Origin: Armatimonadota bacterium
Lineage (GTDB): Bacteria; Armatimonadota; UBA5829
Direction: 5' to 3'
DNA: 64,000 nt
NCBI GenBank assembly: GCA_039679645.1
Contig: JBDKUO010000069.1
Location: 1-64,000, forward strand
The notes under the pieces were generated by a model that did not search any database, was not told where the DNA came from, and saw nothing but the letters and a program-made list of their open reading frames with translations. The translations under genes and the position numbers were made by a program. Below are positions 1 to 64,000 of the stretch, piece after piece; the stretch's first letter is position 1; each line of letters begins with the position of its first letter.

Positions 1-36
1 ATCAGGTGGCATCGGCATTTCTTTGAACTGTGGCAT
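1..36 (-). CDS. Start of an unidentified CDS running off the left edge
   Basis: An ATG at 34-36 on the minus strand opens a frame that stays open to the window edge and encodes MPQFKEMPMPPD. A strong Shine-Dalgarno sequence, AGGAGGT, lies just upstream at 41-47, which is the main reason to accept it as a gene start. Only 12 residues are visible, so the product cannot be named. The Pro/Met-rich start shows no signal peptide. Confidence 0.4.
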   Translation of the reverse strand, partial: MPQFKEMPMPPD

Positions 37-155
37 GGCAACCTCCTCATATATAGGAGTTCGACATCCAACACATCAATCCATGCCTGATTCTCAATGT
101 TTTAGAAAATAATTTTGAGACAGCCTCGTCAATCCAGAAACGAACTGGAAAAATA

Positions 156-372
156 TTAGAGAACCAAAGGCGTAATATCCATAACCACTCTCTCACCGCG
201 CTCATAAAGCCTCCAACTGGAAAAACTCCCAATCTCCCGGCTCCTGAGCCAGCCCTCGCCGGACAGGATTGGAATGAATATAATTCACCATTGCATAGAG
301 CTTGTTTCTACTGTAAATGGGAAGTGACCGAACCTGTTCTTTCCACGCAGCATAGCGGCTGTGGCCATTGTG
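156..372 (-). pseudogene. Remnant of a REP-associated-type tyrosine (Y1) transposase
   Basis: Read on the minus strand, this stretch encodes a typical C-terminal part of the Y1/RAYT transposase family (PF01797-like): LYAMVNYIHSNPVRRGLA, then a GDWEF segment and, after a frame change, SSWRLYERGE and a short tail. An in-frame TAA at 373-375 blocks the frame upstream. A run of five A on the plus strand at 221-225, where four would keep the frame, shifts the reading before the SSW motif. No catalytic HUH motif or Tyr was found upstream. It is therefore a truncated and frameshifted fossil. The family normally moves short palindromic REP-like elements, which is relevant to the hairpin repeats elsewhere in this window. 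Confidence 0.6.
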
Positions 373-532
373 TTAGCGGCCGCTCACCTCCTACCGCTCT
401 GTTGGGGAGCGTTTCGGATCGCTGGACCGTGCGCAAATACGCCATAAATGTGTCTTCTTTTTATACGCTGTGCATACCTGACAGCCGATTCCATAGAGAA
501 ACAACAAAACTACTATTGAAACGCAATTATTC

Positions 533-2560
533 TCAAGGGTATTCGATGATCCTTACTTCATCCAGATTGAAATTCAATGTCAGCCGGTATTTGCCATCGG
601 ATTCTGACGAAAAAGATTCATCCGAGCGAAGATAAATGCCCTGAGGCGCTTTTTCAGAAGTGAGCGTCAGCATGCCGTCGCAGGTATCATTGCTCTTGAT
701 TGCAATGAATGTCTTGCTGCCATTGCGGTATCTTACGACTTCCCGTTGAATGCTGCCTTGTATTGAGACTTCGTTACGCTCAAGTTGACGCAGTATATAT
801 GAGATGAGGATACGCACATCTTCATTATAAAGCTGGAATGCTGGCACCAAGCTATAGATCACTATCCCGGTCTTTGCATTGCCCTTGGAATATATGACCG
901 GATTGTCATTCCATTTGTAGATTACATTCCAGTCGTCGAATTTCAGGCATGAGACAGTGTTGGAGTAGTCAGCACTGCGGAATCCGCTGATTGCCTGGGC
1001 CTGCTGTGTTTGGTCAATGGTGAGCCCGGATGCAAGGCTTTCCATTAAGTCTGCTGCATTTTGATCAAGGTTTCCACTGAAAAACACTGCCTTGCCAGGC
1101 GTAAACCACTCCCCTACTCCCTTGGTAAACCGGTCCGATATCTGCTGCTGGCAGCCGTCGATTATTAAAACTGGGACGTCTTTGCCATCCCTGCTCAATA
1201 CATCGGGATACTCGTCAAAAGCCATCATAAAAGGCACATCCGAAGATTGCAGCTTGAGGCATGTGGCGTAAAGCGATAATCCGCCTGAAAGCCTGGATAT
1301 ATCCGGGTCAACGTATTCGCAGGTATAATCGCTCACCTTACTGTAAAACACCAGCGCATCAGGTGAGACAACCGCGTTGCGGTAGTCCTCCGGTAAGCTC
1401 ATATATGTATCGATAGTGTTATGCAGCAGTGACTTAATCTTCTGCCACTTCTTTTCCGGGTCTTCCAGCATTGGCTCTCCCCGATACATGCTGTCATAAC
1501 GGAAGTTTGTGTAATCCCAGCAGAAAAAGTCCATCTGGTGCAGGATTACGAGCGAAGCCAGGTGCTGGCGCATCCTATTAAAAGGTAATGACTGCCCGCA
1601 TCCAAAGTAAACGGCATGTCTTTCGCTCCAATCGCGCATGCTTTTGGATTCAATAAAGCCGAGCCCGTCGCAGCGAGATGCAGGGACCGGCATACCAAAC
1701 ACTGAACTCATTAGATCGGAGATAAAGGACCCATAGCTCGAATGGAATGTATTTGAAAGCTCCGTAATGCGAGTATGCGAATATTTACCGTAGTTCTGGC
1801 AAATTGTTGCGGAGCAATGCATAAGCGGGCTCGCGGTGAGATGATCCGCCAGACCTTTTGCATGAGCGTAGCTGCCGATCTCATTAAGGCCCCTGATGTT
1901 ACGGTCCTCCATAAACCGGCGATACTCGATTGTTTGGGGGTCGAAGTCTCCGCTCCCTGTGAACTCTTTCCATGCTTCTACAAGAGATTGCCCATAGCCA
2001 TTTTCGCGGCCCGGGAAATGATCCGGCTCCGCATAGTCGATTATGGTCACTCCCAGATCGGCCAGAGCGTCAATGGACTTGCGGCAAAACTCAATAAACT
2101 CATTAGAGCCGTAGTCGATGTTTGGGTGCCCGTTAACCTGGTCCCAACCGACAGATGGGTTGCTGCCGTCTTTATATTTCTGAACAATGTGGGGATATGT
2201 TTTGCTGAGTTGATTGCCGTATGTATCTGCGAATGGAAAGCCATGGATAAACAGCAGGCCTGCATTGTGGCATGCTTTGATGAGTTCGGCATATCGCTCG
2301 CTTCGGATTTCATCCGGCGAAATACAGGTGCCGTCAATCCCCACGCAAGCGAGTCCGTTGAGCCCTGCTTCTTTCACATCAGAGATAATTTCACTTGGCG
2401 CAGCGGCGTAGTGAAGCCGGAGCTGTCTTTTGGCAGTATCTTGATTGCTCGACAGGCACAGGTTCGACTTGTCCACGCTATCGAACGGTTCGCTTGGATC
2501 ACGTAGAACAGAGTCCACTGGAAACAAGTAATACATGATAAACTTAGGTTTTGTTTGCAA
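533..2560 (-). CDS. Glycosidase-like TIM-barrel protein of unknown substrate
   Basis: 675 residues, no signal peptide. The first 300 residues look like a (beta/alpha)8 barrel of the GH42/GH5-like clan. They include a search-and-travel style opening (residues 50-120), a DYAEPD segment near residue 180, where an acidic catalytic residue could lie, and an HCSATIC segment near 250. The C-terminal third resembles the glutamine-amidotransferase-like and beta-sandwich parts of GH42-type enzymes, for instance VPVLIIDG near 460 followed by a beta-rich end. The substrate cannot be told. TTG is the likely start because AGGGGAGGTG lies eight bases upstream. That Shine-Dalgarno sequence can fold with CACCT next to it. 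A 7-bp hairpin at 2582-2601 separates it from the gene upstream. A glycosidase-like gene of related style begins at 62600. Confidence 0.6.
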   Translation of the reverse strand: MQTKPKFIMYYLFPVDSVLRDPSEPFDSVDKSNLCLSSNQDTAKRQLRLHYAAAPSEIISDVKEAGLNGLACVGIDGTCISPDEIRSERYAELIKACHNAGLLFIHGFPFADTYGNQLSKTYPHIVQKYKDGSNPSVGWDQVNGHPNIDYGSNEFIEFCRKSIDALADLGVTIIDYAEPDHFPGRENGYGQSLVEAWKEFTGSGDFDPQTIEYRRFMEDRNIRGLNEIGSYAHAKGLADHLTASPLMHCSATICQNYGKYSHTRITELSNTFHSSYGSFISDLMSSVFGMPVPASRCDGLGFIESKSMRDWSERHAVYFGCGQSLPFNRMRQHLASLVILHQMDFFCWDYTNFRYDSMYRGEPMLEDPEKKWQKIKSLLHNTIDTYMSLPEDYRNAVVSPDALVFYSKVSDYTCEYVDPDISRLSGGLSLYATCLKLQSSDVPFMMAFDEYPDVLSRDGKDVPVLIIDGCQQQISDRFTKGVGEWFTPGKAVFFSGNLDQNAADLMESLASGLTIDQTQQAQAISGFRSADYSNTVSCLKFDDWNVIYKWNDNPVIYSKGNAKTGIVIYSLVPAFQLYNEDVRILISYILRQLERNEVSIQGSIQREVVRYRNGSKTFIAIKSNDTCDGMLTLTSEKAPQGIYLRSDESFSSESDGKYRLTLNFNLDEVRIIEYP

Positions 2561-2643
2561 GGTGGAACACCTCCCCTAATACATGGACTGGTTTGTCCAT
2601 GCTGATCACTTTATCCTTTGTCTGTTTTTCCCTCTATGCTGCA

Positions 2644-3996
2644 TTACTTTAAATAAACGCTAAATGCCCTCGCATCGAAACCGGGGCAGGATATATCAAA
2701 AGAGTCTCCATTGACCGCGATTTGCTTGTTATCCGCGAATAGCTCATTGACGGTCAGTTTGCGTAAGTCAGGAAACCGCACACGTGCATTCCAGGGCTTT
2801 GCCTGGACATTTGAGAGCAGCAGGGTGTAGCCGCCCGCCGGATTGGTCTTTAGCAGCGTGCGGATAGGGGATGACGACACTGAAGGCGGCAGGTCCTGTA
2901 TATAGACCTCGTAAGGAACACTTGCTGTCGGAGAGAGAATAGATGGCCGCAGACCGGCAATCTCCCTGTTGAGCCCGACAACTGTCTCCCACAGCTCGCG
3001 GGATGCGGCAAGCTGCCTGGCATTTGCTTTTACACGATCCGGTGAAGTGCTGCGATTGTAGTCCGGCTGAGGATCGGGCGCTATGCCGATACACTTGCCG
3101 CCTCTGAGAATGTATGAGTCTATCCCAAAGTAGATTATTCCGGTGGCGCCATGGATCAGCGCAGTGTAAATCATACAGCGCTCCTGCATGGGCGTAGGGA
3201 ATACGCATCTGAATTTGGGATCATCATAGCTGTGAGCCTGGGCGCAAAACCACATCGGCTTTTTCTGTTTTACAGATGACACTGCGAGGCTGATAGATTC
3301 AGGAATACCCATGTCATAACTCAAAGATGTGTGTTTGCCGTTGAGCGGGTAGTTGTCGTGGGATGTGACATCGCCGGAGCTGTTCCATTTGACCCACCAA
3401 TCGGTTGCCGGAGGCGTTATCCAGCAGGCGTCCAGAGCAAATACCGGATGGTTCGGATCGATAGCTTTGATTGCATCACGACGAGCGAGGAATTTTTTGA
3501 ACGCGGCCTCCATGTTCGGTCCCCAGTAAAATCCGGTCGCTTCTTCATCCAGATACCATCCGAGAATGGCAGGGCTATCTTTGTAGGCCTTGACGTCTTC
3601 ATCCGTCGGATGATGCGGAAATAGCTGGATGCCTGATTTTTCGGCGTCGCCGATCAAATCGCTCAGTTTCTGGAGCTCACAGTAGTGGCAGCAGTTGAAG
3701 CCCGAAGCTGCCAGATAATCGAACCCGAGTATGCCGCTGGACTGGTCGTCCAGAACGAAATGATAGATGCCGATCGGCAGGAATGACCTCTGCGGGTCAT
3801 ATTTTGAGAGCATGTGCCCATTACGATCTGTATGGGGTACGCCCTTTTGATAACAGGTTTGAACCGCATTGTCGACTTTGATCCAGTCGGCCATGCTTTG
3901 AGATGTGATAAACATTGACATTGCAACCACCAGCGATAATGCAATCGATACTTTCAGCACGCTATTGAGTCCTTCCAATAAGCAGGTCTGCATCAT
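2644..3996 (-). CDS. Exported glycosidase-like TIM-barrel protein
   Basis: 450 residues. A hydrophobic segment at about residues 14-34 ending in SMADW acts as signal peptide or anchor. The body has features of a (beta/alpha)8 glycosidase-like barrel: FLPIGIYHF near residue 72, LGWYLDEEA near 145 with two adjacent acids, VFALDACW near 185, HDNYPL near 213 and MWFCAQAH near 247. The C-terminal 90 residues are a beta-sandwich-like tail (YTLLLSNVQAKPWNARV). No family can be fixed by eye. Its ATG overlaps the TGA of the upstream DUF481-like gene (ATGA), so the two are probably translated together. A start 3 or more codons downstream is also possible. Confidence 0.6.
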   Translation of the reverse strand: MMQTCLLEGLNSVLKVSIALSLVVAMSMFITSQSMADWIKVDNAVQTCYQKGVPHTDRNGHMLSKYDPQRSFLPIGIYHFVLDDQSSGILGFDYLAASGFNCCHYCELQKLSDLIGDAEKSGIQLFPHHPTDEDVKAYKDSPAILGWYLDEEATGFYWGPNMEAAFKKFLARRDAIKAIDPNHPVFALDACWITPPATDWWVKWNSSGDVTSHDNYPLNGKHTSLSYDMGIPESISLAVSSVKQKKPMWFCAQAHSYDDPKFRCVFPTPMQERCMIYTALIHGATGIIYFGIDSYILRGGKCIGIAPDPQPDYNRSTSPDRVKANARQLAASRELWETVVGLNREIAGLRPSILSPTASVPYEVYIQDLPPSVSSSPIRTLLKTNPAGGYTLLLSNVQAKPWNARVRFPDLRKLTVNELFADNKQIAVNGDSFDISCPGFDARAFSVYLK

Positions 3997-4820
3997 TTAC
4001 CCCTGCTGAAGACAAGCGCAACACGGACCGACTTATCCCAGTCGGACCTGTAGAGGGCTGTGCCCACAATATTGTTCGTGGCATAGGTAAGCCTCATGCT
4101 CAATGCCTGGGTGAGTTTGTAAGTAAGATTTATGCGTGAATCAACGAGACTCTTTTTTGTCCACGGGTCAATGAAGTGCATGTCGCTATCAAGAATAGTC
4201 GACCGGTTTATCGGAGTCTTTAACCTGAGAGCATAAACCATACCGATGTGGCGCTCTACTGTCTCTTTATGCACTGTAACATGTGCAAGCGCAGCTTCGC
4301 ATTCTATTCCCGGCGATATCGTTTTGCCATGGCCGACCGAGACCATATAATAGCCTGACACATCATTAGGATGGTTTTTGTATGCGCTTGGATATTTAGT
4401 ATTCATTAAGCCTGAAACGAACTGGTAGCCTTTCTTTCTATCGCGCCGATATTCAGTGTCGAGATTGTATGTGAAGACATCGGTCTTATAGATTTTCGTT
4501 TTACTGTATGTTCGCGATTGAGTAAACCCATAGCCTGCTTTCAACCACCATTTTCTGCGTTCTGCCATACTGGTTATGTTCATGCGGCCATAAAACTGAT
4601 CAGAGATATCGGAAGAAAAACCACTAAACTCGGCTTCGGTCCGTAGAGATGATTTGGCGGGTTTGGCAGCGGGCTTGGTTTGGTTTGCACTCTTTGGAGG
4701 ACTTGATTTGACTGTTTTGCTGCCTGTTTGAGAAGAACTAGCGCTTGGTTGTGTTGGTTGAGACGCAAAGCATGGGGCCAACGTACATATGATAACAAGA
4801 ACCACAGCAATTACTTTCAC
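3993..4820 (-). CDS. Predicted outer-membrane beta-barrel, DUF481-like
   Basis: About 275 residues. A GTG start at 4818-4820 with GGAG eight bases upstream gives a clean signal peptide (VKVIAVVLVIICTLAPCFAS). The longer frame back to 4931 adds 37 residues that do not look coding. A Ser/Lys/Pro-rich linker follows the signal. From about residue 75 there are alternating hydrophobic and polar strands (WWLKAGYGFTQSR, YNLDTEYRRDRKKGYQFV, SGYYMVSVGHGKT) and a C-terminal strand VRVALVFSRGK. This pattern fits the salt-induced outer-membrane protein family DUF481. It is coupled by ATGA to the exported glycosidase-like gene downstream. The start is divergent from the FmdB-type gene. Confidence 0.55.
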   Translation of the reverse strand: MKVIAVVLVIICTLAPCFASQPTQPSASSSQTGSKTVKSSPPKSANQTKPAAKPAKSSLRTEAEFSGFSSDISDQFYGRMNITSMAERRKWWLKAGYGFTQSRTYSKTKIYKTDVFTYNLDTEYRRDRKKGYQFVSGLMNTKYPSAYKNHPNDVSGYYMVSVGHGKTISPGIECEAALAHVTVHKETVERHIGMVYALRLKTPINRSTILDSDMHFIDPWTKKSLVDSRINLTYKLTQALSMRLTYATNNIVGTALYRSDWDKSVRVALVFSRGK

Positions 4821-4956
4821 AGAGCTACTCCAGCAAAAAACACCTAAATGACATAGACAATAACCTGTTATTTGCAAGCGCGGCGTTATCCTTCGAGGAA
4901 TGCGTCGAATTAATGTGACCAGGGTCTGCATGGATCATGCATGGATCAAACAAGGA

Positions 4957-4985
4957 TTGTCGAACAGGTATAAACAGAGTATAAT
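4957..4985 (+). promoter_or_regulatory. Sigma70-type promoter of the FmdB-type gene
   Basis: TTGTCG at 4957-4962 and TATAAT at 4980-4985 are separated by 17 bases. Transcription would begin near 4992, upstream of the start at 5018 but downstream of the ATG at 4985 that opens the longer frame. This supports the shorter protein. Confidence 0.6.
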
Positions 4986-5017
4986 TGAACTTGATACAAT
5001 TTAGAGGTGAAGTACAA

Positions 5018-5287
5018 ATGCCTACGTACGTCTATCGGTGCAAAAAGTGCGGGCACCAGTTTGAAATAGTTCAAAAAATGAAGGACAAGCCGCTTACGGA
5101 ATGCCCCAAGTGTAAAGGAGAGATCGCAAGGCTCCTTTTCCCGGTTGGAATAGTTTTCAAAGGTCCCGGATTTCACGTAAATGATTATCCCAGTCCGGGC
5201 GCACGGGCGACCACTACTGCCGGCATGAGCAAGAGCAAACCCTCCCCCAAAACCGATAAGGAAACTACGACTGCGGCCAAGGGTTAA
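5018..5287 (+). CDS. FmdB-type zinc-ribbon protein
   Basis: 89 residues beginning MPTYVYRCKKCGHQFE, the signature start of the FmdB/CxxC putative regulatory family. Two knuckles, CKKC and CPKC, are placed to hold one zinc ion. A Ser/Thr/Lys-rich tail follows. The ATG at 5018 is preceded by AGAGGTGA and a promoter, while the extra N-terminal residues of the longer frame do not fit the family. Members are small and of largely unproven function, often called regulatory. The gene stands alone with its own promoter, upstream of carD. Confidence 0.85.
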   Translation: MPTYVYRCKKCGHQFEIVQKMKDKPLTECPKCKGEIARLLFPVGIVFKGPGFHVNDYPSPGARATTTAGMSKSKPSPKTDKETTTAAKG

Positions 5288-5394
5288 CGATGCATGTCAA
5301 ATCCACGAAATAATCGGTGGAAAATCCGGCTGCGCCGAACAATGGAATACTTGAATAGCAACAAATTTAACACGTCTGCCAATCAATGTGAACC

Positions 5395-5423
5395 TTGACT
5401 TAGTGTGCAAAACGTAGTAATAT
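5395..5423 (+). promoter_or_regulatory. Sigma70-type promoter of carD
   Basis: TTGACT at 5395-5400 and TAATAT at 5418-5423 have a 17-base spacer. Transcription from about 5430 gives a leader of roughly 120 bases before carD. The leader holds G/C-rich words around 5490-5520, but no known riboswitch was recognised. Confidence 0.6.
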
Positions 5424-5548
5424 GTATTTGTCTTATTTATAACTCCACCATTAGTTTGCGCCGAAAAACTTCTCGGACGGGTTTTATGCTACGGGTTCCC
5501 AGCCCCAAAAATCCCGGCGTGACTTAACGAAAGGGGACTGTTTTCCTA

Positions 5549-6022
5549 ATGGATATCGGTGATACAGTCTTACACCCTAGATATGGCGTAGGAACCATAG
5601 ACGCCATCGAACGTCGCGAGCAGGACGGTGAATGCCGCGAGTACTACGTGATCCCCAAGCCATCTATATGCTCCACTATTTTCGTCCCTGTCGATTCTGC
5701 GGATGAACTCGGACTTCGTCCGGTTTCAACTCCGGACAAGCTCGAAGAGGCTCTTCACATTCTCTCGGGTGATGAAGATGTGCCCAAAAGTGACGGCCTG
5801 CGGAATCTTACCTGGGGTGATCCTCTTGCTCTTGCGGGCGCAATCCGCCGGGGGGTCACAGAGCCGAAATCTCGTTACCCAAAAGTCAGCGAACAGCACC
5901 AGCTCAAGAGAGCAAAGAAGCTGCTTGCCGAAGAGGTGTCGGTGGTCCTTGGTATGACGGAAGAGAGCGTGATTGCAATAATAGACGATCCTTCCGTGCA
6001 CCCGGTGGGTGCTGCCCACTAA
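5549..6022 (+). CDS. carD: CarD/CdnL-type transcription regulator
   Basis: 157 residues. The N-terminus (GDTVLHPRYGVGTIDAIERR) is the Tudor-like RNA-polymerase-interacting domain seen in CarD, CdnL and the TRCF RID. The rest is predicted helical (LEEALHILSG, QHQLKRAKKLLAEEVSVVLG), as in CarD family C-terminal domains that contact promoter DNA at the -10 edge. CarD proteins stabilise the open complex of housekeeping promoters. GAAAGGGG lies upstream of the ATG. The TAA stop is the first codon inside a 99-bp dispersed repeat (see 6018-6116), so the last residues and the 3' UTR are defined by that element. Confidence 0.8.
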   Translation: MDIGDTVLHPRYGVGTIDAIERREQDGECREYYVIPKPSICSTIFVPVDSADELGLRPVSTPDKLEEALHILSGDEDVPKSDGLRNLTWGDPLALAGAIRRGVTEPKSRYPKVSEQHQLKRAKKLLAEEVSVVLGMTEESVIAIIDDPSVHPVGAAH

Positions 6023-6116
6023 GCAATTTACGCTTAGTAAATTGCACGGTTGCTTGTGGTTTTAGTGATGAAAAAACTATAGCGTTGTGCAAGCGACATA
6101 CCGTGAATTACTTAGT
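6018..6116 (+). repeat. 99-bp dispersed element, copy 1, providing the carD stop codon
   Basis: This stretch matches, with scattered substitutions, the reverse complement of 33656-33754; both copies are exactly 99 bp. Its ends form imperfect inverted repeats (ACTAAGCAATTTACG against ACTAAGTAATTCACG). The first segment folds as GCAATTTAC-GCTTA-GTAAATTGC directly after the stop codon. The TAA of carD is bases 3-5 of the element. No target duplication is visible. The hairpin has no strong T-run, so it is not a textbook terminator. Confidence 0.8.
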
Positions 6117-6205
6117 TTGGTTCAGTAGCAGGCAATAGTGTATCGTCAACACTTATCAGGTCCCTTAGGAGGGCTCTGGTAAGTGGGTGCACGTCGAGGT
6201 CTAGG

Positions 6206-7183
6206 TCAGCTCAGCATCTCGACGAAGCTTTCAATTCTAACCTTTGTCCGCGCATCCAGTTTTGTAGGGGAATCGCCTTCGATCGTCAGGATCGGAACGT
6301 CTATTCGGCTGCGAATGATCAAGTCCTGAATCTGCCTGAAACAAAAACTCTGGGTGTAATGGATCAGCCCTGTTAGATTGCGCCTCTTTATTTCACGATT
6401 TATATCTTCTATCCTGCCGAATACATCATATGGGTAGGTATACAGGGTATACTGCTCCACTAGGTCCGTCGTCTCAAACGGCATCGAAAACTGCCGTACA
6501 ACCTCATTAAACACTATTCGCACCCCCAGGCTCTCGACGTATTGGTAAAAGTCTGTAAAGATAGGTGGGATGCCGATAAAACCAAGCTTGAGTTGTGAGT
6601 TATGGGTTATGGGTTGTGAGTCGACATCGGCGAGACGTTTGTCGACATCCGCTTCAAATGCATCAGGGTTACCCATAAAATCGCTGCAGTTGATCTGGTA
6701 GTAGTGGTTTTCGAACGAAGATATGGCTCCGGTGCGCCAGGTGGTCTCGTCGAGTTGGGCTACTTTTTGCCGGATCCTGTCGAGACGCGCTTTCCATGCT
6801 AGAGAGGCCTCCCAAGTCGTTGCCAACCGGTCGATGAGTTTGCCGATATTCATGCGCAGCAGGTCGCGGTCGCGCCCATATGGATAAGCGAACGGTATAA
6901 TATCGATTCCGGCCATCTCCAGAGTCTCGACCATCGCCTGTGTCTGTGAGCAATCGCCTTCGACGACTGCAATCAGCGCGTCAATATCTGTTTTCTTTGC
7001 AGCCGAATAGATCCCTTTGATCCATCCGCACGCGTTCCGGGGATACCCGTCATACTCTGCCTCTGCTACCATCGCGGAAGCATTTTCGGAGGTTATAAAA
7101 ATGTTGTTTAGGTCTACCGGCACGCAGCCCGCCGCATAGACAACTTCAACGGGTATGGTTGATGTAATTCCTATTTTTTTCAT
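6206..7183 (-). CDS. 2-hydroxyacyl-CoA dehydratase / benzoyl-CoA reductase-like Fe-S protein
   Basis: 325 residues resembling the HgdB/BcrB/C superfamily (PF06050-like). It has a Cys in the opening YAAGCVPVDL loop (C20), a second in RNACGWIKG (C52), a third in VEGDCSQTQ (C78) and a later one in the QSFCFRQ segment. These could ligate an Fe-S cluster. Family members use such clusters for radical or two-electron chemistry, usually with a separate ATP-driven activator, which is not seen here. The ATG overlaps the queE TGA (ATGA), so it is co-translated with the 7-deazaguanine pathway gene. An A+T-rich repeat word is inserted in frame near residues 188-198. The role in queuosine or another pathway is not known. 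Confidence 0.65.
   Translation of the reverse strand: MKKIGITSTIPVEVVYAAGCVPVDLNNIFITSENASAMVAEAEYDGYPRNACGWIKGIYSAAKKTDIDALIAVVEGDCSQTQAMVETLEMAGIDIIPFAYPYGRDRDLLRMNIGKLIDRLATTWEASLAWKARLDRIRQKVAQLDETTWRTGAISSFENHYYQINCSDFMGNPDAFEADVDKRLADVDSQPITHNSQLKLGFIGIPPIFTDFYQYVESLGVRIVFNEVVRQFSMPFETTDLVEQYTLYTYPYDVFGRIEDINREIKRRNLTGLIHYTQSFCFRQIQDLIIRSRIDVPILTIEGDSPTKLDARTKVRIESFVEMLS
6590..6622 (-). repeat. A+T-rich word repeat inside the dehydratase-like gene
   Basis: On the minus strand this reads as variations of ACTCACAAC/CCATAAC/CCATAACTC. It encodes the low-complexity stretch DSQPITHNSQL in the dehydratase-like protein. The same word family occurs between genes at 8491-8520 and 49719-49756, which suggests that it entered the gene as a repeat. 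Confidence 0.55.
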
Positions 7184-8022
7184 GGCATATCGAGCATTTT
7201 ATGGCACTGCGGGATTACACGAACGTCACTCAGCGCATCCATTGCGATATCCTGCATATGAATAAGAGATATCGCACTGAAGCCTGCGCCGCTGACGGGC
7301 TGGATCACAAGAGGTATCTTGCGGTCGACTGAAGCTATTATCTCTGCGCACCTGCAAATCTCTTCATCAGGAGTGACGGGCGCAACTACAGCCTTTACAA
7401 ACACTTCTTTTTGCGCAGCGACTTCAAGAAACTGCTTATGCGCTTCCCACAGGCCGGGAACACCGCTGGCACTCGGAAGTTTTATATCCATTGCTGCGAT
7501 ATCCGTGTGTTCTATAACACGAGCTAATGCATCCGGCAGAGTGCCGTTGGTCTCGAGATATGTGATCATCCCAGCGCTCTTGATATCAGGCATAAGTCGA
7601 GCCAGAAAATCAGCCTGAACGAGAGGCTCGCCGCCCGTAAGCGCAATTACTTTCGATTCGAGCCTGTGGCATGCCGCGATCACCGTTTCGGTATCGACAG
7701 GATTCGGCATTTCGTCAAATTTCTGATTGCCTGCTCCGAGTTCAATTCGGGCTGCTGCGGGTTTTTGATCGCGTGAGCCTTTGGTGTCGCAGTAATTACA
7801 TGAGAGGTTGCATCCGGCAAGCCTGACAAATGTCTGCCTCTGACCGCAATAAATACCTTCGCCCTGGATAGACGCAAATATCTCGCACACCCAGCCGGAA
7901 AGATTTCTATCACGAAAGCACGAAAGCTGGGAAGCACGAAAATCGAATTTCATGTTTTCGTAATTTCGTGTTTTCGTGATTAAATTCTGCAGTGGTTTTG
8001 CTGGGTCATGTTGCTTAGCCAT
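7180..8022 (-). CDS. queE: 7-carboxy-7-deazaguanine synthase (radical SAM)
   Basis: QueE converts 6-carboxy-tetrahydropterin to 7-carboxy-7-deazaguanine in preQ0/queuosine synthesis. EIFASIQGEG is the family start motif. The radical-SAM cluster motif CNLSCNYC (CX3CX2C) follows, then TGGEPL for SAM binding and YLETNGTLP. The ATG at 8022 lies five bases after the queD stop. Residues 14-37 are encoded by a 72-bp inverted-repeat element (7909-7980). Removing it joins the N-terminus to LSGWVCEIF at the normal family length, so the insertion is a 24-codon in-frame addition ahead of the catalytic core. An alternative start at an internal ATG within the element (MKFDF) is possible. Coupled to the dehydratase-like gene downstream. 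Confidence 0.88.
   Translation of the reverse strand: MAKQHDPAKPLQNLITKTRNYENMKFDFRASQLSCFRDRNLSGWVCEIFASIQGEGIYCGQRQTFVRLAGCNLSCNYCDTKGSRDQKPAAARIELGAGNQKFDEMPNPVDTETVIAACHRLESKVIALTGGEPLVQADFLARLMPDIKSAGMITYLETNGTLPDALARVIEHTDIAAMDIKLPSASGVPGLWEAHKQFLEVAAQKEVFVKAVVAPVTPDEEICRCAEIIASVDRKIPLVIQPVSGAGFSAISLIHMQDIAMDALSDVRVIPQCHKMLDMP
7909..7980. repeat. Inverted-repeat element inserted in the queE N-terminus
   Basis: The ends ATCACGAAAGCACGAAA (7909-7925) and TTTCGTGTTTTCGTGAT (7964-7980) pair over 17 bases with one mismatch. A second element with the same ends lies at 21772-21898. This copy is 72 bp, a multiple of three, and lies wholly inside the queE reading frame. Confidence 0.75.
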
Positions 8023-8027
8023 AGGGA

Positions 8028-8393
8028 CTATTCATCCTCGCGATAATAAGTAGCGCAGGACGATGGAGTCTCCCAGACGCTTACGCTGTGAACAGACGCG
8101 GCTTCAGTGCGCACGCGATCATAGATAAACCGGGCTATATTTTCAGCGGTCGGATTTTGATCCGAAAACTCCGGCAATTCGTTTATATAATGGTGGTCCA
8201 TGTAATCTAGCGCAGCGCCGAGTATTTGCTTGGCTCTGCGGAAGTCGATAGCCATACCCAGCGAGTCCAGCGACTTCACGCGAAAGCACACCTGCACTTT
8301 ATATGTGTGGCCGTGGAGCCTGCTGCAATTTCCCGGATAATTGGGAATTCGATGAGCTGCGTCGAAACTATCTTCTATGGTAATCTCATACAT
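8028..8393 (-). CDS. queD: 6-carboxytetrahydropterin synthase
   Basis: 121 residues, normal for QueD. It acts on dihydroneopterin triphosphate to make 6-carboxy-5,6,7,8-tetrahydropterin, the substrate of QueE. The zinc ligands lie in AAHR (His near residue 14) and RLHGHTY (two His). The catalytic Cys is in GNCSRLHGH and the late acidic/His positions in DHHYINEL and NPTAENIA are conserved. It heads the queD-queE-dehydratase-like unit with five bases to queE. AAGGAGAG precedes the ATG and an extended -10 promoter lies upstream. No queC or queF is visible in this window. Confidence 0.92.
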   Translation of the reverse strand: MYEITIEDSFDAAHRIPNYPGNCSRLHGHTYKVQVCFRVKSLDSLGMAIDFRRAKQILGAALDYMDHHYINELPEFSDQNPTAENIARFIYDRVRTEAASVHSVSVWETPSSCATYYREDE

Positions 8394-8419
8394 GTAATTG
8401 GCTCTCCTTGAATAGGAAA

Positions 8420-8428
8420 ATTATACCA
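8420..8428 (-). promoter_or_regulatory. Extended -10 promoter of the queD unit
   Basis: On the minus strand TGGTATAAT fits the extended -10 consensus. No good -35 box lies at the usual distance. It is about 26 bases upstream of the queD ATG and divergent from the class A PBP promoter. Confidence 0.5.
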
Positions 8429-8490
8429 TAGTTATGGGCTGTGGATTACATCCGGCTTTCGCTCTTGTTCACATAGCGCTCGTAATCCGG

Positions 8491-8520
8491 GAACTCATAA
8501 CTCACAACTCAAAACCCATA
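8491..8520. repeat. A+T-rich word repeat between queD and the PBP gene
   Basis: ACTCATAACTCACAACTC followed by AAAACCCATA. It belongs to the same word family as 6590-6622 and 49719-49756 and lies just upstream of the -35 box of the PBP promoter. Confidence 0.5.
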
Positions 8521-8530
8521 GCGCATTTAG

Positions 8531-8560
8531 TTGACACCCGCAGGCGCTCGAACCTATAAT
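8531..8560 (+). promoter_or_regulatory. Consensus sigma70 promoter of the PBP/elongasome unit
   Basis: Both hexamers are perfect, TTGACA at 8531-8536 and TATAAT at 8555-8560, with an 18-base spacer. Transcription would start near 8567, leaving a short leader that contains GGGAG. Confidence 0.85.
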
Positions 8561-8582
8561 TTAGTGCGAATCGGGAGTAAAG

Positions 8583-10910
8583 GTGAATATGAAATCCGCG
8601 TCAACGCGAAGAACGGAATCTACCCGCGGCAAGCGAAGCAAGCTGCGGTCAATAGTGACTTTACTGCAGGTGATGATCCTGCTCGGAGTGAGCGCCTCGG
8701 TTGGAATAGCGCTTGGACTGTTTATAAATCTGTCTAACGCACTGCCGAAAGTCGGCGATTTCGAGGCTCCGGAAGCAACAATTATATATTCCAGCGACAA
8801 TGTCATCCTCGGCAGGATCTACCGCGAGGACCGCACCAACGTCCCGCTTAACGACATTCCCAAAAATTTGCGCACTGCAACCGTTGCGATTGAGGACAAG
8901 AGGTTTTATCACCATTCCGGGATCGATATGAAGGGCGTCGCGCGCGCCATTTGGCAGAACGTTCGCGGCCAGCGGCTCGCCCAGGGCGGCAGCACCATCA
9001 CCCAGCAGCTCGCCAGAAATGTATACCTCACCCAGCGTAAATCCCTGAACAGAAAAGTCCAGGAAGCAGTGCTCGCTATCCTGATGGAGCGCAACTTCAC
9101 CAAGAGCAAGATACTGGAGTTGTATCTCAACCAGGTCTACTACGGCAGCGGAGCGTTTGGTGTGCAGGCTGCCTCACGAGTCTATTTCGGCAAGGATGTC
9201 GGCAGGCTCGATCTTTCGCAGTGCGCCATGCTTGCCGGTATGCCTCAAAAGCCTTCGGGATATTCTCCTCATGAGGATATAGAAGCGGCAGTCGGCAGGC
9301 GCAATGTGGTCCTGGATGCCATGGCCGAGCAGGGATATATCACTCCCGAGCAGAGGGACGAAGCTAAGGCGGAACGGCTGCATGTCGTAAGGCGGACCAA
9401 GGGTCGCAATACCTACAAGGCGCCGCATTTTGTCGATTACGTGACAAGGCAGTTGAGGGAAAAATATGGTGACGATGTCCTCTTCAAGGGCGGGCTAAGG
9501 GTCTACACAACCCTCAATTACAAGATGCAGGAGATAGCCGAGGATGCGCTGCGAAACGGAGTAAGGAGACATGAAAGGCTCCGCCATGTCAGTGAAGGCT
9601 GCTTTATTGCAATAGAGCCGGCCACAGGCTATGTACGCGCTATGGTCGGCAGTGTCGACCCGGCCAGCCAGTACAACCGCTGTGTCCAGGCCAAGCGGCA
9701 GCCGGGAAGCGCATTCAAGGCGTTTGTCTACACTGCGGCTTTGGCGGCAGGCATGAAGCCTTCAGACAGGATATTGGACGCTCCGGTCTCATACCCAAAC
9801 GGCACGGGAGGCACGTGGAGACCTAAAAACTACGACAACAGATATCACGGCTGGGTGACTATGGAGTCGGCTGTGGCCAGGTCGATCAATATTCCTGCCA
9901 TAAAAGTGGCCGAAAAAGTCGGTATAAACAACGTCATCAAATATGCCCAATTGATGGGTATAACGGCTCCGCTCGATCCGTATTTATCGACTGCGATTGG
10001 GGGTATTGGAGGGCTCAGGCCTATCGAGATCGCTTCGGCATATGGAACGTTTGCAAATAAAGGCATTCATGTCGAGCCATGCTCGGTAATCCGCGTGACC
10101 AACAGCCGCGGTGAGATTCTTCAGGACTACGCGCCGGAGGGCAACAGGGTCATATCCGAGCGAGTGAACTCCGATATGGACAAGATGCTCAGAGCGGTCG
10201 TCACCCGCAGTGGTGGGACAGGCTACGCGGTCAGAAGTATTCATGATGCCCGCGGCAAGACCGGCACCACCAACGACGACAGAGACGCCTGGTTTATAGG
10301 CTATGTCCCCGGCAAACTGGTTGCGGCATGCTGGGTCGGCAACGACAATAACGCCCCGATGAGGAGCGCCTTCGGCGGAATTGTCTGTGCGCCGATCTGG
10401 AAAGAGTTTATGAGCCAATCCTTGCCGATTTTCGACAAAATTCACCGGGACGAAAAGCAAGCCACTAACAGGGTAAAGATCAGCGACACTCCCAAGGATA
10501 CTCCCAGGCGAGAGCAACCTGCCGATGATACGCGAAAAGACGAGACACCGAGTGAGAAGCAGACTCCTGATGTGACCGAAACCGATTCGGATGTTGTCAC
10601 AGTCAGGCTCTGCGATGAGAGCCAGATGCTTGCGACCCGGTATTGCCCGGCCACACATACCGAAAAAATGCTTCGCGGCACAGAGCCGACTTCATATTGC
10701 ACAATCCACTCACGCGCGCCACACGCCGAAAATACGCAGCGGCACACTGAACGCACAAACACTTCTTCGAGCACACAATACGTCACCGTGCTCATATGTA
10801 AGGATACGGGCCTGCTGGCGACACGCAACTGCCCGTCCGAGCGCAAACGGTTGCCTATCGACGAAGTGCCGACACAGGTGTGTACCGCGCACGGTCGCAC
10901 GAGAGAATAG
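8583..10910 (+). CDS. Class A penicillin-binding protein (PBP1A type)
   Basis: 775 residues, bifunctional peptidoglycan synthase anchored by one N-terminal membrane helix (about 25-50). The GT51 glycosyltransferase domain shows EDKRFYHHSGID (catalytic Glu near 103) and GGSTITQQLARN. The transpeptidase domain has the SXXK serine at 376 (PGSAFK), an SIN motif and KTGTT at 559. The C-terminal 150 residues are a charged linker and two copies of a Cys-containing module (C-ATRYCP-C-H and C-ATRNCP-C-H). The start is GTG 8583, with GGGAG six bases upstream; ATG 8589 is the alternative. It is followed by PBP2 after 16 bases, so the two are probably one transcript. Confidence 0.92.
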   Translation: MNMKSASTRRTESTRGKRSKLRSIVTLLQVMILLGVSASVGIALGLFINLSNALPKVGDFEAPEATIIYSSDNVILGRIYREDRTNVPLNDIPKNLRTATVAIEDKRFYHHSGIDMKGVARAIWQNVRGQRLAQGGSTITQQLARNVYLTQRKSLNRKVQEAVLAILMERNFTKSKILELYLNQVYYGSGAFGVQAASRVYFGKDVGRLDLSQCAMLAGMPQKPSGYSPHEDIEAAVGRRNVVLDAMAEQGYITPEQRDEAKAERLHVVRRTKGRNTYKAPHFVDYVTRQLREKYGDDVLFKGGLRVYTTLNYKMQEIAEDALRNGVRRHERLRHVSEGCFIAIEPATGYVRAMVGSVDPASQYNRCVQAKRQPGSAFKAFVYTAALAAGMKPSDRILDAPVSYPNGTGGTWRPKNYDNRYHGWVTMESAVARSINIPAIKVAEKVGINNVIKYAQLMGITAPLDPYLSTAIGGIGGLRPIEIASAYGTFANKGIHVEPCSVIRVTNSRGEILQDYAPEGNRVISERVNSDMDKMLRAVVTRSGGTGYAVRSIHDARGKTGTTNDDRDAWFIGYVPGKLVAACWVGNDNNAPMRSAFGGIVCAPIWKEFMSQSLPIFDKIHRDEKQATNRVKISDTPKDTPRREQPADDTRKDETPSEKQTPDVTETDSDVVTVRLCDESQMLATRYCPATHTEKMLRGTEPTSYCTIHSRAPHAENTQRHTERTNTSSSTQYVTVLICKDTGLLATRNCPSERKRLPIDEVPTQVCTAHGRTRE

Positions 10911-10926
10911 GGGCATGTGAGTCGGA

Positions 10927-12765
10927 ATGGCAAGTAGATCTGAAGATCGCAAACTCCAGCTCTCGCGAATAAATACATTCGCCATAATTGCGGTTGTCCT
11001 TTTTCTGATTCTGATCGCGCGCCTGTGGTATTTGCAGATTGCTCTGGGTGACGAGTTGATGAGGGCATCCGAAGCAAACCGCATGAAACTCCTGCGCACC
11101 CGCGCGCCCAGAGGCACTGTCCTGGACCGCAAAGGCCGCGTGCTTGCCACAAGCCGCCCGCAGTTCGTGGTGCTGGCGACACCCGATGTCCTGAAGAAAG
11201 ACAAGCGCGCAATACGCACGCTGTGCACAATCCTTGCGATTACTCCTGCAGATCTTGAGGACAGGCTCGAGATGAGCATGAAAAAGGGCGAGGCCAGGCC
11301 GGGCTCACCGGTCAGAGTCGAGGTAGATGTTCCGCTTACGACTGTTGCCCGTATAGGCGAAATGAGAATGTACCTGCCCGGTGTAAGCGTCGAGCTAGAC
11401 AACCTTAGAGACTATCCTGACGGTGATGCAGTCGCCCATGTTATGGGTTACCTTGGTGAGATCAGCGAGGAGAGGCTGGCCGAAGCAAAAAAAGAAAATA
11501 AAGACTATCGGCCCGGTGATTATGTCGGAAAGTTCGGCATAGAGCGGGAGTACGAAGACCTGCTCCGTGGAAAAGACGGCGGCAAACAGATTGAAGTCAA
11601 CGCGATGGGAAGGGTAGTCGGAATTCTCGGCGAGAAGCGGTCTATACCCGGCAAGACCCTAAAGCTCACAATCGACAGGGACCTGCAAGTGGCTGCTGAG
11701 CGGTCGCTTGGCAGGCAGACAGGCGCTGTGGTGGCGATCAGCCCCAAGACCGGCGCTGTGCTGGCAATGGTCAGCAAACCGTCGTTCGATCCCAATATCT
11801 TCGTTAAAAGAATCAAGCGCAGCGATTGGGACAGGATCACTCGCGAGCGGGCGCTCCAAAACAGAAGCGTCTACAATGTGTACCCTCCAGGTTCCACATT
11901 CAAGCCGGTCATGGCGATTGCCGGGCTGGTATATCATCAGTGCAACAAGAACACTACAGTAAGCTGCCCCGGTTCATTTCACTTCGGGCGCACATTCCGC
12001 TGCTGGAAGGTGCATGGTGGAGGGGTGACATTCACCAGGGCAATAGCAGAATCGTGCGATGTCTGGTTTTACAAACTGGCTCTGCGACTTGGTATAGACA
12101 GAATGTCAAAAGTAGCTAAGGAGTTCGGAATAAGCCAGGCGACAGGAATCGACCTGCCTTACGAAAGCCGGTATGACGACAATCACGTAGGCACAATGCC
12201 TTCGACCGAGTGGAAGAAAAAACACTTCAGAACCCCTGAGCTGCAGAAATGGTACGCGGGTGAGACTCCGAGCTGCGGTATAGGCCAGGGTTATGTCGAA
12301 GCCAGCCCCCTCCAGATGGCTGTTGCAATAGCGGCAGTTGCGAACAAGGGCAAGGTCTACAGGCCATATTTACTTGATAAAGTTATAGATCGAGACGGCA
12401 AGGTTATACGATGCACTAAACCTCACATAAAGCGTCAGGTCAACGCTTCGGCGGAAGATTTTGAGCTGGTCCGGCAGGCAATGCGTGCCACGGTAACCCG
12501 TGGGACGGGTCGAGTCTGTAATATTCCCGGCATCACAGTGGCCGCTAAGACCGGCTCAGCAGAGAACAGAGGGCCTGCGCATGCATGGTTTGTCTGCTTC
12601 GCCCCAGTGGAGAACCCTCAGATAGCAATCGCATGCATAGTAGAACACGGCCGCCATGGAGCCAGCGCCGCCGCGCCCGTCTGCCGTGCTATCATGGACG
12701 TTTACTTCGGCAAGAAGAAGATCGGCGAGATAGGTCAGAAGAAAGTCTCCGTAAGCGGAGACTGA
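10927..12765 (+). CDS. mrdA: Penicillin-binding protein 2, elongasome transpeptidase
   Basis: 612 residues, the usual PBP2 size. A single membrane helix lies at about 16-38. A dimerisation/pedestal domain follows (RAPRGTVLDRKGRVLATS near 60), then the transpeptidase domain with SXXK at Ser323 (YPPGSTFKP), SXD in AESCDVWF and KTGSA at 541. SXD instead of SXN, together with the pedestal motif, favours PBP2 over PBP3. It cross-links new peptidoglycan in the cell wall during elongation. No rodA, mreC or mreD follows. Confidence 0.88.
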   Translation: MASRSEDRKLQLSRINTFAIIAVVLFLILIARLWYLQIALGDELMRASEANRMKLLRTRAPRGTVLDRKGRVLATSRPQFVVLATPDVLKKDKRAIRTLCTILAITPADLEDRLEMSMKKGEARPGSPVRVEVDVPLTTVARIGEMRMYLPGVSVELDNLRDYPDGDAVAHVMGYLGEISEERLAEAKKENKDYRPGDYVGKFGIEREYEDLLRGKDGGKQIEVNAMGRVVGILGEKRSIPGKTLKLTIDRDLQVAAERSLGRQTGAVVAISPKTGAVLAMVSKPSFDPNIFVKRIKRSDWDRITRERALQNRSVYNVYPPGSTFKPVMAIAGLVYHQCNKNTTVSCPGSFHFGRTFRCWKVHGGGVTFTRAIAESCDVWFYKLALRLGIDRMSKVAKEFGISQATGIDLPYESRYDDNHVGTMPSTEWKKKHFRTPELQKWYAGETPSCGIGQGYVEASPLQMAVAIAAVANKGKVYRPYLLDKVIDRDGKVIRCTKPHIKRQVNASAEDFELVRQAMRATVTRGTGRVCNIPGITVAAKTGSAENRGPAHAWFVCFAPVENPQIAIACIVEHGRHGASAAAPVCRAIMDVYFGKKKIGEIGQKKVSVSGD

Positions 12766-12833
12766 TACAATTTAATATTTAGTATATTATATTTTATATT
12801 TGCTGTTATTCCGAACGAATGTGAGGAATCTGC

Positions 12834-15074
12834 TTGAGCGTATCGATAATCATGAGATCACTGATAATAGTCATATTAACGCTTGCGCTGTGCACATGCG
12901 CTCTGGCCGCCAGCCCGAGCAACGGTCGCGTCGTGCTCGTTATAGCGGGTGGTATCAGTATGAGGGATATCGCTGACCCAGCACTTCCGCACCTCTGGAG
13001 ACTGATGCACAGCGGTTCAACCGCCCTTATGAACATTCGCACAGGCAGAGCCAGCAAAGACATCGATCCGGTCGATAAACCGGGCATGGAGCCGGGCTGC
13101 GTGAGCCTGGGCGCCGGCACATTAGCTGTGGCGGGCGCAGAGGCTCGCCGTGCAGCCTGTATCAATGGTCTCATTAACGGCATTAGCGCGGGCGACACAT
13201 ATAGGTCACGAACAGCTTTCGATTATGGCAATGCGCAAATAGTCCACACTGAAATCGGCAAGATCCTGCGAGCAAACGAGGAGGCTTCCTACAGAGCGCA
13301 TCCCGGCGTTCTGGGTTTGGCCCTGCACAAGGCAGGCATCAAGACGGCTGTAATCGGCAACTCGGACATTCCAGGTCAAATGCACCGCGAGGCAGTCACC
13401 ACTGCCATGGACAGTGAGGGAATCGTAGATTTTGGTGACGTAGATTCACCCGGTCTCACTTTATCCGATCCGGATTCGCCATACGGCATTCGAGCCGACC
13501 AGACGGCTCTGATGCGTGAGTTTGGCCGTGTGGCAGGCAAGAGCCGTTTTGTTGTGATTGATTTCGGCGACACATTCCGCGCAGATACATACGCCGAGTC
13601 ATGTACCGACGAGCAGGCAGTCGTGGTAAGACGACAGGCCGCGCATCGCCTGGACGAGTTCGTCTCAAAACTCGCAGCCGGGCTTGATTTCGGTAAAGAT
13701 GTGCTTATCATACTCTCGCCAAACTCTCGCACATTTAGCGAGATTGAAGAAGAGAGACTGACGCCTGTAATCGTCAAAGGATGCGGGTTCGGCCCCGGCA
13801 CACTTACATCTCCCTCTACACGCAAATCCGGGCTTATCGCGATCAGCGATGTTGCCCCGGCGATTATGTCGATCCTTAAAGTCGAGCCGAGCGAGCCTTT
13901 GGGTGGGCGTCCTTTCAAATTTGTTCCACAGCGCGGCACTATCGATAAGCTGCTTAAGATGAATCTGGATGCAGCAAATCAGGGTCAACGTCAGCCCGCT
14001 ATGCGCGCTGGCAGTATTTTCCAGTCTGTGGTCGTGGTTCTGGTGACGTCAGCCGTCATCCTTGGCGTTTCGCGCCCTCTGAAAAGGTTCGCAGCTTGGC
14101 TTGCTTTAATTCCGCTTGCAATCCCCATAGCTATGCTCTATCTGCCGCTTATTTATAACGGCGGGCTTGTCGGCGCTGTCATATGGCTTGTTGCCCTTAC
14201 TGCTGCTATTATGCTTGCAAGCTCTGCGCTCTTTCACAGTCCTTTGCGGGCGATGGTTTGGCTGTGCGGAGCCGTTGTTGCAAGTCTGATGGTCGACCTT
14301 ATGCTTGGAGCGCCGCTGATTAAATCGTCCGTTGCCGGATACGGCATAATCGAGGGCGCGCGATACTACGGTATCGGCAACGAGCTTATGGGAACCATGC
14401 TTGGCGCATCCATTATCGGTATGGGAATCGCGCTTTCGTTGTGGAAAACTCAAGCCTGGAAAAAGTGGGCATTTGCAGGTGCGGCCTATGCTCTGGTACT
14501 GGTCTTTATCGGAGCGCCAAATCTCGGGGTGAATCTTGGCGGAGCCCTTGCAGCCGCACCGGCGCTGTGCGCTGCGCTGCTTGCGCGGCGAGGCAAATGG
14601 CCGGGTTGGCGAACCTTTGTAGTTGCTGCCCTGGTTATACTTGCCGCTTTCGGAGCACTGTTTGGGCCGGATCTGTTGCACGGAGGGACGTCGCAGACAC
14701 ATGTCGGTCGCGCACTGAGCTCTACCGGCAGCGGTGGTGATATTATAATGATCGCCCAGCGAAAGATAGCACTCAACTTTATGTTGCTTGAAACAAGCGT
14801 TTGGAGCAAGCTGCTTGCTCTGAGCCTGATAGGATATTTTTTCATGCTGTGGCAGGCTGGCCGGAAATCATTGAGAGTCTTCTCTGTCGAGGAGAAGGCT
14901 GCCATGCTGGGGGCATTTATCGGCGTATTGGGAGCATTTGCATTTAACGATTCGGGCGTTCTTGCTGCCGCAACGTGCGCAGTGGTATTGTGGATGCTTC
15001 CCGCTGTGCGATTGCTGAGCTTGACTCAAGAAAAAGAGCCGGGAGACATGCCCCGGCCCTATGAAAAAGGTTAG
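12834..15074 (+). CDS. Phosphatase-like polytopic membrane protein
   Basis: 746 residues. The likely start is TTG 12834 with GTGAGGA upstream; an ATG at 12852 gives the cleaner signal peptide MRSLIIVILTLALCTCALAA. Residues 30-370 look like an alkaline-phosphatase-superfamily fold: a VVLVIAGGISMRDI start, IKTAVIGNSD, FVVIDFGDT, VLIILSPN and a late SDVAPAIMSIL. Canonical metal ligands cannot be confirmed, so activity is uncertain. Residues 400-730 form about ten to twelve membrane helices, with a polar segment IIEGARYYGIGNELMG between them. The arrangement suggests a membrane-bound enzyme acting on envelope polymers or lipids, but that is inference. The 3' end overlaps the convergent Cys-rich gene by four bases. 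Confidence 0.6.
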   Translation: MSVSIIMRSLIIVILTLALCTCALAASPSNGRVVLVIAGGISMRDIADPALPHLWRLMHSGSTALMNIRTGRASKDIDPVDKPGMEPGCVSLGAGTLAVAGAEARRAACINGLINGISAGDTYRSRTAFDYGNAQIVHTEIGKILRANEEASYRAHPGVLGLALHKAGIKTAVIGNSDIPGQMHREAVTTAMDSEGIVDFGDVDSPGLTLSDPDSPYGIRADQTALMREFGRVAGKSRFVVIDFGDTFRADTYAESCTDEQAVVVRRQAAHRLDEFVSKLAAGLDFGKDVLIILSPNSRTFSEIEEERLTPVIVKGCGFGPGTLTSPSTRKSGLIAISDVAPAIMSILKVEPSEPLGGRPFKFVPQRGTIDKLLKMNLDAANQGQRQPAMRAGSIFQSVVVVLVTSAVILGVSRPLKRFAAWLALIPLAIPIAMLYLPLIYNGGLVGAVIWLVALTAAIMLASSALFHSPLRAMVWLCGAVVASLMVDLMLGAPLIKSSVAGYGIIEGARYYGIGNELMGTMLGASIIGMGIALSLWKTQAWKKWAFAGAAYALVLVFIGAPNLGVNLGGALAAAPALCAALLARRGKWPGWRTFVVAALVILAAFGALFGPDLLHGGTSQTHVGRALSSTGSGGDIIMIAQRKIALNFMLLETSVWSKLLALSLIGYFFMLWQAGRKSLRVFSVEEKAAMLGAFIGVLGAFAFNDSGVLAAATCAVVLWMLPAVRLLSLTQEKEPGDMPRPYEKG
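15025..15057 (-). terminator. Intrinsic terminator of the Cys-rich secreted-protein gene
   Basis: On the minus strand GCCGGG-loop-CCCGGC is followed by TCTTTTTCTTG. It lies just after the stop of the gene at 15071-15901, inside the coding end of the convergent gene. Confidence 0.55.
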
Positions 15075-15901
15075 TAACTCGGTCTTAATGCCGGTAAGGT
15101 AATCATCGGCGATGGCCCTGCACCCGCGCATTCGCCCGATACCTGATAGCGAGCAAATTTGTTCATGTTTTTTTCCTGCATGCTCGCACTGTAAATACTC
15201 TGCCGCGGGAATGGATAGCATGTAAAGTTGAATGCTACAGTGTAAGGCACTCCCTGCATCACTGCAATTTCTTCATACAGCACGCCTCGCCTGATATCCA
15301 TCAGTGTATGGCCGATAGGGTAGCCTGTCTCCATTTCAATATTTGTCGCAAGAGCAACGTCCATCCAATCATAGCCCATCGCATAATACCTGAATGCCTC
15401 AGCGCGTGTCAGAAGCACATTGCCGTTCTTGTTGTAAATGGCATAACATGCGCATGGACCTGCACCGACAGTTTTCTGCGGACACAGGCATTTGTCGGCC
15501 ATCGCCATCATATCCGCAAGACAGACATTGTACTTCGCCGCCACGCTGTTCCAGTCTTTGCATTCGCAGTAGCTTGCAAGCACATCACTTACTGAGACGC
15601 ACGCTTTCTTTGCTATCGCAGCGGCAATAGCTATGTCCCTGTCGGAATAGCCTTGATTGCGCAGGTCGCAAAGCTGCTGGGCCGTAAGGCCGAATGTGCA
15701 CATCAGGCAGTTGTCCACCGATTGCGTTTTTGCTGTTGCAGACGGGCAAGTAGCACACGGGCTGCTTGGACATGTTGATGGACATGACGAAGTCGGGCAT
15801 GTTGTCGTTGGACAAGGATTGCTCGGAGCGCAAGAATCGGCAGCCACGGCTGCGGCTGCACAAGCGAGAGTCAGGGCGCAAACCATCACGAAAAGTCGCA
15901 T
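15071..15901 (-). CDS. Cys-rich secreted protein with an internal duplication
   Basis: 276 residues, not recognised. A signal peptide (MRLFVMVCALTLACAAAAVAA) leads into a Cys/Pro/Ser/Thr-rich segment at residues 23-60 with Cys every three to five residues. Two related helical units follow: LRNQGYSDRDIAIAAAIAKK (near 80) and YYAMGYDWMDVALATNIEME (near 172). Each is followed some 25 residues later by an acidic/aromatic W- or Y-containing turn and a short helix. A Gly-Pro-rich end follows. The many Cys suggest disulfides or metal binding outside the cytoplasm. GGAGG precedes the ATG. It converges on the phosphatase-like gene with a four-base overlap. Confidence 0.6.
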   Translation of the reverse strand: MRLFVMVCALTLACAAAAVAADSCAPSNPCPTTTCPTSSCPSTCPSSPCATCPSATAKTQSVDNCLMCTFGLTAQQLCDLRNQGYSDRDIAIAAAIAKKACVSVSDVLASYCECKDWNSVAAKYNVCLADMMAMADKCLCPQKTVGAGPCACYAIYNKNGNVLLTRAEAFRYYAMGYDWMDVALATNIEMETGYPIGHTLMDIRRGVLYEEIAVMQGVPYTVAFNFTCYPFPRQSIYSASMQEKNMNKFARYQVSGECAGAGPSPMITLPALRPSY

Positions 15902-16051
15902 CTTGATGCCTCCTTATAAATGGCTGAATGTCGGGCATTGTTGGCGAAAGAGGTTCCCAAGCCTCTCGCACTGCGTACCCTCGCTTTTGTTACCCAGCGC
16001 CTCTTTTGTGCAAACCTGTTGACAATGTGGCGACAAAGCGTTTACATATGT

Positions 16052-16195
16052 CGGCAAAGGTTGCGGGGTTCGGAAACCCCAATTCGGCATTAAGTTGGCG
16101 ATTCGGAGATCGCCACCTATCAAGATTCGGAGATCGCCGCCTATCAGGGATCGCCGCCTATCAGGCTATCAGGAATTCCCGGATTACTGAACTCC
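16052..16195. repeat. Cluster of hairpins with a conserved TCGGAR loop, copy A
   Basis: Hairpin stems GGGGT/ACCCC (loop TCGGAA, 16065-16080) and TGGCGAT/ATCGCCA (loop TCGGAG, 16096-16115) are followed by partial units GATTCGGAGATC and three copies of CGCCRCCTATCA-like sequence. The segment 16052-16122 aligns closely with 43886-43957. It fills the gap between the Cys-rich gene and the lptF 3' end. No coding potential was seen. Confidence 0.75.
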
Positions 16196-16205
16196 ATCTG
16201 GGGGA

Positions 16206-17324
16206 TTAATTGGCTGCTTTCTTTAGGAGCACGATGCCTGCGGCAAGGCCGAGCACATTGGCTGTAAACGCGCCGACAAACGGGGCCAGATCGCCCTGGA
16301 TGGCCAGTGAAGACGTATAGCGCCATATTATCCAATATATGAGTATGAGCAAAAGGCTGAGACCGAAGCCCACAGACGAACCGCTTCTGCTGGGCCTGAT
16401 CCCAAGCGGGGCAGCCAGAAGAGCAAATATCAGGCTGGAAATAGGCAGGGCGAGTTTGTTCCAGCGCTCGACATCGAGGTCGTTGATATCTTGTTGTGTT
16501 CTGTCCGGATGAGCCTTTATATACTTTACGAATTGAGAGAGTTCAGCAAAGCTCATCTGCTCCGGGTCTCTCTGATAAAGCGCGAACTGGTCCGGAGTCT
16601 TCTCTATCTTGATCTCTCTGGTCTGAGACTTTTGGAAATTCCAGAGGTCAGGATGGTCCGTGCCCAGGCCTATCTGCAGATAGCCGTCATAGAGCAGCCA
16701 CTTATATTTATTATCGGGGTTGTTGTCCATTCCGGCCCATATGGCATGATCGGCATAAATGAGAATAGACGGACGCCCCTCGCTGTCATTTTGCACAACC
16801 GTTATCTTTCTGAGCATGTGGCTTTTTGTATCAATCCCGCCGCCGACTCTGATAAGCGACCTGGTGCCTTCGTCAACCAGGCTGAAGGGCTGGTCCGAAG
16901 GCATCTCCTGTTTGAATACCTCCGCCTGGAGCTCTTTGCTCCTCAAATTGGCATATGGAGCCACGACTTCGTTAAGCAATATGGAACCACCGCTGACCAA
17001 AACGCCAAGCGTGATGACTGGCACTACAACCCGATACAGACTCATACCACCGGCAAATATCGCGATTACTTCGCTGTCGCTGGATAACCGGCCTATACCT
17101 AAAAGCACTGCGAGCAGGGTCGCCATGGGTAAGGTGATCACCACAATCTGCGGCAGGATCAACACAACAATTTCCATGGCTGTGATAAGGGGCATACCGT
17201 TCATAACCCAAGTGGTGAGCTTGAGCAGGTAAGAGCCGCTGAAGAATACGCCGGTGAATGCGATCACGCCAAAGGCGAACGGGCCCAGCAGTTCACGCCA
17301 GATCAGTCTGTCCAGGAGTTTCAT
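16206..17324 (-). CDS. lptF: LptF/LptG-family permease of the LPS exporter
   Basis: 372 residues. Six membrane helices are arranged as three N-terminal and three C-terminal around a periplasmic jellyroll-like domain (about 140-290), the layout of YjgP/YjgQ proteins. It opens MKLLDRLIWRELLGPF, the typical amphipathic start before helix 1. In known systems LptF and LptG form the inner-membrane channel driven by LptB. Only one such gene is in this cluster, so the partner is elsewhere or the protein works as a homodimer. It starts seven bases after lptB and ends the lptC-lptA-lptB-lptF run. Confidence 0.85.
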   Translation of the reverse strand: MKLLDRLIWRELLGPFAFGVIAFTGVFFSGSYLLKLTTWVMNGMPLITAMEIVVLILPQIVVITLPMATLLAVLLGIGRLSSDSEVIAIFAGGMSLYRVVVPVITLGVLVSGGSILLNEVVAPYANLRSKELQAEVFKQEMPSDQPFSLVDEGTRSLIRVGGGIDTKSHMLRKITVVQNDSEGRPSILIYADHAIWAGMDNNPDNKYKWLLYDGYLQIGLGTDHPDLWNFQKSQTREIKIEKTPDQFALYQRDPEQMSFAELSQFVKYIKAHPDRTQQDINDLDVERWNKLALPISSLIFALLAAPLGIRPSRSGSSVGFGLSLLLILIYWIIWRYTSSLAIQGDLAPFVGAFTANVLGLAAGIVLLKKAAN

Positions 17325-17331
17325 GCAGCCC

Positions 17332-18051
17332 TCACATCTCGAACCGGTCGCCGAGGTAGAACTTGCGGGCGATGGGGTCGTTAGGCAAATCTGCTGAGGC
17401 TCCGGCTGTCTTTATCTCGCCTTCGGAGATAATATACGCCCGGTCTGTTATGGCAAGGGTCTCGCGGACGTTGTGGTCTGTGATTACGATCCCGATGCCT
17501 TTATCTTTGAGATGGCGGACTATGTCTTGAATATCGCCTATAGCGATGGGATCGACGCCGGTAAAAGGCTCATCGAGAAGAATAAACTTGGGGTCGGTCG
17601 CAAGAGCACGGGCAATCTCGACTCGCCTTCGCTCGCCGCCGGAGAGTACCTGGCCTTTGCTGTTGCGCACATGCGTCAGGCCGAACTCGTTTAGGAGCTG
17701 ATCGGTGCGAGCCATTCTCTCCTTTTTACTGATCTTGTGCATTTCGAGCACAAGGAGAATGTTCTCCGCCACCGTGAGTTTTCTGAAAACGGACGGCTCC
17801 TGCGCAAGGTATCCCAGACCCAGGCGCGCACGCATGTACATGGGCTTGTTCGTGATGTCGATATCGTCGAGTGTCACCCTGCCCTCGTCGGGTTTGACCA
17901 GACCGACCATCATATAAAACGAGGTCGTCTTCCCCGCGCCGTTAGGGCCCAGCAGGCCGACAGTCTCGCCTGTGGACATAGACAGGCAGACATCACTCAC
18001 CACGCGGCGTCCCTTGTATATTTTAACCAGGTTATGTGCTTGGAGCTTCAC
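17332..18051 (-). CDS. lptB: LPS export ABC transporter ATPase
   Basis: 239 residues. Walker A is GPNGAGKTT (35-43), the Q-loop follows in LAQEPSVF, the signature is [15 protein letters not shown], Walker B is [13 protein letters not shown] and the H-loop is [10 protein letters not shown]. The LSGGERRR form and [14 protein letters not shown] segment are typical for LptB. It powers extraction of LPS from the inner membrane. The ATG overlaps the stop of the LptA-like gene by four bases. Confidence 0.93.
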
Positions 18052-18659
18052 TTAGGGGCTACAGCCTCTTTCTTTGGAGTTACTTCAATCCTGCTCAGAC
18101 CCGGGCTGCTCTCCAGCTTGAAACCCGGTCCCGCAGCGGACTTGAGGTCTATGGCGGCTTTATCGCCAGTCATAACGGCAGGCTCGGAATAGAGCGCAGG
18201 GTTTGTATTTACTATCTTTACGTTGCCGACAAGATAAGCCTTTTGCTCGATACCGTCATAGGTCGCGTTATCGGCTGTGGCTGTAGTGGTTGTTCTGACG
18301 CCGGTCTTTGGGTCGCATGTGGTATAGATCAGCTTAACAGGACCGCTGAGATCGGCTGATTTGATTGCGCCCATAGTACCTGCGGCAGAACCTATAATCA
18401 CAGTCATTTTACTGGATTCAGCCTCAAAGAACGTTCCAGCAGCCTGATCGATCATTTTGGCGTATGCATTTTTATCGGCGACTACTTTATATGAACCGTC
18501 TACAGACTGTCCGTCTATTGTCGAAGCAATGATGGTAACGCCGTTGCCGTCGTATCGTGTCAATGCGAAAGCTGGTGCGATTATTGGTATGCATAAAGCT
18601 ATGTGTGCAGCTATAAGCAGCGCCTCTCGGCTAAGCTTGGTCCGCTTGAATATACTCAT
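18048..18659 (-). CDS. lptA: LptA/OstA-like periplasmic LPS-transport protein
   Basis: 203 residues with an N-terminal hydrophobic export segment ([19 protein letters not shown]). The rest is a beta-jellyroll-like sequence with repeated short strands ([40 protein letters not shown]). The last of these is the OstA core pattern in which a polymer-like element with GNV recurs. It should bridge LPS across the periplasm between LptC and the LptD-like protein. The sequence is divergent, so the name rests partly on position between LptC-like and LptB genes. Confidence 0.7.
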
Positions 18660-18666
18660 CTCGGCG

Positions 18667-19299
18667 CTACAATCCTTTCCCCGAGTCCAGGACTTTTATA
18701 CTCTTCATTGCAGTATCGGCAACGAATGCCGCGCCCTGCATATTTCCCATGGTGGAGTTAATCTTCACCCCTCCATCTCCGACGACCTTCTGCTCCCTGG
18801 CATACCACTTCATCCACTGCGACCTGACCGTGGTATTTCTCTCCAGAGATTTCAGAGTCACTCCGCCGGTGGCGGTCACTATACGCTTTGTGGTATCGGC
18901 AATGACCTTTGGTGCGGTCATGGCAGCCACAAGCTTGCCGTTTTCATAGAGCTTGCCGGAGAAATTTGTGAGCTGGCCTATCCTGGTGACCTCGCCGCCG
19001 CTGACTTCCTTGGCCGAAGCGCTCATACGCACATGACCGTTTTCGACCCAACTGAAAGTGACACCCTGCTGGCTGAACTGCAGCTTTGGCCCCTCATCGA
19101 CCTTGGGCGGCGTATATACCTGCGGCTTCTTTTCACTTTTTTTTGTATCCGGCTGACTCTGGGCAGTTTGTGTCTTGTTATCACCTGCTTGGGCGGTCGG
19201 GATCTGCGAAACACTCGGCTGACGATTTCCGCAGCCAGCAATCGACAACGCCACAACCGCGCTTAGAATCAGAACTAAACTCTTCAAGTTAAAACGCAT
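18667..19299 (-). CDS. lptC: LptC-like lipoprotein
   Basis: 210 residues from the ATG at 19299, chosen for AGGGGA six bases upstream and a proper lipoprotein signal (LVLILSAVVALSIAGC). A Thr/Gln/Lys-rich linker follows. Then comes a beta-rich domain with LQFSQQGVTFSWVENG and ATGGVTLKSLERNTTV, which resembles the LptC/OstA jellyroll. E. coli LptC has a membrane helix; here a lipid anchor replaces it. First gene of the lpt run, seven bases before the LptA-like gene. Confidence 0.68.
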   Translation of the reverse strand: MRFNLKSLVLILSAVVALSIAGCGNRQPSVSQIPTAQAGDNKTQTAQSQPDTKKSEKKPQVYTPPKVDEGPKLQFSQQGVTFSWVENGHVRMSASAKEVSGGEVTRIGQLTNFSGKLYENGKLVAAMTAPKVIADTTKRIVTATGGVTLKSLERNTTVRSQWMKWYAREQKVVGDGGVKINSTMGNMQGAAFVADTAMKSIKVLDSGKGL

Positions 19300-19441
19300 A
19301 AATATCCCCTCGGCGGGATCCGCAGGACCCACACTAGGAATTGACGGGGAAGCGAACCGGGTCTTGCCAAACCAAGTTTATCACAAGTGGAGCCAGTTCG
19401 CAAAATCACATTGCCGCAATGGCATATCTATTTGGGAGAAA

Positions 19442-19640
19442 CTGAGGATTTTACCCTCAGACTCCCACAAAGGGCGCTGCCCTTTGATCCCGCCAGGAGC
19501 CGAGTGGCCCCTGGACCCCCATATCGAACTTGGTTACCCCCGTCCGGGGGTAACCAAGTTCGTGACAGAAGGTCAAGGAAACCTGGTTTCCTTGCAGAGT
19601 CAAGAGACAGAGTCTCTTGTGGGGTTTGGGGCAAAGCCCC
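19442..19640. repeat. Run of about seven adjacent perfect or near-perfect hairpins
   Basis: In order: CTGAGG/CCTCAG (19442-19460), CAAAGGGC/GCCCTTTG (19468-19486), CCAGGAGCC/GGCCCCTGG with one mismatch (19493-19514), a 17-bp perfect stem starting CGAACTTGG with loop GTCC (19525-19562), CAAGGAAAC/GTTTCCTTG (19574-19594), CAAGAGAC/GTCTCTTG (19601-19619) and GGGGC/GCCCC (19628-19640). It fills the gap between uvrB and lptC. The open frames across it are by-products of the palindromes. Confidence 0.8.
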
Positions 19641-19664
19641 AATCTCCCCAATTTGATATATGCC

Positions 19665-21662
19665 TTACCGCCAATGAGAGTCGGGCAGGAGTTTCTTCAT
19701 GGCGGCGATTTCGTCACGAAGTTGGGCGGCGCGCTCGAAGTCCAAGTCTTTGGCGGCTTTCTTCATCTCACGCTCGGTCTTGGCAATAGCGCTGAGCAGA
19801 TCGTCGAGCGAAAGGGGCTTTTTATCGGCTTTTTCGCCGGACTTCTCATATGTGTAGGCGTCGATGTCCTTACCGGTCTCTATGAGGTCGCGAACGGCCT
19901 TAGCGATGGTTTTAGGAGTTATACCGTGCTCCCGGTTATACTCTGCCTGGATTGCACGCCTGCGGTTTGTCTCGTCTATAGCGCGGCGCATGGAATCGGT
20001 TACATTGTCGGCATACATTATCACCTTGCCGGATACATTTCGGGCAGCGCGGCCTATTGTCTGGATGAGCGATGTCTCCGAGCGAAGAAAACCCTCTTTA
20101 TCGGCGTCTAGGATGGCCACGAGTGAGACTTCAGGCAGGTCGAGACCTTCACGCAGCAAATTGATACCGACAATTACATCGTGCACGCCGAGCCGGAGAT
20201 CGCGCAGTATTTCAGTGCGCTCAAGAGTCTTGATCTCGGAGTGCAGATAGTTCACCTTAAGGCCAAGCTCATGCAAATATTCGCTGAGGTCCTCGGCCAT
20301 TTTCTTGGTCAGAGTAGTGACCAGAACCCTCTCGCCCTTTTCCGTGCGGCGCTTGATCTCGTCTATCAGGTCGTCTATCTGGCCGATGGTAGGCCTGACC
20401 TCGACTTCGGGGTCCAGGAGGCCTGTCGGGCGGATCAACTGCTCCACTGTCTGAGAGCAGTTTTTGGTTTCAAACGGGCCGGGAGTCGCCGAAACAAAGA
20501 CAGCCTGGTTAACCAGCTTCTCGAACTCGGCAAACTTCAATGGACGGTTGTCCAAGGCTGAAGGCAGTCTGAACCCGTATTCGACCAGGGTCTCCTTACG
20601 CGAACGGTCGCCCGCATACATTGCGCCAAGCTGAGGGATGGTCTGGTGAGACTCGTCAATGAAGATCATGAAGTCCTCTGGGAAATACTCTACCAGAGTG
20701 TGGGGAGTGCTGCCGGGCGGACGACCGTCCAAGATTCGCGAATAGTTTTCGATGCCGCTGCAGTATCCGAGTTCGCGCATCATCTCCATATCGAACCTGG
20801 TGCGCTGCTCAATACGCTGGGCTTCAAGAAGCATGTTTCTATCGGTAAAATATTTTACGCGCTCATCAAGCTCGCGTTCGATCTCAACTAATGCTTTTTC
20901 CATCTTATCAGCGGGTGTGACGAAGTGGCTCGCGGGATAGATTGTTACAGCGTGATGAGACGATATGACCTCGCCTGTCACTGAATGGATCACATTGATC
21001 TTCTCGACCTCATCACCGAAGAACTCCACACGAGTGATGGACTCTTCATCCTTGGGCTGGATCTCGAGTATGTCGCCGCGGACTCTGAATGTCCCGCGGC
21101 CCAGGGCGATATCGTTGCGAGTAAACTGCATATCTATCAGCAGGCGCAGGATTTGCTCGCGCTCATATGTTTCGCCGACCCGAAGGGCTAGGACTATCTT
21201 TGAATAGTCCTCCTTGGAGCCGATGCCGTAGATGCAGCTTACGCTGGCGACAATCAGCACGTCACGCCTTTCGATCACGGCTTGAGTGGCTGAGTGGCGG
21301 AGTCGGTCGATCTCATCATTGACGGATGAATCTTTTTCGATATACGTGTCCGACTGTGGGATATAGGCTTCGGGCAGATAATAGTCGTAATAGCTGACGA
21401 AATACTCGACTGCGTTATCCGGAAAGAACTCCCTGAACTCGGAGCAAAGCTGTGCGGCAAGGGTTTTGTTGTGCGCGATCACAAGCGTCGGGCGCTGGAT
21501 GGCCTCGACGACGTTTGCCATGGTGAACGTCTTGCCTGAGCCTGTAACGCCCAAAAGCTGCTGAAACCTGTACCCGGCCTCGATACCCTCGACAAGCTGG
21601 GTTATCGCTTTTGGCTGGTCGCCTGTTGGTTTGAAGTCTGCTTGTATTCTGAATTTACCCAT
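19665..21662 (-). CDS. uvrB: Excinuclease ABC subunit B
   Basis: 665 residues, normal length. UvrB is the damage-verifying helicase-like subunit of nucleotide excision repair. Walker A GVTGSGKT is at 38-45. The beta-hairpin region contains [12 protein letters not shown], motif II is FIDESH, and motif VI lies near [12 protein letters not shown]. The C-terminal UVR domain that binds UvrC is present ([19 protein letters not shown]). It has its own consensus promoter and stands apart from the lpt genes. Confidence 0.97.
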
Positions 21663-21691
21663 GTTTACCGCCGCACGTTTGTTCGACTCAC

Positions 21692-21720
21692 ATGATAGGG
21701 CAAAGGCGGGAGATGGTCAA
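21692..21720 (-). promoter_or_regulatory. Sigma70-type promoter of uvrB
   Basis: On the minus strand TTGACC (21715-21720) and TATCAT (21692-21697) have a 17-base spacer. The leader before the ATG at 21662 is about 25 bases. No LexA-like box was seen. Confidence 0.65.
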
Positions 21721-21771
21721 GGGTGATGAGTCCAGCTGGGGCGCATCCCAAATCTATGAGTAATTTTTCTC

Positions 21772-21898
21772 ATCACGAAAACACGAAAGGGAGAAAGCAC
21801 GAAAGAAACTCTGGAGTGGGTATTGAGCAGAAATCAAGAATGATACCTTCTATTCCCTGTTTCCTTTCTGTGTTTTCATTATTTCGTGCTTTCGTGAT
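21772..21898. repeat. Inverted-repeat element with 17-bp ends, intergenic copy
   Basis: ATCACGAAAACACGAAA (21772-21788) pairs with TTTCGTGCTTTCGTGAT (21882-21898) with one mismatch; the same ends frame the element inside queE. The interior is 93 bases and unlike the 38-base interior of the other copy. It lies between the uvrB promoter and the LptD-like gene's 3' end. Confidence 0.75.
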
Positions 21899-21992
21899 TA
21901 AAAAATCCGCATGCCATAAATTTTGGATGCCCTCAGTCCGGCTGTGTAGGAAGTAGTTGTCCACATGAACTTACTCAGAGATAATCAACGAG

Positions 21993-23936
21993 CTAGAAGC
22001 TCAGAGCTGAAAACTCTACGCGGAATCTTTTTTGATACTGCGACCAGATTATGCGCGCTTCCTGCCTGCCAATAGCCTTTGCAAGCGCTATTTCAAAATC
22101 TGAGTAATTGGAGTCGGTGAAATCGGAACCGGCAAACTTCTGGTAAGTACTCTGGAGACTGATGCGCCAGGTGGGACGGATAGAGTAGCCAAAATCCCCA
22201 AACGCGCTCGCACTGCCGTCATCGAGTCCATAGGTCAGATTGAGATTTGAACTCCAGAGTTGAGATGGCCGCAGGCACAAGTTTGAGCTGAGCCTTTGCG
22301 CGTTGTAGCCGCTCTCGGAATCGGCAAATGAATACGAGTAGTTAAGGCCAAACGAGCCTATATTGCGCAGGCTTCGAGAGTATCCTGCGCTCGCATAAAT
22401 AGATGTGCCCGGAGACGTACCACTCCAACTGCGAAGTGTGGTTAGTGAAGTGTTGACTGAGCCCTGCCCGAACTTGATCGGCTTACCGTAAAGCTGCAGC
22501 CCTAAACCTCTGCCGAGTTTGTCTCCTGAACCGGAATCGATTGTGCTGTTGTATGTAAGCTTTGTGGTAAACGAATAAGAGAGAGCACCTCCGATAATGG
22601 GCTTCGCGCGCGACTGAATATATGCCGACGAATAATACCTGTTGTCATAATTACGCAGCTTGTTACCGCGCAAATTCCACGAAAACATATAATTACCGAG
22701 CGAGCAGCTGTAGTCTACTGTTCCGTAAAGATTTTCATGAGACGGGAAATCTAAATAAGTGTATAAGCGCGAATCGTTGCTAAACTCCTTTCGATGATTC
22801 CAGGATAAACCCCAGTCACCGGAAGTGACACGATTCACTTCAAACTTACCTTCAGTCGACCCTTCTGATGTATATTCCTGATCGAGATCGAGCTGCCAGC
22901 CTGAATTGGAATAGTTGTACTCAGTCGATTCGGAATGGCGAAGCCTGACCGAACCCGTGCCGTTGGGAGTCAGAGAATAGTATATCGGCAGGTCCATCTG
23001 AAGGCCTTCGGTCCCATATGTGAGCATCTGGCCCATTCCGGCACTCTGATCGCTGAGAGAAACGACATGAAGCGGAACACTCAGGACCTTGTCGCCATCC
23101 ATGTAAAAGTTTGCGCGCTTGATCTTTACTTCCTCACCCGGGCGAATGAGCAGGCTGCGCGCGCGAATAAACATGTTCGATTCAGTGACCGGTTCGAAGT
23201 CAAAGCTGATCGTCTCGTCAGGCTTTTCATCGGGCGCCGTAAACATGTCGCGCCCTCGGAAGATAAGTCTTCGCGCGCCATCTTCCGCCGGAGTAATCAG
23301 CACACCGCTCATTTTGTCAAAACTATAAAACAGAGCGCTGGCGGCTATCTGCTTATCTCCCCGTTTGACGAGTATGTTATCGCCGCCTAACCTGGCACAT
23401 GCGCGGAGAATGTTGTTCTGGACATCTATCTGCGCCTCTTGGGCTGTGATGTTCAGACCTCTGTGATATATCACTACGCCACCGGCCGCATCGACCTTTT
23501 TAGTGCTGACATCATAGCCCAAATACTTGCTGCTTGAGACGGATATGAAAGACTCGTTAAACATCTCGGTCCCTGGAGCAAGAAAATCAACGCTGAGCTT
23601 GGCCACAGCCCTGCCGTTTGAGGCCAATGCGGATATGAACGCCGTGCCTATCGTGGTATCACTCTGAAGCCGCACGCGCGCAATCCCTGAAGCGGTCTGA
23701 GCGCTGTTTTCGATAATTCCCAGGCTGGTCGTGAATTCTACGACTGTGCCGTCCGGGACTGCTTTACCGCTCGAGTCCCGCACATCGGCGGTTATGGTTG
23801 TCGCGCTAAAGGAGTCAGCGACTATCGCCTGAGGTTGTGCGCGAAGTCGCATAGTGTAGTCATTGATGGCGGCATCGGAAGCCGCAGCGCCCAGAGTAAA
23901 CACAGCTATTACAGCCAGAATTCGCTTAATTTGCAT
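21993..23936 (-). CDS. LptD-like outer-membrane barrel with an N-terminal Ig-like domain
   Basis: 647 residues with a signal peptide (MQIKRILAVIAVFTLGAAASDA). Residues 28-115 look like an invasin/Big_1-type Ig domain (TTITADVRDSSGKAVPDGTVVEF cut short here; then SGIARVRLQSDTTIG). Residues 130-290 resemble an OstA/LptA-like jellyroll (AAGGVVIYHRGLNITAQEAQ). From 290 to the aromatic end FRVEFSALSF there are many amphipathic strands of a large barrel. This order suggests the outer-membrane LPS translocon LptD with an extra Ig-like head. LptE and the conserved LptD Cys residues are not visible. Evidence is by architecture and diderm context, so an unrelated export barrel remains possible. Confidence 0.55.
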   Translation of the reverse strand: MQIKRILAVIAVFTLGAAASDAAINDYTMRLRAQPQAIVADSFSATTITADVRDSSGKAVPDGTVVEFTTSLGIIENSAQTASGIARVRLQSDTTIGTAFISALASNGRAVAKLSVDFLAPGTEMFNESFISVSSSKYLGYDVSTKKVDAAGGVVIYHRGLNITAQEAQIDVQNNILRACARLGGDNILVKRGDKQIAASALFYSFDKMSGVLITPAEDGARRLIFRGRDMFTAPDEKPDETISFDFEPVTESNMFIRARSLLIRPGEEVKIKRANFYMDGDKVLSVPLHVVSLSDQSAGMGQMLTYGTEGLQMDLPIYYSLTPNGTGSVRLRHSESTEYNYSNSGWQLDLDQEYTSEGSTEGKFEVNRVTSGDWGLSWNHRKEFSNDSRLYTYLDFPSHENLYGTVDYSCSLGNYMFSWNLRGNKLRNYDNRYYSSAYIQSRAKPIIGGALSYSFTTKLTYNSTIDSGSGDKLGRGLGLQLYGKPIKFGQGSVNTSLTTLRSWSGTSPGTSIYASAGYSRSLRNIGSFGLNYSYSFADSESGYNAQRLSSNLCLRPSQLWSSNLNLTYGLDDGSASAFGDFGYSIRPTWRISLQSTYQKFAGSDFTDSNYSDFEIALAKAIGRQEARIIWSQYQKRFRVEFSALSF

Positions 23937-23944
23937 TAATATCT

Positions 23945-23972
23945 ATGATAAGCCTCAGTCTGTAGATGTCAA
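23945..23972 (-). promoter_or_regulatory. Promoter of the LptD-like gene, possibly leaderless
   Basis: TTGACA (23967-23972) and TATCAT (23945-23950) on the minus strand have a 16-base spacer. The predicted start of transcription is within a few bases of the ATG at 23936, and no good Shine-Dalgarno sequence lies upstream. Confidence 0.55.
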
Positions 23973-24007
23973 ACGACCGGCCTTGTTAGGTGTATGTCAA
24001 ATTTAAG

Positions 24008-24033
24008 GTATCGGGACAGGGGTGTCCCGATAC
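24008..24033 (-). terminator. Hairpin after the CsgG/TolB-N-like gene
   Basis: A perfect 11-bp stem GTATCGGGACA/TGTCCCGATAC with a four-base loop lies 72 bases downstream of the stop at 24105. The T-run after it on the minus strand is weak (CTTAAATTT), so it may end transcription inefficiently or protect the 3' end. Confidence 0.5.
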
Positions 24034-24104
24034 AACGGGGCTTATTCCGTAGCACCCGGCACGCTGATATCATAACTATATTGACCATATAGCAGGCTAT
24101 CGAA

Positions 24105-24827
24105 TTATCTTGCGGTCTGAACCGCAGGCATCGCAGCAGGCGTCGGCTCAGTAGATTTCTTTTCCGCTGTGGTGTTGATGGTTGCATTGGTAGATGACGT
24201 ATCTTCAAACAACTGGGTCTTCAATTTTGCGATGACATCACCCGCTGCCAATGCTCTCGCGTCATCTTCCTCACTTGGAGATGTCCCTTCAGGAGTGTGT
24301 CCGGTCACAAGCAGAGTCTTGATCACTTTGCCGGTCTTCGTATTCATAATATTTACTGAGACGGTGACCTGCGCAGATTTGCGGGTGCTGTCGATCCGAT
24401 AATCTTCAACCGAGCCGGCAAGCAGATAGTCAGCAGCGAGAAGCCTAGCCAACTTTAGACATTTTTCAGAATTATCCGTAAATGGAGGAGTTGTTTCAGT
24501 GGGCTTTAGTTCATTGTCATCTTTCGCTCTCCTGACCGGAGCAAGGCGATCAGTATAATAATAAACCCAGTATTGTTCGTTTTCGGCCAATATGCTGCGC
24601 AATGCTGAAGCCATATCGTCCCCGAAACTCACGGGCAATTTGTCCACTCCTACATTGTTGTCGAACGGAAAAATCACAAGTGATTGTACGACAATATCCT
24701 TTGACGCTTTCTTTTTTGACTTAAAGAGACCGAACAGACCGGCATCCGCTGATCCGACGGCCGCTACGCCTAAAATGAGGATCAATCCGATTATCAGCCA
24801 ACCACAATATTTATCCAGCTTGATCAT
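24105..24827 (-). CDS. Exported CsgG/LpoB-like protein
   Basis: 240 residues from the internal ATG at 24827; the longer frame begins 10 codons earlier. A membrane/signal segment (WLIIGLILILGVAAVGSADA) is followed by LVIFPFDNNVGV, the opening strand typical of CsgG/LpoB/TolB-N-like domains. AENEQYWVYYYTDRL and LAADYLLAGSVEDYRID follow, the usual -ADYLL-G-V- strand. Residues 200-240 are Thr/Ala-rich. Related folds assemble in the periplasm or outer membrane to make secretion channels or to activate enzymes. A second such protein starts at 40027, so the two flank the exported-protein locus. Confidence 0.6.
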   Translation of the reverse strand: MIKLDKYCGWLIIGLILILGVAAVGSADAGLFGLFKSKKKASKDIVVQSLVIFPFDNNVGVDKLPVSFGDDMASALRSILAENEQYWVYYYTDRLAPVRRAKDDNELKPTETTPPFTDNSEKCLKLARLLAADYLLAGSVEDYRIDSTRKSAQVTVSVNIMNTKTGKVIKTLLVTGHTPEGTSPSEEDDARALAAGDVIAKLKTQLFEDTSSTNATINTTAEKKSTEPTPAAMPAVQTAR

Positions 24828-24895
24828 GACAAAAAAACAACCTCCAAGAGTGACCAAAATTCAAACGCGTCCACATAACAAGATGCCCTGCAAAG

Positions 24896-24924
24896 ATAGG
24901 TGGGGACTTAAAAGCCCCACCTAT
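24896..24924 (-). terminator. Probable terminator of the giant-protein gene
   Basis: ATAGGTGGGG/CCCCACCTAT is a perfect 10-bp stem 25 bases after the stop at 24949, followed on the minus strand by CTTTGC. The T-run is short. Confidence 0.55.
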
Positions 24925-24948
24925 TCTACTTTTCATTATAACATACCA

Positions 24949-27900
24949 CTACTCCAACTTAGGCTTCGGCGGCATGTCAAGCATATCATCATTCATAAGC
25001 TCCGTAGACGGCGTTGCCGATCTAAGTGAGCTTACGGATGACGTAGAAGACTCACCATTATAACTTGTATTCGGATCAACGATCAATGTGCAGTTTACAA
25101 AAGCCTTTATCCAGTAACCATACCAGGCTTTGAGCACATGCTCAGCGCCGCTTGTGCCGGCTTGGACCAAGACATAATCGTATGCAGATGGATCCCAACG
25201 CCAGGCGTAATTTCTGATCCAACCTGCAGCGGCTGCTTGATCAAGAGTCTTCTCAGCATTAAGATACTTGACATGGAGCTCGCTGAAGGGAATTCCAACG
25301 TCCACTTTCGGCGTTATGTCATTGCCGGATGAGTCTTTCTTCCAATTGAAGAAGATATTGCCGAATTGGTTCCATCCAGCCTTCAATGAAATATTGCACG
25401 GAACCAGCTCAGTCTCACCAGTTGTTGAGTTGACCTGAGTATTATAAGCCTGGGCAAAAACCTTGATCAACCGGTATTTCCTGCTGAAATCCAAGCCATC
25501 GCTATTGTCGGCCATCAGTAAACCGCTTTCCGCGTCCTGACTGCTGATGGACTCCTTAGCATAACTTGACTTAGGCTTGATCCATATGGCTTCACCCGGC
25601 GCAAGGCCAGGGAACGTTGTCGAACCGCCAAACCGATAATATGACCCCAATGCCGGATACCATCTAACAAGCTGCATCAGTGATGCGTTGTCATAACCAA
25701 ATATCTTGCCGGGATCGCTGCTGCCGATGATCATAGGCGGAGTTATCATATCCACCACAGGAGTGTCGGCTGCGGAATCGTCAGGGTTTGACGGATCCTT
25801 TATGGCGATGGTCCTCATCGGTCCACCAACACTGACGCTGAAATAATCGTTCACTCCATCGATGACGTCATCCGTTTCAACCTTATTCCAGCTCGACCCG
25901 CCGTCCCAGGAGGCGTTCAAATTCCATACCCCGCTGGCGCTGAGAGTAAGATTCTCACCTGTCACCAACGATGAATCAATACCACTGGGATAAGTGGGAA
26001 CACTTAGTTCACCAATCCAATAGGTGGAATCTTTGTCGGTAATCGTGACGCTTCCGACTAGAGAGACCGCTGCACCAGTAGGCTTTGTAACTTGAATCGT
26101 TACATTATTGATTGTGTCAGGCTTGCCGGTCAGAGTATTAATCGGGAACAGCATATGCCCCACAATCAACACATTTTGTCCGACAGCCGCGCTTGTTATC
26201 CCGCCGGCAGCATCGGGATCAGCCGCAGAAGCATTGACAAATCTTAGGTTCTCAAAAGACGGAACCAGAAGCACCGGTCCAACCTTCGATGCCGGCGTGG
26301 AAGCACTGTCTGTGCCGTCGGATGCCTGCACCGTATATGTATGACTGCCGATCCCCAACTTCGTTCCGACAACCGATGCCTGATACTCAACTCCGCCGGT
26401 GGCAGTATAATCAGGCGCTGTCGTAGTTGTTGAAGGTGTCCGGGCCATTGCAAATGTCTGTGAAGTAGTTAGACCTTTGTCAACAACAAGTGTAAGGCCT
26501 TCGGACTTCGATGTGCCGGAGCCAAATACCGGAGGGTCATTGTCGGCGTCGCGATAATTCGCTTTATAGACGAATGTCTGGCTTGTCTTGCCCGCAGTCG
26601 GGCTCACGGAAAAGCTGACAATTGAAGGCGCATTGTTGTAATCACGTACAACTAAACCTCCATTGTAAGTAACCGGATCGGCATACTGATATCCATCGTT
26701 CGCTTCAAACGTCACATTATATGTTCCGGGAGAAAGATATGTTCCAACAGGAAGACTGGCCGTGGAGCCGGTGAACACAGCTCCATTTGCATAAACCGGA
26801 CTGGTCTCTTTTGGAGACAGTGAAATAGTATATGTCGCAGCCGTTGATACATTTGTCAGCTTGACACTTACTCTCGGAGTAAGCGCACCCGCACCGGAGC
26901 CGTCAAGATCCTTGTATGTCACATTGAACTTGAATGTCGTCGCCTGCTGCCCGGAAGTCGGATCTATCAATGCACCCGAAAGTACCGGTTTGCAGTTCAC
27001 TGTAATAGATTTGTCATCCGACGAGTTTGCCGGATATCTTACCTTGTGGTCCGGATCGTAACCATCAGAGGCAATGAAATGATATTTCGTGCTGCCTTCC
27101 GGCAAATCGTCCGTCGTGACCTTGAACTGCACCGGAGTTTTATAGCTCGTTGGAACCGTCACAGGCTCCATTGCCAAGCCGCTTGCATCGTCGTTAAACA
27201 CAAGCTGAATATACCCGGTGACACCGTCATGGTAAGTCGGCGGATCGTTATCCGCATCGGAATATTTGACCATGAATGTCAGGTTGTCTCCAGGAAGAAA
27301 CGCAGATGTACTATCATAACTCTTATAATACGTTATATACACAGGCGGCTGTACACCTGCCTTTGGAGTGTACTCGATATACACCGACCTGGTTCCAATC
27401 GGAAGCGCCTTATCAAGTGTCAAGGTAGTCGCACCATCCACAGGAACACCAGTGAAGTAGTTTGTGCCGGTCAAGTCGGCATTATCGTAGACGCCTGCAA
27501 TGTTGTCAATCGAGCTTATTGAGTCGGGTGTGACAACCGTCAGCGATGAACCTACGGTTCCCAATTGAACCAATTCGGAAGGCACGCTGCCCAATGCAGG
27601 CGAGAGAGCTATTTCATTACTCGATGTCGGGTTGAACGTCTGAGTAGTGTCATAGTAGTTCGTATCCGAGTCAGTTGGATTTGCATTCCAGTAGACACCC
27701 AGCACTTTCTGGTTGTTCTGCACTTCCTGCAATGACCAATTGCCCATCGACGAATAGTCAAGCTTGATTTTGCTTGAAGACTCGACTGTTGCGGCCTTGA
27801 TATTCACACCGTATAAGAGTTCCGCACTGGTAAGCTCGGGAGCAACATTGCCGGTTGGCGCCGCACTGGTCACTGTAGGACCTGTTGCGGGTGTCCCATC

Positions 27901-30900
27901 AGTTGGGAACTGCGCCTTGGCTGAATAAGGCACCCAGGCCTTGCCGGCAGCCGTTTCTTCATCTATCAGCCACTGCGGCTTATCGACCCTGCTGCGCGCC
28001 GTAAACCGATAGGCATGACCCCCGATACCCAGCTTTGGTACCGTTAGCTGATAAAGAGTGCCGGACGAATATGCATTAGTGTCCTGTCTTATCATCAGCA
28101 GGCCGTTTATCGTAAATGTTGAATCCTTCTGAAGACCATCGCCGCCCTTGTCCCTGTCGCCGAGATTGTCGGTTGCAACAGTGAGCGTATTGGCCGTATT
28201 GCCTGAAATCAGATATACTCTGTATTTCAATGTGTCGCTGGTGATCTGCATAAGTTTACCTGCGAACACATTGTCCTTCCAACTGACGGGAGTACCGTCT
28301 ATGTTAGTGGCCACTATTGTGCGCATCTTATTGGAATCCAATGAGTCCGCTGCCAGGTCTGAAACCTTACCCAGCACTAAAGTATCTTTGCCGTCACCAT
28401 CCACCCACAACCGCGGAGAACCTGATACGTCCTGGCCGATATAGGCGCCGCTGCCGTTGACGTCTGTAGTCGAATCGAAGAAATACGGCACATCATTATC
28501 GGCATCCTGATATTTAACAGCAAATGTCACTGTTGTGTTCGTCGAAATCGTTGTGTCCTTGCCCGGGGTGGCGCTGCCGTCCGAAAGTGTGGGCATGGTG
28601 TTGATATACGGCCCATCGAGATTAATATACGACGGAACACTAGGATCGGTAGGTCTATTACCAAGACCGTTTTCGGTATAATAGTCATATATTGCAACAT
28701 CGGACCCATCACACGCTTCGAACCGATACTTATGGCCCTTCGGTCCAAGATCACTTGCAGTAGCAGTATATGTATAGACCGCACCATCTCTATAAGGCGG
28801 AGTGCCCGTGCCTTCATATGACATCTCATGTGCTGCGTTATCTATATACACGCGCACATAAGAAGGAGCCTGGCCATGCGCTCCATCGGTATCCTTATAT
28901 GTAACCTTATACACGAATTGCTGGGTTGCCGACTCGGATGAAATCGGTGAGACACTCCCATCATCAAGTGTCGGACGGGTATTTTCCTTCACCGTATCCG
29001 GCATCTTTGTGCCGAAAAGATAGGTAGCGCTTACCGTGCCCGCAGGCTCACTGCCCGGAAGGAACTCTATGATCCGATTCCAGCGGTCTATCTGATAATC
29101 GCCTAACTGGTAATAACGCGCCCACATCGCATTGGTGCCGGAAGGTGCAAAATATGTAAGCTCCAGGTGCGACGGGTTGTTAACGCTTGTCGATCTGAAC
29201 GGCTCAAAATAGCTGCTGCTGTCGGCGGCGTAAGTCCAAACACCTAATACTCCCGCAGTCGGATCACCGTCATTATCAATGCCGTCATTTCCTTTGATAT
29301 GGACCTTATTACCGCCTGCATCCTGCTCTTGCCATCCATCGGGTGAGAAATGCGTCGTGCCCTGGGTCCAGTTGTACACGTCATTTATTTCACCCGGATT
29401 GTCAACAATCAACTCTCTCTTTTGAGCTGCCCCTTTGGTTGTATGCGTAAACCGAGTGTCGGAATACTTTATGAACACCGTCTGCCCGGCAGTCGGAAGG
29501 GTATCGGTAAGCCATATTAGTGAGTCGCCTGTATTGAACAGTGTACGGGTGTAGTAAATATATACTTTGGACCCAAGAGGCTGCGGCATGCTCTCGGGAA
29601 GTTTGATCTTGCCGTTCTTTTCAAGTGTGAGACCGGAATTGGCAATCAGATACATGTTGCCGAGACTGTCAGTTCCATAGACAGCAGTAACGCTCTTTAT
29701 CAATCTGGGAGAGTCCGGTATTACCGTAATGCCGGTCCTGGCAACCTGATCGTATACCTCCGATGGGTCTATTGTTCCCACCATAGCTTTATCAACACTG
29801 TTCGGAACAGGTATAGACGCTGTCGGATCATAATATGAAGCGCTTGGATCGTTGACGTCTTTCAGTGTAGTATATACACCCTCGACACTGGCAATAACTG
29901 AAGGATCTTCAGGCTTCACGTGTATAGTCGACGCCTTTCCATCGGAGTTGACGGCGGTTCCCATCATAATGGAGTAGCGTTCATCTCCGTCAGCCTTTCT
30001 TTGCCAACCGTTCTTCATTTCATCAACAAGCTTAAGGCTGTCATTATCATATACCTGAGCATCTGAAATAAGTGTTGCCGAGCTGGATGTACCCTGCAGC
30101 AGAGGACCGACTACAGGAGCCTCAGGCACATATTTCAACCATACTGATGTCGGCTTTTCCGTGAAGTTCCTTGTCAGAATAACCGTGTCATCACCGGTTT
30201 TATAAACCGGACCCGCCTGGCTCGGTTCATAATAGTTTTGGCCGGTAAGATCCTCTGTGAGGTATACGCCCTGCAAATCGAGTATATTATCGGGATCACT
30301 GGGTCTGACTCGAGCTAAAGGATACACAGAATCAGCAGTCCCTTTTTGCGCGATCACAGGCTCGAACGCATAGCGCAGACTACCCTTAGGTGTCAGCTTT
30401 TCTCCTTCAATGCAGCTTGCGGCATTGGACCGGAGCGCGGCATTAGAAGAAGACCTGTATGTAGCCCATTCATAACCGTCCTGGAAAAGGAATGCATAGT
30501 AGTACTGCTTTTCCTGGTCATACTCATTTTGGATACCATTGAGCCTGGTCTGATAATAGAACAGCACTCCATCATTATAGGTTGTATCGCCGGTATCACT
30601 TTGAAGCATGTCGTGGCCTTCATCCCAAAGGACTGTTTTTCCATCAGGTTGAAGCAGACCAATAAAGACCTTTTTAACGGCTGGCGGGTCGTTGTCCAAG
30701 TCGGCATAGGTCGCGCTGAATGTCCACTTTGTCGCTCCGTTGCTTGTTCCATCTGCAGATTCGACACTGCCGCTATATAGAGTCGGAGCGTTATTATCCG
30801 TTACCGTGAGGTTGGACATCCAACTCGTCGTGACCGTTTGACCTTCCAAGGTGTCATCAGTTCCAACCTGGCGGCCCCAGTCGTCTACAAACTGGAACTT

Positions 30901-33585
30901 ATAGCTGCGTGTACCCTTCTCAAGTTCGGAGCTGGACATATTATAATAGTAGTAAACGCCCTCTTTGTATTTTGCAGAGTTGTCCGCAGACGAACTAAAG
31001 ACTACCTCGGGCAGCATATTACATACTCTTTGTGTGCCCTTGGAGTCAGTTTGAATAATCAGTCTGGCTGCATATGGCCTCTGCCCGTCAGGGTCCGAAT
31101 ATTTGACCCGGAACTTGAACATCTGACCCCGCTTGCCGCTTGTCGGTGAAACAGAATCGCTGCCTACAGTCAACACAGGAGCATTATTCACATATGGACC
31201 CGGCACAAAGTCATTGTTGTCGTAGTCCGGATTTAAGATTTTCTGACCCGCATTATTGGGATCATCGATAAAGTAATCATCCGATTTGTTTGCGGTTGGT
31301 ACCCACCAGTCATCCCATGTCCTACCAAGATAATCATAATGATCAGGGCGCCGAGGCCAAACAATTTTTTGACTTCCATCACTTGCTTCAAAGAGATAGT
31401 GATAAGGGCCGGGTGTGGTAAAGTTCTTTGTCGCTATATACCATACACCATCGGTATAGTCGAAATCCGACGGGTCTTCTTTCTCCATCGTAATACTCAT
31501 CGGATAACTGCTGCTTCCAAGGAGATAAGCATCAGTCGAAAGAGAGCCGCGGCTGCTTGTATTGCCGATCAAAACTCGCACATACATCGGCCCCTTGCCG
31601 TCTTTCGACTTATACATGATACGAAAAGTGCATTGGGAACTGGTAGTCGCGCCGGCTGTCTCCGCACGGCGCGCAGTGATATCTCTACTATATGATGTGT
31701 CCTTATATGTTCCAGGCATAAGTGGGTTCATTGCGCGCTTAAATGAACCGTCCATAAGCAGGGTGCCGTAGTAGCGCCCGCCGCCGTATTTTGTTAAATC
31801 ACTGTAGCCGACAATATCGTCATCCCAGAGCGGGACAGTCAGCGCTCCTCCGACAACCGGATGCTGAGTAGAAGGATACTCATAAGTTGAGCCGAATTTG
31901 CCGGGGACAAATACAGGGCGATCAACAAAAATCGTCGAGTCGAACGCATACCTGTTGTCCGTGCTGTAACTGCGATGCGCAGGGCGGCTTATGTCCGAAT
32001 TGCCCGTTACAGCACGCGCATTCATAGGATCCAAGGCATTGTTGTTTGCATGACCCGGAATAGAGGTAAAATCTGGAGGACAGGAATATGTCAACCCATG
32101 ATCATTGCGCCCCCAGGGAATATAGCCCCAGAGAGAATCGGTCGCATCGGATGGGACTTTAGCCCAGTCTATTGCGCTGCAGACAGTGTTGAGTTGTGTC
32201 GTATGTCTATAATCCGTATAGCCGATCGGTATGTTCCATATATAACCCGGATTAGGTGTTACACCCCACTCCGCAGGGTCCGGCTGCATTTCCAGTACAA
32301 AGTTAGGCACATCGGGGGTGTGATTCAGCGTATCCAAATCAGGCTCATTCCAAGTATACCTAAGCCAGTCGTCACTGCACGCAAAGAAATAGTTAAAAGT
32401 GCCTACAGGCAGCGCATTGTATGCCCAGCAGGTATAGGCAGGGAAATATTTATAGTTATATTCATATAAAAACGGCTCCGCCATACCGTCATTGGGCTGC
32501 AAACGAGCCATAAATACAACGCCGTCGCTATAACTCTGCGCGGTCCAGGCTGCGTTATGCTCTATGCCAGTCTCCGGCATCATCGGTATGAGGCGGTAGT
32601 CGCCTATCCCAAAGACATCGAGATAGAGCGCGACTCCGTAATCGGCGACTTCCATATAATTGTCAGGTGAATAATTGTTGCTGTGCCACCACGGCATAGG
32701 CGGCAGGCCGTCTCTATTGCGGTATTTGACCCGAAAGACATAGTCATGGCTTGCGGAACCATCATCGCCGGTAACTCCACTGCCGTCATTGCTCGGCTCG
32801 ACAGTAAGCGGATCAGGATCATCAGCGCCACCCGCGCTCAAAAAATCACGGTCTCCCTGGCATCCCGAGTAGTCGATCATCTCGGGAACTAGTTGTCCGG
32901 CAGAGTTGTATTGGTAATTCGGTCGGCTGTCGCTGATGGTGACATCCACAGAATCCTCTGTACGTGTATCTTTCCAGTTCCCATCTTTGTCGCAATACCA
33001 CATAAACGCTGTTACTTTCCAGGTACGTGCGGGACCATTACCCCAGGAAATCAGTGTGGGAGCCTCCCACATTGGAGCGAGACTACTATATAGATATTGA
33101 GAATTTTCATTGTAAACAGGCCGATAATAAGCATCCCAAAGCAGATTGTTATGATCAGAATAAGTGGGATACCAGGAAGATGGTTTGGTTACATCAGGAC
33201 TCGTTAAACAGATATCCGGATTCTGGTAGGGACTCGACATGTTCAATCCGGAACTCACGGTGACCACATAACGCGCGCCCGTGCCGTCGGCTGGAGCATG
33301 GTCATAGTAATACATTGGAATGCCGCCGAGAAGCGAATTCGCATATCCGATGCCGGTCAACACAACAAGACCGGGTATATCCGCTTTCTGATATTTTACC
33401 GCGTTAGGATAAGTGCCACCAGGATCTTTCCACGTGGCTATAAACGTATATACAGAATTGGACGTGGCATGCACCGGGGTCACCTTCAGCGAAAGGGACT
33501 GCGCGCCGACATTTGAAAGCGCCAACAACCCAAATGCGGCTATTATTATCATTAGTGCGAAAGCACGTTTCCAAATATTACTCAT
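24949..33585 (-). CDS. Giant exported repeat protein with a shared C-terminal domain
   Basis: 2878 residues from ATG 33585, chosen because GGAAGGAAAA precedes it; the longer frame starts at a TTG overlapping that site. A signal peptide (FALMIIIAAFGLLALSNVGA) leads an ectodomain with two repeat families. Family 1, about 110 residues, has the core SVSPTxGxxxxxFxFxVxYxD followed by xDxDPP-like acidic turns (near residues 270, 800, 930, 1535, 1660, 2090, 2195, 2315). Family 2, about 70 residues, carries GVYxxxDLTGxNYY and ends VYIEYTP-like (near 1100, 1260, 1990, 2060). The last 230 residues are a tandem beta-module with PGEAIWIKP and then GWNQFGNIF and GYWIKAF, shared with the next two genes upstream. 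Role: large surface or matrix protein; function unknown. Confidence 0.75.
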   Translation of the reverse strand: MSNIWKRAFALMIIIAAFGLLALSNVGAQSLSLKVTPVHATSNSVYTFIATWKDPGGTYPNAVKYQKADIPGLVVLTGIGYANSLLGGIPMYYYDHAPADGTGARYVVTVSSGLNMSSPYQNPDICLTSPDVTKPSSWYPTYSDHNNLLWDAYYRPVYNENSQYLYSSLAPMWEAPTLISWGNGPARTWKVTAFMWYCDKDGNWKDTRTEDSVDVTISDSRPNYQYNSAGQLVPEMIDYSGCQGDRDFLSAGGADDPDPLTVEPSNDGSGVTGDDGSASHDYVFRVKYRNRDGLPPMPWWHSNNYSPDNYMEVADYGVALYLDVFGIGDYRLIPMMPETGIEHNAAWTAQSYSDGVVFMARLQPNDGMAEPFLYEYNYKYFPAYTCWAYNALPVGTFNYFFACSDDWLRYTWNEPDLDTLNHTPDVPNFVLEMQPDPAEWGVTPNPGYIWNIPIGYTDYRHTTQLNTVCSAIDWAKVPSDATDSLWGYIPWGRNDHGLTYSCPPDFTSIPGHANNNALDPMNARAVTGNSDISRPAHRSYSTDNRYAFDSTIFVDRPVFVPGKFGSTYEYPSTQHPVVGGALTVPLWDDDIVGYSDLTKYGGGRYYGTLLMDGSFKRAMNPLMPGTYKDTSYSRDITARRAETAGATTSSQCTFRIMYKSKDGKGPMYVRVLIGNTSSRGSLSTDAYLLGSSSYPMSITMEKEDPSDFDYTDGVWYIATKNFTTPGPYHYLFEASDGSQKIVWPRRPDHYDYLGRTWDDWWVPTANKSDDYFIDDPNNAGQKILNPDYDNNDFVPGPYVNNAPVLTVGSDSVSPTSGKRGQMFKFRVKYSDPDGQRPYAARLIIQTDSKGTQRVCNMLPEVVFSSSADNSAKYKEGVYYYYNMSSSELEKGTRSYKFQFVDDWGRQVGTDDTLEGQTVTTSWMSNLTVTDNNAPTLYSGSVESADGTSNGATKWTFSATYADLDNDPPAVKKVFIGLLQPDGKTVLWDEGHDMLQSDTGDTTYNDGVLFYYQTRLNGIQNEYDQEKQYYYAFLFQDGYEWATYRSSSNAALRSNAASCIEGEKLTPKGSLRYAFEPVIAQKGTADSVYPLARVRPSDPDNILDLQGVYLTEDLTGQNYYEPSQAGPVYKTGDDTVILTRNFTEKPTSVWLKYVPEAPVVGPLLQGTSSSATLISDAQVYDNDSLKLVDEMKNGWQRKADGDERYSIMMGTAVNSDGKASTIHVKPEDPSVIASVEGVYTTLKDVNDPSASYYDPTASIPVPNSVDKAMVGTIDPSEVYDQVARTGITVIPDSPRLIKSVTAVYGTDSLGNMYLIANSGLTLEKNGKIKLPESMPQPLGSKVYIYYTRTLFNTGDSLIWLTDTLPTAGQTVFIKYSDTRFTHTTKGAAQKRELIVDNPGEINDVYNWTQGTTHFSPDGWQEQDAGGNKVHIKGNDGIDNDGDPTAGVLGVWTYAADSSSYFEPFRSTSVNNPSHLELTYFAPSGTNAMWARYYQLGDYQIDRWNRIIEFLPGSEPAGTVSATYLFGTKMPDTVKENTRPTLDDGSVSPISSESATQQFVYKVTYKDTDGAHGQAPSYVRVYIDNAAHEMSYEGTGTPPYRDGAVYTYTATASDLGPKGHKYRFEACDGSDVAIYDYYTENGLGNRPTDPSVPSYINLDGPYINTMPTLSDGSATPGKDTTISTNTTVTFAVKYQDADNDVPYFFDSTTDVNGSGAYIGQDVSGSPRLWVDGDGKDTLVLGKVSDLAADSLDSNKMRTIVATNIDGTPVSWKDNVFAGKLMQITSDTLKYRVYLISGNTANTLTVATDNLGDRDKGGDGLQKDSTFTINGLLMIRQDTNAYSSGTLYQLTVPKLGIGGHAYRFTARSRVDKPQWLIDEETAAGKAWVPYSAKAQFPTDGTPATGPTVTSAAPTGNVAPELTSAELLYGVNIKAATVESSSKIKLDYSSMGNWSLQEVQNNQKVLGVYWNANPTDSDTNYYDTTQTFNPTSSNEIALSPALGSVPSELVQLGTVGSSLTVVTPDSISSIDNIAGVYDNADLTGTNYFTGVPVDGATTLTLDKALPIGTRSVYIEYTPKAGVQPPVYITYYKSYDSTSAFLPGDNLTFMVKYSDADNDPPTYHDGVTGYIQLVFNDDASGLAMEPVTVPTSYKTPVQFKVTTDDLPEGSTKYHFIASDGYDPDHKVRYPANSSDDKSITVNCKPVLSGALIDPTSGQQATTFKFNVTYKDLDGSGAGALTPRVSVKLTNVSTAATYTISLSPKETSPVYANGAVFTGSTASLPVGTYLSPGTYNVTFEANDGYQYADPVTYNGGLVVRDYNNAPSIVSFSVSPTAGKTSQTFVYKANYRDADNDPPVFGSGTSKSEGLTLVVDKGLTTSQTFAMARTPSTTTTAPDYTATGGVEYQASVVGTKLGIGSHTYTVQASDGTDSASTPASKVGPVLLVPSFENLRFVNASAADPDAAGGITSAAVGQNVLIVGHMLFPINTLTGKPDTINNVTIQVTKPTGAAVSLVGSVTITDKDSTYWIGELSVPTYPSGIDSSLVTGENLTLSASGVWNLNASWDGGSSWNKVETDDVIDGVNDYFSVSVGGPMRTIAIKDPSNPDDSAADTPVVDMITPPMIIGSSDPGKIFGYDNASLMQLVRWYPALGSYYRFGGSTTFPGLAPGEAIWIKPKSSYAKESISSQDAESGLLMADNSDGLDFSRKYRLIKVFAQAYNTQVNSTTGETELVPCNISLKAGWNQFGNIFFNWKKDSSGNDITPKVDVGIPFSELHVKYLNAEKTLDQAAAAGWIRNYAWRWDPSAYDYVLVQAGTSGAEHVLKAWYGYWIKAFVNCTLIVDPNTSYNGESSTSSVSSLRSATPSTELMNDDMLDMPPKPKLE

Positions 33586-33621
33586 CTGCGGTTTTCCTTC
33601 CAAACTCCATCCATCATTTCA

Positions 33622-33650
33622 TCAATATCAGCGTCGGCTGATGGTATCAA
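33622..33650 (-). promoter_or_regulatory. Possible promoter of the giant-protein gene
   Basis: TTGATA (33645-33650) and TATTGA (33622-33627) on the minus strand have a 17-base spacer. The -10 match is poor. It sits between the start codon and the second 99-bp element. Confidence 0.4.
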
Positions 33651-33655
33651 GCATT

Positions 33656-33754
33656 ACTAAGTAATTCACGGTAAGTCGCTTGCATAAAGCTATAATTTTC
33701 ACACCGCTAAGACCACAAGCAATCGTGCAATTTACTATGCGTAAATTGCTTAGT
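33656..33754 (-). repeat. 99-bp dispersed element, copy 2, providing a stop codon
   Basis: Reverse-complement match to 6018-6116, same length. In the sense of the gene at 33750-35777 it begins ACTAAGCAATTTACG and bases 3-5 form that gene's TAA. The hairpin GCAATTTAC-GCATA-GTAAATTGC follows the stop, as in copy 1. Position and orientation relative to the upstream gene are the same in both copies. Confidence 0.8.
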
Positions 33755-35777
33755 ATCCGCCATTCAATGACGTAACACCCGAATCAGGAAATACAGCCGG
33801 TCTAAAGACCAGCGTGACCGGAGTCTTCGCACGGACCCAATACCCCTTCCAAGGCACCAGCATTTCATCATTGGCGCTTAGTGTCTCATAGGAGGATGTG
33901 TCGGGATTCCATCCATATATGGTTTTGCTGATCCATCCCTTTTTAGCTGCGTTCTCAAACGAATAGGTCGTATTTGTCGTCTTGTTGTATACCATTAACT
34001 GCCCGATATACACTGGATAGACGAATGGATTGCCGACCATGTTCCAGCCCGACGCAAGCTCTATGTCCTGCTCTTTGTACTGCTTGCCGTAATATTCACC
34101 AACAATGGCTGCGTCATCGGCAAGCGTGTATGTCTTCCGACCACCTTTACCCAAGCTGTAGACATTCACCCAGAATGCCTTGCCGGGCTCCAGTCGAGAC
34201 AGGGTTACATACTCCTTCGCATCGATATCATAACTTACAGCCTTGTATCCAGACGTCATCGCGAAGGCATGCTCGAATGTTGGATAATTAAACTCAAACG
34301 GAACACTGACCATCTGATATCCATAGCGGAGCACAGTCCTCTTTGCAGCAGGAACCATAATCGTATGAGTGACTGTCTGACTCCAGCCGTTCTTATCACT
34401 AAAAATAACGTAATACTCAAGTTCACCGCAGCTTTCGCCGGTCGGCTTGACTTTCCAAGTCACCGGGCTTGACTCCGAATTTGTCGGCACGTCTCCAATT
34501 TCCTGCTTCGCGGTTGAATCTGAAGTGAGCGCGAGGCCCTTTGGCAGATATAAATACGCAGAGACCTCTTTCAAATTATACGGACCGGAGTCCATAGTAG
34601 TGTTATAAACATACGCGCTGATCGTGAACGGGTCCGGAGTAATATCGACAAGGTTTGTGTCGGGATTGGTACTGTTGAATTTGAGGGACTTCGGTGCTTG
34701 AACAGCCGCGGTCACACTGTCTCGAACAACTTTAGTCCCAGATTTACTTGTCCATTTTTCAGATGCGGCACCAATACCATAATAGGTAACATATGTCCGT
34801 GAGGCCCCCGCAGCGAGAGCCTTTTGCTTCCATTCCATCAGGCAGCAAGGAGCATCCACCGCTTCCAGAGGATCCGGTATATAATCATCCGGCAGCCAGG
34901 TGCTTGTCATTATAAGTCCACCGGGCTCCCATTCGCCCCAAGCAAAATAGTCGGGGATAGTGCAATCCTGCTCACCAAGAGTATATCTGTTCACTCTCGC
35001 AGGATCGTCCACACTTTCGTAAACTTCAACCTTATCGGGCACCTTTGTCCCTGAAAAGAGGGTTCCTGGAAACGAATCGGACACACCGTTGGCACGCGTC
35101 ATTCCTATGCCTGAAATAAACGGATATCCGTGAGAAGAGCCTGTGTTGACTACAGGAATACTAAACATCCCCAAGCCTATGGACTGTGTAGTAGTAGCCT
35201 TGTTGGTAACAGTCAACGCATAACGCACCTGGTCGCGCACAAGACTTATATTGATTTTGAGCGCTACAGGCGTCTTACCTGCTGTCGTCCACTCTCCCTC
35301 GAGATATGGACCGCCGGGTCCGAGTGTGGTGCCGACAATCGGCGCATCATACTTTGTAGGCGTCGTTGACCAGGCGCCGCTGCCGTCCGATCCCGCACCG
35401 ATCATGACAGGCTCATTGTCACCAACCTTGACCTTCCAGTTGCCCAAAGGACCAAACGTGTAAGGCGCCCAAGGAGTCATCTGCACGTTGTCGTCGGCAG
35501 TAGTCTCAGGATCGCCCTTAGCGGACATTACCGAATACCGGCCTGCTACATCATATGTGGTTGAATCTCCGTCTGCCTCGACCAGTGTAACCGTGCCGTC
35601 AATACCCAGGTAAGCTTCGATATAGTCATTTGAAAGCGGCATAACCCAGTAATCATCCGAGAACTTTATCTCGACAATTGTATTATCTGTGTTATCTGCC
35701 CAAGCAAAGGACCACAATCCCATAAAAACCATCAGCACAAACAAGATTACAGAAATCATTGTTCTGGTATTATTCAT
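33750..35777 (-). CDS. Exported protein with a shared C-terminal beta-module
   Basis: 675 residues, not recognised as an enzyme. A signal peptide (MISVILFVLMVFMGLWSFAWA) precedes a beta-rich region (residues 30-330; TPVALKINISLVRDQVRYALTV cut here to the idea of a sandwich). It has few motifs beyond YWVMPLSNDYIEAYLGIDG. Residues 360-470 look Ig/CARDB-like (SAYVYNTTMDSGPYNLKEV). The last 190 residues are the tandem module shared with its neighbours: YQMVSVPFEF and LEPGKAFWVN, then LASGWNMVGNPF, AAKKGWISKT and WKGYWVRAKT. AGGAGAT precedes the ATG. It lies 50 bases after the protease gene and ends in a 99-bp repeat that provides its stop. Confidence 0.65.
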   Translation of the reverse strand: MNNTRTMISVILFVLMVFMGLWSFAWADNTDNTIVEIKFSDDYWVMPLSNDYIEAYLGIDGTVTLVEADGDSTTYDVAGRYSVMSAKGDPETTADDNVQMTPWAPYTFGPLGNWKVKVGDNEPVMIGAGSDGSGAWSTTPTKYDAPIVGTTLGPGGPYLEGEWTTAGKTPVALKINISLVRDQVRYALTVTNKATTTQSIGLGMFSIPVVNTGSSHGYPFISGIGMTRANGVSDSFPGTLFSGTKVPDKVEVYESVDDPARVNRYTLGEQDCTIPDYFAWGEWEPGGLIMTSTWLPDDYIPDPLEAVDAPCCLMEWKQKALAAGASRTYVTYYGIGAASEKWTSKSGTKVVRDSVTAAVQAPKSLKFNSTNPDTNLVDITPDPFTISAYVYNTTMDSGPYNLKEVSAYLYLPKGLALTSDSTAKQEIGDVPTNSESSPVTWKVKPTGESCGELEYYVIFSDKNGWSQTVTHTIMVPAAKRTVLRYGYQMVSVPFEFNYPTFEHAFAMTSGYKAVSYDIDAKEYVTLSRLEPGKAFWVNVYSLGKGGRKTYTLADDAAIVGEYYGKQYKEQDIELASGWNMVGNPFVYPVYIGQLMVYNKTTNTTYSFENAAKKGWISKTIYGWNPDTSSYETLSANDEMLVPWKGYWVRAKTPVTLVFRPAVFPDSGVTSLNGGY

Positions 35778-35826
35778 CTTACAATATCTCCTAACGTCCT
35801 CAGCAACAGTCTGTCACATTGCGAAT

Positions 35827-38139
35827 CTACGGCAAAATTGTCATCTTGAGAGAATCGCCTGAAGTCACTCCGCCAACTCTGGCGTAGAGCCAGTATCCTG
35901 TATACGCCTCCAGCAGATCGCGGTTTGACAACCTGTGATAGCCACGGACCGGAGTTTGAGTATAGTAATACACACTCGTACTTATCCATCCGGCAGCCTG
36001 GGCATCAGATAATGATTTTGTTGTGCCTTTATAAGTAAACAAGGCATTGGTCCATGTGATCTGCTTGTCATATGGATTGCCGAACATATTCCAACCTTTA
36101 TAAAGACTGACTTCATATGCATCACTCGTTTTGGTCGTATTGTACGTGCTGTTCAGCACCACTTCCTCAGAGCTCGGAACCAATAGCCAGAAGCCGGAAC
36201 CTGCAGGAAATGCATATTTTCCGGAGTTTTGATTGTAACTGCCGCCCGTATACCAACTGTAACTTGAGTTCGAGTCGAGTGGGTTCTGCCACGCAAGCAG
36301 GTCATCCGGATAGTTTAAGTATCCTGCTCCGGACGCAGAAGTAGTCTTTGGAGCCCAACGAGCAAGACGGACTCTTGAGGTGCTTGTATCAGAAAAGTCG
36401 GATGATTCTCCATCGGCATTGAGAAATAGATTCTCCGGCAGCGCTTTCATCTTCAAGGTCCCGGTATCAAAACCGGCAATGTCGTAAGGAAGTGATATCA
36501 AGTAGAGGCCGGGCGAAAAAGTCTTGGCAGTAACCGTAAAGACCGCCCAGTCGGTGTATTCTTTCGCGCCGGCAGATGCTGCACCCTTAACGTAGATTGA
36601 GTGTTCGCCCGCACTGAGGGAACAATCCGATGAGTCGAGCGGCCAAGTTATTATATCCGAAACGAGATAGCTGCTGATATTTGAACTGTTTATAATAACA
36701 TATGACATGTCATCCAGATTATCAGGCACGCCATTACCGTCAGCATCAGGATAGTCCATATAGACCTTGACGGATGCCGAATCAATATTATTGAGAGATA
36801 TCTTGATTGTTGGCCTGCAGGAAACCGTTCCGCCCGCACTGGGCTGAAGAATTTTTATGCCGGCATTGGTCAGAGCCGCAGCCACGTCCAGCACGCCTGC
36901 GCCATACTTGTAAGGGTCCAGCGTGCCGGTCTTTGGAGCACGGGCAGACTCCAGCAGTCTGCCTGTAACTTCGCCTGCAGGAATATCGTAGCTTAGTAAA
37001 AGCGCCGCCGCGCCCGCTACATGAGGGCACGCGAACGAGGTGCCTTGTTCATATGCATAAGAGTAGACATACGCGCCAGTGCTATCATCTGTTGTAACGG
37101 ATGTGCTGTAGATTCCGTCAGGATCATTCTCCACGCTCATATCCCCGCCCGGCGCGGCAATGTCGATTGACGAACCGTAGTTGGAATAGGAAGCCAGACT
37201 CTCATCAGGACCTAATGCAGAGACAGAGATCACTCCATTGCATGCGGCCGGATAACACGGAACACTTGTATCATCGTTTCCGGCGGCTGCTACAAGGATA
37301 ACACCGGCAGCGTAGAGCTTTGCCATCATTGCATCGGTAGCGGAGTCATCTCCATAGCCGCCATAACTCATGTTCAACACGTCTACACCCTGGTCCAAAG
37401 CATATTGCTCTGCTTTAAGAAGGGTATCAGCATCCGAGTATATTCCGCTAAATGCCCGAATAGGCAGGATTTTCACGTTTTCCCAGCATACCCCGGTGAC
37501 ACCTACTTCATTATCACCTTGTGCCGCTATAATACCCGAAACAAACGTGCCGTGGCCTACCAGATCATTGCTGCAATCGGTGTCATTATCCACAAAGTCA
37601 TAGCCGGGCAATACTCTTCCGTCCAGATCCGGATGATCAGCAACGCCTGTATCTATTACTCCGACTTTATATTCGTCGCTGCCTTTTTCGATATCCCAGG
37701 CATCAGGCATGTTGATCATTTTCATGCCCCATTGGTTCACATAGCCCGTGTCATTTGGGACATCGCAAAGCGTGTAGATATAGTTGGGCTGAATATGGTC
37801 GATTGCCCACTTGGAAGCTATTCTGGAGCTTAATGACGACGAATGAGAGCTTAATGATGGGCTACCGAATATCGACACCCTGGAAGAATGCCCCATCTTT
37901 ATGTGATACATATCGGACAATGGAAGCTTGTTTACGACCGAAGCTCCCATACTGTTCACGAGGCTCTCGACTGCTGAGGGACTGGTTCCTGATTGCACGT
38001 GGATGATGTACTCATTGGGTACATAGTTCAGATTTCTCGCATCCGCTGCCGCAACGATGGTAAAAAACAGGCTGACCAGTGATGTCAGCACCAAGCCAAG
38101 CAACAACTTTCTATTCAACCGACATGCAAGCGGTCTCAT
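35827..38139 (-). CDS. Subtilisin-like (S8) exported protease with the shared C-terminal module
   Basis: 770 residues from ATG 38139, preceded by GGAGGAGG; the longer frame starts at TTG inside that site. After a signal segment there is an I9-type propeptide (NEYIIHVQSGTSPSAVESL). The S8 catalytic domain has Asp in VGVIDTGVADH, His in GHGTFVSGII, the oxyanion Asn in AAAGND and Ser in QGTSFACPHVAG. A CARDB/Ig-like stretch follows (residues 440-530). The C-terminal tandem module carries GSGFWLLVP, KGWNMFGNPY, AAGWISTSVY and TGYWLYAR, shared with the two exported proteins downstream. It may process or accompany them outside the cell. A strong hairpin lies upstream (38170-38195). Confidence 0.85.
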   Translation of the reverse strand: MRPLACRLNRKLLLGLVLTSLVSLFFTIVAAADARNLNYVPNEYIIHVQSGTSPSAVESLVNSMGASVVNKLPLSDMYHIKMGHSSRVSIFGSPSLSSHSSSLSSRIASKWAIDHIQPNYIYTLCDVPNDTGYVNQWGMKMINMPDAWDIEKGSDEYKVGVIDTGVADHPDLDGRVLPGYDFVDNDTDCSNDLVGHGTFVSGIIAAQGDNEVGVTGVCWENVKILPIRAFSGIYSDADTLLKAEQYALDQGVDVLNMSYGGYGDDSATDAMMAKLYAAGVILVAAAGNDDTSVPCYPAACNGVISVSALGPDESLASYSNYGSSIDIAAPGGDMSVENDPDGIYSTSVTTDDSTGAYVYSYAYEQGTSFACPHVAGAAALLLSYDIPAGEVTGRLLESARAPKTGTLDPYKYGAGVLDVAAALTNAGIKILQPSAGGTVSCRPTIKISLNNIDSASVKVYMDYPDADGNGVPDNLDDMSYVIINSSNISSYLVSDIITWPLDSSDCSLSAGEHSIYVKGAASAGAKEYTDWAVFTVTAKTFSPGLYLISLPYDIAGFDTGTLKMKALPENLFLNADGESSDFSDTSTSRVRLARWAPKTTSASGAGYLNYPDDLLAWQNPLDSNSSYSWYTGGSYNQNSGKYAFPAGSGFWLLVPSSEEVVLNSTYNTTKTSDAYEVSLYKGWNMFGNPYDKQITWTNALFTYKGTTKSLSDAQAAGWISTSVYYYTQTPVRGYHRLSNRDLLEAYTGYWLYARVGGVTSGDSLKMTILP

Positions 38140-38169
38140 TCTCCAATCCTCCTCCAACGATCTATACAG

Positions 38170-38195
38170 GGGCGGCGATACACAAATCGCCGCCC
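38170..38195. other. Perfect 10-bp hairpin between the CsgG-like and protease genes
   Basis: GGGCGGCGAT and ATCGCCGCCC pair perfectly around a six-base loop, 15 bases after the stop of the CsgG-like gene. No T-run follows on the minus strand (CTGTATAG), so it looks more like an RNA-processing or stability hairpin than a terminator. Confidence 0.55.
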
Positions 38196-38209
38196 AAAAT
38201 TACAGGTTG

Positions 38210-40027
38210 TTAATCCGAACTCGGCTCTACAGGCGGTATCGAGCTGATCTCGAACCTGTTTTGCTCGCCTTTATACCACCCGTCGCCCGTGTCCTCTTCA
38301 TGTCTGCAATACACAGTCCAACCCATAATGACGCCGGGATAGTCTTCAAGCGTACTGGCCAAACCGGTCCGCTGAGCATCAGTAAGGGTAACAGTCGGAC
38401 CGGTCTCGGTAATTAAACTCGATGTCCAAGTCGGACCTGTCCCGGCTACTACCGGCGCGACCAATACATAATAGGTATCAGCACCGTCCTTGCGGTTCCA
38501 CTCCAGATTCACAGTGCCGTCCTGAAGGTCGCTGATCTGAAGCTCGGGCGGCGCATCGCTGGTCGAATACGCCGGAGAAACAACGTCGCTGTTGTGCACC
38601 GGATCGATCACGGTAGCTTTTACAGTATTGCTCACACCCGTGAGATGATACGTTGTTTCGGTCGTGTCGGTCGTGTCAGTCGTATCACTAGATGACGAAT
38701 CACTAGATGTAGTTTTTGTCGTTTTATACAGCACTCGAACCTGATAGTCATGAGTGGTGCCATAAGGCTCAATCGGTACCTTCGTAGTTTGTGAGGTGTA
38801 TTTCTGTGACGGATTGATATCAAGCGAGTAGTAGTTGACCGTGAGATCACTACCGCTGCCGTAAAGACCAGCTATACTGGTATAGCCCATATCAATCGCC
38901 CCAGAATCACGTATGACCTTCACCGGCGCTGTAGAATCGGTGAAACTGTCTCTTATAACCTCATATTCCAGCACATTTGTGCCATGACCGTATTTGCTTG
39001 CGTCCCAGGTAATTACGGTCGGATCGGAAACACTGATGCTGGGCGCATCCTCTGCACCACGCCCGCCCTTGAAGAGCGAGACAACTCCAAAAACAAGAGC
39101 CGCACCCAGAAGGAACTTGCCTATCTTGCTGATAGCGCTGCCCTTAGTCCTGCTCTGCGTGGGCGCCCCTGAAGGTAAAGACTGGGTCCTTGCGGCCCCT
39201 CCCACAGCAGGCATATCAAAAATCGCCTTTGCTTTATCCTGAGCCTGGATTCCACGCATGGATTTTGTGATCTTTGCTATACTGTCCACCGGAGTGACTG
39301 ATTGAACGGAAAGGTAGCCAATAATTTCCCTGTCTCGCAGGACTATCATCTGCATGCCCGGCTTTATGCCGTCACGAGCGCCTTTATTAAGCATAACCTG
39401 GCTGGCACCCAAGCTGTTTTGAACTGTGGCCTCGGGAATGACATAGTCCACCATCGTTTTAACGCCAAGAAATGCGGCATTATTGATCGCTTCGACTATG
39501 AGAGCATCATCATCGGGAGTGTAGCCTACCCGTGCACTCGATTGACCTGTCTGCACGGCACCATTTACGATCTCACCGGAAGCCTGGTCGTACATTCGTA
39601 GAATAAGCGTCACAGATGCTCGTCTTGTAACGCCTGAACCTGCCAATTGAACAGAGGTGATGGAACCCTCAAGCATAGCATCAGCGCTCAAAGACTCGCC
39701 CAGCCTCACCAGGCCGACCTTATCAAGCGGAGAATGTAGATCAAGCGCCTCCATCGCTGCCTTGATAGTCGTACGACTGTTGCTGCCGACATCGAAGCGA
39801 GTAGTCTTGCTCATCTCGACCACGACCGCATCAGTCGCGAGTCTGGCAAGCAGATCACCCTGAACACCGGACTCGTTGACAAACTCAACAACAGCAACCG
39901 AATATTGGGGCATAAGCTGAGCCTCTGCCCGCTTTGATAGCGGCAGGGGCGCTATTGTTGCTATGAGCGCTATTATCACGGCATAGCACACGTCCTTGAA
40001 AACCCTGCATTGCATTAGCTGCCTCAA
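38210..40027 (-). CDS. CsgG-like exported protein with a membrane segment and Fn3-like end
   Basis: 605 residues. Start either TTG 40027 (AGGGAGG upstream) or ATG 40015. After a signal segment, YSVAVVEFVNESG opens a CsgG/FlgT-like domain (residues 40-190), with LGESLSADAMLEGSI and VTLILRMYDQASGEIV typical of it. Residues 200-260 resemble the FlgT C-terminal barrel (GIKPGMQMIVLRD). A second hydrophobic stretch lies near 300 (FLLGAALVFGVVSLF). The last 270 residues look like two Fn3-type domains, joined by a Ser/Asp/Thr linker (DTTDTTDTTETT) encoded by a short tandem repeat. First gene of the export locus; could be the channel or organiser for the proteins that follow. Confidence 0.6.
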   Translation of the reverse strand: MRQLMQCRVFKDVCYAVIIALIATIAPLPLSKRAEAQLMPQYSVAVVEFVNESGVQGDLLARLATDAVVVEMSKTTRFDVGSNSRTTIKAAMEALDLHSPLDKVGLVRLGESLSADAMLEGSITSVQLAGSGVTRRASVTLILRMYDQASGEIVNGAVQTGQSSARVGYTPDDDALIVEAINNAAFLGVKTMVDYVIPEATVQNSLGASQVMLNKGARDGIKPGMQMIVLRDREIIGYLSVQSVTPVDSIAKITKSMRGIQAQDKAKAIFDMPAVGGAARTQSLPSGAPTQSRTKGSAISKIGKFLLGAALVFGVVSLFKGGRGAEDAPSISVSDPTVITWDASKYGHGTNVLEYEVIRDSFTDSTAPVKVIRDSGAIDMGYTSIAGLYGSGSDLTVNYYSLDINPSQKYTSQTTKVPIEPYGTTHDYQVRVLYKTTKTTSSDSSSSDTTDTTDTTETTYHLTGVSNTVKATVIDPVHNSDVVSPAYSTSDAPPELQISDLQDGTVNLEWNRKDGADTYYVLVAPVVAGTGPTWTSSLITETGPTVTLTDAQRTGLASTLEDYPGVIMGWTVYCRHEEDTGDGWYKGEQNRFEISSIPPVEPSSD

Positions 40028-40305
40028 CGGTAGATAACCTCCCTAAAATCCAATTCCAACAAGATATAATCGCCGACAAACCACATGGCCAAAGCATGTC
40101 TTTTCGGGAAAACAAACCTGGGCGCCATCGAGGTGCGGCAAGGGGACTTGCACTCGAACGAGCAACGCGGAAACCCGGCAGCCGGCCGCTTGGCGTCTGC
40201 CATATCTTATCTCCACAATACCCATAACCTCACGCAAACGTGACAGTAAGTTATCCGCGTAAAACCGCCCGACTTGATACTCATCCGTCAACAACTATAG
40301 CACAA
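40028..40305. other. 278-base non-coding region upstream of the CsgG-like gene
   Basis: Contains a small hairpin TCACG-CAAA-CGTGA (40230-40243) and a G/C-rich palindromic middle (40130-40190). A weak promoter candidate on the minus strand is TTGGCC (40087-40092) with TTATAT 17 bases downstream. A GTTCGAG word near 40155 recalls a tRNA T-loop, but no tRNA folds. Part of the region vaguely resembles a c-di-GMP-I riboswitch but lacks needed parts. It may be a long leader of the export locus. Confidence 0.4.
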
Positions 40306-40920
40306 CTACTCATGTAAGAGCAAGAGGATTTCACGCCAAACACCTTCTACCGATGCCCGCAAAGACCCCAAATCCGAGTCGTTCCATATCACGCGGTCGG
40401 CACGGCGAACTTTGAACTCCATCGGCATTTGTGAACCGATCCTGCGAAGGGCATCATCGCGAGAGATACCACTTCTGCTTGTCAGACGACTTACCTGCGT
40501 CTCTTGTTCCGCAGCAACCAGGATTACTTCATCCACCATCGACTCCATATGGCATTCCATCAAAAGTGGAATCTCTACCGCCAACACCTTGTCATCGGCA
40601 GGATTGTCTCTAAATGTCTTTATCGCAAGGCCGATTTTATCGATGATACGTGGATGGGTTATTGCATCAAGATCCGCTCTGGCTTTGGAGTCGGCGAAAA
40701 TCAATTGCGCGAGAGCCGGCCTGTTGATGCGGCCATCGGGAAGCATCACACCCTCTCCAAAGCGCTTGCGGACCTCAAGATATGCAGGCTCGCCTACATC
40801 CAAAACTTGCCTGGCAACGTCGTCGGCGCTTAGAACGCGGGCACCCAATTCAGCCAGCATACCGAGCACCGTGCTCTTGCCTGTGCCAATTCCACCAGTT
40901 ATGCCTATTACGTAAGCCAT
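40306..40920 (-). CDS. coaE: Dephospho-CoA kinase
   Basis: 204 residues from the ATG at 40920 (MAYVIGITGGIG). CoaE phosphorylates the 3'-OH of dephospho-CoA, the last step of coenzyme A synthesis. P-loop GGIGTGKST, then SADDVARQVL, THPRI and a CoA-domain lid. Starts at 40926 or 40929 are close alternatives. The longest frame (40971) would read through a strong terminator hairpin at 40944-40970 and is therefore unlikely. Follows rpsA on the same strand. Confidence 0.92.
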   Translation of the reverse strand: MAYVIGITGGIGTGKSTVLGMLAELGARVLSADDVARQVLDVGEPAYLEVRKRFGEGVMLPDGRINRPALAQLIFADSKARADLDAITHPRIIDKIGLAIKTFRDNPADDKVLAVEIPLLMECHMESMVDEVILVAAEQETQVSRLTSRSGISRDDALRRIGSQMPMEFKVRRADRVIWNDSDLGSLRASVEGVWREILLLLHE

Positions 40921-40943
40921 ACTCATCATTAAACACAAAGTAA

Positions 40944-40970
40944 TGGCCCAGCGCAAGCCGCGCCGGGCCA
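40944..40970 (-). terminator. Terminator-like hairpin between rpsA and coaE
   Basis: TGGCCCGGCGC and GCGCTGGGCCA pair on the minus strand with one G-U pair around a five-base loop, followed by TTACTTTGTG. It probably limits transcription from rpsA into coaE. Confidence 0.65.
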
Positions 40971-41024
40971 TATGAACCGATTTCTGCTCGGCATAGAAAT
41001 CAATTGTTCAGCCGAGAACATTTC

Positions 41025-42629
41025 CTATGCTTCAGATTCTTTAGACTCTTCTTCGGCTGCGAGCGCCACAGGCTCTTGGACGGGCGTTTCGGCAACCTCG
41101 GCGGTCTCGGACGGAGTTTCGGCCTCAGCGGCGGCTTCAGGCGCCTCAGTAACCGGCTCCATCTCGGCCTTGATACTCTCTTCCATCTCCAGCTCTTCCT
41201 GAGCCTGAGCCAGAGCTTCAGCTTCGGTGATCTCTTCCTTCTTGGCTTTGGTTCTTGATTTCTTCGCGGGTTTCTCCTTCTTTTCGCCGAAATCAAGTTC
41301 ACCAAGCTGCTCGCCGATCAGGTCACCTATTGTGGTCTTGGTCTCGGGCTTGGCTTGAGCGTAGCTGCGAAACTCGGTCTCTTCACGCTCTTTCTCCTTC
41401 TGAGTCATCAACTGCCTCATGGACAGAGTCAACCGCCGCTCGTCGGGGCGAAGGTCAATGACCTTGACCTCTACCTCCTGACCGACGCTGACTACCTCTT
41501 CAGGATTATTGACACGCTTCAAAGCAAGCTCGGAGTTGGGTATGATGCCCTCAATGCCGCCCTCGACCTGAACGAAAGCGCCGAACGGAACGAGCCTGGA
41601 GATTGCGCCGGTAAAGACATCACCCACTTTATAGAGCCGTTTGATATCTTCCCACGGATCGGGCAGTATCTGCCTGAGACCAAGGGAAACCCTGCCCTGC
41701 TCCAGGTTGAGCTTGAGAACCATGACCTGAATTTTCTGGCCGACCTTTACGACCTCGGACGGATGATTGATCCTGGTCCAGGACATCTCGGAAATGTGCA
41801 ACAGGCCGTCAACGCCACCCAGGTCGATAAATGCGCCGTAATCGGTAAGCCTGCGAACGACGCCTTCTCGGATCTGACCAACCGCAAGTGTCGCAACAGT
41901 CTCTTTCTTGAGCTCTTCGCGCTCTTCTTCAACCGCAAGCCTGTTGGAGAGGACGACTTTCCTGCGCTCTCGATCGACTTCGATTATCTTAAACGGCATG
42001 CTCTGACCGACAAACTTATCCAGGTTCTTGAGCTTGCCGCTCTGGACATGTGATGCGGGGACGAAACCCCTGATCCCGAGATCGACAACCAGCCCGCCCT
42101 TGACACGGTCGGTAACCATCGCCTTGATGACTTCCTTGTCGGCAAATGCCTTGTCAACCCGGTCCCATGCGTTTTCGAAGTCAGCTCTCTTCTTGGAAAG
42201 AACAGGTCCGCCTTCATGACTTTCAGACTCGACAACATAGACCTTTATCTTCTCGCCAATGGAGACGACCTCTTCCGGCTCAAGGCTGGGATCGCGCGTA
42301 AGCTCGTTGGGCTTAATTACGCCTTCCGACTTCGTTCCTACATCCACAAGCACGCCTTCTCGGTCGATGTGTACAACTACACCCTCGACGACATCACCCG
42401 GAGACAGTGACCTGAACGTCCCTGAATAATCGACTCCGGCTCCACCCATCTGGGCCATCGCCGCCTCCATGGTCATCGGTTCCTCGGCCTCAGTCGTTAC
42501 CGACTCCTCCGCAGGCTTCAGACTCTCATCAACCTGACCCGGCTCATTAGCGCCGGAACCGAAAGGGGTCTCAGACATCTCGTGCGTATGGACGGACGTT
42601 TGCTCCCGCTCCACATTCTCATCAGACAT
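41025..42629 (-). CDS. rpsA: Ribosomal protein S1
   Basis: 534 residues. After an acidic N-terminal 70 residues there are four S1 (OB-fold) domains, for instance GDVVEGVVVHIDREGVLVDVG, VKGGLVVDLGIRGFVPASH, GVVRRLTDYGAFIDLGGVDG and GAISRLVPFGAFVQVEGGIEG. The last 130 residues are Lys- then Glu/Ala-rich and low in complexity (KKEKPAKKSRTKAKKEE). S1 helps mRNA bind the 30S subunit. Four domains rather than six is common outside Proteobacteria. It has its own promoter and a leader of about 210 bases. Confidence 0.93.
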   Translation of the reverse strand: MSDENVEREQTSVHTHEMSETPFGSGANEPGQVDESLKPAEESVTTEAEEPMTMEAAMAQMGGAGVDYSGTFRSLSPGDVVEGVVVHIDREGVLVDVGTKSEGVIKPNELTRDPSLEPEEVVSIGEKIKVYVVESESHEGGPVLSKKRADFENAWDRVDKAFADKEVIKAMVTDRVKGGLVVDLGIRGFVPASHVQSGKLKNLDKFVGQSMPFKIIEVDRERRKVVLSNRLAVEEEREELKKETVATLAVGQIREGVVRRLTDYGAFIDLGGVDGLLHISEMSWTRINHPSEVVKVGQKIQVMVLKLNLEQGRVSLGLRQILPDPWEDIKRLYKVGDVFTGAISRLVPFGAFVQVEGGIEGIIPNSELALKRVNNPEEVVSVGQEVEVKVIDLRPDERRLTLSMRQLMTQKEKEREETEFRSYAQAKPETKTTIGDLIGEQLGELDFGEKKEKPAKKSRTKAKKEEITEAEALAQAQEELEMEESIKAEMEPVTEAPEAAAEAETPSETAEVAETPVQEPVALAAEEESKESEA

Positions 42630-42840
42630 TGCTCAACACTCCTCTCGCGAGCTGCAAAAGCATACCCGCTTTTACTAGTCATCCCAAGCGGCAGACAACC
42701 GCGCGGGGCAAGCCATTACGGCCGGCATAAATCAACAACACCGATATGCGCTTTATACACTCTGTATAGCGCTTCGGCTGCATCTTCTAAAATTGTCCGG
42801 CGAAATTTTTGCCGGTGAAACTCTATTACCGATGGCTCTG
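42630..42840 (-). other. rpsA 5' leader with hairpins
   Basis: Between the promoter at 42848-42876 and the ATG lies a long untranslated leader. It can form GCGCTATAC/GTATAAAGCGC (42759-42784, two-base bulge) and a GCCGG/CCGGC pair around 42798-42815. S1 genes are often feedback-controlled through leader structure; whether this one is cannot be told from sequence. Confidence 0.45.
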
Positions 42841-42847
42841 ACTCTCT

Positions 42848-42876
42848 ATAATAACCCCTTAAACGCTCAGCGTCAA
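42848..42876 (-). promoter_or_regulatory. Sigma70-type promoter of rpsA
   Basis: TTGACG (42871-42876) and TATTAT (42848-42853) on the minus strand have a 17-base spacer, about 210 bases upstream of the rpsA ATG. Confidence 0.65.
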
Positions 42877-42902
42877 ATTACATTTTTCAGATAGATATTG
42901 CA

Positions 42903-43673
42903 TCAGTTTATTATTAGCTTAATCGCCCCAATGGCTGCAAGAAAAAGCACCGTGTCGTTGAACGCCCTCTGAGAAATACGCGGCAGCATCCACTTGCCGA
43001 GAAAAACACCGCCCAAAATACCAGGCAACAACACTGCGTCTATGATAAGAGAGTGTGCTGAGATAACCGGTTTAGCCGGGTTCAACATTGTAAGAAATAT
43101 ATAGATCGGGACTTTGCTTACATTGATAATAAAAAAATACCACGCCGACGTGCCCATGAACTCTTTTTTGGACATCCCCAGTGCGGACAAATATATAGTC
43201 ATAATAGGCCCGGCGGCATTGGAAACAGTCGTTGTAAACCCAGCAAACACACCAGTGGAAGCAACTCCGGCTCGTGAATGCGGAGTGAGGCGGTCATTCA
43301 TATGAGAACGCAGGAGATGCAGCACCAACATTACTATTATTAAAGCGCCGATTATAATGCCCAGGATATCTTTGGTGCTCTGAGACTTGCCGACCAGCCA
43401 CATGGAAACAGCGCCCACTGCCATACCGACCACCACCCATGGAAAGAGCCTAAGCAGTTTATCCCACTGCGTGTGCCTGTGATACCATATGACCGCAAAG
43501 ACATCTGCAAATATTAACATTGGCAGCATAATGCCGACAGACTGCCTTCCGCCAAAAGCCATTGCAAGCAGAGTGACCACCAGTATCCCGACACCGGGCA
43601 CTCCAGTCTTGGACACCCCTACGATGACCGCTGCGCTAACTCCAAAGAACCATTGCCAAAGATCCAAATGCAT
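42903..43673 (-). CDS. TauE/SafE-family membrane transporter
   Basis: 256 residues with about eight membrane helices in two halves. Each half carries the family pattern: GVSKTGVPGVGIL early and FAGFTTTVSNAAGPIMTIYL in the middle, matching the G-SxxG-G and N-AGP motifs of sulfite/organosulfur anion exporters. The substrate cannot be told. It ends a few bases before the rpsA promoter. The upstream region holds the second hairpin cluster. Confidence 0.88.
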   Translation of the reverse strand: MHLDLWQWFFGVSAAVIVGVSKTGVPGVGILVVTLLAMAFGGRQSVGIMLPMLIFADVFAVIWYHRHTQWDKLLRLFPWVVVGMAVGAVSMWLVGKSQSTKDILGIIIGALIIVMLVLHLLRSHMNDRLTPHSRAGVASTGVFAGFTTTVSNAAGPIMTIYLSALGMSKKEFMGTSAWYFFIINVSKVPIYIFLTMLNPAKPVISAHSLIIDAVLLPGILGGVFLGKWMLPRISQRAFNDTVLFLAAIGAIKLIIN

Positions 43674-43824
43674 TGCTTACTTCCAACATGTTGATCAAGG
43701 GTAGCTGTTGCACCCCGAAACATTATACAGGATCGTCTGTAAAATGGATAATAGATGCCAGTCCAGCTTCAGGGAGAACGAACGAACTTTTTGTAACGAT
43801 GTTCAAACACATCACTCGTATGAT

Positions 43825-43957
43825 GGGTAAGGATCTCCGAATCCTTACCCGAGAACCAGTGCCGGATATCCGAATCCGGCTATTCCAGCAAAGGTTACAG
43901 GGTTCGGAGACCCCAATTCGGCATTAAGGTGACGATTCGGAGATCGTCACCTATCAG
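43825..43957. repeat. Cluster of hairpins with a conserved TCGGAR-type loop, copy B
   Basis: Four adjacent hairpins: GGGTAAGGAT/ATCCTTACCC (loop CTCCGA, 43825-43850), GCCGGAT/ATCCGGC (loop ATCCGA, 43861-43880), GGGT/ACCC (loop TCGGAG, 43900-43913) and AGGTGACGAT/ATCGTCACCT (loop TCGGAG, 43927-43952). Every stem is perfect and different; the six-base loop is the same or its complement. The last half matches 16052-16122. Confidence 0.8.
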
Positions 43958-44261
43958 GCGTTCACATTTTTGTAACTCGTGCGTTAGCCCTGAGTCCAGC
44001 TTTAGAGGAAGTCGGCTTTCAGTCTTGATATTATAAAAAGGCACATGTGTCGCTCAGATGGGTACAACTTAACACAGAACACGCGGTTAAGATTTGCCTG
44101 CCTGTCATTTTTGCCGACGTACATAAAATGAGCAGGTGGCATGGTCAGGATACCACCTGCTTGGGGCAATAGAGGACGGCTATCTTGCCAGGTCGGCACC
44201 GTCCCGTAGGCAAGGCGTTTATACCCGCCCGCTTTGCTTGCCAAACACGCATTTGATTGAA
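43958..44261. other. Non-coding region with a terminator-like hairpin and a pseudoknot-like motif
   Basis: AGCAGGTGG/CCACCTGCT (44131-44161) lies downstream of the YHS gene and is followed on the minus strand by CATTTTATG, so it may be its terminator. Nearby, GGACGG (44174-44179) can pair with CCGTCC (44199-44204) while CTTGCC (44184-44189) pairs with GGCAAG (44209-44214), an interlocked H-type pseudoknot arrangement. No gene was accepted here. Confidence 0.45.
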
Positions 44262-44441
44262 TCAATCCTCCGCTTCGGCACGCTCGGCTCTAGGCTCTTC
44301 GATGAAAATATACTCGTCGGAGTTGCAGTCGAACTCCTCCTCGCAGGCGGCGCTGCAAAAATAATACATTTCTCCTTCATACTCGCTCTTGTATGGAGTA
44401 TCTGACGATATATACTGTCCGCATACTGGGTCTTTAGGCAT
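44262..44441 (-). CDS. Small YHS-domain protein
   Basis: 59 residues from the ATG at 44441, which has GGAGGCG upstream and begins MPKDPVCGQYI, the usual YHS start. The domain has DPVCG, then YFCSAACEEEFD with the C-C pair that may bind metal. An acidic tail follows. YHS domains occur in metal-ATPases, monooxygenases and small stand-alone proteins; the function here is unknown. Confidence 0.8.
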   Translation of the reverse strand: MPKDPVCGQYISSDTPYKSEYEGEMYYFCSAACEEEFDCNSDEYIFIEEPRAERAEAED

Positions 44442-44513
44442 GATGGACGCCTCCTTTGACTCTGGTAACGAAGATATCATACCTGTGCAGGAGCGATAAT
44501 AAACGCGAAACGG

Positions 44514-45557
44514 TTACTTGATTTGAGGGTTCCACCATGCACTGGTGAAGGATGTTTCAATCTGGCTTGAGGTCGGGTTGGCGCCAAGCGCTTCCACAGT
44601 CTTTCGGACTATGTCGCCTACGAAAGCGATCTGTGTAGATGATTCGCCACTTGGCGTTACCACACAGCGCACGGTAACTGTCTTGACCTCTGTATTTGCG
44701 GCAAATGCAGCCTTTGCAACTGCTGCCGATGTGGTCAGGATCGAGCCTTTGTTTACCGAAGAAGCAGGAACAGAATATGTTACGATCACAACGGCCTGGC
44801 GCGGGTCAGCTATGACATCATCTACTTTTGCTGAACCGATACCGCCGGCCTGGGATATGTCCTGATTGATCTTGACCTCGGCTGGAGTCCTGGTAGAGCT
44901 TGAACCGGAGCCGGAGAGAGAATCGGTTTTTTGTGATTGTGTCGATTCATCCACCGAATTGCCTGCCTGGGCTCGAATCGGCGGGGCTGCCTGGTCAATA
45001 TTCGCGGAGGACGATTCAGACTGCGGCCTTGGACTTGACTGCGATGAATAATCCTCGTTTTTATGCTTGCCGGTGAGGATGAGAGCAAATACTACCACGA
45101 CAATAAACACCACTGCCATAGAAACAGCCCAGATGCGGGTATGATTCTCAAATATTCTGAAGCGATCCTTTGACTTGACTGCCGTGCCGCCTTGGGCTAT
45201 CAGATCTTTCACCTGTTTAAGCCGGGCACGATCAGAGGTGCTGTCGGGGTTCATCTCAAGGGCCATCTGGAACCATATAACAGAGTCATCAAGCATACCA
45301 CGCTCCTGGTATATCACTCCCAACAACGACGCTATGTCCGAATTGCCCGGATCGACGCGCAGAGCTTCGGTAGCATCAGCAATGGCTTCATCCCATTCTT
45401 TTCGTATGCGGTGAAGGTTCGCCGAGGTCAAATGCGCGCCAACTTCAAGCGTGGATATCCGGCTCGTGCCAACGCCCGAAGTCAGGTCCTTTCCGCACTT
45501 CGGACAGAAGTGAACGCCCTCGTCAAGGATTAAATTACAGTCTTCACACTTTAACAT
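44514..45557 (-). CDS. Zinc-ribbon/TPR membrane protein
   Basis: 347 residues from the ATG at 45557, where MLKCEDCNLILDEG starts a zinc ribbon (CxxC with later CPKC). Residues 50-120 hold two or three TPR-like helical pairs (WDEAIADATEALRVDPGN, DSVIWFQMALEMNPDS). One membrane helix (about 142-162) is followed by a Ser/Gln-rich linker and a beta/alpha domain at the C-terminus (AVVIVTYSVPASSV). A cytoplasmic TPR face and an exported C-terminal domain are predicted. The longer frame from 45596 overlaps the HEPN gene and adds 13 unlikely residues. Last gene of the nusB-folD run. Confidence 0.6.
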   Translation of the reverse strand: MLKCEDCNLILDEGVHFCPKCGKDLTSGVGTSRISTLEVGAHLTSANLHRIRKEWDEAIADATEALRVDPGNSDIASLLGVIYQERGMLDDSVIWFQMALEMNPDSTSDRARLKQVKDLIAQGGTAVKSKDRFRIFENHTRIWAVSMAVVFIVVVVFALILTGKHKNEDYSSQSSPRPQSESSSANIDQAAPPIRAQAGNSVDESTQSQKTDSLSGSGSSSTRTPAEVKINQDISQAGGIGSAKVDDVIADPRQAVVIVTYSVPASSVNKGSILTTSAAVAKAAFAANTEVKTVTVRCVVTPSGESSTQIAFVGDIVRKTVEALGANPTSSQIETSFTSAWWNPQIK

Positions 45558-45564
45558 TGTTCTA

Positions 45565-45957
45565 TCAGCAGCCCATGCCCGACCTAAGCGTATCAATCAT
45601 TGTGATTGCCTGGTCTAAAGACTCTCTTACTTCAGCAACTGTAATGCCGACCGACATCGGCATTGGATAACGATTTATAAAATAATAGCCGCTGGCCTTT
45701 TGGCACAAATGCCTGAAGTCTTCTAGAGAAGAATCGTAGGTAAGCGCTTCATTGAGTAGCGCCTCCAGATCATGGATCCGCATGAGTTGCCAACCATGAT
45801 ATAACAAATACGCCTTGAGGTGCTTCTCAACGGTCTGCTGCACAAAGAAGCCTGCAGCATCAGGGTCGTCATCGTCCAGCATTCGCTTTGCTCTATCCAA
45901 ATCAGACTGAGCGATATTCAGCCAGTCACTCGGATATGAAGACTCTTTAGGCGTCAT
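45565..45957 (-). CDS. HEPN-domain protein, partner of the nucleotidyltransferase
   Basis: 130 residues, all helical, matching the HEPN family (PF05168-like). WLNIAQSDLDRAKRML opens helix 1. FFVQQTVEKHLKAYLLYHG is the central helix and IHDLEALL with a late NRYP segment closes the domain. In HEPN-MNT pairs the HEPN partner is an RNase-like toxin or is neutralised by nucleotide transfer from MNT. The canonical RX4-6H catalytic motif is not clear here, so activity is doubtful. It overlaps the MNT gene by 11 bases. Confidence 0.8.
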   Translation of the reverse strand: MTPKESSYPSDWLNIAQSDLDRAKRMLDDDDPDAAGFFVQQTVEKHLKAYLLYHGWQLMRIHDLEALLNEALTYDSSLEDFRHLCQKASGYYFINRYPMPMSVGITVAEVRESLDQAITMIDTLRSGMGC

Positions 45958-46276
45958 AGAGTACTCTGCCCTCTCGGATGATTTTGGCTACAAACTGATC
46001 ACCCGCAGCAAGTCTGTCGGCAACCTCGCCAGGAGTCATTACAAGTGTATCGATTGGAAGCTTTCGCTCTCGATCGGCCAGTATCCGACGAACAGTCGTC
46101 CATCTATCTATAAAGCGTTCCTGTGTGTCTTTAACGATGAGTAAATCAACATCGCTATCGGAACCTGGGTGACCTTCCGCATATGAGCCGAAGAGTATGA
46201 TTCGCTGCGGAGCATATTCAGCCGCCAGCTTATCTACAATCCTCTTTATTGCAGCATCTTGAAGCATTATTGTCAT
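45947..46276 (-). CDS. MNT-type minimal nucleotidyltransferase
   Basis: 109 residues. The polymerase-beta-fold motif GSYAEGHPGSDSDVDL gives GS and the paired Asp (DVD) that hold metal, with a third acidic residue in LPIDTLV. With the overlapping HEPN gene it makes a HEPN-MNT pair, known in several cases as a toxin-antitoxin module in which MNT modifies HEPN. The gene begins five bases after folD, so it is expressed with nusB and folD. Confidence 0.85.
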   Translation of the reverse strand: MTIMLQDAAIKRIVDKLAAEYAPQRIILFGSYAEGHPGSDSDVDLLIVKDTQERFIDRWTTVRRILADRERKLPIDTLVMTPGEVADRLAAGDQFVAKIIREGRVLYDA

Positions 46277-46281
46277 ATTCG

Positions 46282-47139
46282 CTAACCTGAGAATTTCTCT
46301 GCAGCTTTAACGGTTTGAGAGAGCAGCATAGCGATAGTCATCGGGCCGACACCACCGGGAACCGGCGTGATATAACTTGCCCTGCCTGCAGCTTCATCAA
46401 ATTCTACGTCTCCAACGTCGTGAGAAGTGCCCTCGACTTTATTATAACCCGCATCGACCACGACTGCGCCTTCTTTTATCCAACTGCCCTTTATAAACTC
46501 GGGCTTGCCTATCGCTGCTACCAAAATATCAGCTCTGCCAACTACATCCGCAAGGTTTTGTGTGCGTGAGTGGCATATAGTGACTGTAGCGTGCCTTTCG
46601 AGCAGAGCCAGCGCAACCGGCTTGCCCAGGATGATACTCCGCCCTACTACAACAGCTTCCTTTCCCTTAATCTCAATACCGTATCGCTCAAGGAGTGTAA
46701 CAATTCCAAGCGGAGTGCAGGACACAAAATCGGCTGTGCCTAAAACCAGCCTGCCCAGGCTCATAGCGCTGATGCCGTCGACGTCCTTATCGACCGAGAC
46801 AGTCGCGAGAATATCCAGCTCATCCAGATGAGACGGGACCGGATGCTGCACCATAATTCCATGAACGGTCGGGTCATTATTGAGCCTGGCTATAACGTCT
46901 TTGACCTGCTGCTGAGTGCTGTCTGCGGGCAGTTCAATCAGGTCGGAGATCATGCCCGTGGCCTCGCAGGCCTTTTTCTTCATGCGGGTATATGTCACGG
47001 AAGCCGGGTCAGTTCCTACCAGAATCACAGATAACCTGGGAGTAATACCCTTCTCGCTCTTCAGCTTCTCTACACGCCCGGCAAGCTCCGCGCGAATCTC
47101 TTTTGCCGTCGCGCTGCCGTCAAGAATCTTCGCCTGCAA
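46282..47139 (-). CDS. folD: Bifunctional methylene-THF dehydrogenase/cyclohydrolase
   Basis: 285 residues. FolD interconverts 5,10-methylene-, methenyl- and 10-formyl-tetrahydrofolate. YTRMKKKACEATG carries the catalytic Lys and Tyr. HGIMVQHPVP, the NADP site VVVGRSIILGKPVA and PVPGGVGPMTIAMLL are family motifs. The start overlaps the nusB end by 20 bases, so expression is coupled. Confidence 0.95.
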   Translation of the reverse strand: MQAKILDGSATAKEIRAELAGRVEKLKSEKGITPRLSVILVGTDPASVTYTRMKKKACEATGMISDLIELPADSTQQQVKDVIARLNNDPTVHGIMVQHPVPSHLDELDILATVSVDKDVDGISAMSLGRLVLGTADFVSCTPLGIVTLLERYGIEIKGKEAVVVGRSIILGKPVALALLERHATVTICHSRTQNLADVVGRADILVAAIGKPEFIKGSWIKEGAVVVDAGYNKVEGTSHDVGDVEFDEAAGRASYITPVPGGVGPMTIAMLLSQTVKAAEKFSG

Positions 47140-47590
47140 CCTCTTCCTCCTTGGACTCCATCTCTCTCAGGTAGGCCGCCAATACACCGTTTACGAACTT
47201 GCCCGACTCAGCCGTGGAGAACTTCTTTGCCATCTCAACAGCCTCATCTACCGCGACAATCGGCGGGACCGAGTCAACATGGTCTATCTCAAAGATAGCT
47301 ATTCTAAGTATGTTGCGGTCTACCGCAGGCTGGCGGTCCACCGGCCAGCCCTGCGCCAGCCTGGATATATGCGAATCAAGCTCAGATAGATGCTCCCTGA
47401 CACCCCTGGCAAGCAAATCAGCATATGCTCGCACCTCTTCTGCCTTCTCGGGATGCTTTGTTCCGAGACTGCTCAGGTCGGCGAACTCCATCGCTGTGCC
47501 AATCGCCTCTTCAAAAGGCATGCCGCAGGAGCCTGTCTGATATAAAATATTAAGGGCGAGTTCCCTCGCCGCTCGTCTGGTCTTTTTCAT
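47120..47590 (-). CDS. nusB: Transcription antitermination protein NusB
   Basis: 156 residues from the ATG at 47590 (MKKTRRAARELALNILYQ), the normal NusB opening; the longer frame to 47620 overlaps the gene upstream. NusB binds boxA RNA with NusE. DRNILRIAIFEI and VDEAVEMAKKFSTAESGKFVNGVLA are the family's two C-terminal helical motifs. An acidic tail ends the protein. Confidence 0.92.
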   Translation of the reverse strand: MKKTRRAARELALNILYQTGSCGMPFEEAIGTAMEFADLSSLGTKHPEKAEEVRAYADLLARGVREHLSELDSHISRLAQGWPVDRQPAVDRNILRIAIFEIDHVDSVPPIVAVDEAVEMAKKFSTAESGKFVNGVLAAYLREMESKEEEVAGEDS

Positions 47591-47609
47591 GTTATACTTG
47601 CCGGTCCGT

Positions 47610-47864
47610 TCAAGCCGCACTTAGTGTCTCATATTCACCAGAAGTGTATGTAAAGATTGTGGATACTTGAACGGCTTTGGCACCCAAGCTCTTGCGCAAT
47701 ACATCCCACAATCTTTTCTGCCTGTCTGTCTGGCTAAGACCGGCAAATCCATCCCATACTAGAAATCCACTAATTTTACCGGATACAGTGTCGGTATCCG
47801 CAATAAACATACTGCCCTCAAAATCGTGTTCGACCGCTGTCTTCACTTCATCTTTGTTATCCAT
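47610..47864 (-). CDS. Small partner of a HEPN protein
   Basis: 84 residues, not recognised by name. It has SGFLVWDGFAGLSQTDRQKRLW followed by DVLRKSLGAKAVQVSTIFTYT (each cut below 20 residues in meaning: a beta-strand, a short helix, then a final strand). The sequence is compact and alpha/beta. It overlaps the HEPN gene upstream by 22 bases. This is the layout of two-gene toxin-antitoxin-like modules; which one is the toxin is unknown. Confidence 0.6.
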   Translation of the reverse strand: MDNKDEVKTAVEHDFEGSMFIADTDTVSGKISGFLVWDGFAGLSQTDRQKRLWDVLRKSLGAKAVQVSTIFTYTSGEYETLSAA

Positions 47865-48292
47865 TTCATCTCTCCAAAACCAACTATTTCATGCGCTAGT
47901 TCTCGCACAATCCGAGCATTTTCTTTAAGTGCATCCCCTCTTATTTTACGATCAAGTTCAGCATCCTTGAAGTACCTTCTAAGTGATTGTTCCGAAAAAT
48001 ACCTGTGATTACTTCTCCATCGCAGATTCATCTCGCCAATCTTTGCATCCCATTCTCTCCTTGATATATCCGATACTATATCAAGGAATCCCGAGACAGC
48101 CAGCCTGGCTAGATCATGGCGAGAATAGAATTTCTCTTGCTTATGATGCCTCACATATGCTCGCAATATGCACTCAACCGACACTCCAGAGTAGTAATGA
48201 GCGACCATAAAATCTTTTCTGTCGTAGGCACGTCTTGCGTGATCTAAATGTTCGAGAGCCGCAGCACGATAATCACTATTATTCAGTCTCAT
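47843..48292 (-). CDS. HEPN-like domain protein
   Basis: 149 residues. Helical with ALEHLDHARRAYDRKDFM and HYYSGVSVECILRAYVRHH, the pattern of helix 1 and the central helix of HEPN domains, followed by SRHDLARLAV. An Arg and His pair (RH in YSRHDL) could be part of the HEPN site, but spacing to the family motif is uncertain. It overlaps a small alpha/beta partner rather than an MNT. It lies 23 bases after accC's stop and upstream of nusB. Confidence 0.65.
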   Translation of the reverse strand: MRLNNSDYRAAALEHLDHARRAYDRKDFMVAHYYSGVSVECILRAYVRHHKQEKFYSRHDLARLAVSGFLDIVSDISRREWDAKIGEMNLRWRSNHRYFSEQSLRRYFKDAELDRKIRGDALKENARIVRELAHEIVGFGEMKWITKMK

Positions 48293-48315
48293 ATAAACGA
48301 TCCTGCATCAAAAGA

Positions 48316-49662
48316 TCAGCCTGCATTCATTCGCCGCGGAATGAAGCTCGTCGAAAGCTCTCCTTTTCGGAAATATGCGTTGGAAAGAATCTCCATCTGA
48401 TATGAGATATTGGTCTTGACACCTTCTATCTCATACTCGGAAAGACAGCGCTGCATCCGCGCGATGGCTTCGTCACGGTCCTTGCCCCAGACAATCAACT
48501 TGGCAAGCATGGCATCGTAATAAGGCGGAATCTCGTAGCCGCCGTATATATGCGTATCGACCCGCACGCCGATGCCTCCCGGCACCGCAAGATGGCGGAT
48601 CGTGCCGACCGATGGAGCAAAGTTATTGGACGGGTCTTCGGCTATGATCCTGCACTCGATGGCGTGGCCGTTGATCTTGATGTCCTTCTGGCTAACATCA
48701 AGCTTTTCGCCTGCTGCGACCCTGATCTGCTCTTTGACGATGTCCATACCGGTCACAAACTCAGTTACCGGATGCTCGACCTGCACGCGGGTGTTCATCT
48801 CCATAAAGTAGAAATCGCCGTTCTTGTCCAGCAAATACTCCACCGTGCCCGCGTTAGCATAACCGACCGCTTTTGCAAGCTTGACAGCCGCCTCACCCAT
48901 TCTGCTGCGGATCGCAGGAGTTACGGCCACAGAAGGCGCTTCTTCGAGGAGCTTCTGGTTCCGGCGCTGGATAGAGCATTCGCGCTCGCCAAGGTAGACG
49001 TAATGACCGTGCTCATCGCCTATAATCTGAATCTCGACATGGCGCGGATCTTCGATCTCTTTTTCGATATACATCTCGCCGTTGCCGAACGCGGACTCGG
49101 CTTCGGCTGTGGCGACTCTGAGCTGGCTTGCGAGTTCGTCCTCGCTGTGGACCACACGAATACCGCGTCCGCCGCCGCCCGCGGTAGCCTTGAGCCTGAT
49201 CGGATAGCCCATCTTCTGAGCAGTCTTAAACGCGTCCTGCTCACTTTGGATGGTACCCTTGCTTCCGGGAATAACCGGAACTCCGGCTTTGGCGGCAGTC
49301 TCCTTGGCGCGGGCTTTGTCGCCCATAAGCTCGATAGCGCTTGCCTTTGGGCCGATAAACTTGAGGTTGCATGCTTCACACGCCTCGGCAAAGCTCGCCT
49401 GCTCTGAGAAATAAGCGTAGCCGGGATGAATCGCTTCGGCTCCGGTTATCATTGCAGCCGAGATGATATTGGGCATGTTCAGATAGCTCTCTTTGTTGGC
49501 AGGCGGACCGACGCAGATCGCTTCATCCGCCATGCGCACATGCAGAGAGTTTTTGTCAGCCTCGGAATAGATGGCAACCGTAGCGATTTTCATCTCCTTG
49601 CAAGCCCGGATTATTCTTATAGCTATCTCGCCGCGATTGGCGATAAGTATCTTCTTAAACAA
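48316..49662 (-). CDS. accC: Acetyl-CoA carboxylase, biotin carboxylase subunit
   Basis: 448 residues. AccC carboxylates biotin on AccB using ATP and bicarbonate. IANRGEIAIRIIRACKE is the family N-terminus. The ATP-grasp Gly-rich loop KATAGGGGRGIRV, IEKEIEDPRHVEIQIIGD, the catalytic EMNTRVQVEHPVTE and NGHAIECRI follow. Upstream and separated by a pseudopilin-like gene is accB. The gap holds an A+T-rich 14-base repeat. Carboxyltransferase genes are not in the window. Confidence 0.96.
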   Translation of the reverse strand: MFKKILIANRGEIAIRIIRACKEMKIATVAIYSEADKNSLHVRMADEAICVGPPANKESYLNMPNIISAAMITGAEAIHPGYAYFSEQASFAEACEACNLKFIGPKASAIELMGDKARAKETAAKAGVPVIPGSKGTIQSEQDAFKTAQKMGYPIRLKATAGGGGRGIRVVHSEDELASQLRVATAEAESAFGNGEMYIEKEIEDPRHVEIQIIGDEHGHYVYLGERECSIQRRNQKLLEEAPSVAVTPAIRSRMGEAAVKLAKAVGYANAGTVEYLLDKNGDFYFMEMNTRVQVEHPVTEFVTGMDIVKEQIRVAAGEKLDVSQKDIKINGHAIECRIIAEDPSNNFAPSVGTIRHLAVPGGIGVRVDTHIYGGYEIPPYYDAMLAKLIVWGKDRDEAIARMQRCLSEYEIEGVKTNISYQMEILSNAYFRKGELSTSFIPRRMNAG

Positions 49663-49718
49663 TAGAACCCCTTTCGGGAGTTATGTGTTTTGCGCGTTAT
49701 GTGTTGTGAGTTTGGAAA

Positions 49719-49756
49719 CCCTAAACTCATAACCCTAAACTCATAACTCATAACTA
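49719..49756. repeat. A+T-rich 14-bp tandem word in the accC-pseudopilin gap
   Basis: CCCTAAACTCATAA occurs twice in tandem, followed by CTCATAACTAG. It belongs to the word family at 6590-6622 and 8491-8520. The TAG of the pseudopilin-like gene is at its edge (49754-49756, minus strand). Confidence 0.6.
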
Positions 49757-50149
49757 GAATTTTGCATGCGCCGGGTATGGGCAGTGAACTGTGCCTGTCG
49801 CCGGATCATAGACATATGCCTGGTTGCTGACAGGACACCTCAGATAACCCGGCGCTAGATCGATCTCACGAAGTGACTTTGGATTGCCCTCGGTCGTGGA
49901 CGACGCCTTCTGATTCTCAATAGCTGTCCTGACCTGGTTAAGACGCTGGCGGCAGTCCTCGCCCTTGGCGGTATCCAGCGCCTTGCCGTAGACCGTCTGC
50001 TTCTTACTGCTTTTATCCAGCAGCGGGCTGTCCTTCTTGACGGTTGAAAAATTGCCGCCGGTAAACATCATTGCAGCCACAACGCAAATTATAGCCACTG
50101 AAACAAGCAGGCCTATGAGACTCCAGTTGCCACGATTGTTTATTTTCAT
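49754..50149 (-). CDS. Pseudopilin-like protein between accB and accC
   Basis: 131 residues. A single N-terminal hydrophobic helix (SLIGLLVSVAIICVVAAMMF) sits after NRGN, like a class III/pseudopilin signal, but the usual Glu at +5 is Gly. The end has two Cys (YLRCPVSNQAYVYDPATG and HCPYP), as in the globular heads of some GspG/GspH-like pseudopilins. It is placed between the two acetyl-CoA carboxylase genes, which is unusual. Processing by a prepilin peptidase is not certain. An ordinary membrane-anchored protein remains possible. Confidence 0.55.
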   Translation of the reverse strand: MKINNRGNWSLIGLLVSVAIICVVAAMMFTGGNFSTVKKDSPLLDKSSKKQTVYGKALDTAKGEDCRQRLNQVRTAIENQKASSTTEGNPKSLREIDLAPGYLRCPVSNQAYVYDPATGTVHCPYPAHAKF

Positions 50150-50203
50150 CTTCTTGATCCTCGGCTTACGCCCTCACACCGACCCTCTCCCTCAGGGGGG
50201 AAG

Positions 50204-50614
50204 TTACGCTGCCTCTACTCTGCACAGAGGCTGGCCGTATTCGACGGGCGTGCCGTCCTCGACCATGACCTCAACTACTGTACCGGACACTTCCGAGACC
50301 ACGTCATTGAGCAGTTTCATAGACTCAATTGCGCCTACCACCTGGCCGGACGCAATATGCGAGCCTGCTTTAGTGATACCGTCTTCACTGTGATATATCC
50401 CGACCATAGGCGCGAGTATGTAGAATGCGCCGTCCGGTTCGGGCGCTTCGGCTCGTGTCTGAGCAATTTTCGGCATCTTCTTACGAGCGACAGCGAGCTT
50501 GGTATTTCCGCCCTTTACGATATGCACACTGAAAGCGCCCTTGCGCACCGACAGCTCCTGCGTGCGGGAGCTTTCCAGCACTTTTATGAGTTCTTCGATT
50601 TTCCCTATATCCAT
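50204..50614 (-). CDS. accB: Biotin carboxyl carrier protein of acetyl-CoA carboxylase
   Basis: 136 residues. The C-terminal biotinyl domain has AIESMKLLN with the biotinylated Lys at about 100, and the capping segment APMVGIYHSED with the usual thumb-like insert. A short Ala/Pro-rich linker follows an N-terminal helical part. It lies 40 bases after a membrane-protein gene and before the pseudopilin-like gene. Confidence 0.95.
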   Translation of the reverse strand: MDIGKIEELIKVLESSRTQELSVRKGAFSVHIVKGGNTKLAVARKKMPKIAQTRAEAPEPDGAFYILAPMVGIYHSEDGITKAGSHIASGQVVGAIESMKLLNDVVSEVSGTVVEVMVEDGTPVEYGQPLCRVEAA

Positions 50615-50654
50615 TCTTCACCTAGGTGGTTATTTACCGTCATTTCGAGCAAGG

Positions 50655-51755
50655 CTAGACCTGCAAATCAAAAATCAGATATTCGAGAGTCCGCAGCGTA
50701 TAGCTGATCAGAATAATAGCCAGCCAGACTATCGCTATGTTGGTCAACATACGCCCGTCGGATGCATACGCTGTGCTTGTAACCGACTTATAAGAAAGAA
50801 AGCCGACAAACTGATCGGTCTTCTGAAAAGCTGTCGTGATATACCAGGAAAGCTGACTATAAAAAAAATACAGCGCGAATATTACGGCTGGAAAAACCAT
50901 TGGGCTAAGCAGCCGATATTTCTGCCGCTGATGCTCCGCATATATTCCACAGCGACGACACCTGATACGTTTGACCTTAGCGCTCACCTTAGGCTTCTTG
51001 CTCTGTCCGTCCAAACCCAGGCTGTGCAGTATGCCTTTGTAGCTCTCGTTTTCTTCACCCTGGCTAGCCATCGCCATCAAAATTGTATGCTCATCGCAAT
51101 AACACCCGGTTTTGATCCGCCAGCAGGGCCGCTTTTTTTGAAAAGCCGGACACACCCGCTTTACAAACTCCCGGCAATAGGCCATGTCCCAGCAGTTGCC
51201 ATAAAACTTAGGCTTCTTTTTCTTCTCGCGTTCCCTTTCGTCTCCCCAACGCGTTTCCATTACACGTTTTGACGAAATGCCGCGCCAGATACGCAGTATG
51301 CAGTCTCGTACTACAAGCACCAACCCCGGCAGCGCGCAAATCGCTCCGATAACGCAAAACTCATTTACAATTGCGAGCGCCAACCCTGCCGCACGCGCAT
51401 TTTGAACATGAACAAACCGCGCAAGAGCCTCGGGCGTGCCAAAATATAGCAATATGCCTAGTACTGAAAGCGTCTGGCCGACTAACTCGTCATAAAGGAG
51501 ACGGATTATGACCGATACTACTATCGCCAGGCTCGCAATAGTAAGCGCCTTACATGAAATGACCGCACTATTAATCAGATAATCGCTGTCCGCTACGGAA
51601 AGCTTGTCTATATGGGCAAGGCGCGGCCCGAAGATTACCCACAGCAAATAAGTGACAGTCACTGCTGCAACGGGTATTCCTATCTTCAGACCCAAAGAGC
51701 TGATATTATCCAAAAGAGCAAATATCCAGCTCTTGGTGTGCGACTTAAGTGCCAA
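50655..51755 (-). CDS. Polytopic membrane protein with a Cys-rich cytoplasmic loop
   Basis: 366 residues, not recognised. About four membrane helices (20-45, 65-85, 93-115, 130-155) precede a charged loop (160-270) with seven or eight Cys in spacings like NCWDMAYCREF, RVCPAFQ, PCWRIKTGCYCDE, then a CRRCG knuckle. Two to three helices end the protein. The Cys spacing suggests metal or Fe-S binding. It is upstream of accB on the same strand and after efp. Confidence 0.55.
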   Translation of the reverse strand: MALKSHTKSWIFALLDNISSLGLKIGIPVAAVTVTYLLWVIFGPRLAHIDKLSVADSDYLINSAVISCKALTIASLAIVVSVIIRLLYDELVGQTLSVLGILLYFGTPEALARFVHVQNARAAGLALAIVNEFCVIGAICALPGLVLVVRDCILRIWRGISSKRVMETRWGDEREREKKKKPKFYGNCWDMAYCREFVKRVCPAFQKKRPCWRIKTGCYCDEHTILMAMASQGEENESYKGILHSLGLDGQSKKPKVSAKVKRIRCRRCGIYAEHQRQKYRLLSPMVFPAVIFALYFFYSQLSWYITTAFQKTDQFVGFLSYKSVTSTAYASDGRMLTNIAIVWLAIILISYTLRTLEYLIFDLQV

Positions 51756-51900
51756 TCTCAGAGCCTCCTTCGGCCAGGAAACTGACGAAGTATCAAAAAA
51801 CCATCTACCTGGTCAGTGTAATCAGTTCGCGGTTGTAACCCATACTCCTGCATGGACTAAAGCTAAAAACGGTATTACACAAGAGAGCGGGCAAGTGTAG

Positions 51901-52461
51901 CTAATCTTTGACTCGCTCCAGGTAGTCGTTTGTGCGCGTATCGACTTTTATCTTATCACCGATATTGATAAAGAAAGGAACCTGCACAACCGCGCCGGAT
52001 TCGATTGTGGCGGGCTTGCTGCCGCCGGAAGCTGTGTTGCCCTTCTCGCCCGGCTCGGTCTCGACTATTTCCGCCTCAATAGTATACGGCAATTCTACAT
52101 TTATCAGTTCGCCCTGATGCGAAAGCGCGGTCACTTCGAGGCCTTCCTTGAGATATTTCACTCCGTCGCCGATCTTCTCCTTGGGCACAGGGCTCATCTC
52201 GTAGGACTCGGTGTCCATGAAGAAGTATTCGCCGTCCTGCTCATAGCTGAACTGAAGCGGGTAGCGCTCTAAAATCGCCTGATCCATCTTCTCGCCGGCG
52301 CGCCATGTCTTTTCGATCACACCGCCTGTGCGCACATTTTTGAGCTTGCTGCGCACAAATGCGCCGCCTTTACCGGGCTTGACGTGCTGAAACTCCACAA
52401 TCGTGAATATGTCATTGTCGACAATTATCGACAAGCCGTTCCTGAAATCGCTGGTGTCCAT
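51901..52461 (-). CDS. efp: Elongation factor P
   Basis: 186 residues from the ATG at 52461, the normal EF-P length and start (MDTSDFRNGL). The loop HVKPGKGGAFVR carries the conserved Lys31 that reaches into the peptidyl-transferase centre. Domains II and III (EYFFMDTESYE, VVQVPFFINIGDKIKVDTRT) are complete. EF-P relieves stalling at polyproline. The longer frame to 52611 is an artefact of a tandem repeat, and the promoter lies inside it. Confidence 0.95.
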   Translation of the reverse strand: MDTSDFRNGLSIIVDNDIFTIVEFQHVKPGKGGAFVRSKLKNVRTGGVIEKTWRAGEKMDQAILERYPLQFSYEQDGEYFFMDTESYEMSPVPKEKIGDGVKYLKEGLEVTALSHQGELINVELPYTIEAEIVETEPGEKGNTASGGSKPATIESGAVVQVPFFINIGDKIKVDTRTNDYLERVKD

Positions 52462-52492
52462 TTGTCCTCCAAACTTATGCGTCTTCGCTCGA

Positions 52493-52522
52493 ATTATAGC
52501 ATATGGCGGTATATGGCGGCAA
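52493..52522 (-). promoter_or_regulatory. Promoter of efp
   Basis: TTGCCG (52517-52522) and TATAAT (52493-52498) on the minus strand have an 18-base spacer. TTTGGAGGACAA precedes the ATG at 52461. Confidence 0.55.
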
Positions 52523-52549
52523 ATTAGAGGGATTATATATCGTTTGATC

Positions 52550-52594
52550 GTTGATCGTCTGATCGTTGATCGTCTGGTCGTTGATCGTCTGATC
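52550..52594. repeat. Three tandem copies of a 15-bp unit upstream of efp
   Basis: GTTGATCGTCTGATC is repeated three times, the second copy with one change. A partial copy precedes it. The next stretch can pair GATCGTGTA (52591-52599) with TACACGATC (52614-52622). It fills the efp-ROK kinase gap. Confidence 0.85.
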
Positions 52595-52644
52595 GTGTAC
52601 CGTTGAATCACGATACACGATCAAACGAACACACTCATCTTCCA

Positions 52645-53625
52645 TTAGGCCAGTCTTTGCAAGACCATTGCAGCGCCGCCAAGGACACCGGCGTTATCGC
52701 CAAGCTGGGCTGGAACAACTTCGCATGCCTGAAGCTGTTGATAGAGGGCGTTGACTTCCACACTTGTCCTGATAGGCTCAAAGAGTAAATCTCCTGCCTG
52801 TGCAATTCCGCCGCCGATCACAACCTTATCGGGATTAAGCATATTGATTGCATTCGCAACACCTATGCCGATGTAATAGCCCGTCTCATGCAGGGTCTCA
52901 ATTGAGACAGCATCACCCTCGGATGCGGCTTCGGCGATCATAGCGGGAGTGACATAGCGAAGATCGTGATTTGATTTTTCCAGAAGGCTTGTGCGCCTGC
53001 CCATATGAGCCTTGCGCGCTGCGCGATCGATTATGGCATCACGCTGAGCAAGTGATTCCAGACAGCCGTAGCGTCCGCAACTGCATCTGGGACCATCGGC
53101 CAGTACGATCTGGTGGCCCATTTCGGGACCGCTCTCGTTGACGCCTGTCCAAATCTTGCCGTCTATGATAAGACCGCTGCCGATACCCGTGCCGAGTGTA
53201 AACATCACCATACACTTTGAGCCCTTGCCCGCCCCGAAGATACATTCGCCCAGAGCTGCGACATTCGCGTCATTACCCAGCAGCACACTTATGCCGATCT
53301 GGTCAACTATCGGAGATGCGAGCTGGATACCGTCCCAACCCAGGAAGTTTGGCGACCAGAGCACGAGCCCTTCTTCACTCTTAACAGTACCCGGCACACC
53401 CATCCCTACTCCGGCAATATCAGACATCTGAGCGGGTGAGTCCTCAACAGCCTGCCTGATCGCCGATACGATCTGGCCGACGGTCGCACCGAGACCCTCC
53501 ATCGCTTTGGAATCCGTCCTGCCCTCACCGACAATGGCTCCGCTGCGGTCGACCACAGCCGCCCGGACATTTGTGCCTCCGAGATCGACACCTATCACAT
53601 AGTGCGCGTTTGGATTAAAATCCAT
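52645..53625 (-). CDS. ROK-family sugar kinase, probably glucokinase
   Basis: 326 residues. The ATP site is VDLGGTNVRAAVVD. GNDANVAALGE holds the catalytic Asp. The ROK zinc site is in ESGPEMGHQIV and CSCGRYGCLE. The form matches bacterial ROK glucokinases, but other hexoses cannot be excluded. It lies 38 bases after an outer-membrane-like gene, in a run that starts with a D-aminoacylase. Confidence 0.88.
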   Translation of the reverse strand: MDFNPNAHYVIGVDLGGTNVRAAVVDRSGAIVGEGRTDSKAMEGLGATVGQIVSAIRQAVEDSPAQMSDIAGVGMGVPGTVKSEEGLVLWSPNFLGWDGIQLASPIVDQIGISVLLGNDANVAALGECIFGAGKGSKCMVMFTLGTGIGSGLIIDGKIWTGVNESGPEMGHQIVLADGPRCSCGRYGCLESLAQRDAIIDRAARKAHMGRRTSLLEKSNHDLRYVTPAMIAEAASEGDAVSIETLHETGYYIGIGVANAINMLNPDKVVIGGGIAQAGDLLFEPIRTSVEVNALYQQLQACEVVPAQLGDNAGVLGGAAMVLQRLA

Positions 53626-53663
53626 ATATGTTACCTCTATAACAAATTAAGAGCGGAGAGCGC

Positions 53664-54278
53664 TTAGAACTGCAGGGGCAACAGCTCCGCTCCGAAATAT
53701 GCGTCATTTTTGATAGTATAGGCTTTGAGCCGAAACATACTTATTGGCTGCCAGCCGAATGCGGCATTGAAATTCTGGCTGTCGTATTCACCCTGGATAA
53801 AAAACTTCAACGGCAGATGCGCCTCAACACCAAAAAACGTGCCTTTGATACCTCCGGCGGCAACACCCGCGGTAAGAGAAAGGTCTTTCACGAACGGGTT
53901 TATCATTCCTATTGGAAGGTGCTTTGTTGCGACCACATAACCGGTGACTCCATCGTCGGACTCATCTGCGATATCCTGCACGCCAAATGCAACTGCGGGA
54001 TTAAAAGTGGTCTCAGGCAGGAAGTTCCACTGCGCGCCGTATTCGTTATCTTTATCACCGCCGGGATTCTCATGCCGCAGCACGCTTAGTTCGACCTGCA
54101 TCAGACCCGCCGCAAGCCACATATAACTGCCGTCATCATTGCCGGGGCTTACGGCAGCCTCGGCACGGACCTGACCGGTAGTCAGTGTCTCGCCGCTCGG
54201 AACCAGCAGGATCCTGTTAGCCACAGCAGGGCCGCTCAACGCGCAGACTAAAAATGCAATGAACAAAGCTCTCTTCAT
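53664..54278 (-). CDS. Exported, probably outer-membrane protein
   Basis: 204 residues, not recognised. A signal peptide (MKRALFIAFLVCALSGPAVA) is followed by NRILLVPSGETLTTGQ and alternating strands (LMQVELSVLRHEN, YGAQWNFLPETT, LSLTAGVAAGG, FFIQGEYDSQN, AYFGAELLPLQF). The final residues end in Phe with aromatic strand, as in small barrels. Role unknown. It lies between the TolB-like propeller gene and the ROK kinase. Confidence 0.6.
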   Translation of the reverse strand: MKRALFIAFLVCALSGPAVANRILLVPSGETLTTGQVRAEAAVSPGNDDGSYMWLAAGLMQVELSVLRHENPGGDKDNEYGAQWNFLPETTFNPAVAFGVQDIADESDDGVTGYVVATKHLPIGMINPFVKDLSLTAGVAAGGIKGTFFGVEAHLPLKFFIQGEYDSQNFNAAFGWQPISMFRLKAYTIKNDAYFGAELLPLQF

Positions 54279-54393
54279 ATTTCCTGGTCTCCTTATAAAT
54301 CGTTTGACACAGTTCGGCAGTCACAAAACCTTGCGCCGCACATGAATAATATTGACGGCATTGCGGCTGGAGTATCGCCCGGCTGCCAGCAGG

Positions 54394-55542
54394 CTACTTT
54401 GCCGATATGGGCGTCCATATCGCATTGAAACTCTTGCCGTCGCGGGTCAACCGAGTAACCTTGCCGCTTGACGGACTGATCAAGACAATATCGCGCTTAT
54501 CGCCATTGTCATGGACGAGGGTTGCCAGAATTGTGTTTCCGTCCGTCGAGTAGACTAGACTCTCAAATACGCCCTCGCCGATAATACCTGCCTGACCCGA
54601 CCTCAAATCGATTTTTAGCAGGCCGCTGGGGGCCTTCTTACCGGTCGATATTAGTGGAACCACGGCCTCGGACCCGTCGGGAGAGATTGTGGGAACTCCT
54701 AACTCCTGTTTTTCCGTGTCCCAGATTTTGCCGCCCTGCTTATGCTCTATGTCAAATATGAGCAACAGGCTCTTCTTCTTGATTTTTACCGAGGCGGCAA
54801 GCACCGGCTTTTTTGCTGCCCAGGAATACCCGGCTATTTGGCCTGCCGCCAGTATCTGGCGCTGCGGACAAACCCCACCATGCGAATCTTCACCGGAGTG
54901 GTCGTGATGCGGGATATACACCAGCATGTCATTATCCGCAGCATCTTTTGTAACACCGGCGATACTTTCACCGTCGGGAGCCCAGGCATATGAATAATAG
55001 GCCGGGATCTCGCGGCTCTCTGTGGTAGATGACATGGCGCCGTGAATTTCCGCATCAGTCGGCAGCACGCATTCGGGGCTGTCGCCATTCAGATCGGCTG
55101 TATATACCCTGCCGCTTGCTATAAACGAAAGCCTCTTGCCGTCGGGGGTATAACCGGGCTCTTTCTTAGGCCCCGTAGCGCTGGTAAGCTGATTCAGTTC
55201 GCCTCCCCTGGCTCCGACGGAGACGACCTGCTTCTCCTGACCGAGCATGGCGACAAACACGATTCTATTGCCGGTCGGCGATATGGCCGGAAATGAAAGG
55301 ACTCCGGCGCCCTTGGTAAGTGCCTTGCGGTTGGAGCCGTCCTTGTCCATTACGTATATATCCGACCCGTCGCGACCGGAGACGAACACGATCTTATCCT
55401 GGAGGCACGGGCCTGAGAAGAGAGTGATTCCAAACCACTGCTCCAGCTTGCCGGATGTACCTGCCATTAGTGCCCCGAGGATGAGTATTATAAAAAAGAG
55501 CGTGATGATCCCCTTGAGTTCGGGGTTCTTAATGATTTTCAT
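54394..55542 (-). CDS. Membrane-anchored TolB-like beta-propeller protein
   Basis: 382 residues. An N-terminal membrane helix (IITLFFIILILGALMAG) anchors a propeller made of PD40/WD40-like units: KIVFVSGRDGSDIYVMDKDG, ISPTGNRIVFVAML, YTPDGKRLSFIAS, WAPDGESIAGV and YSTDGNTILATLV. Such repeats occur in TolB and in periplasmic binding or peptidase-associated proteins. The partner is unknown. It begins 23 bases after the D-aminoacylase. Confidence 0.75.
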   Translation of the reverse strand: MKIIKNPELKGIITLFFIILILGALMAGTSGKLEQWFGITLFSGPCLQDKIVFVSGRDGSDIYVMDKDGSNRKALTKGAGVLSFPAISPTGNRIVFVAMLGQEKQVVSVGARGGELNQLTSATGPKKEPGYTPDGKRLSFIASGRVYTADLNGDSPECVLPTDAEIHGAMSSTTESREIPAYYSYAWAPDGESIAGVTKDAADNDMLVYIPHHDHSGEDSHGGVCPQRQILAAGQIAGYSWAAKKPVLAASVKIKKKSLLLIFDIEHKQGGKIWDTEKQELGVPTISPDGSEAVVPLISTGKKAPSGLLKIDLRSGQAGIIGEGVFESLVYSTDGNTILATLVHDNGDKRDIVLISPSSGKVTRLTRDGKSFNAIWTPISAK

Positions 55543-55565
55543 AGTACCTGTCTATCCGTTCTTAT

Positions 55566-57161
55566 TTACTTTGTCGCTTTGGAAAAGCGAAGGACTTTTC
55601 CGACCATCTCGCCGGTCAAGACACCGCTTTCAACTGCCAGCTTGCCGTTGACGAATACAAATTTTATGCCCCTGGATATCTGGTGCGGGTTTTCGTAAGT
55701 TGCCGCGTCGGATATTTCATTGGGATCAAAAATCACAATGTCTGCCCAGTTGCCTGCCCTGAGCAAGCCACGGTCCGTAAGACCCATCTTCCTTGCCGGT
55801 AGCGAGGTCATCTTTTGTATGGCGGTCTCCAAACCTATTACGCCGCGCTCACGCACATACCTGCCCAGAATTCTAGAAAAAGTTCCATATGCGCGGGGAT
55901 GTGGCTTGCCGCGTGATAGCCTGCCCGATACGCTCCTTGCGGACGCGTCACTGCCTACCATCGCAAAGCTCGAACGCATTACAGTCTCCACATCTTCCTC
56001 ACACAGAGAAAAATGCACCATGGAAACCGCAAGCCTTTCCTCGGCCAATAGATCCAGCACAACTTCTTCAGGCCGGGAGCCTCTTTGGGAAGCAATGTCC
56101 TCAATGCTCATTCCTTCGCATTTGCGGTTGTCTTCGCTGCCTACGCTGCTTATCAATACGTTTTTCCACTCATCTTCGTTGCATTCGCCTCTGCCGTTAT
56201 TGCTCAGAAATTCAAGCAGTTCACAACGTCTATCTCGAATACGCTCCAGCAGAGCTGCGTCACCGCCATCATATGCCCACTGCGGAAGCATCGCCGAGAG
56301 TGAAGTGGCCGAAGCTATATACGGATACTGATCAACACTGATATCCATTCCTGCGGCTCTGCACTCATCTACCATAGCAAGTGTCGTCTTTACGCGTCCC
56401 CAATTGGCTCGCCCACAGGCCTTATGATGGGATATTTGCACGCCGACACCGCTCTGCCTGCCGACTGAAATGGCCTCTTCGACCGCTTCCACAAGATGGT
56501 CGCCCTCATCACGCATATGAGTCGAGTAGAAGCCGCCGAATTGTGCAACGACACTCGCAAGCCCGGCAAGTTCGATCAGATTTGCATAACAACTCGGGGG
56601 ATAGATCAATCCGCTGGAGAGGCCGAATGCGCCCTGCTCCATCGCATCACGAAGATCGGAGCGCATCCGGTCGATCTCACTCGGAGAAGCTTCACGCTCG
56701 GCCAGACCGACCGATCCCGACCGCAGATTGGCATGGCCGACAAGCGTGGCAAAATTGATTGCAATGGGCCGCCTCTCCATAGCCGAGAGCATTTCACCCA
56801 GGCCCTGCCAATCTTCTTCGATTCCATTCTTCCTGCGCCAACTCTCTAACTCTGCGCACGAAAGCTCATCCAGACATGGAGCAGCCGAAAAACCGCAGTT
56901 GCCGCACAGTTCGGTCGTAACACCCTGTGTGATCTTGCTCTCGGCACGCCCATCGATAAAGAGAATAGAGTCTGTGTGGGAATGGATGTCTATAAAACCC
57001 GGGGCTACTACCAAATCGGCAGCATGAATCGTGCGCGCGGCATCACCGGGGATATCGCCTATCGCCGCGACCCTGCCGTCCTTGATGGCGACATCGGCGA
57101 CAAAAGGCTCCGCCCCCGAACCGTCGATTACGGTAGCATCCTTGATATGAAAGTCGAACAT
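55566..57161 (-). CDS. N-acyl-D-amino-acid deacylase family amidohydrolase
   Basis: 531 residues from ATG 57161; GTG 57188 is the longer choice. Amidohydrolase-fold metal enzyme: VVAPGFIDIHSHTD gives the first His pair. CGNCGFSAAP is a D-aminoacylase hallmark. VQISHHKACG holds the Lys/His part, and MVGSDASARS the last Asp. The C-terminal small domain has GNWADIVIFDPNE. Hydrolyses N-acyl-D-amino acids or related D-dipeptides; the exact substrate is unknown. Confidence 0.85.
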   Translation of the reverse strand: MFDFHIKDATVIDGSGAEPFVADVAIKDGRVAAIGDIPGDAARTIHAADLVVAPGFIDIHSHTDSILFIDGRAESKITQGVTTELCGNCGFSAAPCLDELSCAELESWRRKNGIEEDWQGLGEMLSAMERRPIAINFATLVGHANLRSGSVGLAEREASPSEIDRMRSDLRDAMEQGAFGLSSGLIYPPSCYANLIELAGLASVVAQFGGFYSTHMRDEGDHLVEAVEEAISVGRQSGVGVQISHHKACGRANWGRVKTTLAMVDECRAAGMDISVDQYPYIASATSLSAMLPQWAYDGGDAALLERIRDRRCELLEFLSNNGRGECNEDEWKNVLISSVGSEDNRKCEGMSIEDIASQRGSRPEEVVLDLLAEERLAVSMVHFSLCEEDVETVMRSSFAMVGSDASARSVSGRLSRGKPHPRAYGTFSRILGRYVRERGVIGLETAIQKMTSLPARKMGLTDRGLLRAGNWADIVIFDPNEISDAATYENPHQISRGIKFVFVNGKLAVESGVLTGEMVGKVLRFSKATK

Positions 57162-57288
57162 ATGCTGGCTCACGGTTATGATTTCCACGAGCCAAGTCTC
57201 AATTCCTTTCGCCGGAGCCTAAAAACCATTAAGGATTGGCGGTAAAATTCGGCGGATTTTTTGTCGCCATGGCCGGCTGCATTCAGGG

Positions 57289-57717
57289 CTATTTTTCACC
57301 TGCGGATTGAAAATATCTTTTGGCGAGGATGATTGCGACGTAGTCGTCATAGGGACGGTCGGGAGTTTGAAGTGAGATAGGGATAAGCCTGCGCAGCCCA
57401 CGGCGAGGATTATCCTGAAAATACATTGCGCGTGCGAGCAGTGTGGTGAACTTTTCGTCGATCATCTCGACCGGCGCTGCGCTCACCTTACCGACCGCCC
57501 GCACGGCCTGAACGGATGTAGTCCCATTGCCGATCACAATCACACCCGGATGAAAGCGCTGTTCAAGATCGGCTGCAGACTCGCCGAGGCGGACGGTCTC
57601 AATTACGCTGTGATAGACAACTTCAGGCGCAGAACCGTCCTTACAGGCGACAACTGCCACACCGCACTTCATACTGCCGGGATCTATTGCAAGGACGGTT
57701 TTTACTTCGCCGCTCAT
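57289..57717 (-). CDS. RNase H-fold protein of the YqgF/RuvC-like type
   Basis: 142 residues from ATG 57717, which overlaps the CBS gene's TGA (ATGA). The opening VLAIDPGSMKCGVAVV is the first strand with catalytic Asp of the YqgF/RuvC fold. VIVIGNGTTS, EMIDEKFTT and RPYDDYVAIILAKRYF supply the other acidic positions. Members include the 16S rRNA-processing nuclease YqgF and Holliday junction resolvases; the sequence is too divergent for a firm choice. Confidence 0.7.
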   Translation of the reverse strand: MSGEVKTVLAIDPGSMKCGVAVVACKDGSAPEVVYHSVIETVRLGESAADLEQRFHPGVIVIGNGTTSVQAVRAVGKVSAAPVEMIDEKFTTLLARAMYFQDNPRRGLRRLIPISLQTPDRPYDDYVAIILAKRYFQSAGEK

Positions 57718-58223
57718 AGTTCTATAAGCTGACCTTTTCGCGGTTTGCCGGGACATGCGTCGAAGCCGTTTGACTCCTTTGCCAACGCTTGTATGATATC
57801 TTTCCGGCTTACAATACCGACCACTTTGCGCTCACGCAGAATAGGGACTCTGTTTACCGCATGCTCGATCATCTCGCGCGCAATGTCGCTTACAATCGAG
57901 TCCTCCATGAAAGTAAGCACCTTTCGGGTCATGGCATCCTCGACAAGTTTGGCCTGCGAGCGCCGATATGCCTCCTCCACTCCATCGGGATGCGGCGCGA
58001 ACAGGCTGTTCTTGTACGCCACGGCGTCCGGCAGAGAAATCTGACCCTTGAGAAGCAGGTCGCTCTCGGTAATGATCCCCTGAAGATGGCCATCGGAATC
58101 AACTACCGGCAGGCCACTGATATTGTTGCAGGCCATCAGCCTGAGAGCCTCTTCTATAGAAGAGCCTTTACGAACCGTAATGACATCTCGCGTCATTATA
58201 TCTTTTGCAGTGAGATTGAGCAT
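57714..58223 (-). CDS. CBS-domain pair protein
   Basis: 169 residues. Two CBS domains in tandem: AKDIMTRDVITVRKGSSIEE with VVDSDGHLQGIITESDLL, and EDAMTRKVLTFMEDSIVSD with VPILRERKVVGIVSRKDII. Such pairs bind adenine nucleotides and regulate partners. The tail is basic. It begins the unit that continues with the RNase H-fold and D-aminoacylase genes. An extended -10 (TGGTATACT, 58255-58263) may drive it. Confidence 0.9.
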   Translation of the reverse strand: MLNLTAKDIMTRDVITVRKGSSIEEALRLMACNNISGLPVVDSDGHLQGIITESDLLLKGQISLPDAVAYKNSLFAPHPDGVEEAYRRSQAKLVEDAMTRKVLTFMEDSIVSDIAREMIEHAVNRVPILRERKVVGIVSRKDIIQALAKESNGFDACPGKPRKGQLIEL

Positions 58224-58383
58224 TTACTTCTCCAAATGTTAAGACTACCCGTCTAGTATACCATGCCGCTGTCCGGCCGGAACCCTCGGCTTTCATGATG
58301 AGAACAAAGGTATCTACGTTCAGTTACTTGAACCGGCAATTTGTCGGTCTGACCTCAAATCGCCGGATTGGAACAGCAATGTC

Positions 58384-58412
58384 TTTAGCCACCGCTGCCG
58401 ACATGGTATAAT
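58384..58412 (+). promoter_or_regulatory. Probable promoter of the phosphohexomutase gene
   Basis: TATAAT at 58407-58412 is perfect; the -35 region TTTAGC at 58384-58389 is weak, spacer 17. AAGGAGG follows just before the ATG at 58440. Confidence 0.5.
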
Positions 58413-58439
58413 CTTTTGGCTTTGCAAGGAGGTTAGCAG

Positions 58440-59804
58440 ATGACGCTTGGACACAAGGATATAAAAAAGGGTATTTTCAAAGCATACGATATCAGAGGGC
58501 TATACCCAAAGGAGATTGATGACGAGGATGCATATCGCATTGCAAGGGCTTTCGTTTCAGCCCTGAATTGCAAGAGGGTTGTGATAGGCCATGACATGCG
58601 TGAGTCCGCCGAGACATTTGAGGCTGCGACAATTAGAGGCCTGATCGACCAGGGCGCGGATGTCGTGCCGGTCGGCCTTACTTCTACGCCGATGTACTAT
58701 TTTGCGGTCAATCATCTAAACGCCGACGCGGGGGTTATGTGCACGGCATCGCACAACCCGGCTGAATATAACGGCTATAAAATGACAGGCAAGGGAGCAG
58801 TCCCCAGCATTGCAATCATAAGCAACGAGGACCTTTGGAAGCTGGCATGTGAAGGCAACTTCGCCGAGCCGGCAAAAAAAGGCACCGTTCTTGCTCAGGA
58901 AAATGTTCTCGATGAATATACGGAAGCCGTGCTCAACAATACCGGAATCCGCAGTTTCGGAAACCTAAAACTGGTGATCGACTGCGCTAACGGTATGGGC
59001 GGCTATATATTGCCCGAGATTATGAAGAAGGTCGGCAGCGAACCCATAAAGCTCTACTGGAGGCTGGACGGAAGCTTCCCCAACCATGAGGCAAACCCGC
59101 TCAAGACGGAGACGCTGCTTGCGCTGCGCGACCGAGTGGTGGATGAAAAGGCCGATATTGGGATAGCGTTCGATGGCGACGGCGACCGTGTGGCGTTCGT
59201 TGACGAAAAGGGACAAATCATTTCCGGCGACTTTGTCACTGCTCTGATCGCACGCGAGATGCTTAAGAAAAAGCCAGGCGCGGAGATTCTCTATGATCTC
59301 AGGTCGAGCTGGATAGTGCCTGAAGAGATAGAAAAAGCGGGCGGCAAGGCAACAGAGTGCAGAGTCGGCCATGGCCTTATCAAGAAGCAGATGCGCGAGG
59401 AAGGCGGATACTTTGCCGGAGAGCTATCGAGTCACTACTATTTCAGTGATTTCTATACTACCGATAACGGCGACTTGGCGATGCTCAATATGCTCAAACT
59501 GTTGCTCGAAGAGGGCAAGCCCATGTCCGAGGTCGTAGCTCCATTAAGAAAATATTATCACAGTGGAGAGATTAACTCCGAAGTGAAAGATATCCCCGCT
59601 GTGCTGGCTCGCCTTAAGGCAAAATATGGCCCGGTCGCAAAGCGGGTGACCGAGATAGACGGCTACAAAGCCGAGTTTGACAACTGGTGGTTTAATGTCC
59701 GGCCGTCCAACACCGAACCTCTGATCAGGCTCAACCTTGAAGCCAAAACCAGAGAGCAGATGGAAGAGAAGGTCAAAGAACTGCTGGGCGAGATCAGAAG
59801 TTAG
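58440..59804 (+). CDS. manB: Phosphomannomutase/phosphoglucomutase
   Basis: 454 residues. Alpha-D-phosphohexomutase that moves phosphate between C1 and C6 of glucose or mannose. The phosphoserine loop TASHNPAEYNGYKM, the Mg loop FDGDGDRVAF, the sugar-binding GELSSHYYF and the phosphate-binding RPSNTEPLIRL are all present. It supplies sugar-1-phosphates for LPS and exopolysaccharide. It is a single gene with its own promoter and terminator. The choice between manB and pgm cannot be made by eye. Confidence 0.93.
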   Translation: MTLGHKDIKKGIFKAYDIRGLYPKEIDDEDAYRIARAFVSALNCKRVVIGHDMRESAETFEAATIRGLIDQGADVVPVGLTSTPMYYFAVNHLNADAGVMCTASHNPAEYNGYKMTGKGAVPSIAIISNEDLWKLACEGNFAEPAKKGTVLAQENVLDEYTEAVLNNTGIRSFGNLKLVIDCANGMGGYILPEIMKKVGSEPIKLYWRLDGSFPNHEANPLKTETLLALRDRVVDEKADIGIAFDGDGDRVAFVDEKGQIISGDFVTALIAREMLKKKPGAEILYDLRSSWIVPEEIEKAGGKATECRVGHGLIKKQMREEGGYFAGELSSHYYFSDFYTTDNGDLAMLNMLKLLLEEGKPMSEVVAPLRKYYHSGEINSEVKDIPAVLARLKAKYGPVAKRVTEIDGYKAEFDNWWFNVRPSNTEPLIRLNLEAKTREQMEEKVKELLGEIRS

Positions 59805-59826
59805 ACAAAATACATTTAAGCATTGG

Positions 59827-59864
59827 TGCTGCCCAAAATATTACGGGCAGCATCAAGCTTTTTG
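59827..59864 (+). terminator. Intrinsic terminator of the phosphohexomutase gene
   Basis: TGCTGCCC and GGGCAGCA form an 8-bp stem (59827-59852), followed by TCAAGCTTTTTG. Confidence 0.7.
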
Positions 59865-59865
59865 A

Positions 59866-60054
59866 TCATTCTTCAATTGTAATGGCGTCCACCGGACAGT
59901 CCTCGCACGCTTGGCGGCATTTTTCCTCTGCCTCCGGCGGGACTGGGTCGACTTTGACATGCGCAAGGCCATCATCGCCCATCTCAAAGACTTCAGGACA
60001 TATATCGACGCACGTTCCGTCACCAATGCATTCTTCTGTTATAACACGTGCTTT
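59866..60054 (-). CDS. [4Fe-4S] ferredoxin with an Asp ligand
   Basis: 62 residues from ATG 60054, which has GGAGG upstream. The cluster motif is ECIGDGTCVDICPEVFEM, with Asp at the position of the second Cys, then CPVDAI for the last ligand. This is the pattern of Pyrococcus furiosus-type ferredoxin, where an Asp holds one iron. ACEDC contains the extra Cys that may form a disulfide. Electron partner unknown. It follows selD by 22 bases on the same strand. Confidence 0.88.
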   Translation of the reverse strand, partial: KARVITEECIGDGTCVDICPEVFEMGDDGLAHVKVDPVPPEAEEKCRQACEDCPVDAITIEE

Positions 60055-60076
60055 CATACGCTGAGTCCTCCATCGA

Positions 60077-61132
60077 TTATTCGACGATATGAATTCTGCA
60101 GTCCGAATCAGGTATGATTTCGCCAATAACGGCTGCATCCGAAACATCGGCTGCATGTAGCGCGTCAAGCATATCATCCGCCTTATCAGGCGAGACGCTG
60201 ATCAAAAGGCCGCCGGATGTCTGAGGGTCGGCTAGAGTAAGCTGCCGGCGCTCGCCCAAATCATTCTCCCACTCAAGGCAGCAGCCCTGATTCAGAAAAT
60301 CAAGGTTTCTGTAAGTGCCGCCCGGCACCATATCCTCATCCAGCAGACCCTGTATGCCGTCTATTAAGGGAACTTTGCTATAACAAAGGCGCGCACCCAC
60401 GCAACTTGCGGCAGTCATCTCATGAAGGTGTCCGAGGAGGCTGAACCCGGTGACATCAGTGCACGCATGGCAGCCTATGCGCTTCGCCACTTCCGACGCT
60501 GTGCCGTTAAACCTGGTCATGACATCTATGCCGCGGGCCATTACTTCATCGGAGGCGGCATTGTGTTTGACAGCCGTAGTGATGATCCCCACTCCTATCG
60601 GCTTTGTCAGAATAAGTTTGTCTCCAACCTTTGCGCCTTTGTTCGTCATGACCTCGTTTGGATTTATCAGACCCATCACGCAGAGGCCGTATTTCGGTTC
60701 GGGGTCATCGACAGAGTGGCCACCGATTATGCTGACACCCGCCGCCGTCGCCTGGTCCGCCCCGCCCTTAAGAATAAGCTCCAGCTTGTCCAGAGAGCGC
60801 GTGCGGCCGGGATAGGCCACAATGTTGAGCGCGACGACAGGCCTGCCGCCCATAGCGTAGATATCGGAGACGGCGTTTGTCGCGGCGATCCTGCCGAACT
60901 CATACGGGTCGTCAACAATCGGTGTGAAGAAGTCCAGGGTGAGGACGGCTGCGATGTCGTCCGTTATCTTATAGACCGCAGCATCGTCCGATGTGCCCAG
61001 GTCCACCAGCACATTCGGGTCACTGACCAGCGGCATTTGTTTCAATATTTGAGCCAACTGCAGAGGGGCGAGCTTACAGGCGCAGCCAGCTCCATGCGAA
61101 AGAGAAGTCAGTTTGAAATCATCATTGCACAT
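60077..61132 (-). CDS. selD: Selenide, water dikinase
   Basis: 351 residues from ATG 61132, with GGAAGGAT upstream; the longer frame has an improbable N-terminus. SelD makes selenophosphate from selenide and ATP. SHGAGCACKLAP carries the catalytic Cys (Cys form, no Sec codon). SDDAAVY, LDFFTPIVDDP, IGGHSVDDPEPKYGL and DPQTSGGLLISV are family motifs. The presence of selD implies selenocysteine or selenouridine use in this organism. It heads a two-gene unit with the ferredoxin. Confidence 0.95.
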   Translation of the reverse strand: MCNDDFKLTSLSHGAGCACKLAPLQLAQILKQMPLVSDPNVLVDLGTSDDAAVYKITDDIAAVLTLDFFTPIVDDPYEFGRIAATNAVSDIYAMGGRPVVALNIVAYPGRTRSLDKLELILKGGADQATAAGVSIIGGHSVDDPEPKYGLCVMGLINPNEVMTNKGAKVGDKLILTKPIGVGIITTAVKHNAASDEVMARGIDVMTRFNGTASEVAKRIGCHACTDVTGFSLLGHLHEMTAASCVGARLCYSKVPLIDGIQGLLDEDMVPGGTYRNLDFLNQGCCLEWENDLGERRQLTLADPQTSGGLLISVSPDKADDMLDALHAADVSDAAVIGEIIPDSDCRIHIVE

Positions 61133-61169
61133 ACGGTTGGTATCCTTCCTGTTTAATGACGGTTTAGTT

Positions 61170-61198
61170 ATATTACCGCAACACCGGACTGTTGGCAA
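61170..61198 (-). promoter_or_regulatory. Sigma70-type promoter of selD
   Basis: TTGCCA (61193-61198) and TAATAT (61170-61175) on the minus strand have a 17-base spacer. The leader is about 30 bases. Confidence 0.6.
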
Positions 61199-61375
61199 TG
61201 CGCAGCAAGTGAGGCAATCGAGACAAAAGCCAAATCCCAAAAGCAGCAAAATCACGGCCTATTTGCCTAAACAAACAAGAAAAAGATAAATATGCTGTGA
61301 CTGTCTGTGGAATTGCATACGACTCTCCAATAATCAAAATGGCTGACGCCCACAATAGATTATTGAGGAAAAAGA

Positions 61376-62383
61376 ATGATATACACTGGCAACCTCTCTT
61401 CCGCCCACGTTCTCGTAGTCGATGATGATCAGGAGATATCGAATTTGCTCTCAGATAAGCTGAGAAGTTATGGCTATGAGGTAAGCACTGCTGATGACTC
61501 AAAATCCGCAATTGAAATGGTTAAGACACACGGTTATGATCTGATTCTTTGCGATCTCTACCTGCACGGAATCACAGGGCTGCAATTTGCCAAAACAGTA
61601 AATCGAATACATCCTCATGTGCCGGTGATAATGATCACGGCATTCGGTGATATAAATGCATCTCGAGAGGCTCTCGCAGCCGGCGCATCAGATTTTTTGA
61701 CCAAGCCCATAGAAATGCTCAAACTTCCTATCGTAATCGAGAACAATCTCCAGCGCAAGGAAGTTGAAGCAAAAAGACTATCAGATGAGCGTGCGGATGT
61801 GCTGTTTAAGGCAATCAAGGCACTGGCTGCGGCAATCGACGCAAAATCCAGCTACACAATCAGCCGCTCTGCAAATATGGCCGAACTCTGCCTTGAGATT
61901 GGTCGAGAGATGGGATTTACCGAGGACAGGCTTAATACGCTCGAACTAGCTGCTTATATCCACGATGTCGGCAAAATCAGCACGCCGGACTCAGTGCTTG
62001 CAAAAACCGGCAAGCTCTCGGATGATGAATGGGTCGACATACTCAAGCATCCCGGAATGGGCGCTGACTTTTTGGCCGGAATAGACGAACTTGCCGAGGT
62101 TGCCGCCATAGTCAGGCACCACCACGAACATGTGGATGGTTCCGGTTATCCGGACGGACTGATGGGCGATGCAATTCCTCTGCTTGCCAGAGTCCTTTCT
62201 ATTGCCGACTCATATGAAGCAATGATAAGCGAAAGACCTTATCGATCCGCTATGACCTGGCATAACGCACTGCAGGAGATATGCAAAAACTCCGGTAAGC
62301 AGTTCGACCCGGATGTTGTAGAGGCCACGGTAAGAGTTATAGAAAGAAAACAAGGTGGGCAAGACCAGCAGAAAGCGGCATAA
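61376..62383 (+). CDS. Response regulator with an HD-GYP c-di-GMP phosphodiesterase output
   Basis: 335 residues. The receiver domain (10-125) has VVDDDQE, the phosphorylated Asp60 in LILCDLYLHG and the switch TKPIE. After a short linker, the HD-GYP domain shows HDVGKISTPDSVL, HPGMGADFL and HHHEHVDGSGYPDG, the complete set for c-di-GMP hydrolysis. The sensor kinase is not adjacent. GAGGAAAAAGA precedes the ATG and a terminator follows. Confidence 0.95.
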   Translation: MIYTGNLSSAHVLVVDDDQEISNLLSDKLRSYGYEVSTADDSKSAIEMVKTHGYDLILCDLYLHGITGLQFAKTVNRIHPHVPVIMITAFGDINASREALAAGASDFLTKPIEMLKLPIVIENNLQRKEVEAKRLSDERADVLFKAIKALAAAIDAKSSYTISRSANMAELCLEIGREMGFTEDRLNTLELAAYIHDVGKISTPDSVLAKTGKLSDDEWVDILKHPGMGADFLAGIDELAEVAAIVRHHHEHVDGSGYPDGLMGDAIPLLARVLSIADSYEAMISERPYRSAMTWHNALQEICKNSGKQFDPDVVEATVRVIERKQGGQDQQKAA

Positions 62384-62461
62384 ATATCGCAAACAATTTG
62401 AATTGAGTGCAAAAATCCTCAGCACTGCAATTGGCTCAATTTGTGGGCTCACATTCTATGT

Positions 62462-62492
62462 GGACCGGGATAATAATCTCGGTCCATTTTGC
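62462..62492 (+). terminator. Intrinsic terminator of the HD-GYP gene
   Basis: GGACCGGGA and TCTCGGTCC pair over nine bases with one G-U pair, followed by ATTTTG. Confidence 0.6.
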
Positions 62493-62599
62493 CGTTTATT
62501 ACGGCTTGTTTTTCGGGACTATATGAACGTTTTTCGGTTGCGCCCTGAGTTATGAACTGATATGCTGAGTTTTGGAATCAATCCGGAGGGTAATGCATA

Positions 62600-64000
62600 A
62601 TGAACGAGTTGAAATGGCATCAACGTCCGGTCCGCATGATGCGTCTGGACTATTTTGGCGATGCTTTGAGCAGGATCAAGGATACGGACTTTGACGAACT
62701 GGCTCGCAGCAAACGCGATGAATGGCACGCTAACTGTGAGTGGATTGTTGGCACTCCGGGTATGGCTCCCGGTCTAGGATATCAGATTACCTTCAACTCA
62801 CCTAAGTTTGAAAAATACCCTCCTCTTGGTGATTTCGACTTTGTGCGAGAGTATCTGCCATATGCAAAAAAATACGGCATTAACCTGATAGCATACATGA
62901 ACATGCATTGGTTCGCATATGATTTTGCTGACCTCCACTCGGATTGGGAGCAGAAAACAGCAGACTGCGCATCATACGGCAGGCAGTTTCCTCTATACGG
63001 CAGCGGCTCCACATTCTGCGTAAACAGCTCCTGGAGAGACTGGGCGTTTGAGCTTATCCGTGAGGCCATGGCCACCGGCATTGACGGTGTTTTTCTTGAT
63101 GGTCCGATATTCTTCCCCGGATGCTGTTATTGCGAGAGCTGCCGGGAGCAATTCTCATCTGAATATAAAACCGATATTCCGACCGTGGAGGATTGGTCCA
63201 ACCCTGATTGGATACGCTTTGTTGGATTCCGCTCACGCTCACTTGCAAGGTTTCTGAAAGACTGCAGACAGGCCGTAAGGTCGGTAAACCCGGACGGAGT
63301 GGTTTTTCTGAATGCGGGCAGTTGGCAGGCCGGGACTTGGAGGTTCGCGCGCAGTATCGACAGCGTGGGCGATTTTGAAGACTTCAACGGCGCGGAGGCG
63401 TTTTTCCACCCCGGGCCTCACGAGCAGATGCTGCTGCCCTGGGCGGCAACTGCAAAATACATGACAGCGGGTGATAAACCGGCTGTAGTATTCAGCCATC
63501 ATATGCTTGGCTCGTGGCACTACATTCCGCTTTCAAAGATTGAAGCCGAACTGGCGATAGCACAGACCGCCGCATGCGGAGCCAACCCGTGGTTTGCGAC
63601 GGTCAATTATGCGCTGGAGCACAGCCGCAAGGCGGCGATAGAACCGATCAACGAGATGCAGAGCTTCCTTGCTGATCACGAAGAGTATTACACAAGCACG
63701 CAGTCCTGCGCGGATATAGCGCTGCTCAGTTCGTCACAGACAAGCGCATACTATGTATCAAGGCTTGCAGGATTCTATGGAGAAGCCGGTTCCGGTCGAG
63801 AAGAAAACCTACTGGTGGATATGGGTTCGGGTGATGAGAGCGTGGACTGGAAGAAGCGAAAGGAGATATGCGAAGCGACAGTCGACGGGTCATATCTGGG
63901 ATATTTCCTGGCCATGACAAGATCGCATGTTCCATTCGATGTGGTGCTGGACAAGAACATCTCACTCGAAAAACTTGCCAAATACCGCGTGCTGATCCTG
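62600..64000 (+). CDS. Glycosidase-like TIM-barrel protein, cut by the right edge
   Basis: 467 residues are visible and the frame is open at the window end. GGAGGG lies nine bases before the ATG. The N-terminal barrel has MRLDYFGDALSRI, a long HWFAYDF segment near 115 and GVFLDGPIFFPG near 165, where Asp may be catalytic. A CYCESCREQF motif follows with three Cys, typical for a group of uncharacterised GH-like proteins. Later LLSSSQTSAYY near 375 and a C-terminal amidotransferase-like start fit the GH42-like plan. No signal peptide. Resembles in style the protein at 533-2560, but the two are not close. Confidence 0.7.
   Translation, partial: MNELKWHQRPVRMMRLDYFGDALSRIKDTDFDELARSKRDEWHANCEWIVGTPGMAPGLGYQITFNSPKFEKYPPLGDFDFVREYLPYAKKYGINLIAYMNMHWFAYDFADLHSDWEQKTADCASYGRQFPLYGSGSTFCVNSSWRDWAFELIREAMATGIDGVFLDGPIFFPGCCYCESCREQFSSEYKTDIPTVEDWSNPDWIRFVGFRSRSLARFLKDCRQAVRSVNPDGVVFLNAGSWQAGTWRFARSIDSVGDFEDFNGAEAFFHPGPHEQMLLPWAATAKYMTAGDKPAVVFSHHMLGSWHYIPLSKIEAELAIAQTAACGANPWFATVNYALEHSRKAAIEPINEMQSFLADHEEYYTSTQSCADIALLSSSQTSAYYVSRLAGFYGEAGSGREENLLVDMGSGDESVDWKKRKEICEATVDGSYLGYFLAMTRSHVPFDVVLDKNISLEKLAKYRVLIL

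Follow-up and report, generated by a model that had tools for sequence, protein, structure and literature searches.

The window analyzed here, a 64,000-nucleotide stretch of an Armatimonadota genome, contains two closely similar repeats, at 6018-6116 on the plus strand and at 33656-33754 on the minus strand, which are about 89% identical over 99 aligned columns. The first lies at the end of a carD-like gene and the second at the end of a gene for a 675-aa exported-type protein (Table 1), directly downstream of which a 2884-aa open frame occupies 24949-33603 on the minus strand. In both copies, the in-frame TAA that ends the upstream gene falls within the repeat and a 9-bp hairpin comes next. 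The hairpin sequence, GCAATTTACGCNTAGTAAATTGC, has exactly two matches in the window versus none in 100 dinucleotide shuffles. The terminal inverted repeats of the window copies are imperfect (left, AGCAATTTACG; right, AGTAATTCACG). These observations confirm a preliminary description of the window, which had reported two copies of the same length with most bases in common, the stop codons of both genes inside them, a hairpin right after each stop, and imperfect inverted ends. That description took the element to be 99 bp long. The repeat is real, but its extent must be revised: the element itself is 91 bp, bounded on each side by a TA duplication, and the AC...GT at the outside of the 99-bp unit comes from the target. 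The outer bases are common to the window copies because both targets read ACTAGT; in copies elsewhere in the family, they differ.

Table 1. Features of the two repeat copies and the genes that they end (positions in the window)
Feature	Position	Strand	Remarks
carD-like gene, 157 aa	5549..6022	+	Pfam CarD_TRCF_RID; stop now TAA, presumably formerly TAG
Copy 1, 91-bp core, A-type, in carD stop codon	6022..6112	+	Boundaries set by TA duplication and empty-site comparison
Copy 1, left TA of target duplication	6020..6021		First two bases of the carD stop TAA (6020-6022)
Copy 1, right TA of target duplication	6113..6114		With G at 6115, the displaced original TAG; excised site reads cccacTAgttt
Copy 1, H end, 9-bp hairpin	6023..6045	+	GCAATTTAC/GTAAATTGC
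Copy 1, right terminal inverted repeat	6102..6112	-	AGTAATTCACG on the minus strand
675-aa exported-type gene	33750..35777	-	No Pfam family
Copy 2, 91-bp core, A-type, in stop codon of 675-aa gene	33660..33750	-	
Copy 2, TA duplication, stop-codon side	33751..33752		Gene on minus strand; TAA = 33752..33750
Copy 2, TA duplication, distal side	33658..33659		
Copy 2, H end, 9-bp hairpin	33727..33749	-	

The two copies belong to a multicopy family that is present in the host genome (G000; 3.41 Mb, 69 contigs) and in two sister species, G003 and G004. G000 contains five full relatives and, in addition, copies sharing only the left ~30 bp, which make up a further subfamily (B-type) whose ends are the same but whose middle differs. 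At least 26 matches were found in G003 and at least 40 in G004, and no copies were found in two other congeners (G001 and G002) or in the ten further family members searched. A 14-bp end, CTAAGCAATTTACG, occurs 6 times in G000, 26 times in G003, and 34 times in G004 and is absent elsewhere among 19 genomes of the order; a reversed control pattern gave 0 matches. When all genome contigs were scanned with the pattern, one Armatimonadota MAG (UBA5829) was recovered together with matches in Phascolarctobacterium and Bacilli, which are probably due to chance. Since matches are confined to G000, G003, and G004, the family is lineage restricted and probably young.

Pairing of the ends yielded 76 copies, one of which (L242 in G001), a 45-bp hairpin that probably does not belong to the family, was left out of the site counts, leaving 75 sites. 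The 76 copies are noncoding and range from 34 to 171 bp, most being 95 to 97 bp when the TAs are counted, and the inverted ends across the family read AGCAATTTACG / AGTAA(T/A)T(C/T)ACG. The family has the generic properties of a MITE: a length of less than 300 bp, no coding content, multiple copies, terminal inverted repeats, and mobility, as seen from the target duplication and from presence or absence at orthologous sites.

Several variants accompany the typical copies. On the window's contig, just outside the window, lies a short element with the same ends and another interior (L240, G000:C69:72299), and at L015 (G000:C56:25768-25837), the left 33 bp of the element occur twice in tandem within a single insertion whose target is TTAA. 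Many copies in G003 and G004 carry a palindromic insert of ~34 bp, AAAGAGTCACATTTCCTGCGGAAATCTGACTTAG, nested at the same position of the left hairpin (L080, L091, L094, L095, L115, L116, L118, and L120). Many loci of G004, for example, L076 to L082, contain small palindromes of another family (CCCGCATAATACGGG; CCCGCATTATTCACGAGGAACGTGAATAATGC...), in many cases with CTAG at their flanks. At L189 (G004:C2:327636-328265), one of these palindromes sits in a stop codon that holds a B-type element in the sister species, and at other loci they supplied the CTAG sites where A-type elements landed.

The borders of the copies identify the target. C precedes the left TA in 71 of 76 copies and G follows the right TA in 65 of 76; after the copies were oriented by the hairpin end, the counts were 68/71 and 61/71, respectively, so the flank bias is symmetric. 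Both element ends read TAAG inwards. Two exceptional targets, TTAG (L018) and TTAA (L015), keep the TA and lose the outer bases. Therefore, CTAG is the preferred target and TA is the duplicated part, as read from the sequence, in which an element carrying TA at one end would look identical. A 4-nt duplication of CTAG was ruled out, as the left border reads CTAA and the right border TTAG. The window contains 35 CTAG sites versus the ~250 expected from base composition, a depletion of about 7-fold, and landing sites are therefore restricted.

The C-terminal segments of 19 neighboring genes were searched in the family genomes, and the ends of the orthologues were then read. About 15 of the 18 informative genes have element-free orthologues whose last residue is the same; these have a plain stop, often NNC TAG, with a single TA in CTAG, and some of the flanks can be aligned without a break over the excised site. 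At the 675-aa gene, the window reads GGCGGATAC-TA[91 bp]TA-G, i.e., GGATAC-TA[element]TA-G, and G004, without an element, reads GGATACTAG (GGCGGATACTAG), its orthologue ending ...GGY TAG at the same residue. The L129 site of G003 is empty in both other species (CACTAGGAGG), so the insertion also left the Shine-Dalgarno-like GGAGG of the next gene intact. The empty sites of L014, L106, L111 (from its C-terminal sequence, presumably an NrdR-like protein), and L017 behave in the same way. The preliminary description, in which the element supplied the stop codon, had held that element-free orthologues ending at the same residue would count against it. Such orthologues account for about 15 of the 18 genes, and what the insertion did there was replace a native stop, not create a new end. 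The comparison of carD orthologues that it had proposed gave the same last residue in G004 with a TAA stop and no element; the downstream flank is too diverged for the exact empty site to be read. One open frame, at L099, proved spurious, as its orthologue runs on for ~100 residues beyond the supposed end and is still open where the stretch read finishes.

Some stop codons have received different insertions in different species. In G000 and G003, the stop of the L017 gene holds B-type elements; in G004, its occupant is a different palindrome of 19 bp. The gene at L080 has an A-type copy in G004 and an 18-bp B-type footprint in G000. In that footprint (L172, G000:C62:52343-52993), the stop codon reads TAA followed by the element remnant, a sequence that suggests a lasting TAG-to-TAA change.

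To place the copies relative to genes, each was excised and genes were then called with a simple codon-usage caller; the caller and the choice of loci for holding elements both limit the precision of the resulting counts. In the first calling, the 75 sites comprised 21 in stop codons, 46 intergenic, and 8 coding, and trimming of over-called gene starts reduced the coding sites from 8 to 1 and brought the intergenic sites to ~53. Across the same 507 kb, the CTAG background comprised 118 coding, 87 intergenic, and 8 stop-codon sites. Coding interiors thus hold 1/75 copies versus 118/213 (55%) of CTAG sites generally. The sole copy apparently inside an open frame (L110:1945-2042; 748 aa if excised) may mark a disrupted gene or two adjacent genes. 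Stop codons hold 21/75 copies versus 8/95 noncoding background CTAG sites (odds ratio, 4.3; p=0.0009; the background stop count of 8 is small), and the 4- to 5-fold excess over intergenic CTAG persisted with p values of ~0.001 at three gene-calling settings. Nearly all of the stop insertions are at TAG or TAA codons that fit the TA target, with 17 of 21 in CTAG, and they are split 9:11 between the two element ends, showing that orientation to the gene is random. For copies outside stop codons, the nearest gene boundary was a start for 33 and an end for 13; gene 3' ends as such are therefore not the target, and general 3'-end targeting was rejected. The stop-codon excess is real, since a C followed by a TAG stop makes a CTAG site that can be occupied without harm. 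The preliminary description had proposed insertion targeting the 3' ends of genes, with enrichment at stop codons as the check. Insertion is borne out by the empty orthologous sites and enrichment by the 21 of 75 copies, yet most copies are intergenic, and the target is CTAG rather than 3' ends.

Taken together, these are copies of a multicopy family with inverted ends, a TA duplication, a CTAG target, empty orthologous sites, and unchanged protein ends, and it is highly probable that both window sequences are nonautonomous MITE copies mobilized in trans by an IS630/Tc1-mariner-type transposase. The element inserts at the TA within CTAG and duplicates the TA. Both ends begin with 5'-AG, so TA plus AG gives TAAG at each border. 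Where the CTAG is part of a stop (NNC TAG), the broken TAG becomes an in-frame TAA in either orientation, C-TA-G turning into C-TAA-G at either border because both ends start with AG. The protein is unchanged, and insertions in stop codons would therefore survive. Copies in coding interiors would be purged, and those in stop codons and intergenic DNA would persist. The excess at stop codons thus probably reflects retention by selection, that is, survival rather than targeting. In a further-reaching version, which we regard as rather unlikely, target choice itself would favor NNC-TAG stops as safe sites, the AG ends would have been shaped to rebuild TAA both ways, and decay in place would convert TAG to TAA across the lineage.

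The same excess could arise if, over and above its preference for CTAG, the transposon machinery were actively directed to stop codons or to the 3' ends of genes, whether by transcription, by ribosomes, or by a DNA-binding partner. The 4- to 5-fold overrepresentation fits this explanation, as does the finding of different insertions in the same stop in three species (L017, L190, and L189) and of two in another gene (L080 and L172). However, the copies outside stop codons lie nearer to gene starts than to gene ends, almost every stop insertion fits the TA target, and harmlessness at stops accounts for retention without targeting. Active targeting is accordingly improbable.

Assignment of the moving enzyme to a DDE transposase of the IS630/Tc1-mariner type, which seems likely, follows from the target. 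TA duplication is the hallmark of the IS630-Tc1-mariner group and has been shown in vitro for the IS630 family (PMC2170065), and IS630 prefers the TA in 5'-CTAG-3', as the title of Tenzen and Ohtsubo (1991), cited in PMC2170065, states. Searches of 15 family genomes gave no match to PF13358 (IS630 transposase) and none above the cut-off to NF033545 (IS630), for which only weak HTH-region fragments were seen; apart from those weak fragments, the searches with PF13358, NF033545, PF01609, and PF01797 found no autonomous partner carrying the element ends. The family resembles IS630-derived MITEs in its TA duplication (at CTAG, TTAG, and TTAA targets) and its CTAG preference but not in having a partner IS630 in the host. 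Extinction or gaps in the draft assemblies may explain why the carriers lack an IS630 gene. Because the partner element was not found, "IS630-like" denotes a way of working only, and membership in IS630 is not claimed.

Two other kinds of enzyme were considered. The elements could be MITEs of another DDE family, such as an IS5 type with 4-nt CTAG/YTAA duplications as in MITEPsy1, which targets CTAG or YTAA (PMC3189936), and IS4/IS5-type DDE transposases occur once or twice each in G000 and G004. The CTAA and TTAG borders, with only TA common to both sides, exclude such a duplication, and no PF01609 locus carries the element ends, making this origin doubtful at best. A REPIN or IS200-IS605-like element moved by a Y1 (RAYT) transposase is very unlikely. 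The size and hairpin do resemble those of REPINs, and Y1 transposase genes are present in G000, G003, and G004, one of them ~0.7 kb from a copy (L248). However, IS200/IS605 elements recognize one side of the target only, and here the target is palindromic, with both sides specified after the copies are oriented. Moreover, the ends are similar inverted repeats (CTAAG/CTTAG) and not asymmetric as in IS200/IS605, the GTAG/CTAC-tagged hairpins and linked rayt gene of REPIN/RAYT systems were not seen, none of the other Y1 loci carries the element ends, and G002, the genome richest in Y1 genes, has no element.

The other suggestion of the preliminary description, a selected 3'-UTR RNA module kept at gene ends because its poststop hairpin ends or stabilizes the transcript, is most improbable: although the whole-element fold of copy 1 beats shuffles (z, -3.55) and copies sit directly after stops, either end in either orientation adjoins the stop (9 versus 11), a two-sided change was found in only 1 of 21 consensus pairs (negligible covariation), neither window element has a terminator-like site, Rfam covariance models gave no match in the window at gathering scores, sister-species orthologues lack the element, and most copies are intergenic, often ahead of genes. 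Given the random orientation, negligible covariation, and element-free orthologues, the element is unlikely to have a conserved function as RNA, although individual copies could influence transcripts nearby.

The element is ordinary in kind, and its consequence is an elegant safe landing. It provides a clean example of a transposon that enters a gene's stop codon and leaves the protein unchanged. It also cautions annotators against assuming a regulatory module wherever a repeat "supplies" a stop codon. Over time, insertions of this kind may gradually turn TAG stops into TAA. We found no description of systematic stop-codon rebuilding by such elements in the open-access literature, and for Armatimonadota, a search of the literature yielded no paper on elements of this sort.

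As a MITE, the element is most similar in design to RUP of Streptococcus pneumoniae, a ~107-bp element whose proposed mover is IS630-Spn1 (PMC3049150). According to the passages on RUP in that source, the two have in common a length of ~100 bp, noncoding sequence, imperfect inverted ends, a target duplication, many copies, and no consistent gene function. They differ in sequence and host and in the IS630 partner, which is present in the RUP genome and was not found here; those passages on RUP contain no mention of stop-codon rebuilding. IS630 and ISY100 (IS630-Tc1-mariner; PMC2170065) likewise duplicate a TA target, which for IS630 is preferentially the TA in CTAG as cited there, but they are autonomous, with a transposase gene, whereas the Armatimonadota elements encode nothing. 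MITEPsy1 of Pseudomonas syringae is a 100-bp MITE with similar targets but has a 4-nt duplication and IS5-like (ISPsy2) ends (PMC3189936). The Chunjie MITE of Geobacter uraniireducens, as summarized in PMC10969869, is another bacterial MITE that has numerous partial copies differing in length; it is 178 to 235 bp long and unrelated, and that summary reports no stop-codon location. Finally, the RU-1 repeats of enterobacteria are small mobile repeats found at a gene 3' end, where the stop was lost upon insertion and the protein became longer (PMC2759123); in the family described here, the stop is instead rebuilt at the same codon.
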